From positions 1 to 64,000 of the forward strand of contig NZ_CP025612.1 in the NCBI RefSeq assembly GCF_002868735.1: a DNA stretch of 64,000 nt, written 5' to 3'. This document shows, piece after piece, positions 1 through 64,000 of the stretch. A program made the translations under genes and the position numbers. Position 1 is the stretch's first letter. Every line of letters starts with the position of its first letter. The stretch is from Niveispirillum cyanobacteriorum (GTDB taxonomy: Bacteria > Pseudomonadota > Alphaproteobacteria > Azospirillales > Azospirillaceae). The notes below the pieces were generated by a model. The model ran no database searches and was not told the origin of the DNA. It was given only the letters and a program-made list of their open reading frames with translations.

Positions 1-825
1 ACCGGGCCAGTGTGATGATGCTGTCACGCGTGATACCGGGCAGGATGGTGCCGGTCAGGCCGGGCGTGCGCACGCTACCATCGTCGAACACGAAGAAGAC
101 ATTCATGCCGCCCAGTTCCTCGACCCAGCGCTTCTCGGCGGCGTCCAGGAACACGACCTGATCGCAGCCATTGCGGATGGCTTCGGCCTGGGCAATCAGG
201 CTGGCTGCGTAATTGCCGCCGCACTTGGCCGCACCGGTGCCACCAGCCGCCGCCGCGGTGTAATCCTGCGAGGCCCAGACGGAGACGGGCTTGGCTCCAC
301 CCTTGAAATAGGCACCCACGGGGCAAGCGATGACGCAGAAGATGTAGCTGCCCGCGGCTTCACGCCCAGGAAGCTTTCATCGGCGAACATGAAGGGCGCA
401 GATACAGGCTGGCGCCATCGGCACCGGGGATCCAGTCGACATCGGCGCGAACCAGCGTCTCCACCGCTTCTAGGAAAATCTCCTCCGGCAGGATCGGCAT
501 GGCCATGCGCTCCGCGAACGTTGGAACCGGCGGCATTTTCCAGCGGGCGGAACAGCAGGACCTGTCCATCGGCACCGCGATAGGCCTTTCATGCCTTCGA
601 AGATTCCTGGGCATAGTGCAGAACGGCGGCGGCGGGATCGAGCGTAAAAGGCCTCCCGCGCGCGCAGTTGCGCATCATGCCAGCCTTTTCCGACGACCAG
701 CGTACCGTAACCATGTGATCGGAGAAGATCTTGCCGAAGCCGGGATCGGCGATCAGCTTTGCCCGGACATCGGCGGGCGTCGGCGCAGGGTGCGGGACGG
801 AACGGATTTCGATGCTGGCACTCAT
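1..825 (-). pseudogene. ilvE: Branched-chain amino acid aminotransferase, partial and frameshifted
   Basis: Class IV PLP transaminase of the IlvE type, last step of Leu/Ile/Val synthesis, cytosolic. The start is the ATG at 825 with GGAG upstream. The N-terminus reads FGKIFSDHMVTVRWS, a typical IlvE opening, but the rest jumps between frames: KGWHDAQ in a second frame, LHYAQ back in the first, IFEGMKG in another, then ADVDWIPGADGASLYLRP and [11 protein letters not shown]. At about 385-400 the join needs one more C in a CCC run. The protein stays conserved with few internal stops, so single-base consensus errors are more likely than true decay. The gene runs off the left edge. Confidence 0.8.
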
Positions 826-992
826 TTGCCTTTATTCTCCGAAATCTGGAAAGGCGCTGGGGAAGGGCGCCAGAATGGACCGAACCTGTCCCCCGGGGTC
901 CATCCCCCGCGCAATCTTCGGGCATGACGATGCCGCCACCCTGCCATCCGGTGGCGGTAACCGCTATTTCGGAAAGATAATTGCCACCGCGT

Positions 993-3551
993 TTAGCCGG
1001 CCGCCGCGACTCGTCGCAGGATCAGGGCGTCAATGACGGACCAACATCCCGCATTTCCACGCGCAGCCTGTGCCGCCCGCCGATCAGAATCACGCCCGTC
1101 GCCTGCCGCACCCGACCGTCCAGAACGCCTTGCACCCAGCCGCCATCCCCGGTCACCCGCACCACCTCCACCGTTGCTGGTACCCCCCCATCCACCGAAA
1201 GGCCCAGACGCATTATCTCCCCGCCATCGACAGGGAAGGTCGGATCAGATCAAGCGATAGGGACCAGTTACCGGGCGGCAGGTCCACTTCATAGACCAGG
1301 GCCGGCCCACCCTGCGCGCGCGCAGGGGCCGTCACCGGGGCCACCGCCATCGCTCCGTCTCCCGCCCCAGATCGGGGACCAGCGTCCAGGTGGCATCAGC
1401 GACGCCCTCCACCCGGCTGAACGCCTCGGCCTGCCGCACGATCTCCGTCGCCTCCAGTGGTCGCACGGGCAATGACGGCTCTGTCGCGTGGTCGGGCTGG
1501 GTTAAGGTCACTGCCGGAAGGACCGGGGCGACAGGCGGTACTTGCGCCACAGGCTGTCCGCCGGCTCTTCCGCCATGATGCCGCGCCATTTGCCGCCCGC
1601 AATCTCGTCATTATACTTGGCTGTCAGGGACTTCAGCGCCGCATCCGCCGCCCGCGCCTCTGCCCCGTTCCTGCGGGCCGCGACTGGTTCGGCGTTAAAC
1701 AGGGTTTCATAGGCTTCTGTCTTGAAATATCGCTGGTTGGCCAGTGCCGCTGCCCGCACTGGATACTCCACCAACTGGAAAAACGCATCGCGCAGCCGGG
1801 CTGGCACTAGCGGCTGCACCCGATCAAGATCGGCCACCAGATGATCAAAAGCCGCCAGCCGCTCAGATGCCTGCGCCAGGGTCAGGTCCGATCGGCGGGG
1901 CCGCTCCCCCGGCAGCCACCATTGCAGATGCTCCGGCTTGCGCTCAAAATTCAGCCGGTGATGCCGGGTTAGAATGCCCGCGACATCCGGCCCCAGCGCC
2001 TCGCCGAACGTCCGGTCGACCAGTCGCGAAGGAACCCCGGTGCTCCACCCGCCGCCGGAACCCCTCCATATCCCAGGCCATGCTGGTGAATAGATCAATG
2101 TTGGTTTCCGCCGGCTTGATATCGCCGACATTGGCAACCCAAAGCGTGCGGGCACCCAGATCGTAGGCCCGGCTCATTTCCAAGGCGATCAGCGATGGCG
2201 GAACCGTCGAGAGCCACAAATGCGACAGCGGTGCGCCCAGGTATGAGAGGTGATAATAGACCCCCGATCCTCCCGTCCGCGACCGCTCAGCTGCGTTAGG
2301 GAACTGCCGGATATAGCCGAAATTGTCATCAGGCCAGACCAGGGTGACATCGTCAGGCAGGTCCAGACCCGCCCGATATAGCGCCAGTACCTCCTTGTAC
2401 GGCGTGAAGACCTGCGGCAGCCGCTCTATATCGGGACTGACATTCTGGGCCAGCAGCCGGCGCTGATCGGCGATGATGCGGTTCAAGAGGGTGCGCTGTG
2501 CCTCCACCCTTCCACCCCGACAATGCCACTGTCATGGATGCCGCGCATGCCCAGCGTGTAGACATTCTCAAAGCTGCCATTTGACCGTAATCGGTCACGC
2601 CAATATTCACGGACAAGGTCGGGGTTCTTCGCATAATCATAGGCCGCCGCCGCCCCCCCCTCCACTCCCCGACATTGTTGCGCAACATCGGTTCGGCATG
2701 GGATGATCCCATGATGATAGCATAGCGGTCGGCCAGTCGCGCATTCGCAGGATCGACATTGAAGGGCTGCGTCACCTGATGCATGGCGGGCCAGAGAAGA
2801 TTGGCGCGCAGGCGCAGCAGCAGGCCGAACACCTTCTCATAGGTCTTCGGCCCGATATCGCCGCGTTCCGGATCAAACGTGCCGGCGGCCCAGGGATGCA
2901 GGCCCCAATCCTCATCATTGATGAAGATACCCCGGTATTTCACCGATGGCGGCCCGAACCGCCGGAGACCGGCGGCGATGTAAAGATCGGGCCGTCGCGC
3001 TGGCACCACATCCGCCCACCAGACCCAGGGGAAACACCAATGGCGCGCGACAGCTCATAAGCGCCATAGGCTGTACCCCGCCGGTCGCTGCCGATGATCA
3101 CCAGGGCGTTCTTCACCCCAGGGGCGGGATCGGTCACGGTTGTGATGATGAAGCTTTCCCACGCGCCAGTCAGATCCCCCACCTGCACCCGCCCCGCCGC
3201 GACCAGGGCGTCAATCGGGCGTGACCAGCCCAGCGTCCCGATCCAGACTTCCTGACGGCTGCCCGCACGGTCATCGGTACCCAACAGCATCGGATACCCG
3301 CCCGTCACCTTCGCCAGATCGGACGCCAGATCAGCAGCGGCAATGGCCACGACGGGATGGTCCTGCATGTCATGCCGGATGGGAACAGGCTGTCCCCTGA
3401 CTGACAGGGCAAAGCCCTGCTCCATTGGTTGGCTGGACACCCATGGATCAGGATTGGCGGCGTTGGCAGCACCACAGAGCAGCAGCAGGCAGAAGGCCAA
3501 TCTTTGGGCCAAAGCCATCCGTACCATCCCTAACATGTCCTTGTCCGCCAT
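993..3551 (-). pseudogene. GH115 xylan alpha-1,2-glucuronidase, multiply frameshifted
   Basis: Secreted or periplasmic glycoside hydrolase family 115 enzyme that removes (methyl)glucuronic acid from xylan or its oligomers. Start ATG at 3551 (MADKDMLGMV) with GGGGGA upstream, then a signal peptide ending near CGAANA. Family-typical stretches are clear: VKYRGIFINDEDWGLHPWA, then IGPKTYEKVF, LWPAMHQVTQPFNVDP and YAIIMGSSHAEPMLRNNVGEW. These and the later parts (YFKTEAYETLFNAE, the C-terminal beta domain with VILIGGRHRLRVEM) lie in different frames, with about seven or eight shifts. At about 3025 the join needs CCCCC where CCCC is read. The restored length, about 853 aa, is normal for GH115. Read as an error-ridden copy of an intact gene, or less likely a decayed one. 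Confidence 0.8.
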
Positions 3552-3607
3552 GTGATCCCCCAACGCCCCCGATGTCGTGATGCCCGCTGTTGCTCTTGAC
3601 AACTCAT

Positions 3608-3613
3608 ATTATA
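3608..3613 (-). promoter_or_regulatory. Candidate -10 box of the GH115 gene
   Basis: Perfect TATAAT on the minus strand, 57 bp before the GH115 ATG at 3551. It overlaps the left end of the 39-bp palindrome by two bases, so a protein bound there would block the promoter. No good -35 is visible. Confidence 0.45.
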
Positions 3614-3650
3614 TGATATTACATCGCACAATGTGGGATGTAATATCATA
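3612..3650. promoter_or_regulatory. 39-bp near-perfect palindrome, candidate operator
   Basis: The arm TATGATATTACATC (3612-3625) is repeated exactly inverted at 3637-3650. The centre is itself palindromic (CACA-A-TGTG, 3627-3635); only the pair 3626/3636 fails. It lies between the GH115 gene and the divergent TonB receptor gene, which suggests a dimeric or tetrameric regulator of both. No regulator gene for it is in the window. Confidence 0.6.
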
Positions 3651-4220
3651 CTTTATCTGTCAACAGCACGCCCTTCGGCCCCTTCCAATCGGCTTGGCCA
3701 GCACCCGAATGAGAATGCTGTGATCATCAATTAATGATCACCAGTTGGAACTATTTATCCCAAAACTTCATTTTAGTATTTGGCGTTAGATTACCAGCGC
3801 TTCCTATTATCTACGATCAATTTAGGCCATGTCGAATCTCAATTGACCAATGTCTCTTGATCTATTAATCAGATAAATGCGCAACTAAGAAAAGCTGACC
3901 GGCATGCCCCACGCAAAGAGGGCCAACGCTGGCATCAAATGAACCAGGGAGAGAACACATGATCAGCAGGCCCGTGGGCGCCAACGCCCCAAAGGCAACC
4001 GGCATCTGCCGTGATACCCGCTGCCAGCCTGTTCATCGGGAACATGCGCGCCGTTCATCGACGGTCGCCACCTATCGCCAAGGGCCATCCGCGCGCTGAC
4101 GCAGGGCCAGTGGGATGATGCTCCGTGCCTGCCAACGGGTCGGGCAGAAGACAGCAAGAACATGCTGAACAAGGCTCCGGCAAGGGGTCGCCTGAAGGAA
4201 CCTTCATAGGGAAATGGAAA
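3651..4220. other. AT-rich intergenic leader before the TonB receptor
   Basis: No convincing gene. The stretch is markedly more AT-rich than its surroundings and holds a second inverted repeat, TGATCAT-N6-ATGATCA at 3721-3740, which may be another operator. Promoter-like AT-rich sequence lies at 3760-3890 but no consensus pair stands out. The TonB receptor frame is open upstream of 4221 without a signal-like start. Confidence 0.4.
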
Positions 4221-7169
4221 ATGCTCAAGAATAGCGCTCATAAGTCCTGGCGGCTGGAAGCCTCGCTGCTGGCCCTGGGTGTCGCCATGGCGACGGCCCT
4301 GCCGGTGGCGGCACAAACGGCCCCGGCCCCCGCATCGGACTCCCTTGAGGAGATTGTGGTCACGGGTTTTCGTGCGTCGTTGAACAGCGCGTTGAACCTC
4401 AAGCGGGCTGAGGCTGCGGCAGTTGATGCGATTGTGGCGGAGGATATCGGCAAGTTCCCCGACAGCAATCTGGCTGAGAGCATGCAGCGCGTGCCCGGCG
4501 TGGCGCTGGCCCGTGGTGATGGTGGCGAAGGCCGCAACATCTCTGTCCGTGGTCTGGGCGCCGGCTTCACCCGCGTGCGGGTCAACGGTATGGAGGGGAC
4601 CTCCCAGACCGGTTCGTCCGACATCTATGGTGCTGGCAATGCCGGACGCTCCTTCGATTTCAACGTTTTCTCCACCGAGATCTTCTCGGCGCTGGCCGTG
4701 CGCAAGACGCCGTCGGCGGATGTGGAGGAAGGCTCGCTGGGTGCCACCGTCGATCTGAACGCGCCCAAGCCGTTTGATTTCCGCCAGGACAGCGTCATCA
4801 CCGCCACCGCCAAGGGCGTCTATAATGGCGTGTCCAAGAAGGTGGACCCGCGCGGATCGGTGCTGGTGTCGCAGAAGTTCGGCGATGAGGGACAGTTCGG
4901 TGTCCTGGGCTCGCTCTCCTATCAGCAGCGCAATATCCGCGAGGTCGGCTATTCCGCCGTCGATCTGCTGTCGGCCAATGCCAATGGCCTGTTCTGCGCG
5001 CCCATCGGTGTCACGCCCGTCTATCCCGCCGTCTCGGCGGCCAAGGGCACGACGGACACGATGTGCTCCACCAACAATCCGCGCACCGGCACGCTGGCCG
5101 CCTGGAATACCATCCAGGCCCTGCGCCGCGCCGATCAGCCCAACACACCCGGTTCCGGTGCCTTCCTGCCCCGACTGCCACGTTATCTGAATTCCACCCA
5201 GGATCAGGAACGGCTGGGCGCCAGCCTGACCTTCCAGTACAAGCCCGATGAAGATACCGACATCTCCATCGACACGCTCTATTCCCGTTTTGACGTGACG
5301 CGCCGCGACAATTACATCGCCGCCGTCTCCTTTGCGCGCTCCATCACCAATAATGGCCAGCCCATGGTCTCGGTGCGCGATATCCAGTTCGATCAGAACG
5401 GCTCGCTGGTCTATGGCCTGTTCGACGGTGTCGATGTCCGTTCCGAAGGCCTGGTGGATCATTTCGTCTCCAGCTTCAAGCAGGCGAACCTGGATTTCGA
5501 ACATCGCTTCTCCGACGCGTTCCAGGTCTCGGGCCTGGTCGGTTTCAACCGCTCGGAACTGGATGGCAAGCGCCGCTTCCAGACCTTCATGGACGCCATC
5601 GATACCGATAATTTCTCCATCGATTTCCGCGATGGCGGCACCACGCCCAAGCTGGGCTTCGGCTTCGATGTCTCCAATCCCGCCAATTTCACCTATGCCC
5701 CGGCCCAGGCCGACGGCACGGTGACGGGTGGGTTCAGCCCGCAGGGCCGGCCCCTGCTTCAGCGCACGGACAATCTGACGACCGAGCTGAATTTCGCCTG
5801 GACCGTGGCCGATGGTTTCGTGCTGAAGACCGGCGGTCAGTTCCGCGAGAGCGACTATAATGTCACCTCGGTGCGTGAATATCCCGCCGACGTGGCCGTC
5901 CGGGCCCTGCCGGGCGGCACCAGCCTGTCTTCCATCACCCGGACCATCGGCGGGCTGGACAGCCTGTGGGGTGATAATGCCCCCAAGAGCTGGGCCGCCA
6001 TCGACCCCACCAAGTTCGCCGACCTGTTCGATACGGACAGCATCCGCACTTGCGATTACACCTGTGGCGGCGTCAACAGCCGGGTGCGCGAACGGGTCAA
6101 GAGCGCCTATCTGATGGGCACCTTTGATCTCTATAACGCCGCCGACCTGCCCATCCGTGGCGATGCCGGTGTGCGCTATGTGAAGACCGACATGCTGGCG
6201 TCCGGCTATATCGCCGTCGCCCCGCCGGCGGGCACCACCTCGCCCACCAACCTGATCGGTCGCTTCTCTGAGGCCAAGAACAGCTATGATGACTGGCTGC
6301 CCTCGGCCAATGTCGTGTACGAGGCCAGCGACGATGTGCTGCTGCGCCTGTCGGGCGCCAAGGTGCTGGCCCGCCCCGAACTGGGCGTGCTCACCCCCAC
6401 CAGCGGCGTGAACCCTGTCACCCGCATCGGCAATGTCAACAACCCGTTCCTGGACCCGATCCGCGCCAATACATTCGACGTGGCCGCCGAATGGTATTTC
6501 CGCCCCGGCTCCCTGCTGTCGGTCGCCTATTTCTACAAGGACATCAAGAGCTTCATCCAGTCGGTCAGCTCCCAGGTGCCCTTCACCGATCTAGGCCTGC
6601 CCGACGCGCTGCTGGCCGGGTCCAACACCGCTCCGACGGAGATTTTCACCGTCTCGCGGCCCTTCAACACGCCGGGCGGCCCGCTCAAGGGCTTTGAAAT
6701 CAACGCCCAGGTGCCCTTCACCTTCCTGGACGGTGTCTGGGCCAATTTCGGCGTCCTGGCCAACTACACGCGCGTCACCTCCAAGATCAATTACATCCTG
6801 GCATCGGCCGGCGGTGTGCCCACCGTCACCACCACCGCCGACCTGATCGGCCTGTCCAAGAACACCATGTCGGGCACGCTCTATTACGAGGATGAGGATT
6901 TCTCCATCCGCACCACCGCCAACTACCGCGACCGCTTCATCCGCGGCATTCCCGCATCCCCCGGCTCCGACCTCCAGGGCAACGCACCCACCCTCTATGT
7001 CGACGCCGCCGCCTCCTACAATGTCACCCCAGAAATCAAGCTCATCCTCGAAGCCCAGAACCTCACAGACGAACAAAACCGCCTCTACATCGACAGCAAA
7101 CGTCAGGACACCCTCTTCGAAACCAAAATCGGAAGAACCATCACCACAGGTGTCAATGTCAGGTTCTAA
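4221..7169 (+). CDS. TonB-dependent outer-membrane receptor (TIGR01782-like)
   Basis: Outer-membrane beta-barrel of 982 aa that takes up a ligand, probably an oligosaccharide, using TonB energy. The start at 4221 is chosen because a signal peptide follows at once (MLKNSAHKSWRLEASLLALG, cleavage after PVAAQ). Next come a TonB-box-like LEEIVVTGFRASL, a plug domain (DIGKFPDSNLAESMQRVPGV; ISVRGLG) and a barrel ending in the usual terminal Phe (GVNVRF). The open frame extends upstream to 4125 but that part lacks a signal. It is divergent from the GH115 gene across the palindromic region, suggesting import of glucuronoxylan fragments. The ligand is inferred from context only. Confidence 0.9.
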   Translation: MLKNSAHKSWRLEASLLALGVAMATALPVAAQTAPAPASDSLEEIVVTGFRASLNSALNLKRAEAAAVDAIVAEDIGKFPDSNLAESMQRVPGVALARGDGGEGRNISVRGLGAGFTRVRVNGMEGTSQTGSSDIYGAGNAGRSFDFNVFSTEIFSALAVRKTPSADVEEGSLGATVDLNAPKPFDFRQDSVITATAKGVYNGVSKKVDPRGSVLVSQKFGDEGQFGVLGSLSYQQRNIREVGYSAVDLLSANANGLFCAPIGVTPVYPAVSAAKGTTDTMCSTNNPRTGTLAAWNTIQALRRADQPNTPGSGAFLPRLPRYLNSTQDQERLGASLTFQYKPDEDTDISIDTLYSRFDVTRRDNYIAAVSFARSITNNGQPMVSVRDIQFDQNGSLVYGLFDGVDVRSEGLVDHFVSSFKQANLDFEHRFSDAFQVSGLVGFNRSELDGKRRFQTFMDAIDTDNFSIDFRDGGTTPKLGFGFDVSNPANFTYAPAQADGTVTGGFSPQGRPLLQRTDNLTTELNFAWTVADGFVLKTGGQFRESDYNVTSVREYPADVAVRALPGGTSLSSITRTIGGLDSLWGDNAPKSWAAIDPTKFADLFDTDSIRTCDYTCGGVNSRVRERVKSAYLMGTFDLYNAADLPIRGDAGVRYVKTDMLASGYIAVAPPAGTTSPTNLIGRFSEAKNSYDDWLPSANVVYEASDDVLLRLSGAKVLARPELGVLTPTSGVNPVTRIGNVNNPFLDPIRANTFDVAAEWYFRPGSLLSVAYFYKDIKSFIQSVSSQVPFTDLGLPDALLAGSNTAPTEIFTVSRPFNTPGGPLKGFEINAQVPFTFLDGVWANFGVLANYTRVTSKINYILASAGGVPTVTTTADLIGLSKNTMSGTLYYEDEDFSIRTTANYRDRFIRGIPASPGSDLQGNAPTLYVDAAASYNVTPEIKLILEAQNLTDEQNRLYIDSKRQDTLFETKIGRTITTGVNVRF

Positions 7170-7190
7170 ACGTGCCTGACCTTGAACATA

Positions 7191-7230
7191 AAACGCCACC
7201 GGCAGTGATGCCGGCGGCGTTTCTCTTTTC
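7191..7230. terminator. Bidirectional intrinsic terminator
   Basis: Hairpin AACGCCaCCGGCA / TGCCGGcGGCGTT with A-rich sequence on the left and TTTCTCTTTT on the right. It sits between the convergent TonB receptor (stop 7169) and GH97 gene (stop 7244) and can serve both. Confidence 0.75.
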
Positions 7231-7243
7231 AGCGCGTCATCGG

Positions 7244-9268
7244 TCACATCGCCTTGAACCGTACGGCAACGCCACCGCCCGGTGCCATGTCTAGGTCCAG
7301 GCTGTCCTTCGACGTCACCACCCGCTTTTCCACCTTTAACGCGGTCGGATTGGTCTTGTAATCGGCCCCTGTGCCATCGGCATAGATCTGCGCCTCGTAG
7401 CGCTTGCCGGGCGTCAGGAAGTCCAGCTTCTGGGTCAGCTTGCGGGCATTCTCATCGGTGACACCGCCCAGGAACCAATCCTTGCCGCCGCGCGGCTGCC
7501 GCGCCATCACGACATAGTCACCGATCTCGGCCTGCAAGGTGCGTGACGTTTCCCAATCCGTCGCGACATCGCGGATGAACTGGAAGGCATCGGGCCGCGC
7601 CTCGTAATTCTCCGGCAGGTCGGCGGCCATCTGCACGGGGCTATAGAGCACGACATAAAGCGCCAGCTGCGTGGCCAGCATCGACTGTACCCGCGCCTCC
7701 AGCTTGTCCTTGCCATGCACGAGATCAAAGATGCCGGGCGTGTAATCCATCGGCCCGGCCAGCATGCGTGTGAAGGGCAGGATGGTCACATGCTCGGGCG
7801 GGTTGGTGGGTTTGCCCCAGGCATTGAATTCCTGACCCCGCGCGCCTTCGCGGCTGACCCAGTTGGGATAGGTGCGGCGCAATCCCGTATCCTTCACCGG
7901 TTCATGTGCATTCACGGCGATCTTGTGCCTGGCTGCCGTCTCCACGACCTTCAGATGGTGGCGCACCATATACTGGCCGGCAAACCATTGCTGGCCGCCC
8001 GCCTCGTCCAAGATGGTGCCGCTATGTTTGACATAGCCGGTCTTCACCCGGTCTACGCCCACCTTCTGATAAAGCGCCATGGCATCGTCCAACTGACGCT
8101 CATAATTGACCACCGCACCCGCCGTCTCATGATGCCCGATCAGGCCCGCCCCCTTTGCCTTGCCATAGGCGGCGAGCGCTGGCAGGTCGAAATCAGGATA
8201 GGCCTGGGTGAAGCTGAACTGGTCGCCATTTGCGATCCAGTCACCGTCCCAGCCCTTGTTCCAGCCCTCCACCAGCACGCCGGTGAACCCGTACTTGGCC
8301 GCGAAATCCATATAGCGCTTCACATTGGCGTTATTGGCGCCATGGATCGGCCCGCTGCCCCAGGTCGACTTGTTCAGATGCATCTCCCACCAGATGCCGA
8401 CATATTTGCCGGGCTTGAACCAGGACACGTCGCCCAGCTTGTTGGGTTCATTCAGGTTCAAGGTGATGCGGCTGTCGGCCAGCGCCGCCGCACTGTCGCC
8501 GATCAGGACGGTGCGCCAGGGCGTGGTGAACGGCCCCGTCTTGCGGGCCAGAACCCCGTCGGGCCAGGGCATCAGCTTGGCGGTCAGGGTCCCCGCCCCG
8601 TCACCCGACAGCAGCATGGAGGGGAAGTCCACCAACGCCGCCTCATGGATCGACAGGTGCAAGCCATTGTCACCCTTCAGGGTCAGGGGCGTTTCGGCGG
8701 TGGTGATGCGGCGCGCGTCGGTCTTGGTATAAAGATACTCGTCCCGCTCCTCGCCCTGCGCCTGATACCACCAGGCGACCTGATTGCCCACGGGCCGGAA
8801 CTGCGTGCGCTCACCCACCACTTCCACGGCCTGCCCCGCCGGAAGGCCGTTGTAATCATACCGGAAGCCAATGCCGTCATCGAACAGGCGGAAATTGACA
8901 TCGACAGCGGCGTTCAGGGCGGTATCCCCGCCCAGCGTCACCGTCATTTCGGTATGGTTATCGCGCACCAGCCGCTGTTCGCCCCAGGGCTGTTCCCAAC
9001 TCGTGTCCGATGCCGCCCGCTTCACCGCCTTGATGGCGCTGTACCGGACGGGCGCCTCCCCCTTGAAGCCCAGGCCCAGGGCGCCCGGCGCCAGAACCGG
9101 CGCGCCCTTTCGGCTGACCTCATAGAAGGCCTGCCCATCCTTCACGAAGACGCACAGTTCAATCAGCTTGCCTGGCGACTGCGCGCATTCACGGTCAGCG
9201 GCCAGCGCCGGATTGGCGGCCCCCAGGGCGACAAGCGAGGAAAGCAGGGTCAGGGAACGGAAATTCAT
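7244..9268 (-). CDS. GH97 alpha-glycosidase (SusB-like)
   Basis: Periplasmic alpha-glucosidase or alpha-galactosidase of family GH97, 674 aa. ATG at 9268 with AAAGAGG upstream and a signal peptide ending NPALAAD. The N-terminal beta-sandwich is followed by a TIM barrel with GVLVEGWNKGWDGDW, GLIGHHETAGAVVNYERQ, NAHEPVKDTGLRRTYPNW, REGARGQEF and LPFTRMLAGPMDYTPG. The HHET, AHEP and RGxEF glutamates match the SusB (inverting, alpha-glucoside) pattern better than the retaining branch; this is from memory of the family, not an alignment. It is the last gene of the leftward locus, 43 bp after the halogenase-like gene. Confidence 0.9.
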   Translation of the reverse strand: MNFRSLTLLSSLVALGAANPALAADRECAQSPGKLIELCVFVKDGQAFYEVSRKGAPVLAPGALGLGFKGEAPVRYSAIKAVKRAASDTSWEQPWGEQRLVRDNHTEMTVTLGGDTALNAAVDVNFRLFDDGIGFRYDYNGLPAGQAVEVVGERTQFRPVGNQVAWWYQAQGEERDEYLYTKTDARRITTAETPLTLKGDNGLHLSIHEAALVDFPSMLLSGDGAGTLTAKLMPWPDGVLARKTGPFTTPWRTVLIGDSAAALADSRITLNLNEPNKLGDVSWFKPGKYVGIWWEMHLNKSTWGSGPIHGANNANVKRYMDFAAKYGFTGVLVEGWNKGWDGDWIANGDQFSFTQAYPDFDLPALAAYGKAKGAGLIGHHETAGAVVNYERQLDDAMALYQKVGVDRVKTGYVKHSGTILDEAGGQQWFAGQYMVRHHLKVVETAARHKIAVNAHEPVKDTGLRRTYPNWVSREGARGQEFNAWGKPTNPPEHVTILPFTRMLAGPMDYTPGIFDLVHGKDKLEARVQSMLATQLALYVVLYSPVQMAADLPENYEARPDAFQFIRDVATDWETSRTLQAEIGDYVVMARQPRGGKDWFLGGVTDENARKLTQKLDFLTPGKRYEAQIYADGTGADYKTNPTALKVEKRVVTSKDSLDLDMAPGGGVAVRFKAM

Positions 9269-9311
9269 CAGGGGGGCCTCTTTGCAGGAATGAAAACAGT
9301 CAAAACGCACG

Positions 9312-10778
9312 TCACTGACCATGGTGCAGATAGGCGTCATGGGTCGGCTGCCGCAAGACCTGGGCCTTCACAAAGACCAGCATGGCGCGCAGCCGCGCCT
9401 TCAATTGCTCCGCCGGGATCAATTCCAGGGCGGGTGGATAGGTGTCGGGCACCAGACCGTGCCCGGCAAGAAAGGCGCGCCAGCTGTCGGGGGCCAGATC
9501 ATCCTCATCCCACGGCGCCAATTCGCCCCGCGCCCGGAAAAGCGACAGGCGGTGGAACAGATCGGCGGACAGGGGCAGGTCGCGTGCTATGTCCCAGAAG
9601 GGGCCGACATGGCGGGCCAGATGGTAATGCATCGCCTGAAAATCCCGCAGATGCGTGAAATGCGCCCGCGTCAGCCGGTTATACTCGGCCTGTGCTGCAC
9701 GGAAGCCGCCATGCCGGGGAAAATGCGCCAGCAGATGCACTAGCCCCTGTTGCAAGGCCAGCAGATCCAGATCATGCAGCGGGTCTAACCGGACTGCCGC
9801 CTGCCCCAGCGCCACGCAGTTCCCGGCCCATGCCTTCGTGCGCAATCCGGGCGCACTGCCCCGGCCCACCGCATCCTCTGGCGCGAAACCACAGAGCGGC
9901 GGCAGGCGGCGCAGCACATCAGCCTCTCCCGGCCCTGACCGCCAGACCGCCGTCAGATAGGTGCCCGACTGTGCCGGGCGCAGCGCGATCCAGCCCTGGT
10001 TGAAGCCCCGCACCTCCGCATAGGGGGGCAGCGCCTTCATGCGTGGCCCCCGTGCCGTCAGCACGCGGTCGGCCGGGAAATCCCAGGGTTCCAACCCATT
10101 CTCCGGCCCGGCGATCAGCTGCGCATCGCTGCCCGTGACATCCAGATAGAAATCGCCCTCGATGCGCCGCCCATTCTCCAGCATTAGCCCGGTGATCACG
10201 CCGCCCTCGCGCAGCACCGACAGGCTGCGCGCCGGGACCACCGTAACACCGGCGCGAAGGGCCAGTTCCTTCAGGACCGCCGCATAGGGCAGCGCCGGCA
10301 GGTGATAACCGTAATCGCTACGGCCATATTCCTCGCTTTCCGCATCGGGGATGAACAGACGCCCCTGCCGGGCCGCCGCCGCTGTCAGGCTGAAATCTTC
10401 CAGCGGGACCGACAGGCCATGGCGGCGGGCACGCAGCCAATAGGCGAAGAAATCCTGCCCCCCGATGGGGGAGCCCAGCGCACCGAACGGATGCAGAAAG
10501 GGCGGAACGGAACCCAGCGCATCAGCGAAGTTCCAGCCCAGCGTATAGGCCCCCCCCACCAGCGCCAGCAGTCCCTTCTCATCCAGGCGCAGCTGTTGAT
10601 GCAGGGCCTCCAGGGCCGGCAGGCTTGCATGGAGATCGCCCGGTCCCGCCTTGGCCGGCAATTCGACAATCGTGATCCGCAGGCCGGACGGCGACAGGGC
10701 ACGGACCAGCGTAGCCGCCGTCAGCCACAAGGGCGCATCACGCCCGGCGATGACCAGATGGTTGATCGGCTGGTTCAT
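9312..10778 (-). CDS. Degenerate flavin-dependent halogenase-like protein
   Basis: 488-aa relative of PrnA-type tryptophan halogenases, recognised by its overall pattern (GRRIEGDFYLDVTGSDAQLIAG; KAWAGNCVALGQAAVRLDPL; FPRHGGF) and by position. It lacks the usual active features: the dinucleotide motif is VIAGRDAPLWLTA instead of GGGTAGW; the residue aligning with the catalytic lysine is Thr (GAYTLGWNF); WxWxIP is replaced by GFNQGWIALRP. It begins in an ATGA overlap with the upstream intact halogenase, so translation is probably coupled. Likely a non-catalytic partner or an enzyme of altered function. Confidence 0.75.
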   Translation of the reverse strand: MNQPINHLVIAGRDAPLWLTAATLVRALSPSGLRITIVELPAKAGPGDLHASLPALEALHQQLRLDEKGLLALVGGAYTLGWNFADALGSVPPFLHPFGALGSPIGGQDFFAYWLRARRHGLSVPLEDFSLTAAAARQGRLFIPDAESEEYGRSDYGYHLPALPYAAVLKELALRAGVTVVPARSLSVLREGGVITGLMLENGRRIEGDFYLDVTGSDAQLIAGPENGLEPWDFPADRVLTARGPRMKALPPYAEVRGFNQGWIALRPAQSGTYLTAVWRSGPGEADVLRRLPPLCGFAPEDAVGRGSAPGLRTKAWAGNCVALGQAAVRLDPLHDLDLLALQQGLVHLLAHFPRHGGFRAAQAEYNRLTRAHFTHLRDFQAMHYHLARHVGPFWDIARDLPLSADLFHRLSLFRARGELAPWDEDDLAPDSWRAFLAGHGLVPDTYPPALELIPAEQLKARLRAMLVFVKAQVLRQPTHDAYLHHGQ

Positions 10779-12325
10779 GCGGCATTCCCCTGCGATCCGG
10801 CACGGTCAGGCGCCGCGCAATGGCCGGCGATGAAATCGGCATGCGTTGGCATACCTGACAGTCCGTCGCGGATGCGCCCGCGCAGATCCGACAGCCGCCT
10901 TTCCAGCTCTGGCAGTGGCAAATGGTCAGCCAGCCTTGCATAGGCTCCCGGCATCACCCCCTGCCCTTCGAACACCGACAGCCAGCTGTCGCGCGAAAAA
11001 AGGCCCAGCTTGTAATCGGGTGCCGCCGCGCTCTCGCGAAACAGGTCCAGCTTGTGCATCAGGCTGTCCGGCATCTCCATGCTGCGCACATGGTCCCACA
11101 GCGGCTCTCCATGCCGGCTGTTGGCCATGTAATGCAGGATCAGGAAGTCGCGTACCCGGTCGTAATGGATCTCGAACAGGCGGTTGAACTCGGTCGACAG
11201 ACGCGGATCGATCCCGCCGCCGGGCCGGGGCATCAGCCCCACCAGATCGAACATCGCCGCCTGGATCAGGAAGATCGACGTGCTTTCCAGCGGTTCCAGG
11301 AAGCCGCTGGACAGGCCCGCCGCGACGCAATTGCCTTCCCAGGCCCGCGCCCGCCGCCCGGCGGCGAAACGCAGCAGGCGGGGTTCCGCCAGCCCCGGGC
11401 CGTCCAGCGCCGACAGCAACGTCTCCCGCGCTTCCTCCTCCCCGCACCAGCGACTGGAGAAGACATAGCCATTGCCGATCCGGTGCTGTAGCGGGATGCG
11501 CCAGGTCCAGCCCGCCTTGCGGGCTGTGGCGCGGGTATAGGGGGTCAGCGGCGTAACGGACCCCGACGGTACCGCCAGCGCCCGGTCGCAGGGCAGCCAG
11601 TGCGACCAGTCGCACCAGGGCACCTGCATCGCTCCGCCGACCAGCAGGGACCGGAAGCCGCTGCAATCGACAAAGAAATCTCCCTCTATCCCGTCACCCG
11701 ACGCCAGGGTCAGACGGGTGACATGCCCGCTTTCCCCGTCCCGAGCCACATCAAGGATCCGCCCCTCCACCCGCGTCACGCCACGCGCGTTGGACCAAGT
11801 ACGAAGGAACTCCGCGTATAATCCGGCATCGAAATGATAAGCGTAGGAGAAACTTGATCGTATCGATTGCGTATCGACCACGGGATGATCGAACAGACCA
11901 GCCCGGCAGAGGGCCACCGCGAAGGAATAATCCTGCAAGGACCCGGCATCAATGCCAGACAGGCGGGCGCGGGCCCAATGGTGCTGGAAATCTACCCCGG
12001 CCCACGGTTCCCCGAACACACCGAACGGGTGGATATAGCGGTCGGTGGGCTGGTTCCAGCCGACAAACTCGATCCCCAGCTTGATGGTGGCGCCGGTCGC
12101 GCGCATGAACTCGGCTTCGTCGATGCCCAGCCGGTCATTGAACAGCTTGATATGGGGCAGCGTCGCCTCCCCCACCCCGACGGTCCCGATCTCATCGCTT
12201 TCGATCAGGGTCAGGTCATAGGCATCGGCGGGCAGCAGCTTGGCCAGACCGGACGCCATCATCCAGCCGGCCGTGCCGCCGCCGACAATCACCACCCGCA
12301 GGCGCTTTGCCGCTTGTACCCGCAT
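10775..12325 (-). CDS. Flavin-dependent tryptophan-halogenase family protein
   Basis: 516 aa. The open frame reaches a TTG at 12367, but ATG at 12325 (MRVQAAKRLRVVIVGGG) has GGAG nine bases upstream and puts the FAD motif at the N-terminus. Seen: GGGTAGWMMA dinucleotide motif, GVGEATLPHIK, the catalytic-type Lys in GATIKLGIEFVGW (about residue 82), WTWRIP, and a C-terminal lid region (GFLEPLESTSIFLIQAA). All hallmark motifs are present, so it should bind FAD and could be active. Such genes recur beside TonB receptors in alphaproteobacterial and Xanthomonas sugar loci, where their substrate is not established. Followed by its degenerate relative with a 4-bp overlap. Confidence 0.88.
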   Translation of the reverse strand: MRVQAAKRLRVVIVGGGTAGWMMASGLAKLLPADAYDLTLIESDEIGTVGVGEATLPHIKLFNDRLGIDEAEFMRATGATIKLGIEFVGWNQPTDRYIHPFGVFGEPWAGVDFQHHWARARLSGIDAGSLQDYSFAVALCRAGLFDHPVVDTQSIRSSFSYAYHFDAGLYAEFLRTWSNARGVTRVEGRILDVARDGESGHVTRLTLASGDGIEGDFFVDCSGFRSLLVGGAMQVPWCDWSHWLPCDRALAVPSGSVTPLTPYTRATARKAGWTWRIPLQHRIGNGYVFSSRWCGEEEARETLLSALDGPGLAEPRLLRFAAGRRARAWEGNCVAAGLSSGFLEPLESTSIFLIQAAMFDLVGLMPRPGGGIDPRLSTEFNRLFEIHYDRVRDFLILHYMANSRHGEPLWDHVRSMEMPDSLMHKLDLFRESAAAPDYKLGLFSRDSWLSVFEGQGVMPGAYARLADHLPLPELERRLSDLRGRIRDGLSGMPTHADFIAGHCAAPDRAGSQGNAA

Positions 12326-12376
12326 CCGATGACGCTCCGTGCCCGGTTGGATGATGTATCTTATCAACCAACCGCA

Positions 12377-12419
12377 ATAAAAAAGGGGGCGCCGCGGAGG
12401 GAGTGTGCTGCGGCGCCCC
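12377..12419 (-). terminator. Intrinsic terminator after the TonB receptor
   Basis: On the minus strand a GGGGCGCCGC / GCGGCGCCCC stem with a 14-nt loop is followed by TTTTTTATT. It lies between the TonB receptor stop (12429) and the halogenase start (12325), so it should lower expression of the downstream enzyme genes relative to the receptor. Confidence 0.75.
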
Positions 12420-12428
12420 GGGGGAGGA

Positions 12429-15400
12429 TCAGAACTTCACGCGGGCACCGACCTGCACGCGGCGGTCCGCCTTGCCCCAATTGGCATCCTTGTAGACAGG
12501 CTTGGCACCCGGCGTGACGGCACTGTCGCCAAAGATCTGCTGCTGATAGACCGTCTTGGTATCCAGCAGGTTGGTGCCTTCCAGGGCGATTTCCAGATTC
12601 TCGGAAACCGAGTAGCGGATAGAACCGTCCAGGAAGCCCGCCGCCTTCTGGAACACCGGCAGACCGATGCAGCAATCCAGATTGTTGGTCAGGAAACGCG
12701 ACCGCCAGTTATAGGCAAGGCGCAGACCGATTGGTCCCTGCTCATACAGGCCGACAATATTGTAAGTGTGCTTGGAAATCCCGGCCAGCTTGTGGCTGTC
12801 GATCACTGCACCGCGCCCACCCGACACGTCCAGACCGGCGCCGAAACCGCCCGTACCGCCGGCATCCAGCGCGCCCTGCGTCACCAGGTTGGAATTGCTG
12901 ATGCCGGACTGTTCCACATAAGTGTAGTTCACCTGCATGCCCAGCCCGTTCCAGAAATCGGGCAGGAAGTCGAAGAAGGTCTGGTAGGAGGTTTCGAACC
13001 CGTACAGTTCGCCCCCGCCCTTCTGGTTGCGCGGGCCGCGCATGATCACGGTCTGGGTGGAGTTGCCATTGGTGAATTCACGAACGAACTCACCGTAGGA
13101 GATGGAGTTGCGCAGCTTCTTGTAGAAGCCACCAACCGAGAACAGGCCGCTCTTGCCGATATAATATTCGTAACCCAGGTCGAACTGATCGGCCTTTAGC
13201 GGTTTCAGGCCGGCATAACCGGATTCCGCCCGGAAGACGAAATTATACCCGGTCACCTGCCCCGACGCATTCTTCACCAGATAAGGGGAGCTGGCGGTAG
13301 TGTCGATCACCGGCGACTGGATGGAGACGAAGTTGCGCAGCAGGCCGAAATCCGGCCGCGCCATGGCGCGGGACGCCGCGAAGCGGATATACTGGTCATC
13401 ATCCAGACCGAAGCGGACATTGAAGCTGGGCAGGACGTTGGTGTAGTCGGTCTTGAAGTCGTTGGCCGTGCCCGCCCCGTTGGCAAAGGCCAGGATGGCC
13501 GGCGTCAAGGAGCAGGCCGGGTTCACGACGGCACCGGGCGGGAGGGTCGATCCGCAGGGCGTGCCCTGCAGGGCGCGCAGGGCGGTATCGGTGGGGAAGC
13601 CCACGGAACCCTGGCTGTTGATCTTGGTTTCCACGATACGGGCACCGATATTGCCGTCGACCGTGATGCCGTTGAAGATCGTCATGTCGCCGCCGCCAAA
13701 GCGCAGCATGGCATAGCCGGCATTGGTCTTTTCCTGCACATGCATCACTTCGGACGGCAGGAAGCAGCTGCCCGACGGCAGGCCCGGACGATCGCAGATC
13801 GGCACCCAACCCGGCGAAACGGGATTGTTGGTGTTGGGACCCGACAGCGATTTCACCAACCGGTCGCGGTCCTTCAGCACATCGCGGCTGAGATAGACCA
13901 GATCGCCATTGGGATAGACCTCGCCATTGAAGAAATCGTCGCCGAGATTGACCGTATCCCAGATGCCAGCGCCATAGCCCTTGAAGGGCTGGCCATTGCC
14001 GCAGCCGGCGGGATAGGCGCCGCCCGTGCTATCGGCGTTGAAGCCGGGGCCGTTGCAGTTCCAGCTGGCCGCGACAGGCGTCCAGTTGAAGGTGGAATAG
14101 CGCACCGTCTGCTTGCGGTCGGCATGACGCACACCGACCTTCAGCGAATTCAGCCAGCCATCACCCGCATCCAGATCATAGGTGGCGTCGCCCCGGAAGG
14201 CGGTCTCTTTGGCTTCATTATCCTCCAGATGTGCCTGGATGAAGGGGATCCAGTAATTATGCGGGTTAGACAGGCCGCCCGGCGCATAATTCACATTGGA
14301 ACCCGGCTTCATCACAACATTCGGCACCCCGCCCTTGCCAACCGAATATTGCATGTCGGCCATAGAGCCGGTGGCGACCAGGATATCGTCATTGGTGGTG
14401 GACGCCGTGATCCGCTGCACGTCGAAGCTGGTATGCAGACGGTCATTCACGTCCCACTTCACATTGAAGGATAGGTCTTTGGTGCCTTCACGATGGTCGA
14501 AATTCCGCGCCTCGTTCTGGAAATAGAGGCCATCCTGCAGGGTGGTGCTGCTGCAGGCACCGTTGCCGCAATAATTCACAAACGGCTTGCCGGGCACCGC
14601 CGAGCCAGTGTTGATCGCGTCCTGCAAACTGTCCCACGACCCGCGCCAGCTGCCATGACCCTGGGTCAGCAGCCCGCTTTCCAGCATGCCATCGGCACCA
14701 AAGGTCAGGGCCGGTGACCCCGTGGCCGGGCCGATGACGCTGGTATCGCGCACCCGGAAGGCGGACGAACCATAGGCGTTGCCGTCCAGGATCACGTGGC
14801 TGGCATTTTCCAGCCAGGCATTATGATACTTGGAATGGGTGTACTGGACGGTGGCCTGGAAGCTGCCATCGTCATTCTCATACTGCCCGGCCAGCGAAGT
14901 GCCGCGCCGCGTGCGGTCATAATCGACCAGCGAATAACGGATACCGTCGGGCATATAGGCCCAGCCGGTGCCGCCGAACGGATTGCGGGTACAGCCGACG
15001 GTACCATCGGCCCCGATGATGGCCTTGCCCGACGCATCGACCGCACCGGCGGAACAATAGGTGTCGATCTTGTCCATGATGACGCTTTCGGTCCGCGTCA
15101 CGACATGGGACCGCGCCAGATTGGCCAGCAGGCCGAACTTGCCGGCATTGGTCTCCCAGACATTGCTGATCATGCCGGAATATTCACCCGTCCATTTCTT
15201 GGACCGGTCGCCGTAGGAGCCCTTGATATTGCCGGCAATGGCCAGCCCGTCGGCATCGAACGGCAGGCGCGTGCGCAGATTGACCGTACCGGCGATGCCG
15301 CCTTCGATCATGTCCGCCGTCTGGTTCTTGTAGCTGTCAACGCCAGCCATCAGTTCGGGCGAAACATCGTTGAAGTTCAGGCCGCGATAGCTGTCGGCGG

Positions 15401-15815
15401 AGAAACTGTCACGACCATTGAATTCGGTGCGGACCTGGGTCAGGCCGCGGATCAGGACGGATGTGCCTTCCCCCGACGGGTGCGTGCTGTCATCCGATGA
15501 TTGCAGGCGGGATACGGTGATGCCCGGCACGCGTTGCAACGCTTCGGATACGGACTTGTCCGGGAAGGCGCCGATATCGGTGGCCGTGATGCTGTCCACA
15601 ACCGTGCCGGCATTACGCTTGATGTCGAGCGCGCTTTCCAGGGCGGCGCGTACGCCGACCACGACGATTTCTTCCAGAACCGGGGCCGCTTCGGCCTTGG
15701 GTTCGGCGGCGGTCTGAGCCTGGGCGCCATGCGCGCCAACCAGGACCAGCGCCAGCAGCGACACGCCGCTGCGCAGCCACAGCACGCGGCTGTGGTTGGT
15801 CTTCACATCCTTCAC
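12429..15815 (-). CDS. TonB-dependent outer-membrane receptor (large, TIGR01782-like)
   Basis: Outer-membrane receptor of 1128 aa. The frame is open to 15980, but the best start is GTG at 15815 with GGAGG nine bases upstream, giving a signal peptide (SGVSLLALVLVGAHGAQAQ). A TonB-box-like LEEIVVVGVRAAL is followed by the plug (DIGAFPDKSVSEALQRVPGI; VLIRGLTQVRTEFNGRDSF; IEGGIAGTVNLRTRLPFD) and a long barrel ending VGARVKF. Cysteine pairs in surface loops (NYCGNGACSS, LDCCIG) are common in this class. It sits between a sugar MFS gene and halogenase/GH97 genes, so the ligand is probably an alpha-linked oligosaccharide. The leader carries a TTGCGYAA cluster. Confidence 0.92.
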   Translation of the reverse strand: MKDVKTNHSRVLWLRSGVSLLALVLVGAHGAQAQTAAEPKAEAAPVLEEIVVVGVRAALESALDIKRNAGTVVDSITATDIGAFPDKSVSEALQRVPGITVSRLQSSDDSTHPSGEGTSVLIRGLTQVRTEFNGRDSFSADSYRGLNFNDVSPELMAGVDSYKNQTADMIEGGIAGTVNLRTRLPFDADGLAIAGNIKGSYGDRSKKWTGEYSGMISNVWETNAGKFGLLANLARSHVVTRTESVIMDKIDTYCSAGAVDASGKAIIGADGTVGCTRNPFGGTGWAYMPDGIRYSLVDYDRTRRGTSLAGQYENDDGSFQATVQYTHSKYHNAWLENASHVILDGNAYGSSAFRVRDTSVIGPATGSPALTFGADGMLESGLLTQGHGSWRGSWDSLQDAINTGSAVPGKPFVNYCGNGACSSTTLQDGLYFQNEARNFDHREGTKDLSFNVKWDVNDRLHTSFDVQRITASTTNDDILVATGSMADMQYSVGKGGVPNVVMKPGSNVNYAPGGLSNPHNYWIPFIQAHLEDNEAKETAFRGDATYDLDAGDGWLNSLKVGVRHADRKQTVRYSTFNWTPVAASWNCNGPGFNADSTGGAYPAGCGNGQPFKGYGAGIWDTVNLGDDFFNGEVYPNGDLVYLSRDVLKDRDRLVKSLSGPNTNNPVSPGWVPICDRPGLPSGSCFLPSEVMHVQEKTNAGYAMLRFGGGDMTIFNGITVDGNIGARIVETKINSQGSVGFPTDTALRALQGTPCGSTLPPGAVVNPACSLTPAILAFANGAGTANDFKTDYTNVLPSFNVRFGLDDDQYIRFAASRAMARPDFGLLRNFVSIQSPVIDTTASSPYLVKNASGQVTGYNFVFRAESGYAGLKPLKADQFDLGYEYYIGKSGLFSVGGFYKKLRNSISYGEFVREFTNGNSTQTVIMRGPRNQKGGGELYGFETSYQTFFDFLPDFWNGLGMQVNYTYVEQSGISNSNLVTQGALDAGGTGGFGAGLDVSGGRGAVIDSHKLAGISKHTYNIVGLYEQGPIGLRLAYNWRSRFLTNNLDCCIGLPVFQKAAGFLDGSIRYSVSENLEIALEGTNLLDTKTVYQQQIFGDSAVTPGAKPVYKDANWGKADRRVQVGARVKF

Positions 15816-16205
15816 TTCCTGTTTCCTCCCCTTTTCGGATTTTTCCGCCGCCCTTCGCCCCGGCGCAAACAGCGCGCCAACCCGCGATCCTTCCAGGCAA
15901 CATCCATGTTGTTTGCGTAATTTTGCGCAAACTTGCGTAAGGCGCAAGCGCAAATTTTCAAGGGGCAAAGGATTGTTCATATTTAATTGATTTTATTATA
16001 TTTTATGAATTCAATTCTCCCGATATCATTCAATACGCACCCACAAATCCGTTCCAAAATCTGCCCAAGCGACATTGTGTTAATGCAAATTTTGCGTAAG
16101 CGGGTGCAGCAAACCCCGTGGGACAGGTCAAGCCGATGGCAGGCCCTGACAGCAAAATCTCTCTATCCATATCCGGCGGATGGGGCATCCGCCCCGAGCC
16201 ATCGA
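15816..16205. other. Intergenic region with AT-rich promoter zone
   Basis: About 390 bp without a gene. It holds the TTGCGYAA cluster, an AT-rich block at 15975-16015 with TATAAT on the minus strand at 15995-16000 (no good -35 seen), and another TTGCGTAA at 16092-16099. It is the likely control region of the TonB receptor operon. Confidence 0.5.
15913..15953. promoter_or_regulatory. Three helically phased TTGCGYAA operator-like repeats
   Basis: TTGCGTAA (15913-15920), TTGCGCAA (15923-15930) and TTGCGTAA (15933-15940) recur at exact 10-bp steps, one DNA turn, followed by two GCGCAA units at 15942-15953. A further TTGCGTAA is at 16092-16099. The sites lie about 100 bp before the TonB receptor GTG. 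Palindromic 8-mers of this kind suit a LacI-family regulator, and one is encoded at 17787-18800. Confidence 0.6.
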
Positions 16206-17729
16206 TCATTCCCTTGGGACGAAAACCATGCAGAGGGCAGCGATAGCCAGGGACACAGCCGCCAGGGTCAGGGCATGGATCGCGTGGCCACCGAGCATGT
16301 TGCCCACCAGCGGCCCCAGGATCGTGGCGGCCACCAGTTGCGGCAGAACCAAAAAGATATTGTGGATGCCCATATAGACCCCGGCCTTTCGCGCCGGCAC
16401 GGCCCCGGCCAGCAGGGCATAGGGAATGGACAGGATCGCCGCCCAGGCACAGCCGATGGCGACCGACGGCAGCCACAGCCAGACCGGATCATCCACCCAC
16501 GCGAATCCGGCCAGGCCCAGCGCACCCAGAAGAAGGCAGACGGCATGACAGGCCCGCCGCCCCACCCGCGCCGCCACCGCCGGCAGCACCAGGGCGGCCA
16601 ACGCCGCCACGCCATTATACCCGGCGAACAGCACGCCGACCCAGTCCGCCCCCTGATTATAGGCAGCGGAGGTGGCATCGCCGCTGCCGAAATGCCGGGC
16701 CGCGACGGCGGGAACTGTATAGATCCACATGGCGAACAGCCCGAACCATGTGAAGAACTGCACAATGGCCAGCCGTTTCAGCAGGCGCGGCATATGCAGG
16801 ATATCTTCCACGATCTCCAGCATACCCAGCGACGCCGCGCCGCGCCCACGCAGGATGGCGGCAGCCACCTGCGCCAGACCGAAGCCAATGGCGATGATGG
16901 CAATCAGGTGGATTTCCCGTTCCTGACCCGTGCCCAGCGCGAAACTGGTTAACCCTGCCCCGCCCAGCGCCCACAGCGCCCCACTGCGCAGAAGCCCCAG
17001 ACCCCCTGCTTTCGCCACCCGCTCCGGCTCCGGACTGGCCGCGAAACCCACAACCTCCGGCTCTGCCGTCGTCACCACGGTCCACAGCACCGCCAGCAGC
17101 AGACACCCAGCCCCGACATAGAAGGCGGCCCGCACCGATGGTGGCAGGGCCTGACCATCAGCCGCCAGATTGACGCCAAACCGATGGGCCATAAGCCAGG
17201 GCAGGATGGAGGCGAAGACAGCCCCTGCGCCGATGAAAAACACCTGCACCGCGAATCCCTTGGTGCGCTGATCGTCGGGCAGCCGGTCGGCCACCAGGGC
17301 GCGAAACGGCTCCATGGCGATATTGATGGCAGCGGTCAGCAGCCATAAGGTCGCCGAACAGGCCCACAGGGTCCCCGCATTGGGCATGATGCACAAGGCC
17401 AGGGCCGACAGCAGGCCACCGGCAATCAGATAAGGCCGCCGCCGGCCCAGCGGCGACCGTGTCCGGTCCGACAGGTACCCCACGATGGGCTGTACCAGCA
17501 GCCCCGCGATGGGCGCCGCGATCCACAGGATGGGCAGGTCGGCAATATCGACGCCCAGGGCCTGGAAGATGCGGCTGGTATTGACATTGTGAAGGCCCCA
17601 GACGATCTGCACGCCGAACAGGCCGGCGCACATGTTCCAGATCTGGCGGTTGGAAAGCGGGAAGCGGGCGGTAGTCGCGGGACGGGTATCGGATGGCGTC
17701 ACCGCCACCGCCTTTTCACTTGCTTGCAA
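16206..17729 (-). CDS. MFS sugar transporter (SLC45/sucrose-maltose type)
   Basis: Inner-membrane symporter, 507 aa, about twelve hydrophobic segments. The signature RTRSPLGRRRPYLIAGG between TM2 and TM3 is that of the glycoside-pentoside/SLC45-like group that imports sucrose, maltose or related oligosaccharides. TTG at 17729 is accepted as start because GGGAGGGG lies just upstream and the next in-frame Met (MCAGLF) is already near TM1. It is the first gene of the leftward locus and is divergent from the LacI regulator with only 57 bp between them. It probably carries the sugar released by the GH97 enzyme or taken in by the receptor. Confidence 0.85.
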   Translation of the reverse strand: MQASEKAVAVTPSDTRPATTARFPLSNRQIWNMCAGLFGVQIVWGLHNVNTSRIFQALGVDIADLPILWIAAPIAGLLVQPIVGYLSDRTRSPLGRRRPYLIAGGLLSALALCIMPNAGTLWACSATLWLLTAAINIAMEPFRALVADRLPDDQRTKGFAVQVFFIGAGAVFASILPWLMAHRFGVNLAADGQALPPSVRAAFYVGAGCLLLAVLWTVVTTAEPEVVGFAASPEPERVAKAGGLGLLRSGALWALGGAGLTSFALGTGQEREIHLIAIIAIGFGLAQVAAAILRGRGAASLGMLEIVEDILHMPRLLKRLAIVQFFTWFGLFAMWIYTVPAVAARHFGSGDATSAAYNQGADWVGVLFAGYNGVAALAALVLPAVAARVGRRACHAVCLLLGALGLAGFAWVDDPVWLWLPSVAIGCAWAAILSIPYALLAGAVPARKAGVYMGIHNIFLVLPQLVAATILGPLVGNMLGGHAIHALTLAAVSLAIAALCMVFVPRE

Positions 17730-17786
17730 AATCCCCCCTCCCGTGCGCTATGCTGCGGCACCTTCTTCCCGCCAGCTTCTAACGCG

Positions 17787-18800
17787 ATGGCCGTGTCCAG
17801 CAACTCCAAAACCACGCTTGAGGATCTGGCGAAGCTGGCAGGCGTGTCGGTGGCCACCGTTTCGCGCGCGCTGAACGACCATCCCACCATCAGCACGCGC
17901 ACCAAGCAGCGTATCTGGGCGCTGGCGCGCGAGCATGATTACCCGTTCCGCCACTACATGCCGGCCAGCCCCATTGGGGCGGAGGGGTCGATTGTCATCG
18001 TCACCCCCTTCGTCCATGGCCGCGCCCTGCCTTTGTCGCACCCGTTCTTCCTGGAACTGCTGGCCAATATCGGTGAGGCGGCGCGCGCGCGGGATTGCGA
18101 TTTTACCGTCAGCCATGTCGCCCCCGCCGGTTATGACGACCTTGTCGCCACCGTCACCACCAGCCGGGCCAGCGGCGTGATCTTCCTAGGTCAAGGCACC
18201 CTGCATGAGGCGTTCAACCGCCTGGCCGCCACGCCCGCCCGCTTCGCCGTCTGGGGCGCGCAGCTGCCGGGGCAGGACTACTGCACCATCGGGTCAGATA
18301 ACCTGCAAGGCGGCCGCCGCGCGACCCTGCATCTGGCCCGCCTGGGCCGTCAGCGCATCCTGTTCATCGGCGGCAACGACCCGGAGGCGATGCAGCGCCG
18401 CCGCGGCTATTGGGATGCGCTGGCCGAAAGCAATCTGACCGCCGATCCCAAACTGAACATCGCGGCGGAGTTTGAGCTGGAATCGGCGGAGGCCGCCATC
18501 GGCCGCCTGCTGCGCAGCGGCGTGAAGTTCGACGGGGTGGTCGCCGCGTCGGACCTGATTGCGCTGGGCGCCATGCGGGCCCTGCGCCGCGCCGGCCTGT
18601 CGGTGCCGCGTGATGTCTCCGTGGTCGGCTATGACGACATGCTGCTGGCCCGGCTTTCCACCCCCGCACTGACCACCATCCGCCAGGACACGGCGGAGGC
18701 GGGGCGCAAACTGGTCTCCCAGATCCTGGACCCCCTGACCGACCACCGGCCGGAACAGCTTCCCACGGAGCTGATCGTGCGGGAAAGCTGCGGCGCTTAG
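17787..18800 (+). CDS. LacI-family transcriptional regulator
   Basis: 337 aa. N-terminal HTH with the hallmark LEDLAKLAGVSVATVSRALN (about residues 10-30), then a periplasmic-binding-protein-like core (FFLELLANIGEAARARDCDF; SGVIFLGQG; TIGSDNLQGGRRATLHL; FDGVVAASDLIALGAMRAL; VSVVGYDDMLLARLSTP; ELIVRESCGA). ATG at 17787 is the start because the HTH follows at once; the open upstream part is not protein-like. Divergent from the sugar MFS gene, it probably represses the transporter/TonB/halogenase/GH97 locus until a sugar is bound. The TTGCGYAA sites are candidate operators. Confidence 0.92.
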   Translation: MAVSSNSKTTLEDLAKLAGVSVATVSRALNDHPTISTRTKQRIWALAREHDYPFRHYMPASPIGAEGSIVIVTPFVHGRALPLSHPFFLELLANIGEAARARDCDFTVSHVAPAGYDDLVATVTTSRASGVIFLGQGTLHEAFNRLAATPARFAVWGAQLPGQDYCTIGSDNLQGGRRATLHLARLGRQRILFIGGNDPEAMQRRRGYWDALAESNLTADPKLNIAAEFELESAEAAIGRLLRSGVKFDGVVAASDLIALGAMRALRRAGLSVPRDVSVVGYDDMLLARLSTPALTTIRQDTAEAGRKLVSQILDPLTDHRPEQLPTELIVRESCGA

Positions 18801-19145
18801 CGCACCCAGGCAAACCACGTCATCCGGAGAGAACGGGGCACCTGCTCCGACCTCAACGCAGGCTCGTGCAACCAAATGAAACAGAAAACAAGGTGGTGTT
18901 TCACAACACCCGGCCCCCTGTCGGTACCCCTGGGGGGCACCGAACCAGTATGGGCGCGCCTATGGCGTTAAGGACGGTATCATAGCAGCGACAAAGAGAT
19001 AAGTCAGCAGTGCCGGCATGTTCGCCGCCGCGGACGAACCCCGGCAAGCGCGCGCCCGCGACATAGAGTCCATAAGATATATTTTATTTGCATCTTTAAT
19101 GCCTGCCAGCCATCCTCCTTCTGTCACCCGGAACGAGGACCGATC
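18801..19145. other. Intergenic region without a gene
   Basis: No coding signal. Contains a GGTGTT-tcac-AACACC inverted repeat (18895-18910), an imperfect hairpin around 18917-18940 (TCGGT...ACCGA), neither followed by a T-run, and an AT-rich promoter-like block at 19075-19100 ahead of the haemoglobin gene. Confidence 0.35.
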
Positions 19146-19502
19146 ATGGACGATCACGCTTTGGCCCAACTGGTGCGCGCCTTCTATGCCAGGGTGCGCC
19201 AGGACCCGGAACTGGGGCCCTGGTTCAACAATGCCATCGGCGATTGGGACCATCATGAGGCGCTGCTGACGGATTTCTGGACATCGGTGATGCTGGGCAG
19301 CGGACGGTACAAGGGCAATCCGATGGCGGCCCATCTGCGCCACCGCGCCGCCATGACGCCTGATCGCTTCGACCGCTGGCTGTCGCTGTGGCAGGAAACG
19401 GCGGAAGCGACGTTGACGGCAGCGGATGCGGCGGCGGTGCGTGCCACGGCCGGGCGCATTGCGCGCAGCCTGCAACTGGGCATACAGTCTATCGCCGCCT
19501 GA
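19146..19502 (+). CDS. Group III truncated haemoglobin
   Basis: Small cytosolic haem protein of 118 aa, the normal size for TrHb3. Seen: LVRAFYARVRQDPELGPWFN at the N-terminus, then W..H...L.DFW..V.LG.GRYKGNP, the segment HLRHR after NPMAA with a candidate proximal His, and MTPDRFDRWLSLWQET, all in TrHb3 order. ATG at 19146 follows GAGGA at good distance. The group's function is not firmly established; oxygen, NO or redox handling is usually suggested. Followed by an MFS transporter gene, possibly co-transcribed. Confidence 0.88.
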   Translation: MDDHALAQLVRAFYARVRQDPELGPWFNNAIGDWDHHEALLTDFWTSVMLGSGRYKGNPMAAHLRHRAAMTPDRFDRWLSLWQETAEATLTAADAAAVRATAGRIARSLQLGIQSIAA

Positions 19503-19605
19503 TCGCGTACTTGACAGGAGTGGCGGCATCGCCGGATAGCATATGAAAACAAGCCCTTGCCGGCCGATCACCGGCGTGGCGGGGTTGTCGGAGGATGCGA
19601 CCGGA

Positions 19606-20880
19606 ATGCAGTCACCCCACACAATGTCCCGCCAGGATGTGCGCACCCTGTCCCTGGCTTCCCTGGGTGGGGCCCTGGAATTCTATGATTTCATCATCTT
19701 CGTCTATTTTGCGACAGTCATCGGGCAGTTGTTCTTTCCGCCCGAACTGCCGGACTGGATGAAGCAGCTGCAGACCTTCGGCGTGTTCGCGGCGGGGTAT
19801 CTGGCCCGGCCCCTGGGCGGCATCATCATGGCGCATTTCGGCGACCGGATGGGCCGCAAGCGCATGTTCACCTTTTCCATCCTGATGATGGCGGTATCGA
19901 CCCTGGGCATGGGTCTGTTGCCCACCTATGCCGATATCGGGCTGGCGGCACCCGTTCTCCTGCTGCTGCTGCGCGTCTTCCAGGGGGCCGCAATCGGGGG
20001 TGAGGTGCCGGGAGCCTGGGTTTTCGTGGCCGAGCATGTGCCGGCCCACCGCATCGGCCTTGCCTGTGGCACCGTCACCTGCGGCCTGACCTTGGGTATC
20101 CTGTTGGGATCGCTGGCGGCCACCGGCGTGAATACGCTGTTCACGCCGGAACAGGTGCTGGACGATGTCTGGCGCGGGCCGTTCCTGCTGGGCGGGGTGT
20201 TCGGGCTGGTTTCCGTCTATCTACGGCGCTGGCTGGCGGAGACGCCGGTCTTCCGCGCTATGCAGGAACGCAAGCAACTGTCAGAAGAATTGCCGCTACG
20301 GGTGGTGGCGCGGGACCATGGGCGCGGCGTCGCCATTTCCATGGCGCTGACGGGCCTCCTGTCGGCGGGGATCATCGTGCTGATCCTGATGATGCCGTCC
20401 ATCCTGCAGAAATTCTACGGCTTCGGGGCGGCGGAATCGCTGCGTGCCAATTCGGTGGCGACGCTGTTCCTGTCGGCGGGCTGCATCACTGCCGGCCTGA
20501 TCGTGGACCGGATCGGGGCCGCCCGGTTTTTCTTGTGGTTCAGTCCGCTGCTGGGTCTGTCGGCCCTGATCATGTTCACCTTGCTGCGGGCCGATCCGTC
20601 CTGGCTGTTCCCCGCATCTGCCATGGTGGGCCTTTGCGTGGGCGTGATTGGGGCGGTGCCGCATGCCATGGTGCATGTCTTTCCAGGCTCCGTGCGGTTC
20701 AGCGGCCTGTCCACCTCCTATAATCTGGCCTATGCTGTGTTCGGCGGCCTGACACCGATCGCCGTCACCATGATGTTGCAGGCAAGCCCGCTGGCCCCGG
20801 CGCTCTATGTCCTGCTGTTCGGGGTGGTGGGCAGCGTCACCGGCTTGGCCCTGAAACGCGGGCCGCACCACGCGGTGTAA
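19606..20880 (+). CDS. MFS transporter, metabolite:H+ symporter (MHS) type
   Basis: Inner-membrane protein of 424 aa with about twelve TM segments. MHS-type features: GGALEFYDFIIFVYFATVIG in TM1, YLARPLGGIIMAHFGDRMGRKR between TM2 and TM3, RVFQGAAIGGEVPGAWVFVAEH in TM4, RRWLAETPVF in the central loop. ATG at 19606 is chosen because GGAGG lies eleven bases before it; ATG at 19624 is an alternative. MHS members import carboxylates, betaines or amino acids with protons; the substrate cannot be told from the sequence. It starts about 100 bp after the haemoglobin gene. Confidence 0.85.
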   Translation: MQSPHTMSRQDVRTLSLASLGGALEFYDFIIFVYFATVIGQLFFPPELPDWMKQLQTFGVFAAGYLARPLGGIIMAHFGDRMGRKRMFTFSILMMAVSTLGMGLLPTYADIGLAAPVLLLLLRVFQGAAIGGEVPGAWVFVAEHVPAHRIGLACGTVTCGLTLGILLGSLAATGVNTLFTPEQVLDDVWRGPFLLGGVFGLVSVYLRRWLAETPVFRAMQERKQLSEELPLRVVARDHGRGVAISMALTGLLSAGIIVLILMMPSILQKFYGFGAAESLRANSVATLFLSAGCITAGLIVDRIGAARFFLWFSPLLGLSALIMFTLLRADPSWLFPASAMVGLCVGVIGAVPHAMVHVFPGSVRFSGLSTSYNLAYAVFGGLTPIAVTMMLQASPLAPALYVLLFGVVGSVTGLALKRGPHHAV

Positions 20881-20886
20881 CCCCCG

Positions 20887-22680
20887 TCACGTGAGCTTTG
20901 ACCGGGCAACCAACGCGGCCAGGGCGTCCGCCACCCGCCGGACGACGGGCGCCCATTCGCCCCGCCTTTCCTGCCGGAAAAGCCGCATGGACGGATACCA
21001 AAACGTATCCTCCCCCTTTTCCAGCCAGCGCCAGTCAGGGGAGAAGGGCAGCAAGGTGAAGGTGGGCCGCCCGAGCCCGCCCGCCAGATGCGCCGGCCCC
21101 GTGCAGGAGGTGATGATCAGGTCCAGGTTGGCCATGATGGCGGCGGTGTCGGCGAAATCCCCGATCTCCGGCCCCAGATCGACAAAATTCCCAGGCAATG
21201 GCCCGGCGGTTTCCAGATCCTTGCGACCCGGTCCCTTTTGCAGGCCGAAGAAGGACACGCCCCCCGCCTCCAGTAACGGGCGCACCGCCGCCAGACCGGG
21301 GGAGCGCAAGCGGTCGGCCTTGAATTCCGGGTTGCCGGCCCAGACCATGCCCACCTTCAAACCCTGGTATCGAGACAGTTTGTCTGCCCATTGCGCCTGA
21401 AGTTCAGGCTCCGCCGCCAGATAGGGGGCAGCAGGCACATTGTCGATACGGGCCCCAAGCAGGTGCGGCAATGACAAAAGCGATACATGGGCATCGTGCG
21501 GGGGCAACGGCTGAAACCGCCCGATCACGGGGCCAAGACCTGGAACGCCGCCGAGCAGGCGGACCAGCTGGCTGTTGCATTCCAGTACGACATTGACACC
21601 GCGTTCGCGCAGCACCGGGATGTACCGGACGAACTGCAGCGCATCGCCTACCCCTTGCTCGTCATGCACCAGCAAGGTACGGCCCGCCATGTCTGACCCA
21701 TCCCAAGCAGGTGATGCGAAATCCCGACGGGGCGATGGGAAGTCCGGCATGCGAGAGCGCCACTCGTACTCGGCCAGCCCTTCCTCATATTTGCCCTGCA
21801 TCAGCAGGCCCATGGCCAGCGACGTGTGGCCGGCAGCAAGGGCCGGATCATGCTGTAGAGTGGCCCTGGCACTGCTGACCGATTGTTCGATCAGCATTTC
21901 TTCGCGATAGGCGATGGAAAGGTTCAGATGCGCCGTGGCGCTGTCGGGCTGCTTCGCAATGGCGCGCCGGAAGCACTCTATGGCCTCCGTGTAACGATCC
22001 TGATCCTGCAGCACGATCCCCAGGTTGCTGAGCAGGCCGGGATCGTCGGGCGCAAAGCCCAAGGCAGTGCGGTAGGCTGTTGCAGCGTCATCAAGGCGGC
22101 CCAACCGCCGCAGGGCGACGCCCATATTGGTGTAGGCATGGACGGATAGTGGCTGCATAGCCAACAGCTCGTACATCGCCTCAATGGCGGCCTCCGGCTT
22201 GTTGTCCAGGATCAGCAGCCGTCCCAGCTGCAACCGCGCCTCCGCTGAATAAGGGCGCAATGCGATCAGTTGCTGCTGCGCCGCCACCGCATCGCCCGGT
22301 CGCTGCATATGGTCCAGAATATTGACGAGGTTGACGAGACCATCGGCGAAGTCGGGCGCCAGGCGCAGGGCCTGGAGACAGGCGTTCAGCGCATCAGGCA
22401 GCCGGTTCAGGCGACGCAGCGCACTGGCCAGATTGGAATGGCGGACGGGATCATCCGGCACCGCCTTCACCGCCGCCTCCATAATGGAGGCCGCTGCTGC
22501 ATATTCCCCCCGTTGAAGATGCAGCACGCCGAGCCGGTTCAAGGCATCGCCATGGCCGGGTGCGCGATCCAGAACCGACCGGTATGCGGTCTCCGCCTCC
22601 GCCAGACGACCGGCATCATGCAGGGCGATGGCCGCTTGAAGCTCAGCAATGGCGGTCGATGACTGATGCTGCACATTCAT
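20887..22680 (-). CDS. TPR protein with C-terminal glycosyltransferase-like domain
   Basis: 597 aa. Residues 10 to about 290 form around eight tetratricopeptide repeats (ALNRLGVLHLQRGEYAAA; AYTNMGVALRRLGRLDDAA; LLSNLGIVLQDQDRYTEAI). A short link (QGKYEEGLAEYEWR) leads to a GT-B-like C-terminal half with LLVHDEQGVGDALQFVRYIP, LKVGMVWAGNPEFKADRLRS, FFGLQKG and ITSCTGPAHLAGGLGRPTF. This architecture is common in alphaproteobacteria next to surface-glycan or flagellin-glycosylation genes. The neighbouring divergent GDP-mannose dehydratase-like gene fits a sugar-transfer role. Acceptor and donor are unknown. Confidence 0.82.
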   Translation of the reverse strand: MNVQHQSSTAIAELQAAIALHDAGRLAEAETAYRSVLDRAPGHGDALNRLGVLHLQRGEYAAAASIMEAAVKAVPDDPVRHSNLASALRRLNRLPDALNACLQALRLAPDFADGLVNLVNILDHMQRPGDAVAAQQQLIALRPYSAEARLQLGRLLILDNKPEAAIEAMYELLAMQPLSVHAYTNMGVALRRLGRLDDAATAYRTALGFAPDDPGLLSNLGIVLQDQDRYTEAIECFRRAIAKQPDSATAHLNLSIAYREEMLIEQSVSSARATLQHDPALAAGHTSLAMGLLMQGKYEEGLAEYEWRSRMPDFPSPRRDFASPAWDGSDMAGRTLLVHDEQGVGDALQFVRYIPVLRERGVNVVLECNSQLVRLLGGVPGLGPVIGRFQPLPPHDAHVSLLSLPHLLGARIDNVPAAPYLAAEPELQAQWADKLSRYQGLKVGMVWAGNPEFKADRLRSPGLAAVRPLLEAGGVSFFGLQKGPGRKDLETAGPLPGNFVDLGPEIGDFADTAAIMANLDLIITSCTGPAHLAGGLGRPTFTLLPFSPDWRWLEKGEDTFWYPSMRLFRQERRGEWAPVVRRVADALAALVARSKLT

Positions 22681-22798
22681 CGGGATAATCTCTCCTTCCG
22701 CGCCGATTTTACCGATCCCATCCAGGCGCCGGTACCCTTATAGATATGCTTATCCGCATCGGTGTCGCCGATGCCATCGCAATCGTCGGAATGGGTTG

Positions 22799-23866
22799 AT
22801 GGGTGAGGAGCGGGGTAAGGGCCGGCGGGCGTTGATCACAGGCATCACCAGCCAGGATGGTGCCTATCTGGCATCGCTTCTGCTGGAGAAAGGGTATCAG
22901 GTGACCGGCACCCTGCGTCCCGGCGGCACGTCGCTGGCGCAGGCCTGGCGGCTGCGGGAGATGGGGTTGCTGGGCCGGGTGACGACGGTTACCGTTGATC
23001 TGACCGATGGACGGGCGGTTTCGTGGCTTCTGGATGATCATGTGCCGGACGAGATCTACCATCTCGCTGCGCACAGTTCCGTCCATTCATCCTTCCATAT
23101 CCCGGCGGAAACCTTCGCCAGCAATGCGGTTGCCACGACCAACTTGCTGGAGACGGTCCGTACTCGCTGCCCGGATACGCGCTTCTACCACGCGTCCACC
23201 TCGGAAATGTTCGGTGAGGCGCCAGAGGTGCCACAGACGGAGACGACACTGTTCCGACCCCGCAGCCCCTACGCCGTGGCGAAGGTGGCGGCGCACCAGA
23301 TGACGACGCTGTATCGCATCGCCTATGGCCTGTTCTGCGTCAACGGCATCTTGTTCAATCACGAATCGCCGCTGCGCGGTCCGGAATTCGTGACCGCCAA
23401 GATCGTGCGCAGCCTGACCCGCTGGCGGGCGGGGGAGCAGGCGTCACCCATGGCGCTGGGGCGGCTGGATGCGCGGCGCGACTGGGGCTTTGCCGGCGAC
23501 TATGTGCAGGGCATGTGGTCGATGCTCCAGGCCGACCAGGCCGACGATTATCTTCTGTCCACGGGACGGACCTGGAGCGTTCGCGACTTCGTTTCGCTGA
23601 CGGCGCAAGCCCTGGATATCCGCCTGCACTGGCAGGGGACGGGGGCGCGGGAAACCGCGATCGATCTGGACAGCGGGCGCATCTGCGTCGCGGTCGATCC
23701 TGGCCTCTTCCGACCGGCGGAGGTGGGAGAACTCCGCGGTGACAGCCGCAAGGCGCGTGAACGCCTGGGCTGGTCACCGACGGTCGAACTTCCCGCAATC
23801 ATCGCCATGATGGTGAAAGCTGAACAGGCCCGTCAGGCCCAAACACCAAATGCCGTTAGGGAATGA
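22799..23866 (+). CDS. gmd: GDP-mannose 4,6-dehydratase-like SDR enzyme
   Basis: Extended short-chain dehydrogenase of 355 aa that would convert GDP-D-mannose to GDP-4-keto-6-deoxymannose. Seen: ALITGITSQDGAYLASLLL (Gmd-type NADP motif), EIYHLAAHSSVHSSF, the catalytic region YHASTSEMFGE, the YxxxK pair in SPYAVAKVAAH, and FNHESPLRGPEFVTAKI. ATG at 22799 is used rather than the TTG just before it. The C-terminal part is less typical, so it may be a Gmd-like paralogue with another nucleotide sugar. It overlaps the tail of the convergent secreted protein gene by 11 bp. Confidence 0.8.
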   Translation: MGEERGKGRRALITGITSQDGAYLASLLLEKGYQVTGTLRPGGTSLAQAWRLREMGLLGRVTTVTVDLTDGRAVSWLLDDHVPDEIYHLAAHSSVHSSFHIPAETFASNAVATTNLLETVRTRCPDTRFYHASTSEMFGEAPEVPQTETTLFRPRSPYAVAKVAAHQMTTLYRIAYGLFCVNGILFNHESPLRGPEFVTAKIVRSLTRWRAGEQASPMALGRLDARRDWGFAGDYVQGMWSMLQADQADDYLLSTGRTWSVRDFVSLTAQALDIRLHWQGTGARETAIDLDSGRICVAVDPGLFRPAEVGELRGDSRKARERLGWSPTVELPAIIAMMVKAEQARQAQTPNAVRE

Positions 23867-24260
23867 CGGTGACAGGCTCTCCATGGGCCGGGTCAGCCTT
23901 GACGACGCTGACCTTGCCGGTTTCGGGCACCGAAAGCTCATAGGTCACGCCGGCAGAAAGATACGCGAAGCAGGCGGCATGCAGGGCACCATCCTGACCG
24001 TCGGCCGCCTGACGCTGCAACGGGCATTGCTGCCCGCCGATGGTCAGATCACGAAGCTTGCCCGTCTGTGCCTGACCCAGCGTCAACTGGATGCGATGAA
24101 CACCCTCCCTGCCGGCGGTGAAGCTGCAACGCCCAGCGGCGGCCATCATGCAATCTTCCGCCTGTTCTTCGGCGGCGGCGTGGACGGATGCCACAGGGGC
24201 GAATGCCAAGAATGCCGCAGCCATCATCAGGCCCGCGGACCGGCGGAAGAGGAAAAACAT
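23856..24260 (-). CDS. Small secreted protein, unknown function
   Basis: 134 aa with a clear signal peptide (MFFLFRRSAGLMMAAAFLAF, cleavage near VHA-AAEE). ATG at 24260 has GAGGT upstream; the longer open frame adds no sensible sequence. The mature part has four cysteines (EDCMMA, GRCSF, GQQCP, HAACFA), suggesting two disulfides and a periplasmic or secreted beta-rich domain. No family recognised. Convergent with the gmd-like gene. Confidence 0.65.
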   Translation of the reverse strand: MFFLFRRSAGLMMAAAFLAFAPVASVHAAAEEQAEDCMMAAAGRCSFTAGREGVHRIQLTLGQAQTGKLRDLTIGGQQCPLQRQAADGQDGALHAACFAYLSAGVTYELSVPETGKVSVVKADPAHGEPVTVIP

Positions 24261-24470
24261 GGAAACCTCGCCACATACGCTACAAAACGCCCCGGCCCTT
24301 AAATAGGGCATGAGCGAATACATAATCAACCCCTGAATTGTAGCGTAAATACCATACTTCCGCCCTATGCCTGGAAGGCTACCCCATCGGGGTGAGGTAA
24401 TTGTGGAAGGAAAGGCGTGACGGGCTGGGGCCGGCCATGCTTAAAGAAGCTGGAATGTATCGGGAATAAT

Positions 24471-24677
24471 ATGATGCCGGCTGAAGAAGATATCGTTGAA
24501 CGCCTGCGCCGCCGCGCGGCCCGCGCCCGCGACCGTTATCCGGACGAGGCTGATGATCCCGCGACCCTCGTGGGTGGGTTGATCCAGGATTACGAGGCCG
24601 CGGCCGATGAGCTTCAGCGCATGCGCGACGCGCTGAAAGACCTGTCACGGCAGGCACTACGGGCCATGCTGGGCTGA
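24471..24677 (+). CDS. Small hypothetical protein, helical
   Basis: 68 aa from one of two adjacent ATGs (24471/24474). Rich in charged residues (EEDIVERLRRRAARARDRYP) and ending in an amphipathic helix (YEAAADELQRMRDALKDLSR). Coding is supported by codon pattern and the sharp GC rise, but no family is recognised. Confidence 0.5.
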   Translation: MMPAEEDIVERLRRRAARARDRYPDEADDPATLVGGLIQDYEAAADELQRMRDALKDLSRQALRAMLG

Positions 24678-24733
24678 AAGATCGATTGATTTCAGGGGTT
24701 TGTCGGCAATTTTCATTTTCTCGAACGAAGCAT

Positions 24734-24762
24734 TTGCACCGACCGAACCGATGCGCTATGGT
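24734..24762 (+). promoter_or_regulatory. Promoter of tRNA-Arg
   Basis: TTGCAC (24734-24739), 17-bp spacer, TATGGT (24757-24762), 34 bp before the tRNA 5' end. Confidence 0.6.
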
Positions 24763-24796
24763 CCGCGCCGCTTGGGGTTGCTCCCAACGCCGGCAT

Positions 24797-24873
<77 letters not shown>

Positions 24874-24903
24874 ATTTTCTCTAGCGTTTGCCCGCAATGA
24901 TGG

Positions 24904-24923
24904 ATTTGCACTCTGGTGCAAAT
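24904..24923. repeat. 8-bp inverted repeat after tRNA-Arg
   Basis: ATTTGCAC-tctg-GTGCAAAT between the tRNA and the SRAP stop. It may be a weak terminator or part of an attachment-site arm region; no T-run follows. Confidence 0.3.
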
Positions 24924-24944
24924 GAACCACCGACATCTGGCCGC

Positions 24945-25556
24945 CTAAACCACACCCTCGATAATCTCCATTTCCTCATCTGGCACGGGCCGGGCGAAAT
25001 CGGACACGGCGGTCATGGGTGCGGTCAGCCATTCGCGCATGGCCTGCTGGCCGATCAAGATCACCGGCATTGCCTTGGGATGGACACCGCCGACCAGATC
25101 ATTGGGTTCGGTGGTCAGGAACCCGAACAGATCATGATGGCCCGTGACGGGTGCTGACTTAGGCCCACGGGTGCCTTCCCATCCTGTCCAGATGCCGGCA
25201 AAGGCCGCGGGCCGATCATCGGTCACCCGAAACCAGACGTCTTTCTTGGGGCCGGGGTCCGCCGTGTATTCGGCGAACCGCTCGAACGGCACCAGACAAC
25301 GGTTGGGCGGGGACAGCCAGCGTTGCCACCAGGGGCTGGTCAAATTACGGATATTGGTGATGGGGTGCGCCGTGTCCTTGAATGGCGGCATGCCCCAACG
25401 CATGGCCCGCCAGGTCGGTATGCCATCCTCCATCCGTACAACCGGGGCCAGCCTGTCCGGGAAAATCTCCAGGCTGGTTTCAGACCATGGCTCAAAGCCG
25501 AAGATTTCTTCTGAAAGGCCCAGCTTTTGGATCGACGCCTGATAGCGGTTACACAC
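24945..25556 (-). CDS. SOS response-associated peptidase (SRAP/YedK/HMCES family)
   Basis: 203 aa if translated from GTG at 25556, which has GGAGG five bases upstream and gives M-C-N-R-Y, the family N-terminus. SRAP proteins use Cys2, freed by Met removal, to form a thiazolidine link with abasic sites in single-stranded DNA. Seen from that start: Cys2, Asn in ITNIRN (about 68), RCLVPFERFAEY with Glu96, FLTTEPND, and His159 in VHPKAMPVIL. The same frame stays open to ATG 25838, adding a Cys-rich segment; a fusion would hide the N-terminal Cys. Located at the prophage end by tRNA-Arg, with an SOS box upstream. Confidence 0.88.
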   Translation of the reverse strand: MCNRYQASIQKLGLSEEIFGFEPWSETSLEIFPDRLAPVVRMEDGIPTWRAMRWGMPPFKDTAHPITNIRNLTSPWWQRWLSPPNRCLVPFERFAEYTADPGPKKDVWFRVTDDRPAAFAGIWTGWEGTRGPKSAPVTGHHDLFGFLTTEPNDLVGGVHPKAMPVILIGQQAMREWLTAPMTAVSDFARPVPDEEMEIIEGVV

Positions 25557-25838
25557 CTGCCCCTCCTTTGCCCCGATCCAGCCAAGATGCTGCACATTTG
25601 GATTGCTGCGCGGCACGCGCCGGCTATCCGATGCGCCGACCGTACCACATCGCGGGCAGCGGTATCGCCGGGACCATTCCGCGATCTCCATTTCGGGCGG
25701 CGCCCGCCTGTCCAGCCAGTCATAGGCCCAAAGGCGTGAATCGTCGCAGACCTGGCAGAACATGCACAGGTCAATTTGCTGCTGGATCAGGTCGCCCAGG
25801 GTCCCCGCCAGCCGGGAGTGGTCAATGCGCGGCTCCAT
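25557..25838 (-). other. In-frame zinc-ribbon-like extension upstream of SRAP
   Basis: Open frame continuous with SRAP, from ATG at 25838. It encodes about 94 residues with CMFCQVC and YRCPRCG, a plausible four-cysteine zinc ribbon, linked by LDRRAPPEMEIAEWSRR. Codon pattern looks coding. Either the full 297-aa protein is made, or the region is a leader/ancestral gene and translation restarts at GTG 25556. The ATG lies only 5 bp from the SOS box, which makes its use doubtful. Confidence 0.4.
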
Positions 25839-25843
25839 AATGA

Positions 25844-25858
25844 GAACATAATGAGAAC
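25844..25858 (-). promoter_or_regulatory. Alphaproteobacterial SOS (LexA) box
   Basis: On the minus strand GTTC-TCATTAT-GTTC, an exact match to the GTTC-N7-GTTC direct-repeat LexA box known in alphaproteobacteria. It forms part of a tandem 11-bp repeat (25839-25860) and lies directly before the SRAP reading frame. Confidence 0.7.
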
Positions 25859-25963
25859 ATGCAGAACTCGCAACGGCCCTTGTTTAGGGGCGAATCAGCA
25901 GATACAAAAGTCAGGATCGAATCATGGCCGCGCTACGTTTCTGATGCGAAAATGAGGTCATTT

Positions 25964-26692
25964 ATGAAAACGATAATCATTAAGGGTACCATTTCTCCAG
26001 AGAAATCTCATTTGGGTCTGGAATTTCCGGAGTACGAAGCAATAATTGGTGAAACTAAATGCGATATCATTTTAAATATAAAAGATGGCAAGCTAAACGC
26101 TAGCGTTAATGTTTATGGTGACTATGCAAATGTAGACAATATCGCTTCCGCTATATCAAGTATTGCGCACACTGCAATTGACTTTGAATCTCTATCAAGT
26201 GGTGTCCCAGGATCTATTGATATTCACACAGCTCAAGTATCAGAAGATTATACAATATTTCCAATACGCAAGGGATTGCCAGAGATTGCAGACATTCATA
26301 ATTACAAATTTGACCCCAATTTGTATGAAAGTTTTTACCATAACAAGAACGCCAGATTAGCCCTCAAAGACTTTCGACTTTCCTTGCAAGACCATGACAA
26401 TACATACTTCCATGCATACCGAATGCTAGAGCAGATAAGATTGTACTTTCAAACCGGAAGCACAGATAAAGCTGCCGCATGGAAGGAGATGCGACGTAAT
26501 CTCTTGGTATCCAGGGAATCTATTGAAAATGTAAAGCGCGGCGCAGACCACCAAAGACATGGAGATTACATCTTTGGCGAGTACAAAGAAAGAGTCAGCG
26601 TAATGCGATATTCTCGAGAGGTTTTATATCGTTTTCTGCTGAGAATACACAAGGGACAGCCACTTTCCGAAGAAGAATATACAATAATTTGA
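25964..26692 (+). CDS. Low-GC accessory protein, unknown
   Basis: 242 aa from ATG 25964 (MKTIIIKGTISPEK), which has GAGG eight bases upstream; the frame is open to 25859. Strikingly AT-rich compared with both neighbours and rich in Lys, Asn and Ile codons, so probably acquired separately. Soluble, no TM or signal; the second half is helical and charged (LALKDFRLSLQDHDNTYFHA; AAWKEMRRNLLVSRESIENV). No family recognised. It is on the strand opposite the phage operons and shares the SOS-box region with SRAP. A lysogenic-conversion or defence gene is possible but not shown. Confidence 0.7.
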   Translation: MKTIIIKGTISPEKSHLGLEFPEYEAIIGETKCDIILNIKDGKLNASVNVYGDYANVDNIASAISSIAHTAIDFESLSSGVPGSIDIHTAQVSEDYTIFPIRKGLPEIADIHNYKFDPNLYESFYHNKNARLALKDFRLSLQDHDNTYFHAYRMLEQIRLYFQTGSTDKAAAWKEMRRNLLVSRESIENVKRGADHQRHGDYIFGEYKERVSVMRYSREVLYRFLLRIHKGQPLSEEEYTII

Positions 26693-26704
26693 GATTTATC
26701 ACCA

Positions 26705-27295
26705 TCACTTAATCTTCTGCCGCCGGTTCCATTCCCGTATCGCCTCATCGGACAGAGGCTTGCCGTCGTCGACCATCTCCGCCTGATACCGCGCTTCATC
26801 CATCGGCACCGGTGGTGGCGTGGGTGGCGACGGCGGGGCCGGCTGCATCGCCTGGATTTCGGCGCGGGTGGCCATGACCGCGCGGACCTGATCCACGGTC
26901 GGCCCCCTGCCCCGCCGCGCCGCCAGCAAGGTTCGGTCGCCGAAAAAGAACGTCACGATGGCGCCCAGCACGATCCACATCTCATCGGGGATCAAGGCCC
27001 AGGCCTGGGCCGCCGCCGCGAATCCAACCGGGTCCGCCGATGCCCAGACGAAAATGGCAATCACCCCCAATGCCATGGCAGGCCGGGGCAGCCGGTTCAA
27101 CCCATCAATGAAGCTGTCCCACCAGGTTCGGTTCTGCCGGTCAGAGAACTCACCCCCGTACTGCTGAAACCGGGCCAGCATTTCGCCATGCCGGCTGGTT
27201 TCGTCCTGGACCTTGTCGCCCGTGAACGGCGTGATGGCGTTGGCCACCGCCTGCGCCCCGCCGCCGATCAGGCCTTGCACGATCTTGCCCAGCAT
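26705..27295 (-). CDS. Three-TM holin (GTA_holin_3TM-like)
   Basis: 196 aa. ATG at 27295 follows the endolysin stop by one base (TGAGATG). N-terminal half cytosolic, then WWDSFIDGLNRLPRPAMALG and two or three hydrophobic segments (VIAIFVWASADPVGF; MWIVLGAIVTFFFGDR), the pattern of the holin family found in gene-transfer agents and alphaproteobacterial phages. The Pro-rich tail (APPSPPTPPPVPMDEARYQ) is cytosolic. It would form the membrane lesion that releases the endolysin encoded directly upstream. Confidence 0.82.
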   Translation of the reverse strand: MLGKIVQGLIGGGAQAVANAITPFTGDKVQDETSRHGEMLARFQQYGGEFSDRQNRTWWDSFIDGLNRLPRPAMALGVIAIFVWASADPVGFAAAAQAWALIPDEMWIVLGAIVTFFFGDRTLLAARRGRGPTVDQVRAVMATRAEIQAMQPAPPSPPTPPPVPMDEARYQAEMVDDGKPLSDEAIREWNRRQKIK

Positions 27296-27296
27296 C

Positions 27297-27941
27297 TCAC
27301 ACCCCCAGCAGCTTGCAGGCCAGCACCCACAGGGCGCGACGATCATCGATCCCGTTCTGCCCGCCATTGATGCGGCGCGTGCATTCGGAGATTTGGCCAG
27401 CATCGGCAGGCCCATTGCAGTCTTTCCAGTCCCAGAACCATCCCGCCGACAGGGCCGCCGGCCCCGGCGTCAGCAACAGGTCGGGATTGCCGATCAGATC
27501 CAGGCCCAGGGCTTGGCCCGCCCGTTGATAGGCGGAGCGGCCCGTCAGTTGGATCAGGCCCCGACCCCGATAAAGCCAGCCATCGCCCGGCTGGGTATTG
27601 CCCAGATGCAGGCGCCCCCACTCCCCGCCATAGACAATATTGGCGATGCCGGCGGGGTCCGCCGGCTGCCCGTCGCGCCGGCCAAGCCGCTGGGCATCCA
27701 CCTCGCTGATCCGACGCGCGCCGAACTTCGGCACCAGCTTTTCAGCGGCGTAGTTCAGGCTCTCCGACAGCATGGAGAAGCCCGCACATTCATGCGCGAC
27801 CTGGGCCAGGAACATGGCCTTGCGGCTGGGCGTGTCGACCCCAAACCGCGTGCATGCCGTCTCCAGCGCGGGCGCGAACGGCGCGACGATGGCCGGGCGC
27901 GTCGAAGGCGCCAGCGCCGATAACAGGGCTGGTGTGATCAT
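27297..27941 (-). CDS. GH19-type endolysin (chitinase-like lysozyme)
   Basis: 214 aa, peptidoglycan hydrolase for lysis. Seen: AMFLAQVAHECAGFSMLSES with the likely catalytic Glu in HE, then NIVYGGEWGRLHLGN, GWLYRGRGLIQLTGRSAY and AALSAGWFWDWKDCN, all usual in phage GH19 enzymes. ATG at 27941 has GGGGA upstream; ATG 27953 is an alternative. No signal peptide, so it needs the holin. An intrinsic terminator lies immediately upstream. Confidence 0.9.
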   Translation of the reverse strand: MITPALLSALAPSTRPAIVAPFAPALETACTRFGVDTPSRKAMFLAQVAHECAGFSMLSESLNYAAEKLVPKFGARRISEVDAQRLGRRDGQPADPAGIANIVYGGEWGRLHLGNTQPGDGWLYRGRGLIQLTGRSAYQRAGQALGLDLIGNPDLLLTPGPAALSAGWFWDWKDCNGPADAGQISECTRRINGGQNGIDDRRALWVLACKLLGV

Positions 27942-27953
27942 GATGGTCCCCAT

Positions 27954-27980
27954 GAAAAAGCCCGGCGCAATGACCGGGCT
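27954..27980 (-). terminator. Intrinsic terminator just upstream of the endolysin
   Basis: Minus strand AGCCCGG-8 nt-CCGGGCT then TTTTTC, ending within one base of ATG 27953. It follows the gene ending at 28011. Confidence 0.7.
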
Positions 27981-28010
27981 GGGTGGGTTCAGGACATCAG
28001 GGCCGAGGGA

Positions 28011-28286
28011 TCAGCGCGGGCCGCCGTCTCGCTGGTCGCGGCGCACGCTATCGGCCAGCGATTGCAGCGTGACCTCCATCCGGGCGAGCCGGACATCAAT
28101 GGCCGTCCACGCCTTGTGCTGGTCGTCCGCACGGCCTTCCAGCACACGAACCCGGGCGCTAAGGTCTGCGACATTCGCGCTCTGCACCGCCGCAAACCAA
28201 ACGGCGGCAAGGAGGGCGCCCACCAGGGCCATCGGCAACACCACGCCGCGGTTCGAAACGCGCAACGTATCTTCGGTCTGCGCCAT
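28011..28286 (-). CDS. Small membrane coiled-coil protein, lysis region
   Basis: 91 aa. One TM helix (VVLPMALVGALLAAVWFAAV, residues about 15-35) followed by a heptad-rich segment (LSARVRVLEGRADDQ; IDVRLARMEVTLQSLADSV). Cytoplasmic N-terminus, periplasmic coiled coil. Size, topology and place beside endolysin and holin resemble an inner-membrane spanin subunit, but no outer-membrane lipoprotein partner was found. ATG overlaps the previous stop (TAATG). Confidence 0.6.
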   Translation of the reverse strand: MAQTEDTLRVSNRGVVLPMALVGALLAAVWFAAVQSANVADLSARVRVLEGRADDQHKAWTAIDVRLARMEVTLQSLADSVRRDQRDGGPR

Positions 28287-28567
28287 TATTTCCCGCTCCC
28301 ATCGCCAATATCGATCCCCTCCATCACCAGGATGGGGATGTGTTTGATCCAGGCCCGCCGGCAATGGTCGGGCCGTGTGAATGGCTTGTTGATGCCCTCG
28401 ATCAGCAGCAGCAGGAACCGTGCCCGCGCAGCACCCTGCCGATGCAGTTGCCACGTACCCGCCGACAGGGTCAGCTTGCGGTGGCCCGTGCCCACCGCGA
28501 CATTGAGCGCACAGCTTGCCAGCGACGCCGCCTCGCCCAGGCGGCGCCTTATCTCTTTCCAGGTCAT
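28286..28567 (-). CDS. Small basic phage protein, unknown
   Basis: 93 aa from ATG 28567 with GGGGGA upstream. Begins MTWKEIRRRLGEAASLASCA and is rich in Arg/Lys and His, with a short hydrophobic stretch (ARFLLLLIEGI) and HCRRAW. It overlaps the next gene in a TAATG. No firm family. Confidence 0.55.
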   Translation of the reverse strand: MTWKEIRRRLGEAASLASCALNVAVGTGHRKLTLSAGTWQLHRQGAARARFLLLLIEGINKPFTRPDHCRRAWIKHIPILVMEGIDIGDGSGK

Positions 28568-28578
28568 GGTTGTCCCCC

Positions 28579-29355
28579 TTAAAGTGCCGCTGCCTCGCGG
28601 AAGATGTCGTCGATATCGCTTTCGCTTAGACCCATGTCCGCAGCCATGTCGGCAAGGTGCGGGCTGGTCCGCTCCATGCTGGCGGCCCCCCACCGCTCCA
28701 CCAGCTCCATATCGCCGGACAGGGTCACGGCGCTGTCCACGATGTCCAGCAAGCCTCGCGCGGCCAGCGCCAGGCGCAGTTGCACACGGCTTACCGTCGC
28801 CGGCACCGGCGGCGGGCGCAGGGGCCAAATGGCCGCCTCCTCCACCGTCAGGTCGCGCACGGTCCATGCCGCCCCGTCCCAGTCCGCCGTCTGGGTCAGC
28901 GGGTCCATATCCGGCACGGGCGGAAGGGCCAGGGTCCATCCCGGCTCCACCACCCCACCCGCATCGGTGATCAAACTATCCGCCCGCGTGCGCAGCAGAT
29001 GCTGCAGGTCCGCATCCGCCGCCGTGTCGGACAGCAACTGCCCGGCGGCGACCCAATCCACATAGGCGGGGTTGGGAACCTCCACAGGCTCCCCATCCCC
29101 ATTCGCCTCCATGACCGTTTCCGGCGGCGGGTCCTGCACCGCCAGCCGCCCCGCCGCCTCCACCGCTTCCGCCCGCGCCGCAATGCCGGCCACGGCGCGG
29201 TTGACGGCGATGGCGGCGGCCAGTGCGGCGGGATCGGCACTGCCCAGCACCAGGGCCGGTGCCTGACAGCGCGGATAGCCCGCCACCATCGACCAGACAG
29301 ACAGGTAGCGACCGGCGCCATACAGGCCCGTGCCAATGTCTACGCTACGCGGCAT
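28579..29355 (-). CDS. Tail-fibre-associated protein
   Basis: 258 aa, start ATG 29355 with GGAGG six bases upstream, overlapping the end of the long fibre gene. Ala-rich N-terminal half. The C-terminal RVQLRLALAARGLLDIVDSA and SESDIDDIFREA segments resemble the ends of phage fibre-assembly proteins. It probably assists or joins the fibre encoded just upstream. Confidence 0.55.
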   Translation of the reverse strand: MPRSVDIGTGLYGAGRYLSVWSMVAGYPRCQAPALVLGSADPAALAAAIAVNRAVAGIAARAEAVEAAGRLAVQDPPPETVMEANGDGEPVEVPNPAYVDWVAAGQLLSDTAADADLQHLLRTRADSLITDAGGVVEPGWTLALPPVPDMDPLTQTADWDGAAWTVRDLTVEEAAIWPLRPPPVPATVSRVQLRLALAARGLLDIVDSAVTLSGDMELVERWGAASMERTSPHLADMAADMGLSESDIDDIFREAAAL

Positions 29356-32300
29356 AGGACGCCTCCTCAGAGATACGGGTCACAACGATGCGCGCGGTCC
29401 AGACCATGCGCGTGCCGGCCACACCGGTCACACGCGGGGTGATGGTCTGCGCCGCTGTATCGGCCTGGATGGTCACATCCATGCCGGCGGTTGTCTCTTG
29501 ATCGGCGCCGATGGTCTGGACCGACCCGGCCAGGGTCACATTGCCGCCGGCATCCCGGATGTACCGGGCCAGACGGCGATAGGTGCCGCCCTGCGTGCTG
29601 GTGGCGCCATAGGTCCGGGCCTGCACCGTCACATCGACGGTCACTGCCTCCCGCTCCCCGATGATCAGGCGCGGGACCATGTCGGTCGGCGTGGCATCGG
29701 TGGTGACGACACGGGCGCGGATCACCTGCGGATCACTGGCCGCCCGTGGCACCGGTGGCCCGGCGGGCAGCATGCGATCCTGCGCGATCACGCTGTCGCT
29801 GATGATGCCGGCATTCGCACTGGTGCCGACCAGCATGTGCGACCCGCTGGCCGACAGGGCCGTGATGGCATCATTGCCGATGGCCGCCCCACCGCTGGCC
29901 CCGTCCAGGTACCGCACCCGGCCAAAGGCCATGATGGACACACCGTCGCCCGTGCCGACCGCCAGCGTGCCGTCGCCCTCATTGGCGGCCAGGGCCGTGA
30001 CGCTGTTGGACGTGCCGCCCAGGGTGGCCGGGGTCCCGCCCACGATCAACGCCCGTTCGTCCTCATACATCTTGCGAATTTGGGCTGGCGTCGGGGCGTA
30101 GGCGGATACCCGAAGGGCGGCAATTCGAGTGGCGGCGTCATTGACAAAATCACCCGCCTGCCGAAGTCCAATACGTGTGGTGGCGGCGCTATTGGAAAGC
30201 GAGAGATTGGCGTTATTTACTGCCGTGGTGGCTGACAATACCCCGTCAATCCAAAGTTCGAACACATTCGCGCGCCGCAAACCGACCAGAAAATGCCACA
30301 GCCCGTCCGATTGAGATCCGCTGGCGGTAGCGACATCCAGCGTGGCGAAGCCGTCATCCGTAACCGTCAGCGCGGTTGCGCCTCCCGCCCCGGTTCCGAG
30401 GGTGATTGCCGAACCGCTGTATGAACTGCCGAAAGCCGCCCGACTAAAGAACGTCTCCTGACCGACACCGGCCGGAACATTCGACCAGCAGCCAATGAAG
30501 AAATCCCCGGTCCCGAAATCGTAATCCGGGTTGTAGGGCTGTTCCAGATAGTTAGATGCACTGAACCCGCTGACCGCCGCCAGCCCGCAGGGCAGCGCCG
30601 TGCGGCCCAGGGTGCCGTTGACCACCAGCCCCTTGCCCTTGTAGCTGCGGTCAGGTAGGGCGAGACGGCAGCTTACGTTGTCGAAGATCGCCGTTCCGAC
30701 CGTACCTGTGGCCAACTGCAAATCAGTGGTCGCAGCAACAGCCGTGAATTGCAGCTGGAGGGGTTGATTGCTGGTCGTGTTATTGATCGCTTGTACGGCC
30801 ACCCCGCCGGGTGTGACGATAAGGCGGGCTGCGCTGCTTGTGCCACACCGCGCCAGTGCCGTGACCGAGTAGGTCTGACCCGGCACGGTTGTTAGGGTCT
30901 GGAAGATCAGCCCGCCACCCGCGCTACTGGAAACCTGCATCTCGCCCGATGTAACGGTCGGAGTGGCATTGACCGCCGTCCAACCCGTCGTGCCGCCGCT
31001 GAAATCACCATTGGTCACCAGATCGGCGGACCCGGTGATATTGCCCGTCGTGGTGTCGCAGAGGTGCGCACCGCGGATGTCGCCGGGCTGCCAGCCGGTG
31101 TTGGACAGCGTGGTGACATAGGCTGTCATGCCGTTGGCCGGGTTGCCGATGTCTTCGGAAAGCAATGTCAGGCCAGATGCGTTTCCGGTTACATAGCCCT
31201 CTCGTGTGGCAATCAATCCCGCGACGAGACTGGACGGAGCACCCTGGTTCAAGCGTACCGCGCCCGCGCCCGGTTCCGCGAAGTAAAATGTCCAGGGAGA
31301 AACGGCAATTGTCGCGTAGAGCAATCGCCCAAACACACAGCCATAGCCAGCGCTAGCTAAGCCATAAGCAAGTCGACCATCACCCGCCAGATGCACGACC
31401 TTAGCGCCGCGAGCGTCAGTTACGCTGTACACCGCCCCATTGGGATGGATGACGCTCACCCCGCCAGCCGTCGCCACAGCCACGGTCGGGATCGGCAGGC
31501 CGGCGCTGTCCAACGGGCCGCCGGGGATGACGCGTGCGTGGACATGGCTGCAAACCCTTGAAACTAGCGCGTTTCCCGCTCCGTAGTAATTCGTATCTTG
31601 CGTCGATACAGCGACATTCCTATTGGCAATGTTTCGACTGAAGTATCGAGTGGTGTCATTGATACGAATGCCAGTAACATCTTGAACAAAATCGAGAATA
31701 GATAAACCTCCGACTGCTGTGTCCTTCGACGTGACAAAAAGTCGCCCATTTACTGCAAAAATTGAATTGATCGGAATTGCGGCGTTTGCGAATACTGCGG
31801 CGTTTGATGTATTCGCATTAAACACCATCCACATCCTGGGCACGCCCGTGGCATCCAGGTCATGCAGGTCATAAATCGTGACGGACGCCGCCCGCGCCAC
31901 GATCCCCGCCACCTTCGGAAACCGCCGCGTCGCCCCTCGGGTCGTGGTCCCCAGCGTCTCCCAATACCAGCTCGCAAAGGGCCGATCCGTCCACGCCCCG
32001 CCGTCGCTATCCAAGCGAGCGTCATAGAGATGCACCGCCACCACATCGGTCTGGTTGACCAGGCTCTTACTCAGCGCCGAAAAGGCCAGCCCCGTGGCCG
32101 TGCCGGTGCCGGCTGATCCCACCAGCGCCTGCGCCGTGGCCAGCGCCGTGCCCGTGGCCGCCCGATCCGCCCCCGTCTGCACCCGATCCGCCGCCGCCGC
32201 CCCCGCACTCCCCGCCGCCGCATCCCGCGCGGTTTCGGCCCCTGCCTGGGCCGACTGCGCCGCGATGCGGTCGGCCTCGACATTGGCGACCTCTGCCATG

Positions 32301-32389
32301 ACATCGGTCCAGAACGGGTCCCAATTGTCGTAATACGAAAAGGGCGTGAAATCGTCGCGCGTCCAATCAGTGCCGTTGATGTTGGGCAT
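29345..32389 (-). CDS. Large tail fibre / receptor-binding protein with LamG-like domain
   Basis: 1014 aa. Start ATG 32389 in a TGATG overlap. Residues about 35-95 form an Ala-rich stalk (ADRIAAQSAQAGAETARDAA). The middle has beta-rich sequence with propeller-like strands, and about 520-800 holds carbohydrate-binding-module-like and concanavalin/LamG-like sequence (FFIGCWSNVPAGVGQETFFS; DGLWHFLVGLRRANVFELW; TRIAALRVSAYAPTPAQI). The tip carries more beta sequence. It probably contacts the host surface. Base composition drops at 30.1-30.5 and 31.5-31.9 kb, suggesting module exchange. Confidence 0.7.
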   Translation of the reverse strand: MPNINGTDWTRDDFTPFSYYDNWDPFWTDVMAEVANVEADRIAAQSAQAGAETARDAAAGSAGAAAADRVQTGADRAATGTALATAQALVGSAGTGTATGLAFSALSKSLVNQTDVVAVHLYDARLDSDGGAWTDRPFASWYWETLGTTTRGATRRFPKVAGIVARAASVTIYDLHDLDATGVPRMWMVFNANTSNAAVFANAAIPINSIFAVNGRLFVTSKDTAVGGLSILDFVQDVTGIRINDTTRYFSRNIANRNVAVSTQDTNYYGAGNALVSRVCSHVHARVIPGGPLDSAGLPIPTVAVATAGGVSVIHPNGAVYSVTDARGAKVVHLAGDGRLAYGLASAGYGCVFGRLLYATIAVSPWTFYFAEPGAGAVRLNQGAPSSLVAGLIATREGYVTGNASGLTLLSEDIGNPANGMTAYVTTLSNTGWQPGDIRGAHLCDTTTGNITGSADLVTNGDFSGGTTGWTAVNATPTVTSGEMQVSSSAGGGLIFQTLTTVPGQTYSVTALARCGTSSAARLIVTPGGVAVQAINNTTSNQPLQLQFTAVAATTDLQLATGTVGTAIFDNVSCRLALPDRSYKGKGLVVNGTLGRTALPCGLAAVSGFSASNYLEQPYNPDYDFGTGDFFIGCWSNVPAGVGQETFFSRAAFGSSYSGSAITLGTGAGGATALTVTDDGFATLDVATASGSQSDGLWHFLVGLRRANVFELWIDGVLSATTAVNNANLSLSNSAATTRIGLRQAGDFVNDAATRIAALRVSAYAPTPAQIRKMYEDERALIVGGTPATLGGTSNSVTALAANEGDGTLAVGTGDGVSIMAFGRVRYLDGASGGAAIGNDAITALSASGSHMLVGTSANAGIISDSVIAQDRMLPAGPPVPRAASDPQVIRARVVTTDATPTDMVPRLIIGEREAVTVDVTVQARTYGATSTQGGTYRRLARYIRDAGGNVTLAGSVQTIGADQETTAGMDVTIQADTAAQTITPRVTGVAGTRMVWTARIVVTRISEEASYAA

Positions 32390-33261
32390 CAGATCAGCTC
32401 CTCAATCTCAAAACTCACGGACCAGCGGTTAAAGGATGTCGCGGCCACTTCGCCGGTAGCGGAAAGCGCGCCGTAAAGGATCTGGCGGCTCATCACCGCC
32501 GCGTCCTGCTCTGGGTCCCAGACCATGAACAAATCGCCGGCAATGCCCTTCATCCACATCAGATCGTGGTAGACGCCCATAGCGGCCCGCACGTCCTGAT
32601 ATTCCAGACTGATTTTCCAGGTGCGCCAGCGGGCGCGACGGCGGACCAGACGACGGCCACCATCTGTGCGCTTCTTCTCTGATGGGTCCACGACACCGAT
32701 CGAACTGCCCAATGCCATGCTGATTGGAGGTTGCCACGCCACGCCGGCCATAAGGCGCCCGGCCTGGAAATAACCAGCGGGGTTCGACGCATCGATGAAA
32801 TCCACGCCCAGATACCGGGCGGACACCGGCTCTGTCAGGCGGTGCCAAAGGACGGGCGCGCCGGGATAGTTGGCTGTGTCGATTCCGGAAAACGGGAAAT
32901 CGCCAAAGGGACGCGAACCCCAGATGAAGGTGGCCCCCCACATGGGCAATGGCGATGGCTGATAAACGGGGGATGACAGGTCGGCATTGGCCGACAGAAG
33001 CGGGCGCCAGGTGCCCGTCTCGCTGCCATTATGGCCGATCACCGCCACGATATCGATGGGCCGCGACCGTGGCATCGCCACCTTGACCCGCGCCGTGCTG
33101 CTGGCGATGGCCGTATAACGGGCCACCGACATGACATCATCATTGCGCAGGTTCTGGACGCCGATCCCGCCGCTTTCGACCCAGGATCCGGGGCTGGTAC
33201 CGGCAGCAGACAGCGTGCCGGTGTCGGACGCGATGTCCCACAGCATGAGCAAGGATGCCAT
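32389..33261 (-). CDS. Phage tail-tip protein, unknown
   Basis: 290 aa, ATG 33261. Beta-rich with many Trp; segments such as VAVIGHNGSETGTWRPLLSA and ARYLGVDFIDASNPAGYFQAG look like a galactose-binding/discoidin fold. The C-terminal part ends FNRWSVSFEIEELI. It lies between the tail-spike-like repeat protein and the fibre, so a baseplate or fibre-connector role is likely. Confidence 0.6.
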   Translation of the reverse strand: MASLLMLWDIASDTGTLSAAGTSPGSWVESGGIGVQNLRNDDVMSVARYTAIASSTARVKVAMPRSRPIDIVAVIGHNGSETGTWRPLLSANADLSSPVYQPSPLPMWGATFIWGSRPFGDFPFSGIDTANYPGAPVLWHRLTEPVSARYLGVDFIDASNPAGYFQAGRLMAGVAWQPPISMALGSSIGVVDPSEKKRTDGGRRLVRRRARWRTWKISLEYQDVRAAMGVYHDLMWMKGIAGDLFMVWDPEQDAAVMSRQILYGALSATGEVAATSFNRWSVSFEIEELI

Positions 33262-33262
33262 G

Positions 33263-34186
33263 TCACATCGCCTTCAGTTCGATTTTCCGGGCAACGCCGT
33301 TGATCAGCACCTCTAGATACTCAGAGGTGGCGCCGGCGGTGGCGTGGGTCACAAGGGGACGCAGACTGGACCCCAGCACCAGCTGCCCGTTCTTCGTTGG
33401 CGATGCACCCACACCAATGACGATGCAGTTGGATCGCGCGCCCGCGTCAACATCTGCGGTCCAGCCGATGATGATATTGCTTGACCCGGTGGTAAGGCTG
33501 TCCCCGGATTGTAGACCGACGCAAGTGTTTGCCTGCCCGGTCTCAATATTCTGGAGCGATCTGGGACCGACCGCAACATTCCCAGCCGGCGTTGAACCGG
33601 AGGCCCCTTGCATAGCCTGCGATCCAATCGCGACATTGCTGTCGCTGTCCAAAAGGTTCATGCCGGCGGCATAGCCGATAAACACATTGTAATCGTAAGT
33701 CGTTGAACTGGCATTGCCCATCGCCGCCTGAAAACCGATGGCGATATTGCCGTTTCTCCCATCCAGGTTGAACTGCGCCCGATAGCCGATGGCGATGTTA
33801 AAGTTGCCGTCAGTGTCGCTGCGCAATGCGCCCTTTCCAATTGCTACACTTTCATGGGTTTCCACGGCGTCGCCCAGGGCATCGACGCCGACGGCCACGT
33901 TATCGTTCCCGTTGTACGACCCTACGATTTGCTGCCCCGCCCCCTTTCCAACCAGAACATTGTCCCGGAAATTTCCATCCAGGTCGGACAGGCGAATCCA
34001 TTGAAGGGCCGCAGGGTCATCACCAACGCATTCATAATATTGCTTGTTGGCGGGGTTGGAGGTGTCCAGCCACTTGAATCCCAGCTTGATATCATACCCC
34101 GTCACGTCCCGGTCATTGGACGCAGGTGGGGGCGCCGCATCCTCCAACAGGACGGGCGGGCCCAGCGGGCGGAATTTTACGGCCAT
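33263..34186 (-). CDS. Tail protein with YadA/Hep-Hag-like head repeats
   Basis: 307 aa, ATG 34186 after GGGGA. Residues 76-258 contain about eleven copies of an N-x-x-[IV]-G-x-x-A motif at 16-20-residue spacing (NVAVGVDALG, SVAIGKGAL, NIAIGYRA, NVFIGYAAG, NVAIGSQAM, NIIIGWTA). This is the left-handed parallel beta-roll of trimeric autotransporter adhesin heads. The N-terminal 70 residues are likely the virion attachment; the C-terminus (SEYLEVLINGVARKIEL) may fold over the tip. A trimeric adhesive fibre is inferred. Confidence 0.72.
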   Translation of the reverse strand: MAVKFRPLGPPVLLEDAAPPPASNDRDVTGYDIKLGFKWLDTSNPANKQYYECVGDDPAALQWIRLSDLDGNFRDNVLVGKGAGQQIVGSYNGNDNVAVGVDALGDAVETHESVAIGKGALRSDTDGNFNIAIGYRAQFNLDGRNGNIAIGFQAAMGNASSTTYDYNVFIGYAAGMNLLDSDSNVAIGSQAMQGASGSTPAGNVAVGPRSLQNIETGQANTCVGLQSGDSLTTGSSNIIIGWTADVDAGARSNCIVIGVGASPTKNGQLVLGSSLRPLVTHATAGATSEYLEVLINGVARKIELKAM

Positions 34187-34187
34187 G

Positions 34188-35696
34188 TTATCCCCACAGG
34201 GTCAGAAGATGTTCTTCGGCGGCGGCATCGCGGTCTGCCGCCATGACGACAAAGCGCTTACCCCCCGACAGGCCATGCCGGTCATGGGTGACCGACACGG
34301 TGGCACCGGCATCCAGGCCCGGGGTGAAGGGCACGCGCAGTTCAAAACCCTCACGGCGCGGCCCATGCAGGCCGACGCGGCGCAGTGCCTCCGCCGCCGC
34401 AGCGCTTTGCGACATCAGGCAGGTATCCACCCGTTCGGTTCGGGCCAGCAGGCTTTGGGTTGCCACTGTGCCGTCGGTATAGGTGGCCGCCTGCCATTCC
34501 TGGCCCAGGGCATCGCGCCCCGTCACAATGCTGCCAGCGATCTCTGCATCAGACAGGGTCCGCCAGCGCCGGCCATAGCCGATGGTCTGTGTGGCCAATC
34601 GTCGTTCCGTGGCGGTCGGATCGATCGACAGGATGCCCCGCTGAACAAAGCTGAAATCGGCGGTGGGCTTGGGCGCATCAAACCGACCCAGCACAAGCTT
34701 CCGGTTCAGATCGAACCCCCAATAGACGCCGATGCTTTCGGCCCATTCATCCACGATATCGGCGACCAGCACCTCTGACCCACCATCGTACCAATGGCCA
34801 AGGACCTGCGGACATAGGCTGTTCATGGCGGCGACCGTGCCGGTGGCGAAATCGCCGCTGGTCAGGCTGGTATCAATGGGCAGGATCACCGACAGCATAT
34901 TGGCAAAGGTCACGGCCGCCGACCCGGAAAGTGTGCGCCCCTCAACATCCAAGGTGACGGGCCCCACGGGCTGACTGGCAAACCGGATCAGTCCCAGGGC
35001 ATTACAGGTGACATAGTCCACACCCGCCATGCTGGCGGCCGCCATCGCGGCATAGGTCGAATAATCGCCCCCCACCGCAGTAAACAAGTCCCCCCGATCA
35101 TGGGCAGCCAGAACCCCGCCACACGGCCCATCGCCATAGGCATAGACGACAGGGCTCTTGCAGATTTGGATGGGCGAGATCTGTTTGGGGCGTCCCATGG
35201 CGCGCGGCTTGCGCCGTCCGGCCAGCTCCGCGAAGCCTTCCGCCCCGCCGGTCCCGGCAAAACGGTTGACCTGATAGGGTCGCTCCAGCAGCAGTTGCAG
35301 ATCGCGCAGGTCAATCCGCACCTCGTCCGTGCCGGGGGTGAAACGCTCTGCCGTTCCGCTCCACACCAGACTGAAATCGGCCCAGACCGGCTTTTCCTTG
35401 GCGCTGTACCAGATATCAATGCGGCGTCCATCCCAATCGTAATTGCTCCACCCGTCCAGCGCGCCGTCCAAATTCTCGGCCACCGTCACACCCGCCGACA
35501 TCTCCGACCGGCCGCCGACATTGCCCCGTGCGAATAGCGACCGCTCCAGCGACAGCGCCACGCGCAGGCGGCGGTCCCAGTACGTATTGGCGGGGCTGTC
35601 CGCCGGCTCCGTAATAAAGCCGACATCCGACAGATACAGCGACACCACCGCACCCGCCGCAGCGCTGTACGGTTGCCCCCGAAACAGCCATGCCAT
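34188..35696 (-). CDS. Tail-tip/hub protein, unknown family
   Basis: 502 aa directly downstream of the tape measure gene, 3 bp away. Beta-rich with RIDLRDLQLLLERPYQVNRF, RKPRAMGRPKQISPIQICKS and LRVPFTPGLDAGATVSVTHD. Position and size suit a distal-tail or central hub protein of a siphovirus. Recognised by context, not by a motif. Confidence 0.6.
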   Translation of the reverse strand: MAWLFRGQPYSAAAGAVVSLYLSDVGFITEPADSPANTYWDRRLRVALSLERSLFARGNVGGRSEMSAGVTVAENLDGALDGWSNYDWDGRRIDIWYSAKEKPVWADFSLVWSGTAERFTPGTDEVRIDLRDLQLLLERPYQVNRFAGTGGAEGFAELAGRRKPRAMGRPKQISPIQICKSPVVYAYGDGPCGGVLAAHDRGDLFTAVGGDYSTYAAMAAASMAGVDYVTCNALGLIRFASQPVGPVTLDVEGRTLSGSAAVTFANMLSVILPIDTSLTSGDFATGTVAAMNSLCPQVLGHWYDGGSEVLVADIVDEWAESIGVYWGFDLNRKLVLGRFDAPKPTADFSFVQRGILSIDPTATERRLATQTIGYGRRWRTLSDAEIAGSIVTGRDALGQEWQAATYTDGTVATQSLLARTERVDTCLMSQSAAAAEALRRVGLHGPRREGFELRVPFTPGLDAGATVSVTHDRHGLSGGKRFVVMAADRDAAAEEHLLTLWG

Positions 35697-35699
35697 GGA

Positions 35700-38600
35700 T
35701 CAGCCCCCCACCGCCGCCGCCCGGCGCCCCACCACAGCGCGGGGCCGGTCGCTGGCCATCTGGGCGTTGGTGTCGGCAATATCGTCCAGGGTGCCGCCCT
35801 GTGACCGCAACAGCCGGTTCTGCTCCGCCAGAAGCCGGTTCTGTTCGGCCATGAGGGCGTTTTGCTTGCGGACTTCCTCCAGGACCTTGGCGTCGCCACT
35901 ATTGCCGTTGGCAGGCACTGACACGTAGGGCTGCGGCACGGTGTAGGCGCGCGGGCGGGACAGGGCCGCCCGGCTTTCCGCTGCTGTCGCAACGGCCGTG
36001 CCTTGGGGCAGGAAGGCCAGTTCCGGGCCTTGCTCGCCCACCATCGCCCATCCGCCGGGATGCCAATCCGTACCGCTGGCATAGGCGTAACCGCCGCCCA
36101 GCTTCTTCGCTGTCTCTGCCGTGTTGTATTTGGTTTTATCCAACAGGGAGGACATGACAGACCAGACGCCTGTCCACCAGGTGTGCAGGTTCGCCAGCCG
36201 GGTATTGCCGTCCAGCATCAGCGACCCCAGGGCCGACAAGCCATTTGCCAGGATAGTGTTGGTGGCGTTCAGCAGGTTGATGCGGTCCAGGTTGCCGGCA
36301 TAGGTCAGCTTTCCAATGGCCAACAGAGTGCCATCCCCCGACCCGGAACCCAGCCCTGCCACCGCCTGTGCCGTCAGCTTGGTATTGTCAATCACGCCCC
36401 CGGCCTGGATCGTGGCATCGCGGATGCTGGTCAGCAGCGCCGTCTGCTGCGCATCAAAGCTCTGGACGGCGGGCAGCGTCTCCAACTGGGCCAGGACCTG
36501 ACGGATGGCACTATCCGTATCGGTCCCGGAGGCGCCATTGGCCAGCAGCGCATCGGCATAGCGCTGCGCATAGGCGGTAATCGACCCCAGCGCCGTCTGA
36601 TCATTGCCCCGCGCCAGACCAAGCTGGCTGTTGAACTGGCTGCGGGCATTGGCCAACTGCTCCGCCGGCGACAGGAAGCTTTCGATCCCGCCGGCCCGCG
36701 CCTGGTTCACCCAATCGCGGATGGAACCGCCTATGCCCCGGATCCGCTCCAGGGCCGATGCCGCATCCTGCGCTTGGCGCGCCGCATCTGCGGCACTGTC
36801 GGCCACGGCCTGATTGGCGGCGGCCAAATCCTCGGCCGCATAGATCGACCGCAGCATGGCACGGACATTGTCATTGGACGCGGCGGCCAGTTCCTGGGCC
36901 CGCTCAATCTGTGTGGCCTGTGACTCCAGCCCCTGCCGCTGCATTTCTTCCAGTAGCGGATTTGCGGCCTGGGCGCGCAGAAGGCGGGTCTGCAACTGGT
37001 CCGACAGGGCCTGGGTCTGCGCATTCAGATCGGCAACAGCATCGGTCATTTCCTGGGCCAGCACATTGGCCAGCAGTTGCATCTGTTCCGCCGAATAACC
37101 CGCCGCCTGACCTGCGGCGAACTCCGCTTGCTGACGGCGCAGCAGGGCCTGGATGGCTGCATCGGGATTGTTGCGCTGCTGCGCCGTCAACAGCCTGTCT
37201 TGCAGGCTGGCCGTGACGCTGGCCGCCTGCCGTGCCGCCTCGTTGGCTGCCTTTTGATCCTCAATGGCCTTAATCTGGTCATAGATGGACCGGTTGCTTT
37301 CATCCAGGGCCGCCCGCTCCTTAAGGCGTAGGGCCACAGTGTCCCCCTGGGCCTGCAAAAGCTGGTCCTCCAACCCCTTGCGCTCATTGGCGATGTTGCT
37401 GGCCAACTGTGCTGCCTGGACCTGATCAAACAAGGATCGGTTACTGGCATCCAGTGCATCCCGCTGACGCTCAAGCAGAGCCGCGTTGTTGCCCTGCAAT
37501 TCCAGCAGCCGAACCTCAAGCCCCGCGCGCTCATTCGCGATATCCGCGGCACTTCGAGCGGCTGCGGCCGTGCCGTCAATGCCGCTGGCCAACTGGGACA
37601 GGGCCGCATTCGCGGCTGCGGCGACCTCGGGTATGTCGCCAAACAGCCGGATAGCCTCTTGCAGTTGATCGGCGCGCAACGATGATGTCAGGGTGCCAGA
37701 AAGGCCGGCAACGAAATTGCGCTGTGCGCCCGCATCGGAAAGTCCCACCGCCCTTGCATCGCGGACGTCGGTGGCTCGCTGGGCGATCAGGTCCTGCAAG
37801 CTGTTGATGAAGTCATTCCCGATCAGGTCGTTATAACGGCGGTCCTGATTGCTGGAGACATCGGCGCGCAGCGCGGCCATCTTTGCAGCTTCAGCCTTCT
37901 GCACCGCCGTTGCCGCGTCGCTCGCGCTATACCCCACCAATTCCAGAACGGGGGCCAGCTCCCCGAACGCCGCGCGAAGTGCCGCGACCTGGGTTTCCAT
38001 CTCCGTCATCTCGGGCACGGCTTCGCCGATGCCGGCAAACCGCTCGACATAGGACCGCAGGGCGGCGGCGGTGACGCCGGCATCATAGCCCAGCCGCCCG
38101 GCCTGATCGGCGAAGTCGCGCACGTAATTGCGCATGTCGACAACGTTCTTGCGGGCCGTCTCGACATCGTCGCTGCCGCCCTCCAACGTGCCATTCAGCT
38201 TCTGGATGGCGGTGTCGTAGGCCAGGATAAAGTTCACATCCCCTTCGGCGCGCTGGAGATTAGAGAAGTCGACGGACTGCAACCTGGATTTCAAAGCGGC
38301 ATCGACGCCTGTGAGCGTGTTGGTGATGGCCGACAGGACCTGAGACAGCGTGCCCTCAATGTCGCCGACGGCGGTGGTGCCGCTGGCCGCCATCGACCCG
38401 TCTGCACCATAGACGCGCCAGCGATTACCGTCTCGGCTGCCCACCTCAATGGCGATTTTTTCTGCCAGCGTTCCGCCGGTCAGTTCTGTCAGAAGATTGC
38501 TGAAGGTATTTACGGACTGGGCCAGGGCGTCGCGGGCCGACATGTTGCCGCTGTCTTGCTTATTGGCCGAGGTATCGAAATTCACCACGCGGTCATTGCG

Positions 38601-41600
38601 CGTATACACATCCACGCCGGCGGTGCTGTCGCTCTTGCCCGGCCCAAACAGGCCGCCGACGATGTTGCCGACGAAACTGGACAACCCTTGGGGCACACCG
38701 AAGAAATCACCGACCGTGGTGGCGACAGTGCTACCAATCTGGGCATTGCGGTTCTGGGCATCGCTGCGCCCACCAAAGAGTTCGGCCACAAGGTTGCCCA
38801 GAGCGTTTCCAGCCTCGGCGCTCTCCAGCAGGGACAGACCCAGTGCTGTGAACGATTTTGCGGCAGAACCAGCGGTCTTTTGCAGATCGTGGAACTTGCT
38901 CATGAAGTCGCCGACACCCTCGGCGACGCTAGACCAGTCTCCGGCCGCAATCCTGGTGCCGATATTGCCCAATGCCATGGCCGCCGTATCAGCGGCGTCC
39001 ATGACCTTGATCTGTCGTTCCCGCTCCGCGCCGAGGCTCATTTCCGCGCGGGTTTGCTCCACAATCTGCTTGTTGGTGTCGCTGATAGCTCCATTGACAT
39101 CGCGCAGGCTGTCCTCCAACTGGCGGACAGCGTCGTCGATCTCCCACTGCTTGACCTTGGCCTCCAGGTCGAAACGGGCAGACAGGCTTTCCCGGCCCCC
39201 GCCCGCGATCTTCCCCAACAGGGTGTTGCGCTCCCGCAGCCGGCCAAGCCCCCGGTCTGCGTCCTTGGCGGCAATCGCCACCGATGCCTCACGATCCGCT
39301 GCGGCCTGACGCAGGGTGGCCTCGGTCAGCGCATCAATGATCTTGATCAGGCTTTCGGCCTGCTTGCCTTCGGCGACAAGAAGTTGCGTGCGATAGACCT
39401 GGGTGGCCGCCGCGACCTTGCCGGCCAACTGCGCCTTCATCAGGCCTTCGGTGGTGCCGGCAGCGGCCCGCGCTACGCCTTCCTGCGCTGTCGCCTCAAT
39501 ACGGGCCTGCGCCACCGCCTCACCACCGCGCGCGATCATCTCGGCGGTCTGCACAGACAGCAGTTGCCGGGCCCTGGCGGCGGCGTTGACCCCAGTCGTG
39601 ACATTATCGTTGGCCGCCTGCTGCATCGCCGCCGCACGGACACCATCGGCGGCACTGATCAGGTAAGCCGCACCGACAGCAGCAGCCTGCTCCGCGGCCC
39701 GCCCGGATGCAGCCGCCATCGCATTCATCTCGCCCGCCCGCTTCTGGATGTCGGCGGCGTGCCAGGCAGCGGCGAGTTTGGTCAGATCATCGGGCAGTGG
39801 CTTGCCGGCCAACACGGCTGCGGCAACGGATTCACCGTACTTATCCATGGCCTCGGCATAAAGCCGGGCCGTGCGGGCCGCTGCATCCTGCTGCTGGACG
39901 GTGCCGCCCTGGGCATTGGCGATCAGGGTGAGGCCAGGAAGGGCATTTCGGGCGGCCTCGGCCGCTTCCTGGACGCTGTCGCTTAGGTCTGCCCAGGCCC
40001 TTTGTTCGGCGACAAGCCTCTGCTGTTGGGCAGATGCAAGCGTACCGCCCGCGCGAAGCTCTGCATTGAAGGCTGAGGACCCAGCCTGGGCGATACGCTG
40101 TTGGACACCAACCCCGGCCAGGGTTTGCTTATAAAGATCAAGTTCCGTGCGGGCATCGGTGAGGCGCTTTGCCTGATCGTCTGTAAAGCTACCGTATGGC
40201 GAATTGTTAGCGGACCCATTGGTACTGGCGGCGGCATTGATGCGTCGTTCGATTTCGGCGAGCTTTTTCTCTAGGGCTCTTATGCTCTCCTGTCGGCGGG
40301 CCACAATGCCTGGAGACATCCCGTCAAGGAACGAAGCGCCGCTGCGGAAGTTCTGGATCTGCTTCTCGATCGTGTCGCGCTGCGATTCCAACGATGCTTC
40401 TTTAAGTAGAGATGTAACGCCTTTGAGGGCGGAGCCCAGCCCCTCCACGACAGACCGCACGGCTTGCGATCTCGCTAGCGACTCAACAAGGTCATCCCAC
40501 GCCCGGGCGACTTCCGTTACTGCTGTTGCGAAGTCACCCTTCAGCGCCTTTCCAGCACCCCCATAGCGCGCTTCGAGGGCAGCGATCGCCACCGACAGGG
40601 CGCCCGCCCTGTCGCCTTGGCGCTCCATCATCGTGATGGAGGCAGCCTGCGCGACGCTGAGGAAGCCCAGTTCCTCATCCAGGCGCCGCACACCGGCGGC
40701 ACCCTGCCCGAACGCATCGGCCAGACGCTTGCCCCATGCACTGGCATCCTGACCCAGCACCGCCGACATATCCTGCGACACGCCGGCCAGTTGTTGCGCC
40801 AGTTCCGGGGATCGTATGTTCCGGTTGGCGATGACAGCGGAAAGCGTGCTTCGGACCGGCTCCCGGCTGGTGCCCCGCTGATTGGCGATGGAAAACTCCA
40901 TTTCCCTCAGCCGATCCGCGGTAACCCCAAGCTCGGGGTTCAGGGCCTTCAGTTCAGCGGTGTAGCGCCGCGCCTGTCCCTGGATATCGGCAAAGCGCAT
41001 CGTGACGATGGCCAGTGCCGCACCAACAGCCAGCACAGTTGTCGCGACCAGCGCCACAGGGCTAACCAGCAGGCCCATCAGCCGCCCGAAGCCACCCACG
41101 GCATAGGCCGCCTGCGGCACCTGTTGCGTCAGCACCAGGAACGGGTTCTGCCCGCCGGCAACAGAGACACCGATATCCTGGATCTGCTGCGCCAGCGCTC
41201 CGGCTTCATGGGCGGCCAACCCCATTCCCCGGCCCGTCACGCCCATATGCCGTTGAAGCTGGGCAATCTCGGCTGCGGCTTGCGCCCCTGAAATACCCAG
41301 GGCCCTGTGACCTGCCTGCATCGCGGCCAGGGCCGCTTGGTACCGCTGCTGCGAGGCAATGACAGGATCCATGCTGGCCCGCAGCTCTCGATAGGCCTGC
41401 ACCGCCTGCTCCGCTGACCGCACGGCCGGCGACATGGCCGCCGCCAACCGCGCCTCATCGGCTGCCAGCCGATCCGCAGAGATGCCAGCCAGCGCCGCCG
41501 TCTCGCGCAGTTGGGTCAGGGCGGATGCGTATCGCCGTGCGGCGGCGGCTTCCTGGTCGAAACTGTCAACCAGGGTTTCATAGGCCTTGGGCGCTGCCGC

Positions 41601-42656
41601 CTTCTTCAGGGCCAGACGCTCTGCCTGCGCCATTTCCTCAACGGCCAGAATGGCCTGCCAGTTGCGGGCCAACTGAATTTCCGCCTCGGCGGCGCCCTGT
41701 CGTTCCGCATCCAGCATCGCCTGCCAGTTCAGGGCGACATTCCGCTTGGTCTGCTGGATGCGCTCTCTCTGCGCCTGATCCTCGGCATCCAGCATGGCCT
41801 GCCAGTCCTGGGCCTGAAACATCTTGGCAAAGGCTTCCGCGGAAGCGGCGGCACTGCCCGATGACGCGCCACCAACCCCCATGAAGCTGCTGAACCGGGT
41901 CTGGGCCACATCCTGGCGGGCGGCAATGACCTTCTGGGCAAGCGCCGCATCGGCGGCTTCCTTGGCTTTGCGTTGGGCCGCCGCTTCCGCCTCCAGCGCT
42001 GAAATGTGCCGGTTCACGGCCTGGGTGGCCGGGTCATACATGTCGGCCAGCGATTGGAAGACCTGGAATCGCTCCCGCTCGGTGGCGTTAACGGCCCGCA
42101 AGATCGCCTCGGCACTGTCCAGTTCCTGATTATAACGCTGCTGCTGCCCCACAAACGGATCAAGTCGGCCCAACAGGTTGATATAGGCCTCGACACTGTC
42201 GGCGCTCTGCCCGACGGCCATGTCGTTTTGGGCGAACATGCGTCGCATCTGTTCGGCGGACTTCTCAGCCCTGGCAATGGCCTGATCGCGAACCATGCCT
42301 GCGCGACGGATCAGCTCGGCACCCTCTGCCTCTGTCCGGTTGCCGTCCTCCATCTCGCGGCGAAGTTCGGCTGCTGTCCGTTCATACTCCTTTTCGGCGC
42401 GCTGCTTGGCCTGGGTCAGGCGGATATTCTCGTCCAGCTTGCGGTTGATTTTGTCGAAGCTGGGGTCGGCGCGGCGCAGGGCCTCGTCGCTGACCCGCAT
42501 GCTGGCGGCCATCTTCTCGCCCGACGCGGCGGCGGCATCTGCCGCACCGGCCATGTTCCGCAGTGCGGCCGCGTCCCTCTCGGCAGCACCAGCAATATTG
42601 CTGTCATAGGCACCGCGGATGCGGGCTTCGCGGGCGATGTTTTGCAAGCTGGCCAT
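35700..42656 (-). CDS. Tail length tape measure protein
   Basis: 2318 aa. Long helical, Ala/Gln-rich N-terminal region, then a conserved tape-measure core (AHEAGALAQQIQDIGVSVAG; QNPFLVLTQQVPQAAYAVGG; LRRYTAEL-like segment) with a hydrophobic helix (VALVATTVLAVGAALAIVTM, about residue 540). Around residues 1700-1800 there are two near-tandem repeats (ERAGLEVRLLELQGNNAALL / ERKGLEDQLLQAQGDTVALR, each followed by LDxSNRSxxDQ). The C-terminus has a Gly/Pro segment and a Gln/Leu coiled coil (EQNRLLAEQNRLLRSQ). Tail length scales with this protein. The frame is intact. Confidence 0.93.
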   Translation of the reverse strand: MASLQNIAREARIRGAYDSNIAGAAERDAAALRNMAGAADAAAASGEKMAASMRVSDEALRRADPSFDKINRKLDENIRLTQAKQRAEKEYERTAAELRREMEDGNRTEAEGAELIRRAGMVRDQAIARAEKSAEQMRRMFAQNDMAVGQSADSVEAYINLLGRLDPFVGQQQRYNQELDSAEAILRAVNATERERFQVFQSLADMYDPATQAVNRHISALEAEAAAQRKAKEAADAALAQKVIAARQDVAQTRFSSFMGVGGASSGSAAASAEAFAKMFQAQDWQAMLDAEDQAQRERIQQTKRNVALNWQAMLDAERQGAAEAEIQLARNWQAILAVEEMAQAERLALKKAAAPKAYETLVDSFDQEAAAARRYASALTQLRETAALAGISADRLAADEARLAAAMSPAVRSAEQAVQAYRELRASMDPVIASQQRYQAALAAMQAGHRALGISGAQAAAEIAQLQRHMGVTGRGMGLAAHEAGALAQQIQDIGVSVAGGQNPFLVLTQQVPQAAYAVGGFGRLMGLLVSPVALVATTVLAVGAALAIVTMRFADIQGQARRYTAELKALNPELGVTADRLREMEFSIANQRGTSREPVRSTLSAVIANRNIRSPELAQQLAGVSQDMSAVLGQDASAWGKRLADAFGQGAAGVRRLDEELGFLSVAQAASITMMERQGDRAGALSVAIAALEARYGGAGKALKGDFATAVTEVARAWDDLVESLARSQAVRSVVEGLGSALKGVTSLLKEASLESQRDTIEKQIQNFRSGASFLDGMSPGIVARRQESIRALEKKLAEIERRINAAASTNGSANNSPYGSFTDDQAKRLTDARTELDLYKQTLAGVGVQQRIAQAGSSAFNAELRAGGTLASAQQQRLVAEQRAWADLSDSVQEAAEAARNALPGLTLIANAQGGTVQQQDAAARTARLYAEAMDKYGESVAAAVLAGKPLPDDLTKLAAAWHAADIQKRAGEMNAMAAASGRAAEQAAAVGAAYLISAADGVRAAAMQQAANDNVTTGVNAAARARQLLSVQTAEMIARGGEAVAQARIEATAQEGVARAAAGTTEGLMKAQLAGKVAAATQVYRTQLLVAEGKQAESLIKIIDALTEATLRQAAADREASVAIAAKDADRGLGRLRERNTLLGKIAGGGRESLSARFDLEAKVKQWEIDDAVRQLEDSLRDVNGAISDTNKQIVEQTRAEMSLGAERERQIKVMDAADTAAMALGNIGTRIAAGDWSSVAEGVGDFMSKFHDLQKTAGSAAKSFTALGLSLLESAEAGNALGNLVAELFGGRSDAQNRNAQIGSTVATTVGDFFGVPQGLSSFVGNIVGGLFGPGKSDSTAGVDVYTRNDRVVNFDTSANKQDSGNMSARDALAQSVNTFSNLLTELTGGTLAEKIAIEVGSRDGNRWRVYGADGSMAASGTTAVGDIEGTLSQVLSAITNTLTGVDAALKSRLQSVDFSNLQRAEGDVNFILAYDTAIQKLNGTLEGGSDDVETARKNVVDMRNYVRDFADQAGRLGYDAGVTAAALRSYVERFAGIGEAVPEMTEMETQVAALRAAFGELAPVLELVGYSASDAATAVQKAEAAKMAALRADVSSNQDRRYNDLIGNDFINSLQDLIAQRATDVRDARAVGLSDAGAQRNFVAGLSGTLTSSLRADQLQEAIRLFGDIPEVAAAANAALSQLASGIDGTAAAARSAADIANERAGLEVRLLELQGNNAALLERQRDALDASNRSLFDQVQAAQLASNIANERKGLEDQLLQAQGDTVALRLKERAALDESNRSIYDQIKAIEDQKAANEAARQAASVTASLQDRLLTAQQRNNPDAAIQALLRRQQAEFAAGQAAGYSAEQMQLLANVLAQEMTDAVADLNAQTQALSDQLQTRLLRAQAANPLLEEMQRQGLESQATQIERAQELAAASNDNVRAMLRSIYAAEDLAAANQAVADSAADAARQAQDAASALERIRGIGGSIRDWVNQARAGGIESFLSPAEQLANARSQFNSQLGLARGNDQTALGSITAYAQRYADALLANGASGTDTDSAIRQVLAQLETLPAVQSFDAQQTALLTSIRDATIQAGGVIDNTKLTAQAVAGLGSGSGDGTLLAIGKLTYAGNLDRINLLNATNTILANGLSALGSLMLDGNTRLANLHTWWTGVWSVMSSLLDKTKYNTAETAKKLGGGYAYASGTDWHPGGWAMVGEQGPELAFLPQGTAVATAAESRAALSRPRAYTVPQPYVSVPANGNSGDAKVLEEVRKQNALMAEQNRLLAEQNRLLRSQGGTLDDIADTNAQMASDRPRAVVGRRAAAVGG

Positions 42657-42658
42657 CG

Positions 42659-43318
42659 TCAGCGTTCCTGCGTGATGATCAGGGCGGGGGATTCAACGGC
42701 CTTGCCGGCCCGCGTACCCCGCTTGGCGATGTATCGGCGTGCGCCCAGGTCGACATTGTATTGGCGGCGCGCGGACACGATGCCGGCGAACCGGGAATTG
42801 ATCTGGCGCGCGGCGTCATCAAAAATGCCCGGCGCGACGCTGAACTTGATTGTCTCGCGTCCCACCACCTGCACATCGACCTTCCGGCCATAGGGCTGGA
42901 AATTCCCGATCATCACTTTGGTGACATCGGCGGTGATGGCGGTCGGCACGACATCCCGCCATGGCACGAACCGGGCACGATCCTGTCCTTCGGCGGTGAA
43001 GAAACCGAAAAAGAAACTCTCGCGATACCGCCCGCTGCGCTCCGGCGACCGCGCCGTCAGAAAGCTGATCGCGAACTGGCAAACGGTGGCCCAATGGCTG
43101 AACCGGTAAACGATCAAGCCTTCTGGCCGCACTGAGTCTTCCAACGCGCCCGAAACGCCATCGACAATCCGCTGGTGATGCCGGCTGCCCTCACCGCTGG
43201 CGATCATATCGGCCAGGATCTGGCGTGCGCCCTGCGCTAGATGGGCCGAACGCGCCTGCGGGCTCAACGCTTCGGAGATGAATAGTTCCACCTCGCGGCG
43301 GAAGGCGATCTGGGCCAT
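42659..43318 (-). CDS. Minor tail protein, unknown
   Basis: 219 aa. ATG at 43318 has GGAG six bases upstream; ATG 43330 is the alternative. Soluble alpha/beta protein with ALEDSVRPEGLIVYRFSHWA and RQINSRFAGIVSARRQYNVD. It ends 2 bp before the tape measure start, so it belongs with the tail genes. A weak AGGGCG/CGCCCT hairpin with TTTCTC precedes its start. Confidence 0.6.
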   Translation of the reverse strand: MAQIAFRREVELFISEALSPQARSAHLAQGARQILADMIASGEGSRHHQRIVDGVSGALEDSVRPEGLIVYRFSHWATVCQFAISFLTARSPERSGRYRESFFFGFFTAEGQDRARFVPWRDVVPTAITADVTKVMIGNFQPYGRKVDVQVVGRETIKFSVAPGIFDDAARQINSRFAGIVSARRQYNVDLGARRYIAKRGTRAGKAVESPALIITQER

Positions 43319-43418
43319 ATGCCGCTCCATGAGAAAGGGCGCCGCGGCATGGCCGGTCGCCCTGTGTACTTCTGTTCACAAGTGATAATCTCTCGCCCGG
43401 ATTTCAGAGGGGGGCGAT

Positions 43419-43958
43419 ATGTTCAGTTCATTACGGAAACTCGCCATTGCGGGTTCATGTCTGCTGGCATGTGGCAGCCACGCTAAATCTCCACCTGAAG
43501 ATTTTAACTTCAGAGGTGCAACTTTTGGCATACCAAAGTCCACCCTCAAGAAATTACATAAAGTCGACTGCCAAACTTACGGAACAACAGACTTCTGTTC
43601 GGAATCATATGTAGAGATAGGCAGCTTGCTTGCCTCTAGGGTGCTGTACTCATTTGCCGGCGATAAACTGAATGATATTGATGTTTCTTTTCATGCAGTT
43701 AGATTTGATAGGGCGCGCGAAGCTGTGACAATAAAGTACGGCGAGCCCGCCGTTTATCAGCTTGAAGAGCTTATTGAGGGCGGAATAAAAGTGACCGCAA
43801 CACAATGGGTTTGGGTTCGGCCAGAGGTCGAAATCATTATGCAGTTTCCCAGTTTTACTCACAATGAAGGGTCCCTAAAGTACCTCCCGCCCGGCTCATT
43901 GCACGCCAGAAGCGAAAGGCGTCGCGAGCAAGCGAAACGCGACGCCGAAAGCTTCTAA
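43419..43958 (+). CDS. Secreted low-GC cargo protein
   Basis: 179 aa on the strand opposite the tail operon, with GAGGGG before ATG 43419. Signal peptide with possible lipobox (IAGSCLLACGSH). The mature part contains FRGATFGIPKSTLKKLHKVD and AREAVTIKYGEPAVYQ, a small alpha/beta pattern, and a basic C-terminus (RSERRREQAKRDAE). Lower GC than the phage genes. Probably a periplasmic moron protein expressed in the lysogen; function unknown. Confidence 0.68.
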   Translation: MFSSLRKLAIAGSCLLACGSHAKSPPEDFNFRGATFGIPKSTLKKLHKVDCQTYGTTDFCSESYVEIGSLLASRVLYSFAGDKLNDIDVSFHAVRFDRAREAVTIKYGEPAVYQLEELIEGGIKVTATQWVWVRPEVEIIMQFPSFTHNEGSLKYLPPGSLHARSERRREQAKRDAESF

Positions 43959-43966
43959 TGCCATCC

Positions 43967-44425
43967 TCAAGTCTGAACTCTGCAAGGAGTTGCTAGACCA
44001 ATCTGCGCGATGCTCCACAGCAGACGCAGGGTATCGTCCCCGTCAATGTCATGCAGAAGTTCGGGTGTCGCCGGACGGCCATAAATGGCGGCGTTGAGGG
44101 CGTCGGTCGTCCCGATCTGTCGTGCGAAGATGTACCGCACCTGAAGGCGCAGCCCCTCCAGGGTTTGGGCTTGCGTCTTCGTCAGGCGGTCGGCGTAATG
44201 GTCAATGGCCGCATAGAACGGTTCATGATCTGCATCCTTGCCGCCATTGGGCAGTAACTCCTCTGCCGCGTACTGAAACATCTTGTTTGCCCGAACATAC
44301 CCCGCAAACGCCTCCAACAGGGCGGCGTCGGGGTGGCTGTTGGCGATGGCCGCCGGCAGCGCCAAGCCAGCCGTTGCCGCCCCCGCCAGGGCCTTGCCCA
44401 GCAGGTCACGTCGATTGATGGTCAT
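43967..44425 (-). CDS. Tat-exported small protein, unknown
   Basis: 152 aa. Twin-arginine signal NRRDLLGKALAGAATAGLAL followed by PAAIANSHPD. The mature part is helical with FAGYVRANKMFQYAAEELLP and IDHYADRLTKTQAQTLEGL. ATG 44425 has GGAG eight bases upstream. Part of the accessory island; Tat-signal proteins of this size are unusual in a phage. Function not recognised. Confidence 0.65.
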   Translation of the reverse strand: MTINRRDLLGKALAGAATAGLALPAAIANSHPDAALLEAFAGYVRANKMFQYAAEELLPNGGKDADHEPFYAAIDHYADRLTKTQAQTLEGLRLQVRYIFARQIGTTDALNAAIYGRPATPELLHDIDGDDTLRLLWSIAQIGLATPCRVQT

Positions 44426-44430
44426 GGCCG

Positions 44431-44886
44431 TTACTCCGCCAGTCGCCGCAGAGGGATCACATTGGGTACGCCATCATGGTGACCGAACCCATATGCCTCT
44501 GGATACTGCTTCGCCAGAAGGCGATACATTTCGCCATCTGTTCGCGCCTCAACCACGCCGACCGCAGTCACCCTCTCAGAGGCATCCAGAATTGTAGCCG
44601 ACCTGGTTGTGAACGGAATCCCTGCCAGTTCCAGTTCCGTCGGCGCCCAACTTTCCGCGCCTGTCCGGGTATCGCCGTCGTGGGGCCGCATGGCATAGGC
44701 CTCGGCCAGCAGATCACACCAAGACTGGTCCACGCTGAATTGCGCATTGATATGCAACTGTCGGAAACGGAACTCTGCAATCTCCTCTATCTCGTGACAG
44801 CGACCGTCCTTGCCGTGCCGATAGATAGCGTCAGCGATGAGCGCCTTGAAGGCTAGGGCCTCGGGACTATTCAGAATGTCTGTCAT
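44431..44886 (-). CDS. Hypothetical island protein
   Basis: 151 aa. ATG at 44886 gives the better GGAG spacing; ATG 44892 overlaps the rha stop (TAATG). Soluble; MTDILNSPEALAFKALIADA, then EFRFRQLHINAQFSVDQSWC and YPEAYGFGHHDG. It lies between the antirepressor and the Tat-exported gene, 5 bp upstream of the latter. No family recognised. Confidence 0.6.
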   Translation of the reverse strand: MTDILNSPEALAFKALIADAIYRHGKDGRCHEIEEIAEFRFRQLHINAQFSVDQSWCDLLAEAYAMRPHDGDTRTGAESWAPTELELAGIPFTTRSATILDASERVTAVGVVEARTDGEMYRLLAKQYPEAYGFGHHDGVPNVIPLRRLAE

Positions 44887-44891
44887 AGCCA

Positions 44892-45680
44892 TTACTCCGC
44901 CGCCTCAGAGGGGCAAAACAGGTCCTCGGGCGGAGCCACGCCCAACTTCTTGGCAAAGTAGGTGATACCGCGTGGCGTTACATAGGTTTGGTGCCGGGCC
45001 TTATCGTCGACAAGGGTGGCTTTCACCTCGAATAACCCCAGGTCACGGAACTGCGCCTTCGGAACGAGAGCCGACCCTTGATAAAAAAGGTACCCCTGCT
45101 TCAGCCAACTGACGAACTTGTTTGGCTTTTGTCCGAGCACTCGACCTGCATTCTGAAGGCAGTAAAGGCCGTCGGCATTGGCGAACTGATCATAAAAAGC
45201 AGCTTTGGGCTTGGTCGCGGACACAGATTCTTCCAGTCGCTTGGCACGCCCCTCAAGCTCCCGGTTCAGTTCGATCAGCTGGATAGCTATGCGGCTCAAC
45301 TGGCTCGGGTCGCGAAGGTCGATCTGGGCCGGGGTCGGGTTCCGGAGCCGATCCTCCATCACGTTGAACTGTTCGATGTACCGCAGCTTGAAGGCCAGCG
45401 CTTTCTCGCCGGTGAAACCCATGGCCAGCAACGCAAAGCCGTCGCGGGTCATGTCGAAAGTGCGTCGATCAACGCCCTGACCGTCAGGGGCGGCGGACTG
45501 AGCAAACATTGAACTCCCCAATTTTGGGGAGTCCATATTTTTCAACAGGTTGTCGATGTCCCGCAGCACATGGTCGTGCCGCTTCTCGAAGAACGCCGCC
45601 ACGTCACGGCTGTTCGCATAGACTTTTCCATCCCGCACGGTCAGCGCGGGAACCTTGCCAGAACCATCAAAGCCTGACAT
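44892..45680 (-). CDS. rha: Rha-family phage regulator with KilAC antirepressor domain
   Basis: 262 aa. ATG 45680 is preceded by GGAGG at five bases; the frame is open further up. N-terminal Rha domain: VYANSRDVAAFFEKRHDHVL, FDMTRDGFALLAMGFTGEKA, FKLRYIEQFN. A coiled link (LIELNRELEGRAKRLEES) joins a C-terminal ANT/KilAC DNA-binding domain (NAGRVLGQKPNKFVSWLKQG; TYVTPRGITYFAKKL). Such proteins act as antirepressors or inhibit growth of phage in particular hosts. It follows a ribbon-helix-helix gene on the same strand, separated by a strong terminator. Confidence 0.88.
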   Translation of the reverse strand: MSGFDGSGKVPALTVRDGKVYANSRDVAAFFEKRHDHVLRDIDNLLKNMDSPKLGSSMFAQSAAPDGQGVDRRTFDMTRDGFALLAMGFTGEKALAFKLRYIEQFNVMEDRLRNPTPAQIDLRDPSQLSRIAIQLIELNRELEGRAKRLEESVSATKPKAAFYDQFANADGLYCLQNAGRVLGQKPNKFVSWLKQGYLFYQGSALVPKAQFRDLGLFEVKATLVDDKARHQTYVTPRGITYFAKKLGVAPPEDLFCPSEAAE

Positions 45681-45726
45681 AACTACCTCCGTTGCATGTG
45701 TGAGTTTTCGAGGCTTGCTCATGTTC

Positions 45727-45774
45727 AAAACGCCACCGGGGGGAGTTTCCTAGGCCCTTCCCCGGTGGCGTTTT
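45727..45774. terminator. Strong terminator/attenuator between RHH gene and rha
   Basis: Perfect 15-bp stem AAAACGCCACCGGGG / CCCCGGTGGCGTTTT with an 18-nt loop; A and T ends make it usable in both directions. On the minus strand it would limit read-through into rha. Confidence 0.75.
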
Positions 45775-45779
45775 GCATT

Positions 45780-45962
45780 TCAGGCCGCCGCATCGCTGGC
45801 CGCCTGGGCTTCCAGCCCCTTTGCAATAAGCAACCTGATGGCATCGCTGCGAGCTGGCACGCCAGGCGCACGCCCACGCCAATAGTCAATGCGGTCAATC
45901 ATATCGTGACTAAGGCCGACAGTGAGTCGCCGGCTGCCATCTTCGGAAATCTTGGGCCTCAT
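45780..45962 (-). CDS. Arc-like ribbon-helix-helix repressor
   Basis: 60 aa. After a basic N-terminus the beta strand RRLTVGLS is followed by helix A (DMIDRIDYWRGRA) and helix B (ARSDAIRLLIAKGLEAQ), the RHH/CopG fold. Size is close to P22 Arc (53 aa). GAGG precedes ATG 45962. It is divergent from a second RHH gene, and each has a palindrome about 35 bp before its start. Being upstream of rha on the same strand, it probably represses that transcription unit and itself. Confidence 0.75.
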   Translation of the reverse strand: MRPKISEDGSRRLTVGLSHDMIDRIDYWRGRAPGVPARSDAIRLLIAKGLEAQAASDAAA

Positions 45963-45985
45963 TGCACTTACCTCGCGATTGAGAT

Positions 45986-46011
45986 GTCATTCGTGTAATT
46001 ACACACATGAC
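45986..46011. promoter_or_regulatory. Operator-like palindrome O1 (minus-strand RHH side)
   Basis: Perfect GTGTAATTACAC core (45993-46004) within a longer dyad GTCAT-nn-core-nn-ATGAC. Its centre is about 36 bp before the start of the 60-aa RHH gene. Confidence 0.65.
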
Positions 46012-46035
46012 GCAGTTTGGCTTGCTCGTCAAGCG

Positions 46036-46056
46036 GTGTAATGACATCCATTACGT
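46036..46056. promoter_or_regulatory. Operator-like palindrome O2 (plus-strand RHH side)
   Basis: GTAATG-acatc-CATTAC (46038-46054), starting with the same GTGTAAT half-site as O1 (46036-46042 region). Its centre is about 32 bp before ATG 46078. Confidence 0.55.
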
Positions 46057-46077
46057 CGAAATCAGGGAAAGAAGGCG

Positions 46078-46554
46078 ATGCAGAAAAAAACTGAACTTCT
46101 TCAGATGCGGACTTCGCCAGATTTCCTGGAAATGCTCGACGAATGGCGTCGCCGGGTTCCCGACATCCCATCCCGCGCCGAAGCCATCCGCCGCCTTGTC
46201 CAGCGCGGCATCCTCTTCGACGCCCTCTACGAACAACTCCAAATCCTGGTTTCCGACGGCCTGATGCCCGAGCAGGGCTTCCTGACCATCATGGACCGCA
46301 TCGGGTACGATTCCCGGCTGGACATGGACGCCCCTGAAGACGCGCCCGCGCCCCGTCCTGCCACCGGTACCGGCGATAAATCCCCCTCCCAGGTCTGGCG
46401 CGAACACAACGCCAAAATCGCCTCCCTCGAAGGCAGCTACGCCCACGGCTCCCACCAGGGGCAGCAGCCCGTCCGTGACATTGGCAACGATGAACCCAAA
46501 CTCCCGCGTTCCGGCCTCAAACGGCACGTGCGCGGGTTAACCAAGAAGCCCTGA
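46078..46554 (+). CDS. Ribbon-helix-helix regulator with C-terminal extension (Mnt-like position)
   Basis: 158 aa. RHH fold at the N-terminus: ELLQMRTSPDFLEMLDEWRR and RAEAIRRLVQRGILFDALY, then a helical segment and a disordered Pro/Gly/His-rich tail. Start ATG 46078 follows AAGG. Divergent from the Arc-like gene with two palindromes between them. The extension after the RHH domain parallels P22 Mnt, which also carries an extra C-terminal part. Probably controls the minus-strand RHH-rha unit. Confidence 0.72.
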   Translation: MQKKTELLQMRTSPDFLEMLDEWRRRVPDIPSRAEAIRRLVQRGILFDALYEQLQILVSDGLMPEQGFLTIMDRIGYDSRLDMDAPEDAPAPRPATGTGDKSPSQVWREHNAKIASLEGSYAHGSHQGQQPVRDIGNDEPKLPRSGLKRHVRGLTKKP

Positions 46555-46629
46555 CCGCGACCATACCCAGCAAACCTGACCCGGGCACCCGCTCTGATTT
46601 TCAGTTTTTCAGCATAATTCAGGGCCAGG

Positions 46630-46654
46630 CCCACCTGTCGCAATGACAGGTGGG
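46630..46654. repeat. 10-bp perfect hairpin after the plus-strand RHH gene
   Basis: CCCACCTGTC-gcaat-GACAGGTGGG. No T-run follows, so a weak terminator or an operator. It lies between the RHH gene (stop 46554) and the higBA operator. Confidence 0.45.
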
Positions 46655-46716
46655 ATGGGTGATGTTGCGGACCTCAGCCCCCATGCCGATAATGAGTGGT
46701 CTCCCTCATTTCCCCT

Positions 46717-46735
46717 TGTTCCCACATTGGGAACA
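46717..46735. promoter_or_regulatory. higBA operator candidate
   Basis: TGTTCCCA-CAT-TGGGAACA, perfect 8-bp dyad, 42 bp before higB. Toxin-antitoxin operons of this type are autorepressed through such a site. Confidence 0.6.
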
Positions 46736-46776
46736 TGATAAATAGTCATTACGTTCCGATGATGACGAGCCCGAGA

Positions 46777-47076
46777 ATGCACATTCTGTCCCTGCGCACC
46801 CTCAAGACTTTCTGGGCAGTGCATGCGCAGGCGGAGGTGCCGCTCAGGGCTTGGTATGCGGTCGCATCCAAGGCCACTTGGACCACTTCAGCTGACATCA
46901 AGGATACGTTTGGAGCGGCTGTTGACTTTGTAGGTGACAATCGCGTCGTGTTCGACATAAGCGGCAACAAATACCGCCTCATCTGTCACGTTGCCTACAA
47001 GCACGGCAAGATTTTGGTTAAGTTTGTGGGTACGCACGCAGATTACGACAAAATAAAGGACGTAACTACGGTGTGA
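46777..47076 (+). CDS. higB: HigB-type mRNA interferase toxin
   Basis: 99 aa. Matches the HigB_toxin pattern throughout: MHILSLRTLKTFW, PLRAWYAVASKATW, SADIKDTFGAAVDFVGDNRV, VFDISGNKYRLICHV and VKFVGTHADYDKI. Ribosome-dependent mRNA cleavage is known for the family. ATG 46777 is chosen because family members begin at this point. The antitoxin gene follows 39 bp later. Confidence 0.88.
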   Translation: MHILSLRTLKTFWAVHAQAEVPLRAWYAVASKATWTTSADIKDTFGAAVDFVGDNRVVFDISGNKYRLICHVAYKHGKILVKFVGTHADYDKIKDVTTV

Positions 47077-47115
47077 CCCCCCTTCTGTTGCGATATTTAA
47101 CTATTGGTGATGACC

Positions 47116-47493
47116 ATGATGAATGTTCGAGCGATCAAGAATGAGGACGATTACGATTGGGCCTTGACTGAGATCGAACAGTACTTTGATCAGGAGCCGG
47201 AACTCGGTACCCCCGAATCCGACCGCTTCATGGTTCTGTCCGATCTTATTAGCGCCTACGAGGCAAAACACTGGCCTGTTGAGGCGCCGGACCCAATCGC
47301 AACCGTTACAGCAGTGATGGAAACGATCGGCTACAAGCAGACTGATCTCGCTGCCTTGTTGGGTTCCAGGTCGCGAGCATCGGAAATTCTGAATCGCAAG
47401 CGCAGCCTTACGACTGAAATGGTGTGGAGCCTGTATAAGGAGTGGAAAATCCCCGCCGAACTGTTGGTGCGTCCCTATCATCTAGTTAAGTAG
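47116..47493 (+). CDS. higA: HigA-type antitoxin with XRE helix-turn-helix
   Basis: About 125 aa. The N-terminus IKNEDDYDWALTEIEQYFDQ is typical of this HigA branch, followed by SDRFMVLSDLISAYEAKHWP. The HTH reads VMETIGYKQTDLAALLGSRS then RASEILNRKRSLTTEMVWSL. A TTG at 47104 and ATGs at 47110, 47116 and 47119 compete for start; 47116 has GGTGA at good spacing. Neutralises HigB and represses the operon. Confidence 0.85.
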   Translation: MMNVRAIKNEDDYDWALTEIEQYFDQEPELGTPESDRFMVLSDLISAYEAKHWPVEAPDPIATVTAVMETIGYKQTDLAALLGSRSRASEILNRKRSLTTEMVWSLYKEWKIPAELLVRPYHLVK

Positions 47494-47510
47494 ATAATCA
47501 GAGATTATCT
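47492..47510. terminator. Hairpin at the end of higBA
   Basis: AGATAATC-aga-GATTATCT begins at the higA stop codon. AT-rich dyad without a clear T-run; a weak terminator or the right border of the inserted island. Confidence 0.4.
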
Positions 47511-47570
47511 TGAGGTGCGCGAGACCTCTGTGAACAAACCTTTGCGCACCCGCAATAAACCGCCACCCCC

Positions 47571-48376
47571 TTACTCCGGCTTCGGCGCCGCCTCCCTTGC
47601 CTTTTCCCGCCACCATTCACTGAACACGTCTTCCATCGCGACGATCATATCGTCCAGAAACTCGGCGGTTTCGCTGTCCATCCCATGTTCCCTGGCCCAG
47701 GCCTGGACGGCTGTCCAGGGTATACGGCATGGCTGGCCCGGCCCCATCCCGCCGGGCTGCCAGTGCCGTTCATCACCGAGCCGGTGCCAGGCCCGCCAGA
47801 CCCATTCCAGGGTCATATCGACCGCGACTATGGGGGCTTCTTCCGCCAGCATCTGCTGGACGAAGGCGGCGGCCTCATCCTCCTCGACCGCAAGGTCCAG
47901 CAGATCCTGGCGGGCCTGCGCCCTGCGCTCCAGGTGGCAGCGCAGGGCCTCGGTCAGTTTTTTGCGGCGGCGTTCGCATCCTCCACTTTGATGCCGCTGA
48001 AAATCTGGATCGCCTTCTGGGTGGCCAGCCAGAGTTCGATGAACTCATCCTGGTGCAGCAGCTCGCAGAACCGCTCAAACGATACCGGCGTGCCGTCATC
48101 GTCCAGGCCCTTCACATCCATCAGCAGCCGCTCGATGTACATCTCCTTATCGACCCGCTGGATCACCTCCGGCGGCGCGTTGGAGGCATCGCCGCCATGC
48201 TGCATGGCCAGCTGCCGCACGCGGCGCTGAACCTCATCACGGAACGGCTTGGTGATCCCCCGGGCAAGGACAAAGACATCCTTATCAGGATCCAGGTCGA
48301 CATACAGGCGCAGCCATTCGCCCTTCTCGATGCGGCCGGTGTCGCGGCACAAGGCCTTCAGATTGGCCATGGTCAT
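47571..48376 (-). CDS. Tail assembly chaperone G-T fusion by -1 ribosomal frameshift
   Basis: Predicted 268-aa product: 140 residues of the upstream chaperone frame, then 128 residues in the -1 frame beginning at 47957 (LTEALRCHLERRAQ...; MTLEWVWRAWHRLGDERHW; AWAREHGMDSETAEFLDD). The second frame has no stop between the slip site and 47571 and has no start codon of its own near the overlap, as expected for gpG/gpGT systems. The T part resembles the phage DUF1799-like C-terminal chaperones. The fusion recruits tail tube protein to the tape measure. Confidence 0.8.
47954..48376 (-). CDS. Tail assembly chaperone (gpG-like)
   Basis: 140 aa, ATG 48376 with AAGGA upstream. Helical, acidic/basic mix: GEWLRLYVDLDPDKDVFVLA, PFRDEVQRRVRQLAMQHG, FCELLHQDEFIELWLATQKA. 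It follows the tail tube gene and ends in GCA AAA AAC TGA, a frameshift signal. Lambda gpG plays the same part: the short form and the frameshifted form in fixed ratio coat the tape measure. Confidence 0.8.
   Translation of the reverse strand: MTMANLKALCRDTGRIEKGEWLRLYVDLDPDKDVFVLARGITKPFRDEVQRRVRQLAMQHGGDASNAPPEVIQRVDKEMYIERLLMDVKGLDDDGTPVSFERFCELLHQDEFIELWLATQKAIQIFSGIKVEDANAAAKN
47957..47963 (-). promoter_or_regulatory. -1 programmed frameshift slippery heptamer
   Basis: A AAA AAC, in phase with codons GCA AAA AAC, directly followed by the TGA stop. Slippage gives the frame that stays open to 47571. Confidence 0.8.
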
Positions 48377-48412
48377 TCATCCTTCTGGTCGTTGGTCGTG
48401 ACATCGCGAAGC

Positions 48413-48439
48413 GGGCGGGGGCCGACCAAACCCCCGCCC
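48413..48439 (-). repeat. Strong hairpin between tail tube and chaperone genes
   Basis: GGGCGGGGG / CCCCCGCCC stem with a 9-nt loop, no T-run. Could attenuate transcription or protect mRNA ends so that tail tube exceeds chaperone. Confidence 0.5.
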
Positions 48440-48507
48440 CGGCTCGCGCGAACCGCCCTCGCCGCCGTTGCCGGCAGCCTCTTGCCCGTTGGTCGCGGGG
48501 TTGCTTG

Positions 48508-49995
48508 TTATTCTTCAGCGTATTCCAGCAGGTTCAGGATCAACTGCGCGCCGGTGACGCTGTCGTAACTGGCCGTACCCCGCACCGGCAGCATGACATC
48601 CTGGTTCTTGCCGCCGACGGTCGGGTCGCCCTCGCGGGGGGTGATGCGGGGAGCCTCCCAGATCATCGCCCGCTTGTCGCGGTAGAGCCGGGTGTTGATC
48701 GCACGCGCAATGCCGTTCTCAATGTCATCCAGCACGGCCTTGCTGCCGAAAAACGTGTCCAGTTCGACAGCGACGTCGAAGGAGCCGTCCTGCACATCCA
48801 CCGGACCCGGTGCCGTGGAATCACCATCCGACGTCGCCTCGATGGGACGCAGGTTGTTGTTGATCGTGAACTTGATGGCCTTGGCCCAATTGGGGCTGCC
48901 CAGGGCAGCGCCGCCATAGCCGACCCGACCGCAATGGGCACTGAAAGCCAGGGTTTGGTAATCGGCTTCGGAGGGCTCAGCGTCCGGGCTGGCGTCCAGG
49001 CTCGTGGTCGTGACCGTGCCCTTCATACCGACGAAGGCGATGGAGCCTGTGGCCACGCCCTTGGCCTGACCGCCGAACTCCAGCGTGTTCACCCGCATCC
49101 CATTCTGAGCGATATAGGTCGGCACTGTCTGGCCCATGTAGCCGCGCTCACAGGTGATGCCATATTTGTCGACGCCATTCTTGATCATGTCGCCAAAGAA
49201 CACGCGGATGGTCTTGCCGGTGCCCGTATCCGTCGTCCAGCTTGGCGGCAGATTGTCGAGCTTCAGGGCAGTGGCCGTGGGCGTCGCGGCAATGCGCGCC
49301 CAGACGTTGCACGCGCTGGTCGCAAAGCGGAAGGCGGAGCCAGTGCCGCCGATCTTGATCCACTGTCCGACCGCAAGGCCCAGCGTAGTGAAATTGAGCG
49401 TGGTGGAACTCAGGCCGGTCGCAGTTGCGGCAATGTCCCCGGACGTACCCTGGAACCCCACGACCTTGGTTCGTGCGGTTGCGGGCGGTGCGGTTTCCGG
49501 CGTGGTGAAGGCGCCGGTGGAGACAAGTGAGGTCGCGCCTCCGGTTGTAACGGGGAACAGGCCATTATTGCCAGCCACCCCGAACCCGGTATTCAGGATC
49601 AGGTGACCGACCACGAATGCCGCGCCCGTAGTGAAGGTGATCGCATTGGCAACGGTGCCGATGTCGGTGATGACGCTGTCCGCCGTGCCATCATTGTCGC
49701 GCGATGGTGTTTCGACAAACGCCGCACAGAATGCAGACTGGATCTCGGACCGCAGCAAAGAGCCGGCGGGCGGGAAATGCCACTCGATACCGATATTGCC
49801 GTCATTACTCTGCCCCACAGGGATGGGGTCGCCATTCATGCGGTCGGCGCGAATGACGTTGGGATCGGCATAGGTGGTCTTTTTCGAAAGACCGATGGAC
49901 GTTACCCGCTGCGTGCGCATGCGGGGCGTGTTGGGAGTGGTGCCGAAGGTCTGTTCGGCGACGCCCGTCAACCGAACGCGATTGGAGGAGGTCAT
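48508..49995 (-). CDS. Major tail tube protein
   Basis: 495 aa, ATG 49995 with GGAG upstream. Begins with the tube pattern RVRLTGVAEQTFGTTPNTPR, continues GIEWHFPPAGSLLRSEIQSA and ends with duplicated beta-sandwich sequence (IKFTINNNLRPIEATSDG; FDVAVELDTFFGSKAVLDDI; ATYDSV-like tail). The middle (residues about 110-230) is a Thr/Gly/Ala-rich insertion, probably an Ig-like or decorating domain. An intrinsic terminator precedes the gene, suggesting separate high-level control. Confidence 0.85.
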   Translation of the reverse strand: MTSSNRVRLTGVAEQTFGTTPNTPRMRTQRVTSIGLSKKTTYADPNVIRADRMNGDPIPVGQSNDGNIGIEWHFPPAGSLLRSEIQSAFCAAFVETPSRDNDGTADSVITDIGTVANAITFTTGAAFVVGHLILNTGFGVAGNNGLFPVTTGGATSLVSTGAFTTPETAPPATARTKVVGFQGTSGDIAATATGLSSTTLNFTTLGLAVGQWIKIGGTGSAFRFATSACNVWARIAATPTATALKLDNLPPSWTTDTGTGKTIRVFFGDMIKNGVDKYGITCERGYMGQTVPTYIAQNGMRVNTLEFGGQAKGVATGSIAFVGMKGTVTTTSLDASPDAEPSEADYQTLAFSAHCGRVGYGGAALGSPNWAKAIKFTINNNLRPIEATSDGDSTAPGPVDVQDGSFDVAVELDTFFGSKAVLDDIENGIARAINTRLYRDKRAMIWEAPRITPREGDPTVGGKNQDVMLPVRGTASYDSVTGAQLILNLLEYAEE

Positions 49996-50023
49996 GGTGG
50001 GCGGCTCCTTTCAGCCGGGCATG

Positions 50024-50047
50024 AAAAAAGCCGCCATCAGGCGGCTT
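50024..50047 (-). terminator. Intrinsic terminator just upstream of the tail tube gene
   Basis: Minus strand AAGCCGCC-tgat-GGCGGCTT followed by TTTT, 29 bp before ATG 49995. Confidence 0.8.
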
Positions 50048-50056
50048 GGCATGGGG

Positions 50057-50266
50057 TCAGGCGGCGGGTTCGACCGGCGTTTCGTGCGGCAGAACCTTCT
50101 GGCCCTTGGGCGGCTTTACGGCCTCAGGCGGTGGCAGCGCCTCGATGAACTTCTTGCTCAGCCAGCGGGACACCGGCACCGGACCCGCCAGATCACCGCA
50201 GGACACCTCAGCGCCCACCGCAAACCGCCGCGTCGGCGTGCTGAAGGGTTGTTTCACGACATACAT
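50057..50266 (-). CDS. Small phage structural or accessory protein
   Basis: 69 aa from ATG 50266 with AGGAG upstream; the open frame extends further but not plausibly. MYVVKQPFSTPTRRFAVGAE then a Pro/Lys-rich C-terminus. It lies between the tail terminator-like gene and the tube gene. No family recognised. Confidence 0.6.
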   Translation of the reverse strand: MYVVKQPFSTPTRRFAVGAEVSCGDLAGPVPVSRWLSKKFIEALPPPEAVKPPKGQKVLPHETPVEPAA

Positions 50267-50276
50267 GGCCGCTCTC

Positions 50277-50699
50277 CTATGCTCGGCGTGTGAATTCGAT
50301 GCGGCACGTAATGCGCCACCAGTTGCCATCTTCGTCGGCCCCACCGGGCCCAATCTCGCAATCCTGAAACTCGATGGGACCGATATCCTGACCCCTGAAC
50401 AGGTCGACAAAGCCACTGGCATGGCCGCGCATCAGGCGTTCTCCGCCGCCCTTGGGCGCCATGACATGGGCCAGGACCGTCCCATCCTCGTCCCAGCGGT
50501 TTTCGAGGGGTGCGCCGGCCCCGATGCTCACCTGCCCAAACAGCCGCCCCTCAAACTCGATGACAATCCAGCAGCCATCGAAGCCCGGTGCACCTTCCTG
50601 CGGCATCTGGAACGGTTCGTTCGGCCAGGCGACGGGCGTTGCCGTCCAAAGGTCTTCGACGCGGGCCCGGACAGCGTCATACACGACAAGGCTGGTCAT
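50277..50699 (-). CDS. Tail terminator-like protein
   Basis: 140 aa, starting in an ATGA overlap. LVVYDAVRARVEDLWTATPV at the N-terminus and EFQDCEIGPGG / WWRITCRIEFTRR at the C-terminus match the pattern of siphoviral tail terminator (gpU-like, DUF4128-like) proteins that cap the tube at the head side. Position between the head-closure gene and the tube gene agrees. Confidence 0.65.
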   Translation of the reverse strand: MTSLVVYDAVRARVEDLWTATPVAWPNEPFQMPQEGAPGFDGCWIVIEFEGRLFGQVSIGAGAPLENRWDEDGTVLAHVMAPKGGGERLMRGHASGFVDLFRGQDIGPIEFQDCEIGPGGADEDGNWWRITCRIEFTRRA

Positions 50700-51073
50700 C
50701 CGACCCCACCCCCGCGTGCCTGCATCCAGTAACCGATGGCTCCGCCCCGGTCGCCAGGATGCTTCACTGTCAGGGTAACCCCGCCCCCAGGCACAAATTC
50801 ACCATCGACAATGGTCGGGTTCCGCACCACGCGGTCACCATCCTTCGGCGGCACGGGAAAGCCCGCCTCCGCCAATGCCGAATGCGCCACGATCACCTCG
50901 AAATCGCCCTGCAGGATGCCGCCGACCAGTTCGGCAGCGCCGTATTGGCGCACGCATGCCGGCACGACAGCATTTACCCAGGTCTGCGGCGACACGGCGG
51001 TCTGTCGGCGCACGGCGACCATCTCTTTGCGAGGTGATCGGTCAATAAAGTTGGCGACGTCAGCGGATTTCAC
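50696..51073 (-). CDS. Tail-neck / HK97 gp10-like minor protein
   Basis: 125 aa from GTG 51073, which overlaps the upstream stop (GTGA); a TTG at 51085 is less likely. VKSADVANFIDRSPRKEMVA then a basic, Gly/Val-rich region (VVPACVRQYGAAELVGGILQ; GGGVTLTVKHPGDRGGAIG). Order in the operon suggests head closure or tail completion. Confidence 0.6.
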   Translation of the reverse strand: MKSADVANFIDRSPRKEMVAVRRQTAVSPQTWVNAVVPACVRQYGAAELVGGILQGDFEVIVAHSALAEAGFPVPPKDGDRVVRNPTIVDGEFVPGGGVTLTVKHPGDRGGAIGYWMQARGGGVG

Positions 51074-51696
51074 GCGATAATCCAACGCTGATACGGTCGC
51101 AGCGCTGCCGCGGTCTGATCCGGCATGCCCTCGGTGACCTGCCGCTTATCCGGGTCAAACCACGTGTCCTCACCCACACCGTCTATCTGCCGGGACCGCA
51201 GGTTTGGGTCCTGCCCCTTGCCTGTCCATCGGGCTACGCAGAGGTCGAGGCAAGCCCGCTGAACAGCGGCCGGCAGATTGGGCGACCCGTCTTCGGGGAG
51301 GTTGTAACCGGCGGTATAGACAGCATCGACCTTGCCGGCTCGCCACAGAACCGGACGGCCGTTGCAGAGGCGCAGCAACATGCCGCCTTCGAGAATATAG
51401 TCATCGACCGTGAGTGCGCTGCCATCGACCGCAACGGAAACGATGGTTAGAGGCATAGACTGCTCAGCAGCGCGCGCAAGGATGATCTCACCCTGTGCGC
51501 TGCGGAGCCATTCCGTCTGCCGAACCGTCTCCGCGCCGAATGAGCGGCGGCACCATCCGGCCACGGCCGAACTAACCTGATCGATCAGATCACCCAGCGC
51601 CTGATCGCTCGCGCCGCCGTCGATGCCCAACTCTGCCTTGAGGGCATCGACAGTGGCGAGCCTCGCCGAAACCGCCGGCGTGATGACGGTGATCAT
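51070..51696 (-). CDS. Head-tail connector (gp6/adaptor-like)
   Basis: 208 aa. Helical N-terminus (LATVDALKAELGIDGGASDQ; LGDLIDQVSSAVAGWCRRSF) and a C-terminal part with AVDAVYTAGYNLPEDG-like and VQRACLDLCVARWTGKGQDP segments, the pattern of phage phiE125 gp8/HK97 gp6-type adaptors. ATG 51696 in a TGATG overlap. Confidence 0.7.
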   Translation of the reverse strand: MITVITPAVSARLATVDALKAELGIDGGASDQALGDLIDQVSSAVAGWCRRSFGAETVRQTEWLRSAQGEIILARAAEQSMPLTIVSVAVDGSALTVDDYILEGGMLLRLCNGRPVLWRAGKVDAVYTAGYNLPEDGSPNLPAAVQRACLDLCVARWTGKGQDPNLRSRQIDGVGEDTWFDPDKRQVTEGMPDQTAAALRPYQRWIIA

Positions 51697-52139
51697 CAGG
51701 CCTGGCCCTGCTGCGCCGCCACCAGCGCATGGAGCGCGGCCAGGATATCCGGCTTGCGGGTCTCTTCCGGGCCGATAATCTCCGCCGCTTTCACAGCGAA
51801 GGTCTTCCAGGGCAGCGTGTCGATCTGGGCCAGTAGGTCAGCGGCGGCCTTGGCCTTCGGGTCTGGGGACGCACCACCCTCTCCCGTACCGCCCGCGCCG
51901 GCCGGATCACCGGTCAATCCACCAACTCCGGCGCCGACAGCGCCCAGTTGGCCCTGTCCATCGCCATGCCCGCCGGCATCGCCGCTAGGTTCGCCGTCGA
52001 CCGAACCGCCACCTCCGTCCTGCTCGCGAAACTTAACCACACCTTCCCGAACCAGCCGCAAGGCTTGGTCGTCCGGGAAACCCGCCAGCTCCCCCGCGAT
52101 ATACGGGGGAGCGTTGCGGATGAACTGCACGATCTTCAT
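51696..52139 (-). CDS. Head-associated protein with Gly-rich linker
   Basis: 147 aa. N-terminal MKIVQFIRNAPPYIAGELAG (a short beta motif often seen in small phage head proteins), a low-complexity Gly/Asp/Ala linker (residues about 45-95), then a helical C-terminal domain LLAQIDTLPWKTFAVKAAEI. Probably a head decoration or packaging accessory protein. Function inferred from position only. Confidence 0.6.
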   Translation of the reverse strand: MKIVQFIRNAPPYIAGELAGFPDDQALRLVREGVVKFREQDGGGGSVDGEPSGDAGGHGDGQGQLGAVGAGVGGLTGDPAGAGGTGEGGASPDPKAKAAADLLAQIDTLPWKTFAVKAAEIIGPEETRKPDILAALHALVAAQQGQA

Positions 52140-52142
52140 GGA

Positions 52143-52604
52143 TCAGGACAGCTTGTAGGGGCCGCCGAAGACGGCAACCGAGGAGACAGAAGCCGTGTCC
52201 GTATTGGCAGCAGACAGGTCCGGCGTGACGACGACGCGGACATAGGTCCCGCAATATTCCAGCGAGACACCGATCTTGCCGACCCCCGTCTCAGTGGTGC
52301 CGCCACTGCCGCCCGTCAGGGTCAGCACCGTGGTGGGCGCCACCACGTCGACCCAGCCGCTGCCATCATCGCTGGTCTGGATCTTGGCGGAGACGGTCAG
52401 AGTGGCCGCCGCCGCCAGCACCGCGCGGGCGGGGATCAGGAAGGCAACAGATTCCTGCCGTCCGGAGGGAAAGGTGGAAACATTGATGGTGGCGCCATTG
52501 GCGGCGGTGTTGTCACCGGAACCGCCGGCGGTGGCGGCGGTGGCAGCCAGCGCAAAAGCGACCGCCTGCAGTTCGCTGGCAATGTCGCGTTGGAGGGCGA
52601 ACAT
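52143..52604 (-). CDS. Capsid-adjacent virion protein, unknown
   Basis: 153 aa, AGGAG before ATG 52604. Beta-rich with Ala/Thr/Gly stretches (AAATLTVSAKIQTSDDGSG; GVSLEYCGTYVRVVVTPDL). Directly after the capsid gene, where decoration proteins are often found. Confidence 0.6.
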   Translation of the reverse strand: MFALQRDIASELQAVAFALAATAATAGGSGDNTAANGATINVSTFPSGRQESVAFLIPARAVLAAAATLTVSAKIQTSDDGSGWVDVVAPTTVLTLTGGSGGTTETGVGKIGVSLEYCGTYVRVVVTPDLSAANTDTASVSSVAVFGGPYKLS

Positions 52605-52654
52605 GTTCGATGCTCCTTGTCAGAGGATGTGGATGCGCGCGGGCAATGACGGGA

Positions 52655-53995
52655 TTACGAACCCCAGCGGCAGTTCTGCAGCAGCGTGAAGGCCGCCTGA
52701 CGGGAAACGCCGTAATCGTGGCCGGCCAGACCCCGGATCAGGGTTTGGTTCTTGCTGTAAGCGCTGACCAGAGTGTTGCCCTGCTTGTAGCTTGCGGTGT
52801 CGCTGGCATCGATCCGGAGTTGGTAGCTGTCCGCGACCATGGAGAAGCTGAAGTCGCCGAAGGCGATCTCCGTGCAGTCCGAATTGGTGCCGTCCGAAAG
52901 GTTGACCGGGATACGGTTGAACCGCTCAACCGGATAGCCGCGGAATGTCGGCGTCGGCTCACTCAGGCTCGGATAGACCTTATTGCCATTGCTGTCCCGC
53001 AGGTCCTGAAGGAAGAGGAACACGCGATCATGCATTAGCCAAGCCGGATCAATCATGGGAATACTGGCGAGCGACAGCGCCAGGATCATCTTGCGCGTGT
53101 CGCTGTCGATCTGGACCGCCGTCGGCGTCTGCCCGCCCGTCGCGTTGAACTTGGCACTTGCCAGAATGAACCGCACCAGTCCCTTCGGTGCCGCACCCGT
53201 GCCGGCACCACGGTAGAAAGCCGTATCCTCGGCCTGGGCAAAGCCATCGACCATCATATCGCGAACATACTTGTCCACGCCAGCGGCGGCAGGTCCAGCG
53301 CGCCCCAGACGCAACAGCTTGTTGCTGAGTGGAACGAGCGAAGCGATCTCGCGCTCCTTGAAGTTGATCGCGCCGAAGGACGGCTCGTCGGTGGTGATAT
53401 CATCACCCTCGCCGATGTAGTAGGCGTTGATGCCCTTTTCCACGGTGGGGATGGTGTCCGTCCCACCAACCAGCGGAACGGAGCGGCTCTTACGGCGGAT
53501 CACAGTGCGCGGATACAGCAGCGGGATCATTTCCGCAGACAGCCGCTCGGGCACGAAGATTCCTCCGCCGCCCAGATCATTAGTCTGCATGGCGGCTGCC
53601 AGATCCAGAACAACAGGGTTGCTCTCGCCGAATTGGGCGGCCGCCCAGGAGTGAGCCTGCTCCAGGTTGCCTTTAGCGGCGACGATGGCGCGCGTATAGC
53701 GGGCCAGGCCGATGCCGGGCTCGTCCTTCTCCGCGGCGGTGGCCGGCACGCGGTCGGCCGGCCGATTGTCGTCGGCAGTGGTCGTGTTGCTGGGGACAGC
53801 CCTGGACGCCCGCAGAGCCTGGGCCCGCTCGGCGGCCTTGATCGTCTCGTCCAGCTCCTGAACAGCCTTCTCGGCGGCGTTGAAGGCGGTCTGCTGGTCC
53901 GCGGTCATCCCGCCGGTCGCGCCATCAAGGATGGCGGTCAGGGCGTCATACTTCTTCGCGCGTTCCTGGCGAAGCGCGTTGATATCGACGGGCAT
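52655..53995 (-). CDS. Major capsid protein, HK97 fold
   Basis: 446 aa. ATG 53995 (MPVDINALRQERAKKYDALT) has GAGGAG six bases upstream. The first ~110 residues are a helical delta/scaffold domain normally removed by the protease. The core shows GGIFVPERLSAEMIPLLYPR, VPLVGGTDTIPTVEKG, EREIASLVPLSNKLLR, the MMVDGFAQAEDTAFYRG region, and a C-terminal QLRIDASDTASYKQGNTLVS, all usual in phage capsids. The S49 protease and portal genes are upstream. Confidence 0.93.
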   Translation of the reverse strand: MPVDINALRQERAKKYDALTAILDGATGGMTADQQTAFNAAEKAVQELDETIKAAERAQALRASRAVPSNTTTADDNRPADRVPATAAEKDEPGIGLARYTRAIVAAKGNLEQAHSWAAAQFGESNPVVLDLAAAMQTNDLGGGGIFVPERLSAEMIPLLYPRTVIRRKSRSVPLVGGTDTIPTVEKGINAYYIGEGDDITTDEPSFGAINFKEREIASLVPLSNKLLRLGRAGPAAAGVDKYVRDMMVDGFAQAEDTAFYRGAGTGAAPKGLVRFILASAKFNATGGQTPTAVQIDSDTRKMILALSLASIPMIDPAWLMHDRVFLFLQDLRDSNGNKVYPSLSEPTPTFRGYPVERFNRIPVNLSDGTNSDCTEIAFGDFSFSMVADSYQLRIDASDTASYKQGNTLVSAYSKNQTLIRGLAGHDYGVSRQAAFTLLQNCRWGS

Positions 53996-54011
53996 CTCCA
54001 TCTCCTCTGTC

Positions 54012-54043
54012 CGTCAAAAGAAAGGGGCGCCTTGCGGCGCCCC
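54012..54043 (-). terminator. Intrinsic terminator just upstream of the capsid gene
   Basis: Minus strand GGGGCGCC-GCAA-GGCGCCCC (GNRA tetraloop) followed by TTTCTTTT, about 20 bp before the capsid start. Confidence 0.8.
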
Positions 54044-54068
54044 GATGTCCCAAGCTCCTCGCCGGGAG

Positions 54069-54962
54069 TTACTTGCGCAGCGCGTCCGCGCGGCGTTTGT
54101 TCGAAACCTGGGCCGTTAATTCGGCCAGGACTTGGTCGTAGCTCTTGATGCCATCGGCCATGCCGGCCTCGACAGCCGCCCGGCCGACCAGAACGCCGCC
54201 CTGGCCGAAATCGGATTTGATCCGGGTGGGCGTCGTGGCGCGGCCGCGTGCAACATCGGCGATGAACTGCGCCTCGATGGCGTCCAGCGTCGCGCGAATA
54301 GTGGCAGCACCCTCCTCCGTGGTCGGGTCCGGCCGCTTGTTCGGGGCGTTGCTGCTAACGATCTCCACTGCGATGGAGCCATCGCTTCCGGGCTCCACCT
54401 GCTTGGGCAGGGCCGCGACGACACCGATAGAGCCGACCATGGCCGTGCGCTCCATGTGGATGGCACTGGTGGCGGACGCGATCCAATAACCCGCCGACGC
54501 CGCGGCGCCGGCCACAAAAGCCACGGTCGGCTTATGCTTGCGCCCGGCATGGATGGTATCGGCCATAGCATTGATGCCACTGACGGCACCACCCGGCGTA
54601 TCCAGCAGAAACAGGGTCGCGCCGATATCGGCATTGGCCAGAGCCAGCCGATAATCGTTCTGCAGGGCCGCCACCGAGGTGGCGCCCGACATCTCGGTCA
54701 TCAGGTTGGCGCGCGGGAAGATCGGCCCGAAGATCGGCAGAATGGCCACGCCGCCGGCGGTGACCATGGCATAGCGCGCGCCCTCCAGCCGGCGCGCCGA
54801 CGGGCCGGCGGCCATGGCAAGGGTCTGCTCGCGCAACACCCGGGCAGCTTCGGCCGTGTCCTTTTCCATGCCCTGGCGCTGCGCAAGCGCCGCCAGGCGG
54901 GGAAGCCAGTCGGGCTGAATGGCCCAGGGTTCCGCGGTGAGCGCGTCGAAAACCGTCGTCAT
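54069..54962 (-). CDS. S49 (SppA/ClpP-like) prohead protease
   Basis: 297 aa. IFGPIFPRANLMTEMSGATS, LLDTPGGAVSGINAMADTIH, and the nucleophile segment FVAGAAASAGYWIASAT with Ser before AGYW; MVGSIGVVAA and a Lys-containing C-terminal part follow. It matures the capsid by removing the delta domain. GAGG precedes ATG 54962. Directly between portal and capsid as in HK97-like phages. Confidence 0.9.
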   Translation of the reverse strand: MTTVFDALTAEPWAIQPDWLPRLAALAQRQGMEKDTAEAARVLREQTLAMAAGPSARRLEGARYAMVTAGGVAILPIFGPIFPRANLMTEMSGATSVAALQNDYRLALANADIGATLFLLDTPGGAVSGINAMADTIHAGRKHKPTVAFVAGAAASAGYWIASATSAIHMERTAMVGSIGVVAALPKQVEPGSDGSIAVEIVSSNAPNKRPDPTTEEGAATIRATLDAIEAQFIADVARGRATTPTRIKSDFGQGGVLVGRAAVEAGMADGIKSYDQVLAELTAQVSNKRRADALRK

Positions 54963-54971
54963 GGCTAATCC

Positions 54972-56243
54972 TCAGCGTTCCTGCTTGTCCTTGGGCTCAG
55001 GCCCATCATCCCTAGAGGTGTCCGTCCCTGCCGGCGCCATGTTGATTGGCGTCAGGTAGGTCTTGCCCTTGCCCTCCGGCAGCGGGTTCATGCTTTCCCA
55101 GGCCAGAATGTCATCTGCGCTCAGCCACCCCCACTGACGCCCGATCGCGTAGGCCCTGTAGCGATTCAGCATGTCGCCGCGCTTCAGGTCATCCAGGTCG
55201 ATCTCAACGAAATATTCCTGGCGCTCGTCGGTCGTCAGGCAGGACGTCTCGACCGCCGTCTCCAGACCGCGGGCCAGGGCCGAAACGGGGCCGGTGACAT
55301 AGTCGATACCCTGGTGTTCGATATTAGAGAACGTGGCTCGATCCAGAATCCCGATCTTGTGTGGCGGCACCCCGAATATCTGGGCACAGGCAGTAGCCTG
55401 CTCCTTCCGCAGCTCGACAAGTTGGCTGTCGGAATTGTTGAAGCTGAATTCCTTCAGCTTCATCCCCAGTTCCAGGATGGCGATCCGGAAGGCATTGTCC
55501 ACGCCACCGTAGGTGCGCTCCAGGCCGGCCCGAATACGTGCGGCAGTCGTATCGTCCGGAAATTTGTTGTCCATCTCGATCACGGCACTCGGCCTAGCCC
55601 CGTTCTTGAAGAACTTGGCAGCGAACCGCTCGGTGGCGATGCAGAGCGCCAGCATCTCTTTGTGCTGGGCGATGGGCGACACGCCCAGGATGCCGCCATT
55701 TACCGCTCCATCCGACGATGCGCGATACGGCACGTGCAGAACATCCTGCCAGGATAGGCCCCGCTCTCCAGATGGGCCCGCAATATCGAAAAACGGCTCC
55801 CCCTCATCCGTCCAGCGCTGTGTAGTGCTGCCTGGCTGAAGCAGCGTGAGCCGGGATATAACGCCTTCGGCGGATCGCTTCGCACGGCTGTAGGCATTGC
55901 CGCGTGTCAAGGCGTTGTGGATCAGCGTCCGGCGCCACTGGAACGAACTGAGCCACGGCGCCGGCCAACCCGACAGCATCGCGTGCAACGGGTGGTCCTT
56001 GGCGACCTCGCTCCCGGTCGGCAGCCGCCGATGCAGCGAGATTGGCACCTTGGCGAGGTCGTCCGCCAGGACCTGCACAGCCGCCGCGACACCCGGCACC
56101 TGCAAGGCATCGCTCACGGACACGCGAATGCCGGTTTCCGTGATGATCCCGCCAAACAGGTCCGTCAACCAGCCGCTCGGATCCGACGTGCCAGAGGTCT
56201 CGGACGCCGCCGGCGCGCCCATGACGCCGCTGATCCAGCCCAT
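54972..56243 (-). CDS. Portal protein (HK97 type)
   Basis: 423 aa from ATG 56243 (MGWISGVMGA), overlapping the upstream stop (TGATG). Conserved portal features: VPGVAAAVQVLADDLAKVPI, ALTRGNAYSRAKR, WQDVLHVPYRASSDGAVNGG, ATERFAAKFFKNGARPSAVI, IFGVPPHKIGILDRATFSNI and a Pro/Lys-rich tail. It forms the dodecameric DNA channel. Confidence 0.93.
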   Translation of the reverse strand: MGWISGVMGAPAASETSGTSDPSGWLTDLFGGIITETGIRVSVSDALQVPGVAAAVQVLADDLAKVPISLHRRLPTGSEVAKDHPLHAMLSGWPAPWLSSFQWRRTLIHNALTRGNAYSRAKRSAEGVISRLTLLQPGSTTQRWTDEGEPFFDIAGPSGERGLSWQDVLHVPYRASSDGAVNGGILGVSPIAQHKEMLALCIATERFAAKFFKNGARPSAVIEMDNKFPDDTTAARIRAGLERTYGGVDNAFRIAILELGMKLKEFSFNNSDSQLVELRKEQATACAQIFGVPPHKIGILDRATFSNIEHQGIDYVTGPVSALARGLETAVETSCLTTDERQEYFVEIDLDDLKRGDMLNRYRAYAIGRQWGWLSADDILAWESMNPLPEGKGKTYLTPINMAPAGTDTSRDDGPEPKDKQER

Positions 56244-56449
56244 CACTTCTTCTCCCGAAGAAGCCATGCCATCACCGGCAGCGCGTAGAGCAGAAGTCCG
56301 GCCAGGATGAAGCCAGCGGCCGGGAGCAACAGGCCGGCGCCGATGCCCGACAGAGCAATACCGGCAAGGGCCATACCCAAGCGGGCCAGTTCCTGCTTTT
56401 CGGCGTCTGGCAACCCAGGCTGGGGCGCCTCCTGCGACGATTCCTGCAT
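56243..56449 (-). CDS. Small two-TM protein between terminase and portal
   Basis: 68 aa from ATG 56449 overlapping the terminase stop (TGATG); its own stop overlaps the portal start. Acidic/Gln-rich N-terminus (ESSQEAPQPGLPDAEKQELA) then hydrophobic GMALAGIALSGIGAGLLLPA and FILAGLLLYALPVMAWLL. Tight coupling says it is real. Role unknown; superinfection exclusion is one possibility. Confidence 0.65.
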   Translation of the reverse strand: MQESSQEAPQPGLPDAEKQELARLGMALAGIALSGIGAGLLLPAAGFILAGLLLYALPVMAWLLREKK

Positions 56450-58221
56450 CACCAGACCTTCAGTTCGAAATCTCTTGGCATTGTGTTGTCCTCTTCGCCA
56501 GCCATTGCCTTTCCCAGCGCGCTGATCAGCGCGACTGGGCCGTCGATCTTCTTCTCGGCAGTCTCTTTGTTGGGGTAGACGTTGCCCTTCTTGTCGGGCT
56601 TCGACACCACGTTGGACATCATCCACGTCATGACCGGGCACCCGTCATGGACCCACTGTCGGGCCCTCACGAAGGCGTCCAATTGCTTCATCGGCTCGCT
56701 GAAGTTTAGCACCAGCGGGCGATATTCCTGGACTGGCACGCCCACCTTCTGCAATCGGGTGACCAGATACGTTGCCTGGTGAGGGTCGTAGACGACGAAC
56801 TGCAGTTTGAACCGGCTGGCGAGGTCGAGGATGTCTTCCTCGATCAGCTCGAAGTCGATGATGTTGCCGTCAGTGACCCGTAGGAACCCATCAGCCCGCC
56901 ACGCCTGATAATGCTCGTTCTCCGGCAGATCGACCGTCGCCTCAGGCAGATAGTGGATGCCGAACGAGATGTGCGGCCCACCCTCTTCCTCCGGAAGGAT
57001 CAGTATCTTTAGCGAAGCGATATCAATCTTCGATGCCAGGTCGAGGCCGACGATGATCCGCCGCCCCTCATAATCGTCGAGACAGATGTTGACCCTGGCG
57101 CAATCGGCCCAGGCCCTCATGTCGAAATAGCCACTGAGCGCATTGACCCAGCAATTCAGGTGCTTGGTCAGGAACCGGCCACGGGCCCTGGCGCTGTTCA
57201 CCGCCTCCCGCTGGCGGGCCAGCAGGAAATCTTCCAGCACCGACACGCCGAAATTCGGGTTGGCCTTCCTCAGGATGGCCGGATTTGCCCAGTCATCCCC
57301 ATCGTCGATCGTGTAGACGATGCCGAACTTCTCATCATCCTGGATCGCACCATCCAGGATTTTACAGATAGTCCCCCTCATGTCGTAGCAGGGGCCGGCG
57401 ATGTTATCGCCCGCCGTGGTGATGATGATCGCCATGGGCTGCGCCCGAGCGCCCATGCCCGTGACCATGGTGTCGAGCTGCGCCGACGTGGCGTGTTCGT
57501 GGTATTCGTCCGTGATCGAACAGGATGGCGAAGCTCCGTCGCCCGGCTTACCGATCACTGGCTCGAATTTGGATTCATTGCTCTTAATGTGCAGGTTGGC
57601 GGCGTTGACCTTCACTCCGAAGCGCGCCCGAAGCTTGGGCGAGCGCTCCACCATCAGTTTCGCCGGGCGGAACACCTCCCAAGCCTGCTTTTCGATTGTG
57701 GCGCCGGAATAGACCTCCGCACCCTCCTCGCCATCGGCGCAGAACATATAGAGGCCGATGCCCGCGGCGATGATGCTTTTGCCGTTCTTACGCGGCACCT
57801 CGACATACATCAGCCGGTACCGTCGCGTGCCGTCCGACCGCCTGAGCCAGCCGAACGGCACCCCAATCACGAAGCACTGCCACGGCTCCAGGGTGATCAG
57901 GTGCGCCCTGGGATTTGCCGGGTCCTTTTTCGCCCATTTGCCCTTGGTGTGGGGCAGCAGGGAAATGAACCGGCAGATTTTTTCCGCTTTCACGGGGCTG
58001 AACTCGTATGCGAAGCCCTCCCGCTTCGCCCGCTCAAGATCGTCCAAGTGCCGCTGGCTGGCCAACTTTACCCATTTGCAGGCCGGAACACCGCCTTTGA
58101 CCACATCGCGCGCATAGGCCAGGGCCTTGTCGTAATGGGGCGTGGCTATTGGCCCAGCTTGCTGCCCAGCACCAGCGCCGGACTGTCGGTGCCGGGCAGG
58201 GTTGCGGTTAGGCTGAGCCAT
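56449..58221 (-). CDS. terL: Terminase large subunit
   Basis: 590 aa DNA-packaging motor. ATPase part: RAHLITLEPWQCFVIGVPFG, Walker-A-like EVPRKNGKSIIAAG, Walker-B-like SCSITDEYHEHATS, coupling IIITTAGDN. Nuclease part: RRIIVGLDLASKIDIASLKI and the QFVVYDPHQATYLVTRL segment with acidic residues. The pattern fits the HK97/lambdoid cos-type Terminase_1 family. ATG 58221 overlaps the small-subunit stop. Confidence 0.95.
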   Translation of the reverse strand: MAQPNRNPARHRQSGAGAGQQAGPIATPHYDKALAYARDVVKGGVPACKWVKLASQRHLDDLERAKREGFAYEFSPVKAEKICRFISLLPHTKGKWAKKDPANPRAHLITLEPWQCFVIGVPFGWLRRSDGTRRYRLMYVEVPRKNGKSIIAAGIGLYMFCADGEEGAEVYSGATIEKQAWEVFRPAKLMVERSPKLRARFGVKVNAANLHIKSNESKFEPVIGKPGDGASPSCSITDEYHEHATSAQLDTMVTGMGARAQPMAIIITTAGDNIAGPCYDMRGTICKILDGAIQDDEKFGIVYTIDDGDDWANPAILRKANPNFGVSVLEDFLLARQREAVNSARARGRFLTKHLNCWVNALSGYFDMRAWADCARVNICLDDYEGRRIIVGLDLASKIDIASLKILILPEEEGGPHISFGIHYLPEATVDLPENEHYQAWRADGFLRVTDGNIIDFELIEEDILDLASRFKLQFVVYDPHQATYLVTRLQKVGVPVQEYRPLVLNFSEPMKQLDAFVRARQWVHDGCPVMTWMMSNVVSKPDKKGNVYPNKETAEKKIDGPVALISALGKAMAGEEDNTMPRDFELKVW

Positions 58222-58739
58222 CAGAAGTCGTCGAACGGGTTCCTGTCGTCAGGGGCACCGCCGGCCACGCGAGACCGGTCGGCCGGGTTATTCCCAAACT
58301 TCGCCGACCACATCGCCACACGTCGGTCGGCATCGGCGATATCCGCCAGCTCTGGTCGGGCCCGCCGCATCGGGCCGCCCTTGCCGAATGTCCAGTAATA
58401 GCGCTCGCCGGCCTCGGCCAGGACCAACTCCTCCTGCTCGCCGGTCGCCGGGTTCTTTGAGCGAAGGATCAGAGGCAGCGATAGACTTTCCCTCGCGGCC
58501 CTGGCGTCCGCGTAGGCCTCGCAATAACCCTCCAGGGCGACGCCGTCGGCTTCTGTGAGAACACCCATCTGCTCAAGCAAGGGCGCCACATAGTTCCACA
58601 CGTCACGGGCTTTGGTCGAAATCCAGTCCGGTGGCAGCGGAATGCCCTCTTCCGGCCTGGGCGCGAGAGGGTTCATCCGGCAAGGCTGTGCCGTGCCGGC
58701 CAACTGCTTCATCGCGTCTGGCTTTCTCGGGCGACCCAT
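58221..58739 (-). CDS. terS: Terminase small subunit (P27 family)
   Basis: 172 aa. GRPRKPDAMKQLAGT at the N-terminus, STKARDVWNYVAPLLEQMGV and TEADGVALEGYCEAYADARA are P27-type signatures, and the C-terminus RNPFDDF is common there. Binds cos/pac DNA and loads the large subunit. Confidence 0.88.
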   Translation of the reverse strand: MGRPRKPDAMKQLAGTAQPCRMNPLAPRPEEGIPLPPDWISTKARDVWNYVAPLLEQMGVLTEADGVALEGYCEAYADARAARESLSLPLILRSKNPATGEQEELVLAEAGERYYWTFGKGGPMRRARPELADIADADRRVAMWSAKFGNNPADRSRVAGGAPDDRNPFDDF

Positions 58740-58851
58740 CTTTCACCCCAGATACCTTTTTCCTCGGTTTTGCACGCGTACAAATTTCATTCCGATCCGG
58801 TGGAGGGCCCTATAGCTGGCAGGGATTTATACCCCCCACCCCCTTGGGCAC
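58740..58851. other. Gap between HNH and small terminase genes, possible cos region
   Basis: 112 bp without a gene, mixing a C-rich run near 58831-58860 and the near-palindrome GGAGGGCCCTATAG. In HK97-like phages the cohesive-end site lies here. No overhang can be assigned from sequence alone. Confidence 0.3.
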
Positions 58852-59160
58852 TCACCCCCGCCGCCCATGTCGTCGATTGTCGCAGGCAGGGCACAGCGTT
58901 CGGAGGTTGGAAAGCTCGTCACTTCCACCCTCTCGCCTAGGATCAATATGATCGACAATCAGCCTGCCACCGCGCCCATTGTTTGGCGTTCTACAGGGCC
59001 GGTCTGGCAATCCGACACACTGGAAACCGTCGCGCTGCTTTGCCTTGCTTCGGAGCGCCTTCCAAATGGCTGATCCATAGAATGGATCATGAGCCTGAGG
59101 CTGTTTAGCCGGAGCTGGCTTCCAGCCAGGCGGACGAAAGGTATCAGGGCGCTGCGGCAT
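58852..59160 (-). CDS. HNH endonuclease
   Basis: 102 aa from ATG 59160. Zinc-binding HNH motif: FQCVGLPDRPC, RLIVDHIDPRREGGSDELSN, LRTLCPACDNRRHGRRG. In HK97-like phages an HNH protein next to terminase is required for cos cleavage and packaging. A terminator lies 17 bp upstream of its start. Confidence 0.88.
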   Translation of the reverse strand: MPQRPDTFRPPGWKPAPAKQPQAHDPFYGSAIWKALRSKAKQRDGFQCVGLPDRPCRTPNNGRGGRLIVDHIDPRREGGSDELSNLRTLCPACDNRRHGRRG

Positions 59161-59176
59161 AACGAACCCAAACAGC

Positions 59177-59207
59177 AAAAAGCCCGCTTGGGTTTCCCCG
59201 GCGGGCT
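59177..59207 (-). terminator. Intrinsic terminator just upstream of the HNH gene
   Basis: Minus strand AGCCCGC-13 nt-GCGGGCT followed by TTTTGC, ending 17 bp before ATG 59160. Confidence 0.7.
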
Positions 59208-59302
59208 GTGACGCAGGCACAATTAAGGCTTCGTATTGAATAGTGCAGGTTAACTGGCGCGCTGTCAATATCCTTTTGATAAGAAAGCACTGTGGGGTGC
59301 AG

Positions 59303-59536
59303 TCATGGCTCTCTGGCGCTTGGCCGTCTGCGCTCCCTGTCGCTAGGCTTCAGCATGTCTTCAAGCAGGGACCTGTCATTTCTGTAGCGCTGCTCCAGGC
59401 TGGCTTTGAAGGAAAGCGCCTGCAGGATGTTTGGATACGACGATGCGCGCGCACCGTTCACCCACACAACGTACATGGTCTTGCCGTCCACGACCTCTTC
59501 TAGCACCCGTATATCCGGCATCACTTGGACATTCAT
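59303..59536 (-). CDS. Small hypothetical phage protein
   Basis: 77 aa from ATG 59536 with GAGGGG upstream. MNVQVMPDIRVLEEVVDGKT then YVVWVNGARASSYPNILQAL and a basic, Arg-rich end. Alpha/beta pattern. No family recognised. Confidence 0.55.
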   Translation of the reverse strand: MNVQVMPDIRVLEEVVDGKTMYVVWVNGARASSYPNILQALSFKASLEQRYRNDRSLLEDMLKPSDRERRRPSAREP

Positions 59537-59834
59537 GTGGTTCCCCTCGTGGTTATTGGCCGCTCTGGACAGCCATATGAACAGCCTACGAAGGGAACCC
59601 GCAAACAGCGAAAACAAAAATCAAGACCAACTCGGGTCGCTTTAAGTGACCTGACGGAAGTTGGTATGGTCGCAATGCTGTTGCATAACAAATTGTCCAC
59701 ACTCGATGGTCAGCGCAGAAACACACTGTTTTTATTGTGAATATGGGCAGCTAAGTGCCGTTGACGGTTTTGATTGTAATAGGACTCATCCTATGTAACG
59801 TTTTCGCTGTCAGAATAGCAGGTAGGGGTGGTTC
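59537..59834. other. AT-rich intergenic region with a plus-strand promoter candidate
   Basis: About 300 bp without a phage-strand gene and AT-rich toward the right. A plus-strand promoter candidate TTGATT (59770-59775), 16-bp spacer, TATGTA (59792-59797) lies 38 bp before the secreted cargo gene. Confidence 0.4.
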
Positions 59835-60230
59835 ATGAAACGCCTGATACTTCCATGCATTTTGCTCGCTTCGTTATGCGCAACATCACAGTCTTATGGT
59901 CAAGACAGCCCAATACCTGTGCAGGGAATTGGCAATGTGAGGTGCATTGTCGTCATAAACAATTCCAGCGCATTCGAGCCAACATCGCCATACATACAGT
60001 GGGCACTAGGCTTTGTTAGCGGGGCCCATGCTAGCGTATTGGAAATTGCACTGGCAGATGGTGCAGTGATTGACCAGCAGACCGCAGACCAAGCCGCAAT
60101 TGCCGCCTCAAGGATAGCAAGGCGGGGCGAAACAAGAATTTCAATCGACGTGCGGGATAAGTGCGAAAAAGACCCATCCCTTAAACTAGCGGATGCGGTG
60201 AAGTCTGCTATGGAAGATTGGTTTGATTAG
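59835..60230 (+). CDS. Secreted low-GC cargo protein
   Basis: 131 aa against the direction of the phage operon. Signal peptide MKRLILPCILLASLCATSQS, cleavage near YGQ-DSP. The mature domain has two cysteines (RCIVV, DKCEK) and a helical core (YIQWALGFVSGAHASVLEIA) that resembles small periplasmic Rap1a/HdeA-like domains in layout only. Lower GC than its neighbours. Probably expressed in the lysogen; function unknown. Confidence 0.68.
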   Translation: MKRLILPCILLASLCATSQSYGQDSPIPVQGIGNVRCIVVINNSSAFEPTSPYIQWALGFVSGAHASVLEIALADGAVIDQQTADQAAIAASRIARRGETRISIDVRDKCEKDPSLKLADAVKSAMEDWFD

Positions 60231-60237
60231 CGCACCT

Positions 60238-61191
60238 TCAGTGATCAATTTGCATCGGCCACGCCCAATCGACAATTTCCTTCTCACGCCGGGTGGCTAT
60301 GCCGTAAAGCGTGGGCGAACAAGGTTTGACGTCAATCTTTAAGCCCACGCCTTGCATCTCCGTGCCAAACAGCATACGCATCTCAAGTTGGCGGTGGACC
60401 GCAACTACGCCACCGACGAAGGACGCATAAGCCTCATGTCGTCCGATAATCTCCACTGCTGATACAGTCTGGGCTATCGGACAGAATGGAACCAGCACTT
60501 CAGCCTGCACGGCCACTTGGCCTCGCACCCGTCCTGTCCCAACATCGCGCATAACAACCTGTTTGGCTTGACGTTTTGCTGTAACTGGTCGCGGGTCAAC
60601 TCGGTAGGTCCATTTGACCTCTGTTCCACCATGCCCACGGTTGTTCTCGTACCGCGTCACTGTCCGCTGTTGTGAATCGGTCTCCCGTTCTAGGGCTTTG
60701 ATTTCGTCTGGACGAAGTTTGGGCGGATCACAAGACATCCAGTATTTGTCGATCCGCGGACCTGGGCGGCCGGGTCCGCGTCGCATTACAGGTTCAAACC
60801 GGGGCTGCGCCTTGGGGTCTGGTACAGCCGGCAGCAGCATCGCCTCTGCAGCATGCCACACCGCCTCTCTCTGATGCGGCGGAAGCATGCTGACAGCGGC
60901 ATGCACCACTACTGCATCGATATGGTATGGGCATGCTGGTCCGTCCTGCATCTCTAGGGCGAATAGAACGTCACTCCAACGGGAGACAGACCACAGCCGC
61001 CCCCGGACCTGCTGAGCGCCGTATGTCCAACGCAGTAAATCCCACATCGTCCTCGGCGTCCTGCTTGTATCCTCCGGCCTGCGGCGTGCCGACTTCCGGG
61101 CAGCGATACCAAGCGCAAGGTCGAGGCGCGCCGACATGCGCTTCGCTTCATCATCCAGGTTCGATCGATCAGTGATCATGAAACTCATCAT
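60238..61191 (-). CDS. Hypothetical phage protein, early region
   Basis: 317 aa. Soluble; a segment with Pro/Arg (MRRGPGRPGPRIDKYWMSCD), then ALERETDSQQRTVTRYENNR and a beta-rich C-terminal part. ATG 61191 overlaps the upstream gene. Its place before the late genes would suit a late regulator, but no HTH or zinc motif is evident. Confidence 0.6.
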   Translation of the reverse strand: MMSFMITDRSNLDDEAKRMSARLDLALGIAARKSARRRPEDTSRTPRTMWDLLRWTYGAQQVRGRLWSVSRWSDVLFALEMQDGPACPYHIDAVVVHAAVSMLPPHQREAVWHAAEAMLLPAVPDPKAQPRFEPVMRRGPGRPGPRIDKYWMSCDPPKLRPDEIKALERETDSQQRTVTRYENNRGHGGTEVKWTYRVDPRPVTAKRQAKQVVMRDVGTGRVRGQVAVQAEVLVPFCPIAQTVSAVEIIGRHEAYASFVGGVVAVHRQLEMRMLFGTEMQGVGLKIDVKPCSPTLYGIATRREKEIVDWAWPMQIDH

Positions 61192-61403
61192 CCCCCCATT
61201 TCCCGGCTGTACCAGTCCAGTAGCGGCATTGCGAAGCCCTGGGCCTTGAAGGCCTGGCTGCGCGTGTCGATCACAATCAACCCTTGGCCATAGGCGCGCC
61301 GGCGCAGCACCTCCAGCTCAACAGGCGGCACCGCCACCGGCCCGGTCGGGAACCGGGACCGCAGGTCGCCAGACCGGGCCACCGGCCCCTTATGCCGGGA
61401 CAT
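61188..61403 (-). CDS. Small hypothetical phage protein
   Basis: 71 aa, ATG 61403 with GGAGGG upstream. MSRHKGPVARSGDLRSRFPT then LEVLRRRAYGQGLIVIDTRS. Overlaps genes on both sides by a few bases, so translation is probably coupled. Confidence 0.55.
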   Translation of the reverse strand: MSRHKGPVARSGDLRSRFPTGPVAVPPVELEVLRRRAYGQGLIVIDTRSQAFKAQGFAMPLLDWYSREMGG

Positions 61404-61827
61404 GGTCGCGCCCTCCCTGCACCGGCCTATATTCCGGACAACCACGCTCCGTCAGATGCCGGTAAAGTTGCCATGGCGTCAGGATCCGGGCGACCCGGAT
61501 GCCCAAGACGCGCTTGGCCACAGAAACGCAGGTCAGCGGCGCCAGCGGCAAGCCGATCGGGACTTCACTCGCGCCCCTGACCTGGGCACTGACCACGCGG
61601 TGCCCGCATAGCGTGAACCAACTGGCGAGGTTGGTTTCAGGGTCCATGGGATGGAACTCCACCTCCATTCGGGTCGACAGCGGATCGATCGTCACCCACC
61701 CTCCGACCACGCGCTGCGCAATGAACACATGGCGAAAACCGCGCTTCAGGATGCGCAGCCAGGCGATCTGCGTCTCGTTGCAGAAGACCAGCAGCACCGT
61801 GCCGACCTCTGCCTTAACCCCGCTCAT
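61390..61827 (-). CDS. Conserved hypothetical phage protein
   Basis: 145 aa from ATG 61827 in an ATGA overlap with the replication gene. FCNETQIAWLRILKRGFRHV, GGWVTIDPLSTRMEV and TCVSVAKRVLGIRVARILTP LIKE a widespread alphaproteobacterial phage/GTA-region protein of unknown role with an NlpC/P60-like pattern of Cys and His (FRHV, LTCVSVAKRVLG). The peptidase idea is weak. Confidence 0.55.
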   Translation of the reverse strand: MSGVKAEVGTVLLVFCNETQIAWLRILKRGFRHVFIAQRVVGGWVTIDPLSTRMEVEFHPMDPETNLASWFTLCGHRVVSAQVRGASEVPIGLPLAPLTCVSVAKRVLGIRVARILTPWQLYRHLTERGCPEYRPVQGGRDHVPA

Positions 61828-62825
61828 TGCACCATCTCCGCGTTGAGATATTTCGCCGGCACCCGGCAACCCGGCTCGCCAGGGGCGGGCCCGAACAGAT
61901 CGTCGCTCCAGAACTTGTTGCGCCGCCACCCGCTCATCCGCGCCTGCCATTTGGCGTCTTCGGGGTCGCTGCCGGTCACCGCACCGGCCATCTGCGCGGG
62001 CTTAGGCACCAGCAGCGGGGTGGCGGCGCTGGTCATGTCCTCGGTCAGGCTGTCGGTCAGATAGCCCAGGGCTTTCGGCGGCGTCCGGCCGGCGCGGCGC
62101 ATCCGGTCAAACACCCGCCCCGCCACACGGCGGACCTGTTCGGGCGTCACCCCGGCATCGACCCACCGGCTGGCCGTGCGGTCATCGCCCGGCACCACCA
62201 CCCGCACCGTATCCGGCCCCCAGGCGGTAAGGATCGCGGCGTCAAAGGCCTGGATGAGTGCATCTGCCGGCGATGGCTCCTCCGCCGACAACGCGACCGA
62301 TGGCCCGCCGCCCCGGTCAGGTCCTGAAATTTCCTCGCGCCCGCTCGCGTCTTCAGCAGCAGTAATATTCTGATATCTGGATTCTGAAACCCGCCCGCGA
62401 TGCAATAGCCGATTTTCCTTTAAGTCATTGATATCGGCTAAGTCATGGCCATTTTCAGGGATTTCTTGCGGTGTTTTCGCGGCGTTTTCAGCGCGCTTTC
62501 GATGGCTTTTCGCGGCACTTTCGGCAAAGGCCTCACCTTCGGCCTGATTGGGGGCCAGTTCGGCCTCCGCCCGCTCGTCGCTGATCCTGCCGTCCGGCGT
62601 GCGGTACAGGCGACCGGCAGCAAGCAACTGATCGCGAAGCGCCCGCCACTTGCGGACGGAACAGCCGCAGAATCGCGCGATATAGCCCTCATCGTCATCG
62701 ACCGGGCCACCATGCAGGTAGATCAGGTCGATGACGACATTGTAGGCGCCCTTTTCTTCCAGGGTGAGTTTCATCATCCCGGTCAGGGCATCCTTGGGGT
62801 TTCGCTTGTACCAGGGACGAGCCAT
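61824..62825 (-). CDS. DUF1376-type replication protein
   Basis: 333 aa from ATG 62825 with GAGGG upstream. The N-terminal domain (MARPWYKRNPKDALTGMMKL; LEEKGAYNVVIDLIYLHGGP; FCGCSVRKWRALRDQLLAAG) is the DUF1376/YdaU winged-helix unit common in phage replication genes. A disordered middle is followed by a C-terminal helical part (VTPEQVRRVAGRVFDRMRRA; PPKALGYLTDSL). Probably acts in origin recognition or helicase loading. Confidence 0.78.
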   Translation of the reverse strand: MARPWYKRNPKDALTGMMKLTLEEKGAYNVVIDLIYLHGGPVDDDEGYIARFCGCSVRKWRALRDQLLAAGRLYRTPDGRISDERAEAELAPNQAEGEAFAESAAKSHRKRAENAAKTPQEIPENGHDLADINDLKENRLLHRGRVSESRYQNITAAEDASGREEISGPDRGGGPSVALSAEEPSPADALIQAFDAAILTAWGPDTVRVVVPGDDRTASRWVDAGVTPEQVRRVAGRVFDRMRRAGRTPPKALGYLTDSLTEDMTSAATPLLVPKPAQMAGAVTGSDPEDAKWQARMSGWRRNKFWSDDLFGPAPGEPGCRVPAKYLNAEMVQ

Positions 62826-62832
62826 CTTGCCC

Positions 62833-63060
62833 TCAGCGCGGAATATCGTAACCTGTCTCGCATACGAGATGCTGAAACGGATCAACCGGTGGCATCGGCG
62901 GGCGGTGCGGCCCCACCACTTGCACCGCTTTCAGAATGATGAATTCCTGGTCTGGCTTGGCCTTGGCCAGTCGTTCAACCTCCGCCGATACGGTATGCCA
63001 GTCGTCATACCGACCAAAGCGCGGGCCACCCCCTTCCAGAATCACATAGAAGAGGCCCAT
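62833..63060 (-). CDS. Small hypothetical phage protein
   Basis: 75 aa, ATG 63060 with GGAGG six bases upstream. GLFYVILEGGGPRFGRYDDW and KPDQEFIILKAVQVVGPH, a compact beta/alpha pattern. Directly after the preceding gene. Confidence 0.6.
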   Translation of the reverse strand: MGLFYVILEGGGPRFGRYDDWHTVSAEVERLAKAKPDQEFIILKAVQVVGPHRPPMPPVDPFQHLVCETGYDIPR

Positions 63061-63061
63061 G

Positions 63062-63499
63062 TCACGCCTCCGACGCAGGAACAAATCGAACAGGGCCATC
63101 AACGAAAATCGCGCCGGAAATAGTCTTTCCCTTGCCAAACGTCTCCGACCAAGCATCGCTGATCATCTCAACCTGCCGCTGATGCTGGGCCTGGATTTCC
63201 TCCGCGATGGCGTCAAGGCGCGACAGCATGTCGACGGCGCGGGCATCCAGCCCGTATCGGCTCCACCCCCATTGCGTATACAGGTCGTAAGCGATCAGAA
63301 AGCCGTTACAGTCTTTCCGTTGCGCCCGCACTGATACTATCGGCTCGGCCAAGTTGCTGGTGTCGCCCTGATTAACGGGCGGCGGAAGAATGCCCCAATC
63401 CATCATGCCCTTGACCACGATCCGGGCCGCCTGCGTGACGAACAGCGGGTCGATCTTGTTGGGGGCGGCGCTGCCGCCCCCGTCCTTCACGGATGCCAT
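63062..63499 (-). CDS. Hypothetical phage early protein
   Basis: 145 aa, ATG 63499 with GGAGG upstream. PLFVTQAARIVVKGMMDWGI, CNGFLIAYDLYTQWGWSRYG and a helical segment AVDMLSRLDAIAEEIQAQHQ. No family recognised. Confidence 0.6.
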   Translation of the reverse strand: MASVKDGGGSAAPNKIDPLFVTQAARIVVKGMMDWGILPPPVNQGDTSNLAEPIVSVRAQRKDCNGFLIAYDLYTQWGWSRYGLDARAVDMLSRLDAIAEEIQAQHQRQVEMISDAWSETFGKGKTISGAIFVDGPVRFVPASEA

Positions 63500-63648
63500 G
63501 ATGATCCTCCTGGCAGCGCTCTATCGCGCTGCGTGAAGCGTTTCGTGTCGATGTCATAGGTCGGGTTGCCGGCCAGGATTTGGCTGACGGCCATGCCTGC
63601 GGTGGCGAGGGTCACGGCTGGGCTTTGGTCAGTCCGTGGACAGGCCAT
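63487..63648 (-). CDS. Possible small protein overlapping the next gene
   Basis: 53 aa from ATG 63648 (MACPRTDQSPAVTLATAGMA; GNPTYDIDTKRFTQRDRALP). It overlaps the start of the following gene by 13 bp, which fits coupled phage genes, but the upstream signal is weak. Confidence 0.35.
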   Translation of the reverse strand: MACPRTDQSPAVTLATAGMAVSQILAGNPTYDIDTKRFTQRDRALPGGSSWHP

Positions 63649-63738
63649 GACGCCGCTGTTACGATCCTTCGAGCAATTGAACAACCATGCCGCGCAGCCA
63701 ACCGGCACGCAGGCACCAGCACGGGGCGGGAAAGCAGC

Positions 63739-64000
63739 ATGCGCAATGTTTCGGTTGGCCTGATCTGCCTTGGCGTGCTTCTGATCCTGGGTGGCTGGAT
63801 CGTCAGTCCCAGCGAGCCCTACAGCACGACGGTCACGCTGCACCGTCTGTTCACGAAACTGTCTCTGATCCTGACAGGCGGCTTTGCCTGCGTCACCGGG
63901 GCGGTGACCTTGCTGGTATCGGATCGGGCCGCCACTCAGCCCACGCCGATGGCTCCGCCCGCCGCAACTTTGATCGGCACTGAAATGCAGAACCCCGACA
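63739..64000 (+). CDS. Two-TM membrane protein, cut by the window edge
   Basis: At least 87 aa from ATG 63739, GGGAAAG upstream, still open at the right edge. Two hydrophobic helices: SVGLICLGVLLILGGWIV and LSLILTGGFACVTGAVTLLV, then a Pro/Ala tail. It runs opposite to the early phage genes. Could be a membrane cargo gene of the lysogen. Confidence 0.6.
   Translation, partial: MRNVSVGLICLGVLLILGGWIVSPSEPYSTTVTLHRLFTKLSLILTGGFACVTGAVTLLVSDRAATQPTPMAPPAATLIGTEMQNPD

Follow-up and report, generated by a model that had tools for sequence, protein, structure and literature searches.

The window, which is the whole 64-kb stretch of DNA analyzed here, comprises the first 64 kb of contig C2, which is 1.25 Mb long in a genome of 6.05 Mb. 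It contains tailed prophage genes that run leftward in the order terminase small and large subunits, portal, protease, major head protein, head-tail adaptor, tail terminator, tail protein and tail-assembly chaperone. These are followed by an island that includes the three genes considered here (the triad: RHH158, RHH60 and rha), by a gene of the unknown-function family phrog_16336 and by a gene of 2318 aa, which is of tape-measure size by length alone. The island thus lies in the late region, flanked by the tail-assembly chaperone gene and the 2318-aa gene. From right to left it holds higB-higA, RHH158, RHH60, rha, two small minus-strand genes and a plus-strand ORF, and rha is read in the direction of the late genes. 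A first-pass annotation of the sequence had placed the locus among late genes, as in phage P22, and the prophage gene calls around the island bear this out. The features are:

43419-43958, plus strand: ORF in the left part of the island
44892-45680, minus strand: rha, antirepressor candidate of 262 aa with Phage_pRha and KilAC (ANT) domains; start chosen from the sequence
45655-45683, plus strand: candidate antisense promoter, TTGCCA-N17-CATAAC, the putative Psar equivalent; its -10 overlaps the rha start codon
45690-45780, both ends approximate, plus strand: predicted sar-like antisense RNA, deduced from promoter and hairpin
45726-45775: hairpin of 22 pairs with A4/T4 at both stem ends, read as the antisense terminator
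45780-45962, minus strand: RHH60, 60 aa, in the place of P22 arc; phrog_4738; relatives occur in the same position
45986-46011: O1, putative operator before RHH60/rha; 22-of-26 palindrome with core GTGTAATTACAC at 45993-46004
46004-46032, minus strand: candidate RHH60-rha promoter, with TTGACG at 46027-46032, 17 nt, and a poor -10, CATGTG, at 46004-46009
46036-46054: O2, putative operator before RHH158, GTGTAATGACATCCATTAC
46078-46554, plus strand: RHH158, 158 aa, in the place of P22 mnt; similar to RHH60; aligned with relatives
46780-47493, plus strand: higB-higA, adjoining RHH158 in the island

The RHH pair and the antirepressor candidate

RHH60 and RHH158 are divergent, as expected from the earlier description of a 60-aa RHH gene facing away from a larger one. 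An RHH fold is likely for both proteins, RHH158 being the weaker call of the two. RHH60 matches phrog_4738 ('transcriptional repressor') at 2e-7 and RHH158 does so weakly (0.021); RHH60 also has a weak match to the NikR model (0.0014, below that model's cut-off). When RHH158 is used as the query it finds RHH60, with 38% identity over 42 aa (E 1.5e-4). A PDB search with a profile of seven relatives returned NikR (0.11) and a CopG protein (0.72), which is the right fold class at values that are not significant. The AlphaFold monomers have helices at residues 19-31 and 38-59 in RHH60 (pLDDT 83) and first helices at 14-26 and 33-59 in RHH158 (pLDDT 66). Foldseek found no match to either monomer in the PDB at E<=0.001, perhaps because RHH folds are intertwined dimers.

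No Pfam family was matched by RHH60, and none above cut-off by RHH158 (matches at E<=0.1 were listed). This includes the Arc family, PF03869, which is matched by P22 Arc and Mnt and by both RHH proteins of the alphaproteobacterial genome G809. The phrogs matched by P22 Arc and Mnt are matched by neither window protein. Thus, the initial labels 'Arc-like' and 'Mnt-like' are not supported as statements of family membership. As direct queries of viral_contigs, RHH158 and RHH60 found no relative, and RHH158 found none among annotated phages; its matches to 11 plasmid records cover little more than the RHH domain.

The gene rha follows directly after RHH60, across a gap of 99 bp. Its likely start is the ATG at 45680, which is preceded by a GGAGG Shine-Dalgarno sequence, and its stop is at 44892. 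The Pfam search, run on the longer ORF from 45728, gave Phage_pRha at 3.4e-26 (92.1 bits, cut-off 29.9) and ANT at 4.8e-20 (72.3 bits, cut-off 25.3), both above cut-off, and the protein matches phrog_63 ('anti-repressor Ant') at 9e-47. A Rha/KilAC protein downstream of the small RHH gene had been proposed, with an antirepressor type unlike that of P22, and both points are confirmed: P22 Ant has the domains P22_AR_N/C, and BLASTP found no similarity between it and Rha (E 0.86).

The divergent region and recurrence of the triad

Palindromes sharing GTGTAAT had been reported about 35 bp before each start. This motif is common to both sites, with the O1 core 31-42 bp before the RHH60 start and O2 24-42 bp before that of RHH158. 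Among 2000 dinucleotide shuffles of the intervening gap, such a palindrome occurred at a frequency of 0.037 and two repeated 8-mers at 0.0365. Each property alone is modest; the two occurred together in 0.0015 of the shuffles. The -10 of the candidate RHH60-rha promoter touches O1, where a repressor would act. A strict promoter scan of 45500-46200 returned no promoter at all, neither this candidate nor the antisense one.

The triad geometry occurs in at least 5 of 82 family genomes searched with RHH158, Phage_pRha and ANT, namely that of the window, G042, G063, G013 and G045. Their antirepressors differ: pRha+KilAC in the window, KilAC with a sub-threshold pRha in G042 and G045, pRha alone in G063 and AntA+KilAC in G013. 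By eye, the G063 triad adjoins a gene that resembles the end of a tape-measure protein. G809, another alphaproteobacterium, came from class and phylum samples of 385 and 398 genomes and has a triad in which the RHH proteins are Pfam Arc and the antirepressor is pRha+KilAC. The Telmatospirillum MAG L090 carries a triad with a Bro-N antirepressor, and sites ATGTGCGCACAT and ATGTGCGCACAC lie near its two RHH starts.

We assembled 135 distinct antirepressor-like genes from four viral_contigs scans (25, 1, the best 80 of 574 matches, and 24 loci) and six genome stretches. Six genes without an assignable start were dropped, including L179, which has both RHH genes. Triads were found at 23 of the remaining 129 genes (a set that includes the best 80 of 574 matches), among them the four other family triads and that of G809. 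Genes were merged only if their last 100 bases agreed, and near-identical phages (e.g., L186/L187 and L220/L231) count twice; RHH genes were detected with small purpose-made HMMs, so triad counts are lower bounds. A search of alphaproteobacterial phages for the triad, which the first-pass annotation had proposed as a check, thus finds it again in family genomes, G809, L090 and viral contigs. Because the triad recurs elsewhere, we regard it as a module rather than a coincidence.

Shared features extend to the divergent regions, of which 23 were compared (those of 22 triads and the window; L229, with a gap >200 bp, was left out). A repeated 8-mer is present in 15 of them (shuffles: mean 2.8, maximum 8). 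TTGAC directed toward the small RHH gene is present in 16, and in the other direction in 5 (shuffles: mean 2.6, maximum 7).

The recurrence of the same three-gene order with several antirepressor and RHH types makes it very improbable that the two RHH proteins only regulate their own genes or serve as antitoxin-like proteins on their own, with rha an unrelated neighbour by chance. RHH proteins are common in antitoxins. Passages of PMC2701414 treat pairs of repressor and antirepressor genes as one kind of toxin-antitoxin-like gene pair, and HigB and HigA are encoded adjacent to the RHH genes, but these two already have each other as partners.

The candidate antisense promoter and the hairpin before rha

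In the P22 record, the antisense RNA sar lies in the arc-ant gap, with a promoter that overlaps the first ant codons and a terminator just after arc. The candidate antisense promoter and the hairpin of the window lie where the sar promoter and terminator lie in P22. The first-pass annotation had described an added strong attenuator before rha. A hairpin is indeed present, and the RHH60-rha gap has a folding z of -3.0 relative to shuffles. We think that a sar-like antisense RNA ends at this hairpin, which is a better reading than an attenuator. Nor is the hairpin an addition to immI, because the sar terminator of P22 occupies the same position.

The promoter candidate of the window scores 9 of 12. 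Corresponding sequences within the family are TTGCCT-N17-CATATT (G063), TTGCCA-N17-CATATT (G013 and G045) and TTGCTA-N17-CATATC (G042), and those outside it are TTGAAG-N17-CATATT (G809) and TTGCAT-N17-CATACC (L090). In a first survey of 67 antirepressor genes, TTGNNN-N17-CATANN occurred at the ant start in 6/6 triads and in 4/61 other genes. This was the set that suggested the pattern, and a larger one (including the best 80 of 574 matches of one scan) was tested for that reason. The pattern was found there in 9 of 23 triads compared with 6 of 106 other genes (Fisher 1e-4), and shuffled triads gave a mean of 0.17 and a maximum of 3. The window and L090 have it in addition to these 23, of which 14 are without it. 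Within the triads, no spacing from 8 to 29 other than 17 gives more than 2 matches; for the non-triad antirepressor genes 17 is not special (6 matches, versus 6-7 at spacings of 19, 24 and 29). Two of the six pattern-bearing non-triads, G021 and L167, have the same kind of leader. Across the whole window there are two occurrences of the pattern per strand.

Of the 18 triads that had played no part in suggesting the pattern, 4 have it, compared with a shuffle mean of 0.11 (0/1000 reach 4) and 5/343 at other gene starts; relative to the non-triad antirepressors the Fisher p is only 0.038. Three of these four matches (L235, L237 and L239) are relatives of the G809 Rha with 54-59% identity, so by descent they do not count as independent, although L237 and L239 have leaders unlike that of G809. 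Coding conservation is an unlikely cause of the pattern. The promoter hexamers fall in one frame, M-x7-N/K, and the seven residues between them agree at 11.6% on average in 14 leaders, which are 13 with the pattern and L236 (CATTTT), picked by the pattern so that position 9 proves nothing. A later observation, for which we make no claim, is an extended -10 form, TGCTA[TG], in 4/23 triads and 2/106 others.

Stable folding of the gap is seen at many of these loci, with z of -3.3 in G013, -4.7 in G045, -3.5 in G809, -3.0 in L209, -2.2 in L235, -2.5 in L236, -2.7 in L237, -1.9 in L239, -2.0 in G063, -1.9 in L171 and -4.3 in P22. The gaps of L090 (-0.55) and L180 (1.3) are not stably folded, and G042 and L136 have the promoter pattern and no hairpin. 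Counts of T in the eight bases past the stem (antisense/sense) are 3/1 in the window, 5/1 in G013, 4/1 in G045, 4/1 in G809, 6/3 in L209, 5/0 in L235, 5/1 in L237, 4/2 in L239 and 5/1 in L171. There is no antisense excess in P22 (3/3), L236 (2/2), G063 (2/3, for a hairpin chosen by script) or L180 (0/5), and short RHH-antirepressor gaps show no clear side for the T tail. A strict terminator scan of 45500-46200, with loops of 3-8 allowed, did not list the window hairpin.

The switch could also operate without an antisense RNA, with the hairpin serving as a terminator or attenuator between RHH60 and rha, and rha expressed by read-through or antitermination. The A4/T4 at both stem ends could stop a sense transcript too, and the window hairpin may act on both strands; moreover, rha shares its reading direction with the late genes, and the strict scan yielded no antisense promoter. 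We nevertheless consider this arrangement unlikely, since in G013, G045, G809, L235 and L237 the antisense side of the stem carries the T tail and the sense side is poor in T, the antisense pattern recurs at the ant start with a fixed 17-nt spacing, and an antisense RNA is annotated at this place in P22.

The predicted antisense RNA would start at about 45690, at the edge of the Shine-Dalgarno sequence, and so would leave more of the ribosome site uncovered than sar does in P22. The Rfam sar model (RF00262), run on six loci, matched P22 and did not match the window locus, G063, G013, G045 or G809. We also used a covariance model (R1) made from six sequences, with the five family loci not among them, on 73 + 62 loci and the 82 genomes. 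Its best match in the window is at 45702-45794 on the plus strand (23.3 bits, E 0.0076 over 614 kb); this match is weak, and scores elsewhere in the same genome reach 28.8 bits, so the window score is not special and is taken as supporting evidence only. A stricter covariance search of the family genomes did not list the window locus. The model also matches L173 and L178 (54 bits) and L254 (44.6), none of them in its alignment, between a small RHH-like ORF (identified by eye) and the antirepressor. L177, among the better matches, has it at the end of the antirepressor and not before it, and the model is not specific, as 59/82 genomes match at E<=1. Ten predicted antisense RNAs aligned poorly with MAFFT/RNAalifold (consensus energy -0.82), and covariation is not claimed. 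Promoter pattern and hairpin together suggest the antisense-RNA part of the switch at the level of sequence.

A predicted immI-type switch and its known counterparts

The triad is probably an immI-type secondary immunity switch of the prophage, an 'ant moron' in the late region with a sar-like antisense RNA. In the lysogen, RHH158 (in the place of Mnt) and RHH60 (in the place of Arc) would hold down the leftward RHH60-rha promoter, and the two proteins would autoregulate at O1/O2. Transcription of the antisense RNA would begin over the rha start codon and stop at the hairpin between RHH60 and rha, and the RNA would pair with the rha leader and limit Rha translation. Should repression fail, Rha would be made and, as an antirepressor, would interfere with a CI-like phage repressor, so that lytic growth would be favoured. 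The contig encodes a repressor of CI/S24 type at a distance of about 24 kb:

C2 69852-70871, beyond the window: gene for a CI-like protein, phrog_4 at 4.5e-29 and Peptidase_S24 at 7.5e-13

It is plausible that this protein, presumably encoded by the same prophage, is the target of Rha. We think it somewhat unlikely that Rha, under the control described, has another target and serves host regulation, superinfection or late-gene control. The name of the Rha family is 'regulatory' and not antirepressor, and the distance to the CI-like gene is considerable, but the KilAC/ANT domain, the phrog_63 match and the presence of an S24-type repressor gene argue for a phage repressor. A different target would not exclude the regulatory part of the immI-type switch.

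We slightly favour a broader reading in which immI-like switches form a family found in alphaproteobacterial prophages and related ones. A sar-like RNA gene, with its promoter in the first antirepressor codons, would be the retained core, and the flanking repressors (RHH proteins of several families and one of HTH type in the place of mnt) and the antirepressor domain would be swapped; the RNA class would fall outside the Rfam sar model. If so, two RHH repressors and an antisense RNA over an antirepressor are a control logic that is widespread in alphaproteobacterial prophages and whose protein parts can be exchanged. They would also be a source of natural antisense RNAs in which the promoter restricts the coding sequence it overlaps, and prophage induction switches could be found by layout once protein similarity is gone.

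P22 immI is the textbook switch of this kind, described from phages of enteric bacteria in the accounts considered here. PMC11016777 and PMC2629481 describe how its parts act: arc and ant are both under repression by Mnt, mnt is inhibited by Arc, which also moderates ant, the ant mRNA is bound by sar, and C2 is inhibited when Ant is overexpressed. In the P22 record, mnt and arc diverge from a region that holds the Arc and Mnt operators, and ant follows arc. The window has the same arrangement of a divergent RHH pair, an antirepressor candidate after the small RHH gene and a late-operon position, and O1 and O2, which may be operators, lie between its RHH genes. The spacing is similar, with divergent gaps of 90 bp in P22 and 115 bp in the window, and 68 bp between arc and ant compared with the 99 bp between RHH60 and rha. 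Unlike those of P22, the RHH proteins of the window are not PF03869 Arc/Mnt, its antirepressor is pRha+KilAC rather than P22_AR_N/C, and its predicted RNA is not matched by RF00262. Thus, the first-pass description of a P22 immI-like switch is supported in geometry, spacing and late position and by the recurrence of the triad, and is not supported as to the Arc/Mnt families. By protein family the triad is not P22 immI; by layout it would work like it, and we argue function from layout because the families of the RHH proteins and of Rha are not those of Arc/Mnt and Ant.

The Xre-Bro pairs in the passages of PMC2701414 on such genes likewise place a repressor gene beside a Bro-N/KilAC-type antirepressor. 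Unlike the window triad, they have an Xre HTH repressor and not an RHH protein and consist of two genes rather than three, and those passages mention no antisense RNA. In the parts considered of papers on a Geobacillus phage and a Staphylococcus prophage, single RHH/Arc-like or antirepressor genes alone are mentioned. Within the sources drawn on, the immI layout is described for P22, epsilon34 and Edno5, all of them phages of enteric bacteria. For Edwardsiella phage Edno5, immI genes are reported in a passage of PMC6372524. For P22-like phages such as epsilon34, PMC2629481 describes 'ant morons', variable immI cassettes that gain or lose mnt, arc and ant. These and Edno5 are enteric phages with P22-type genes, whereas the window host is in the Azospirillum family. 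Like the 'ant morons' in that account, the window triad is a variable regulatory cassette in a late operon, here at a different site, between the tail-assembly chaperone gene and a gene of tape-measure size.

Other genes and repeats within the island

The P22 immI-like island, with its small RHH gene (RHH60), the antirepressor candidate rha and the divergent RHH158, also holds the following features, in window coordinates.

46780-47493, + strand: HigB-like toxin and HigA-like HTH antitoxin, adjoining RHH158
45510-45535, both strands: terminator-like inverted repeat ACTCCCCAATTTTGGGGAGT, located within rha
43967-44425, - strand: gene of 152 aa whose product matches the twin-arginine signal model TIGR01409 (0.0012, above its cut-off)

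The HigB-like toxin matches PF09907 (3.2e-29), the match of the HigA-like protein is weak and under the cut-off, and the palindrome GTTCCCACATTGGGAAC lies upstream of the pair. This pair is toxin-antitoxin cargo of its own within the RHH/rha island. The repeat within rha was returned by a strict consensus promoter and terminator scan (45500-46200).

The 152-aa gene is the second downstream of rha. Short ORFs with an SRRGIL/PRREIL/SRRKMI-type start were also seen by eye downstream of the antirepressor in genomes G021, G045 and G809.

Components outside the full triad

L167, 3446-3715 and upstream: RHH-antirepressor pair

The gap of this pair holds a strong inverted repeat, and a candidate antisense promoter (TTGCCA-N17-CATATT) was identified. 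By eye, an HTH-like gene replaces the divergent RHH gene. The antirepressor at L126 / L063 (G021) also has the antisense promoter pattern (TTGNNN-N17-CATANN); RHH genes were sought upstream of it and none was detected.

Lone RHH genes occur in L003, L010 (G064) and L004/L092 (Nitrospirillum viridazoti), preceded by one or two exact ATGTGCGCACAT sites plus near copies, with no antirepressor match within the stretch examined around them.

A possible second antisense form

An extended -10, TGCTA[TG], picked out post hoc, is present in 4 of 23 triads versus 2 of 106 other antirepressor genes. It sits in the first codons of the antirepressors of L171, L175, L183 and L209. By eye, P22 has TGCTATACT at the corresponding place, in its antirepressor's first codons.
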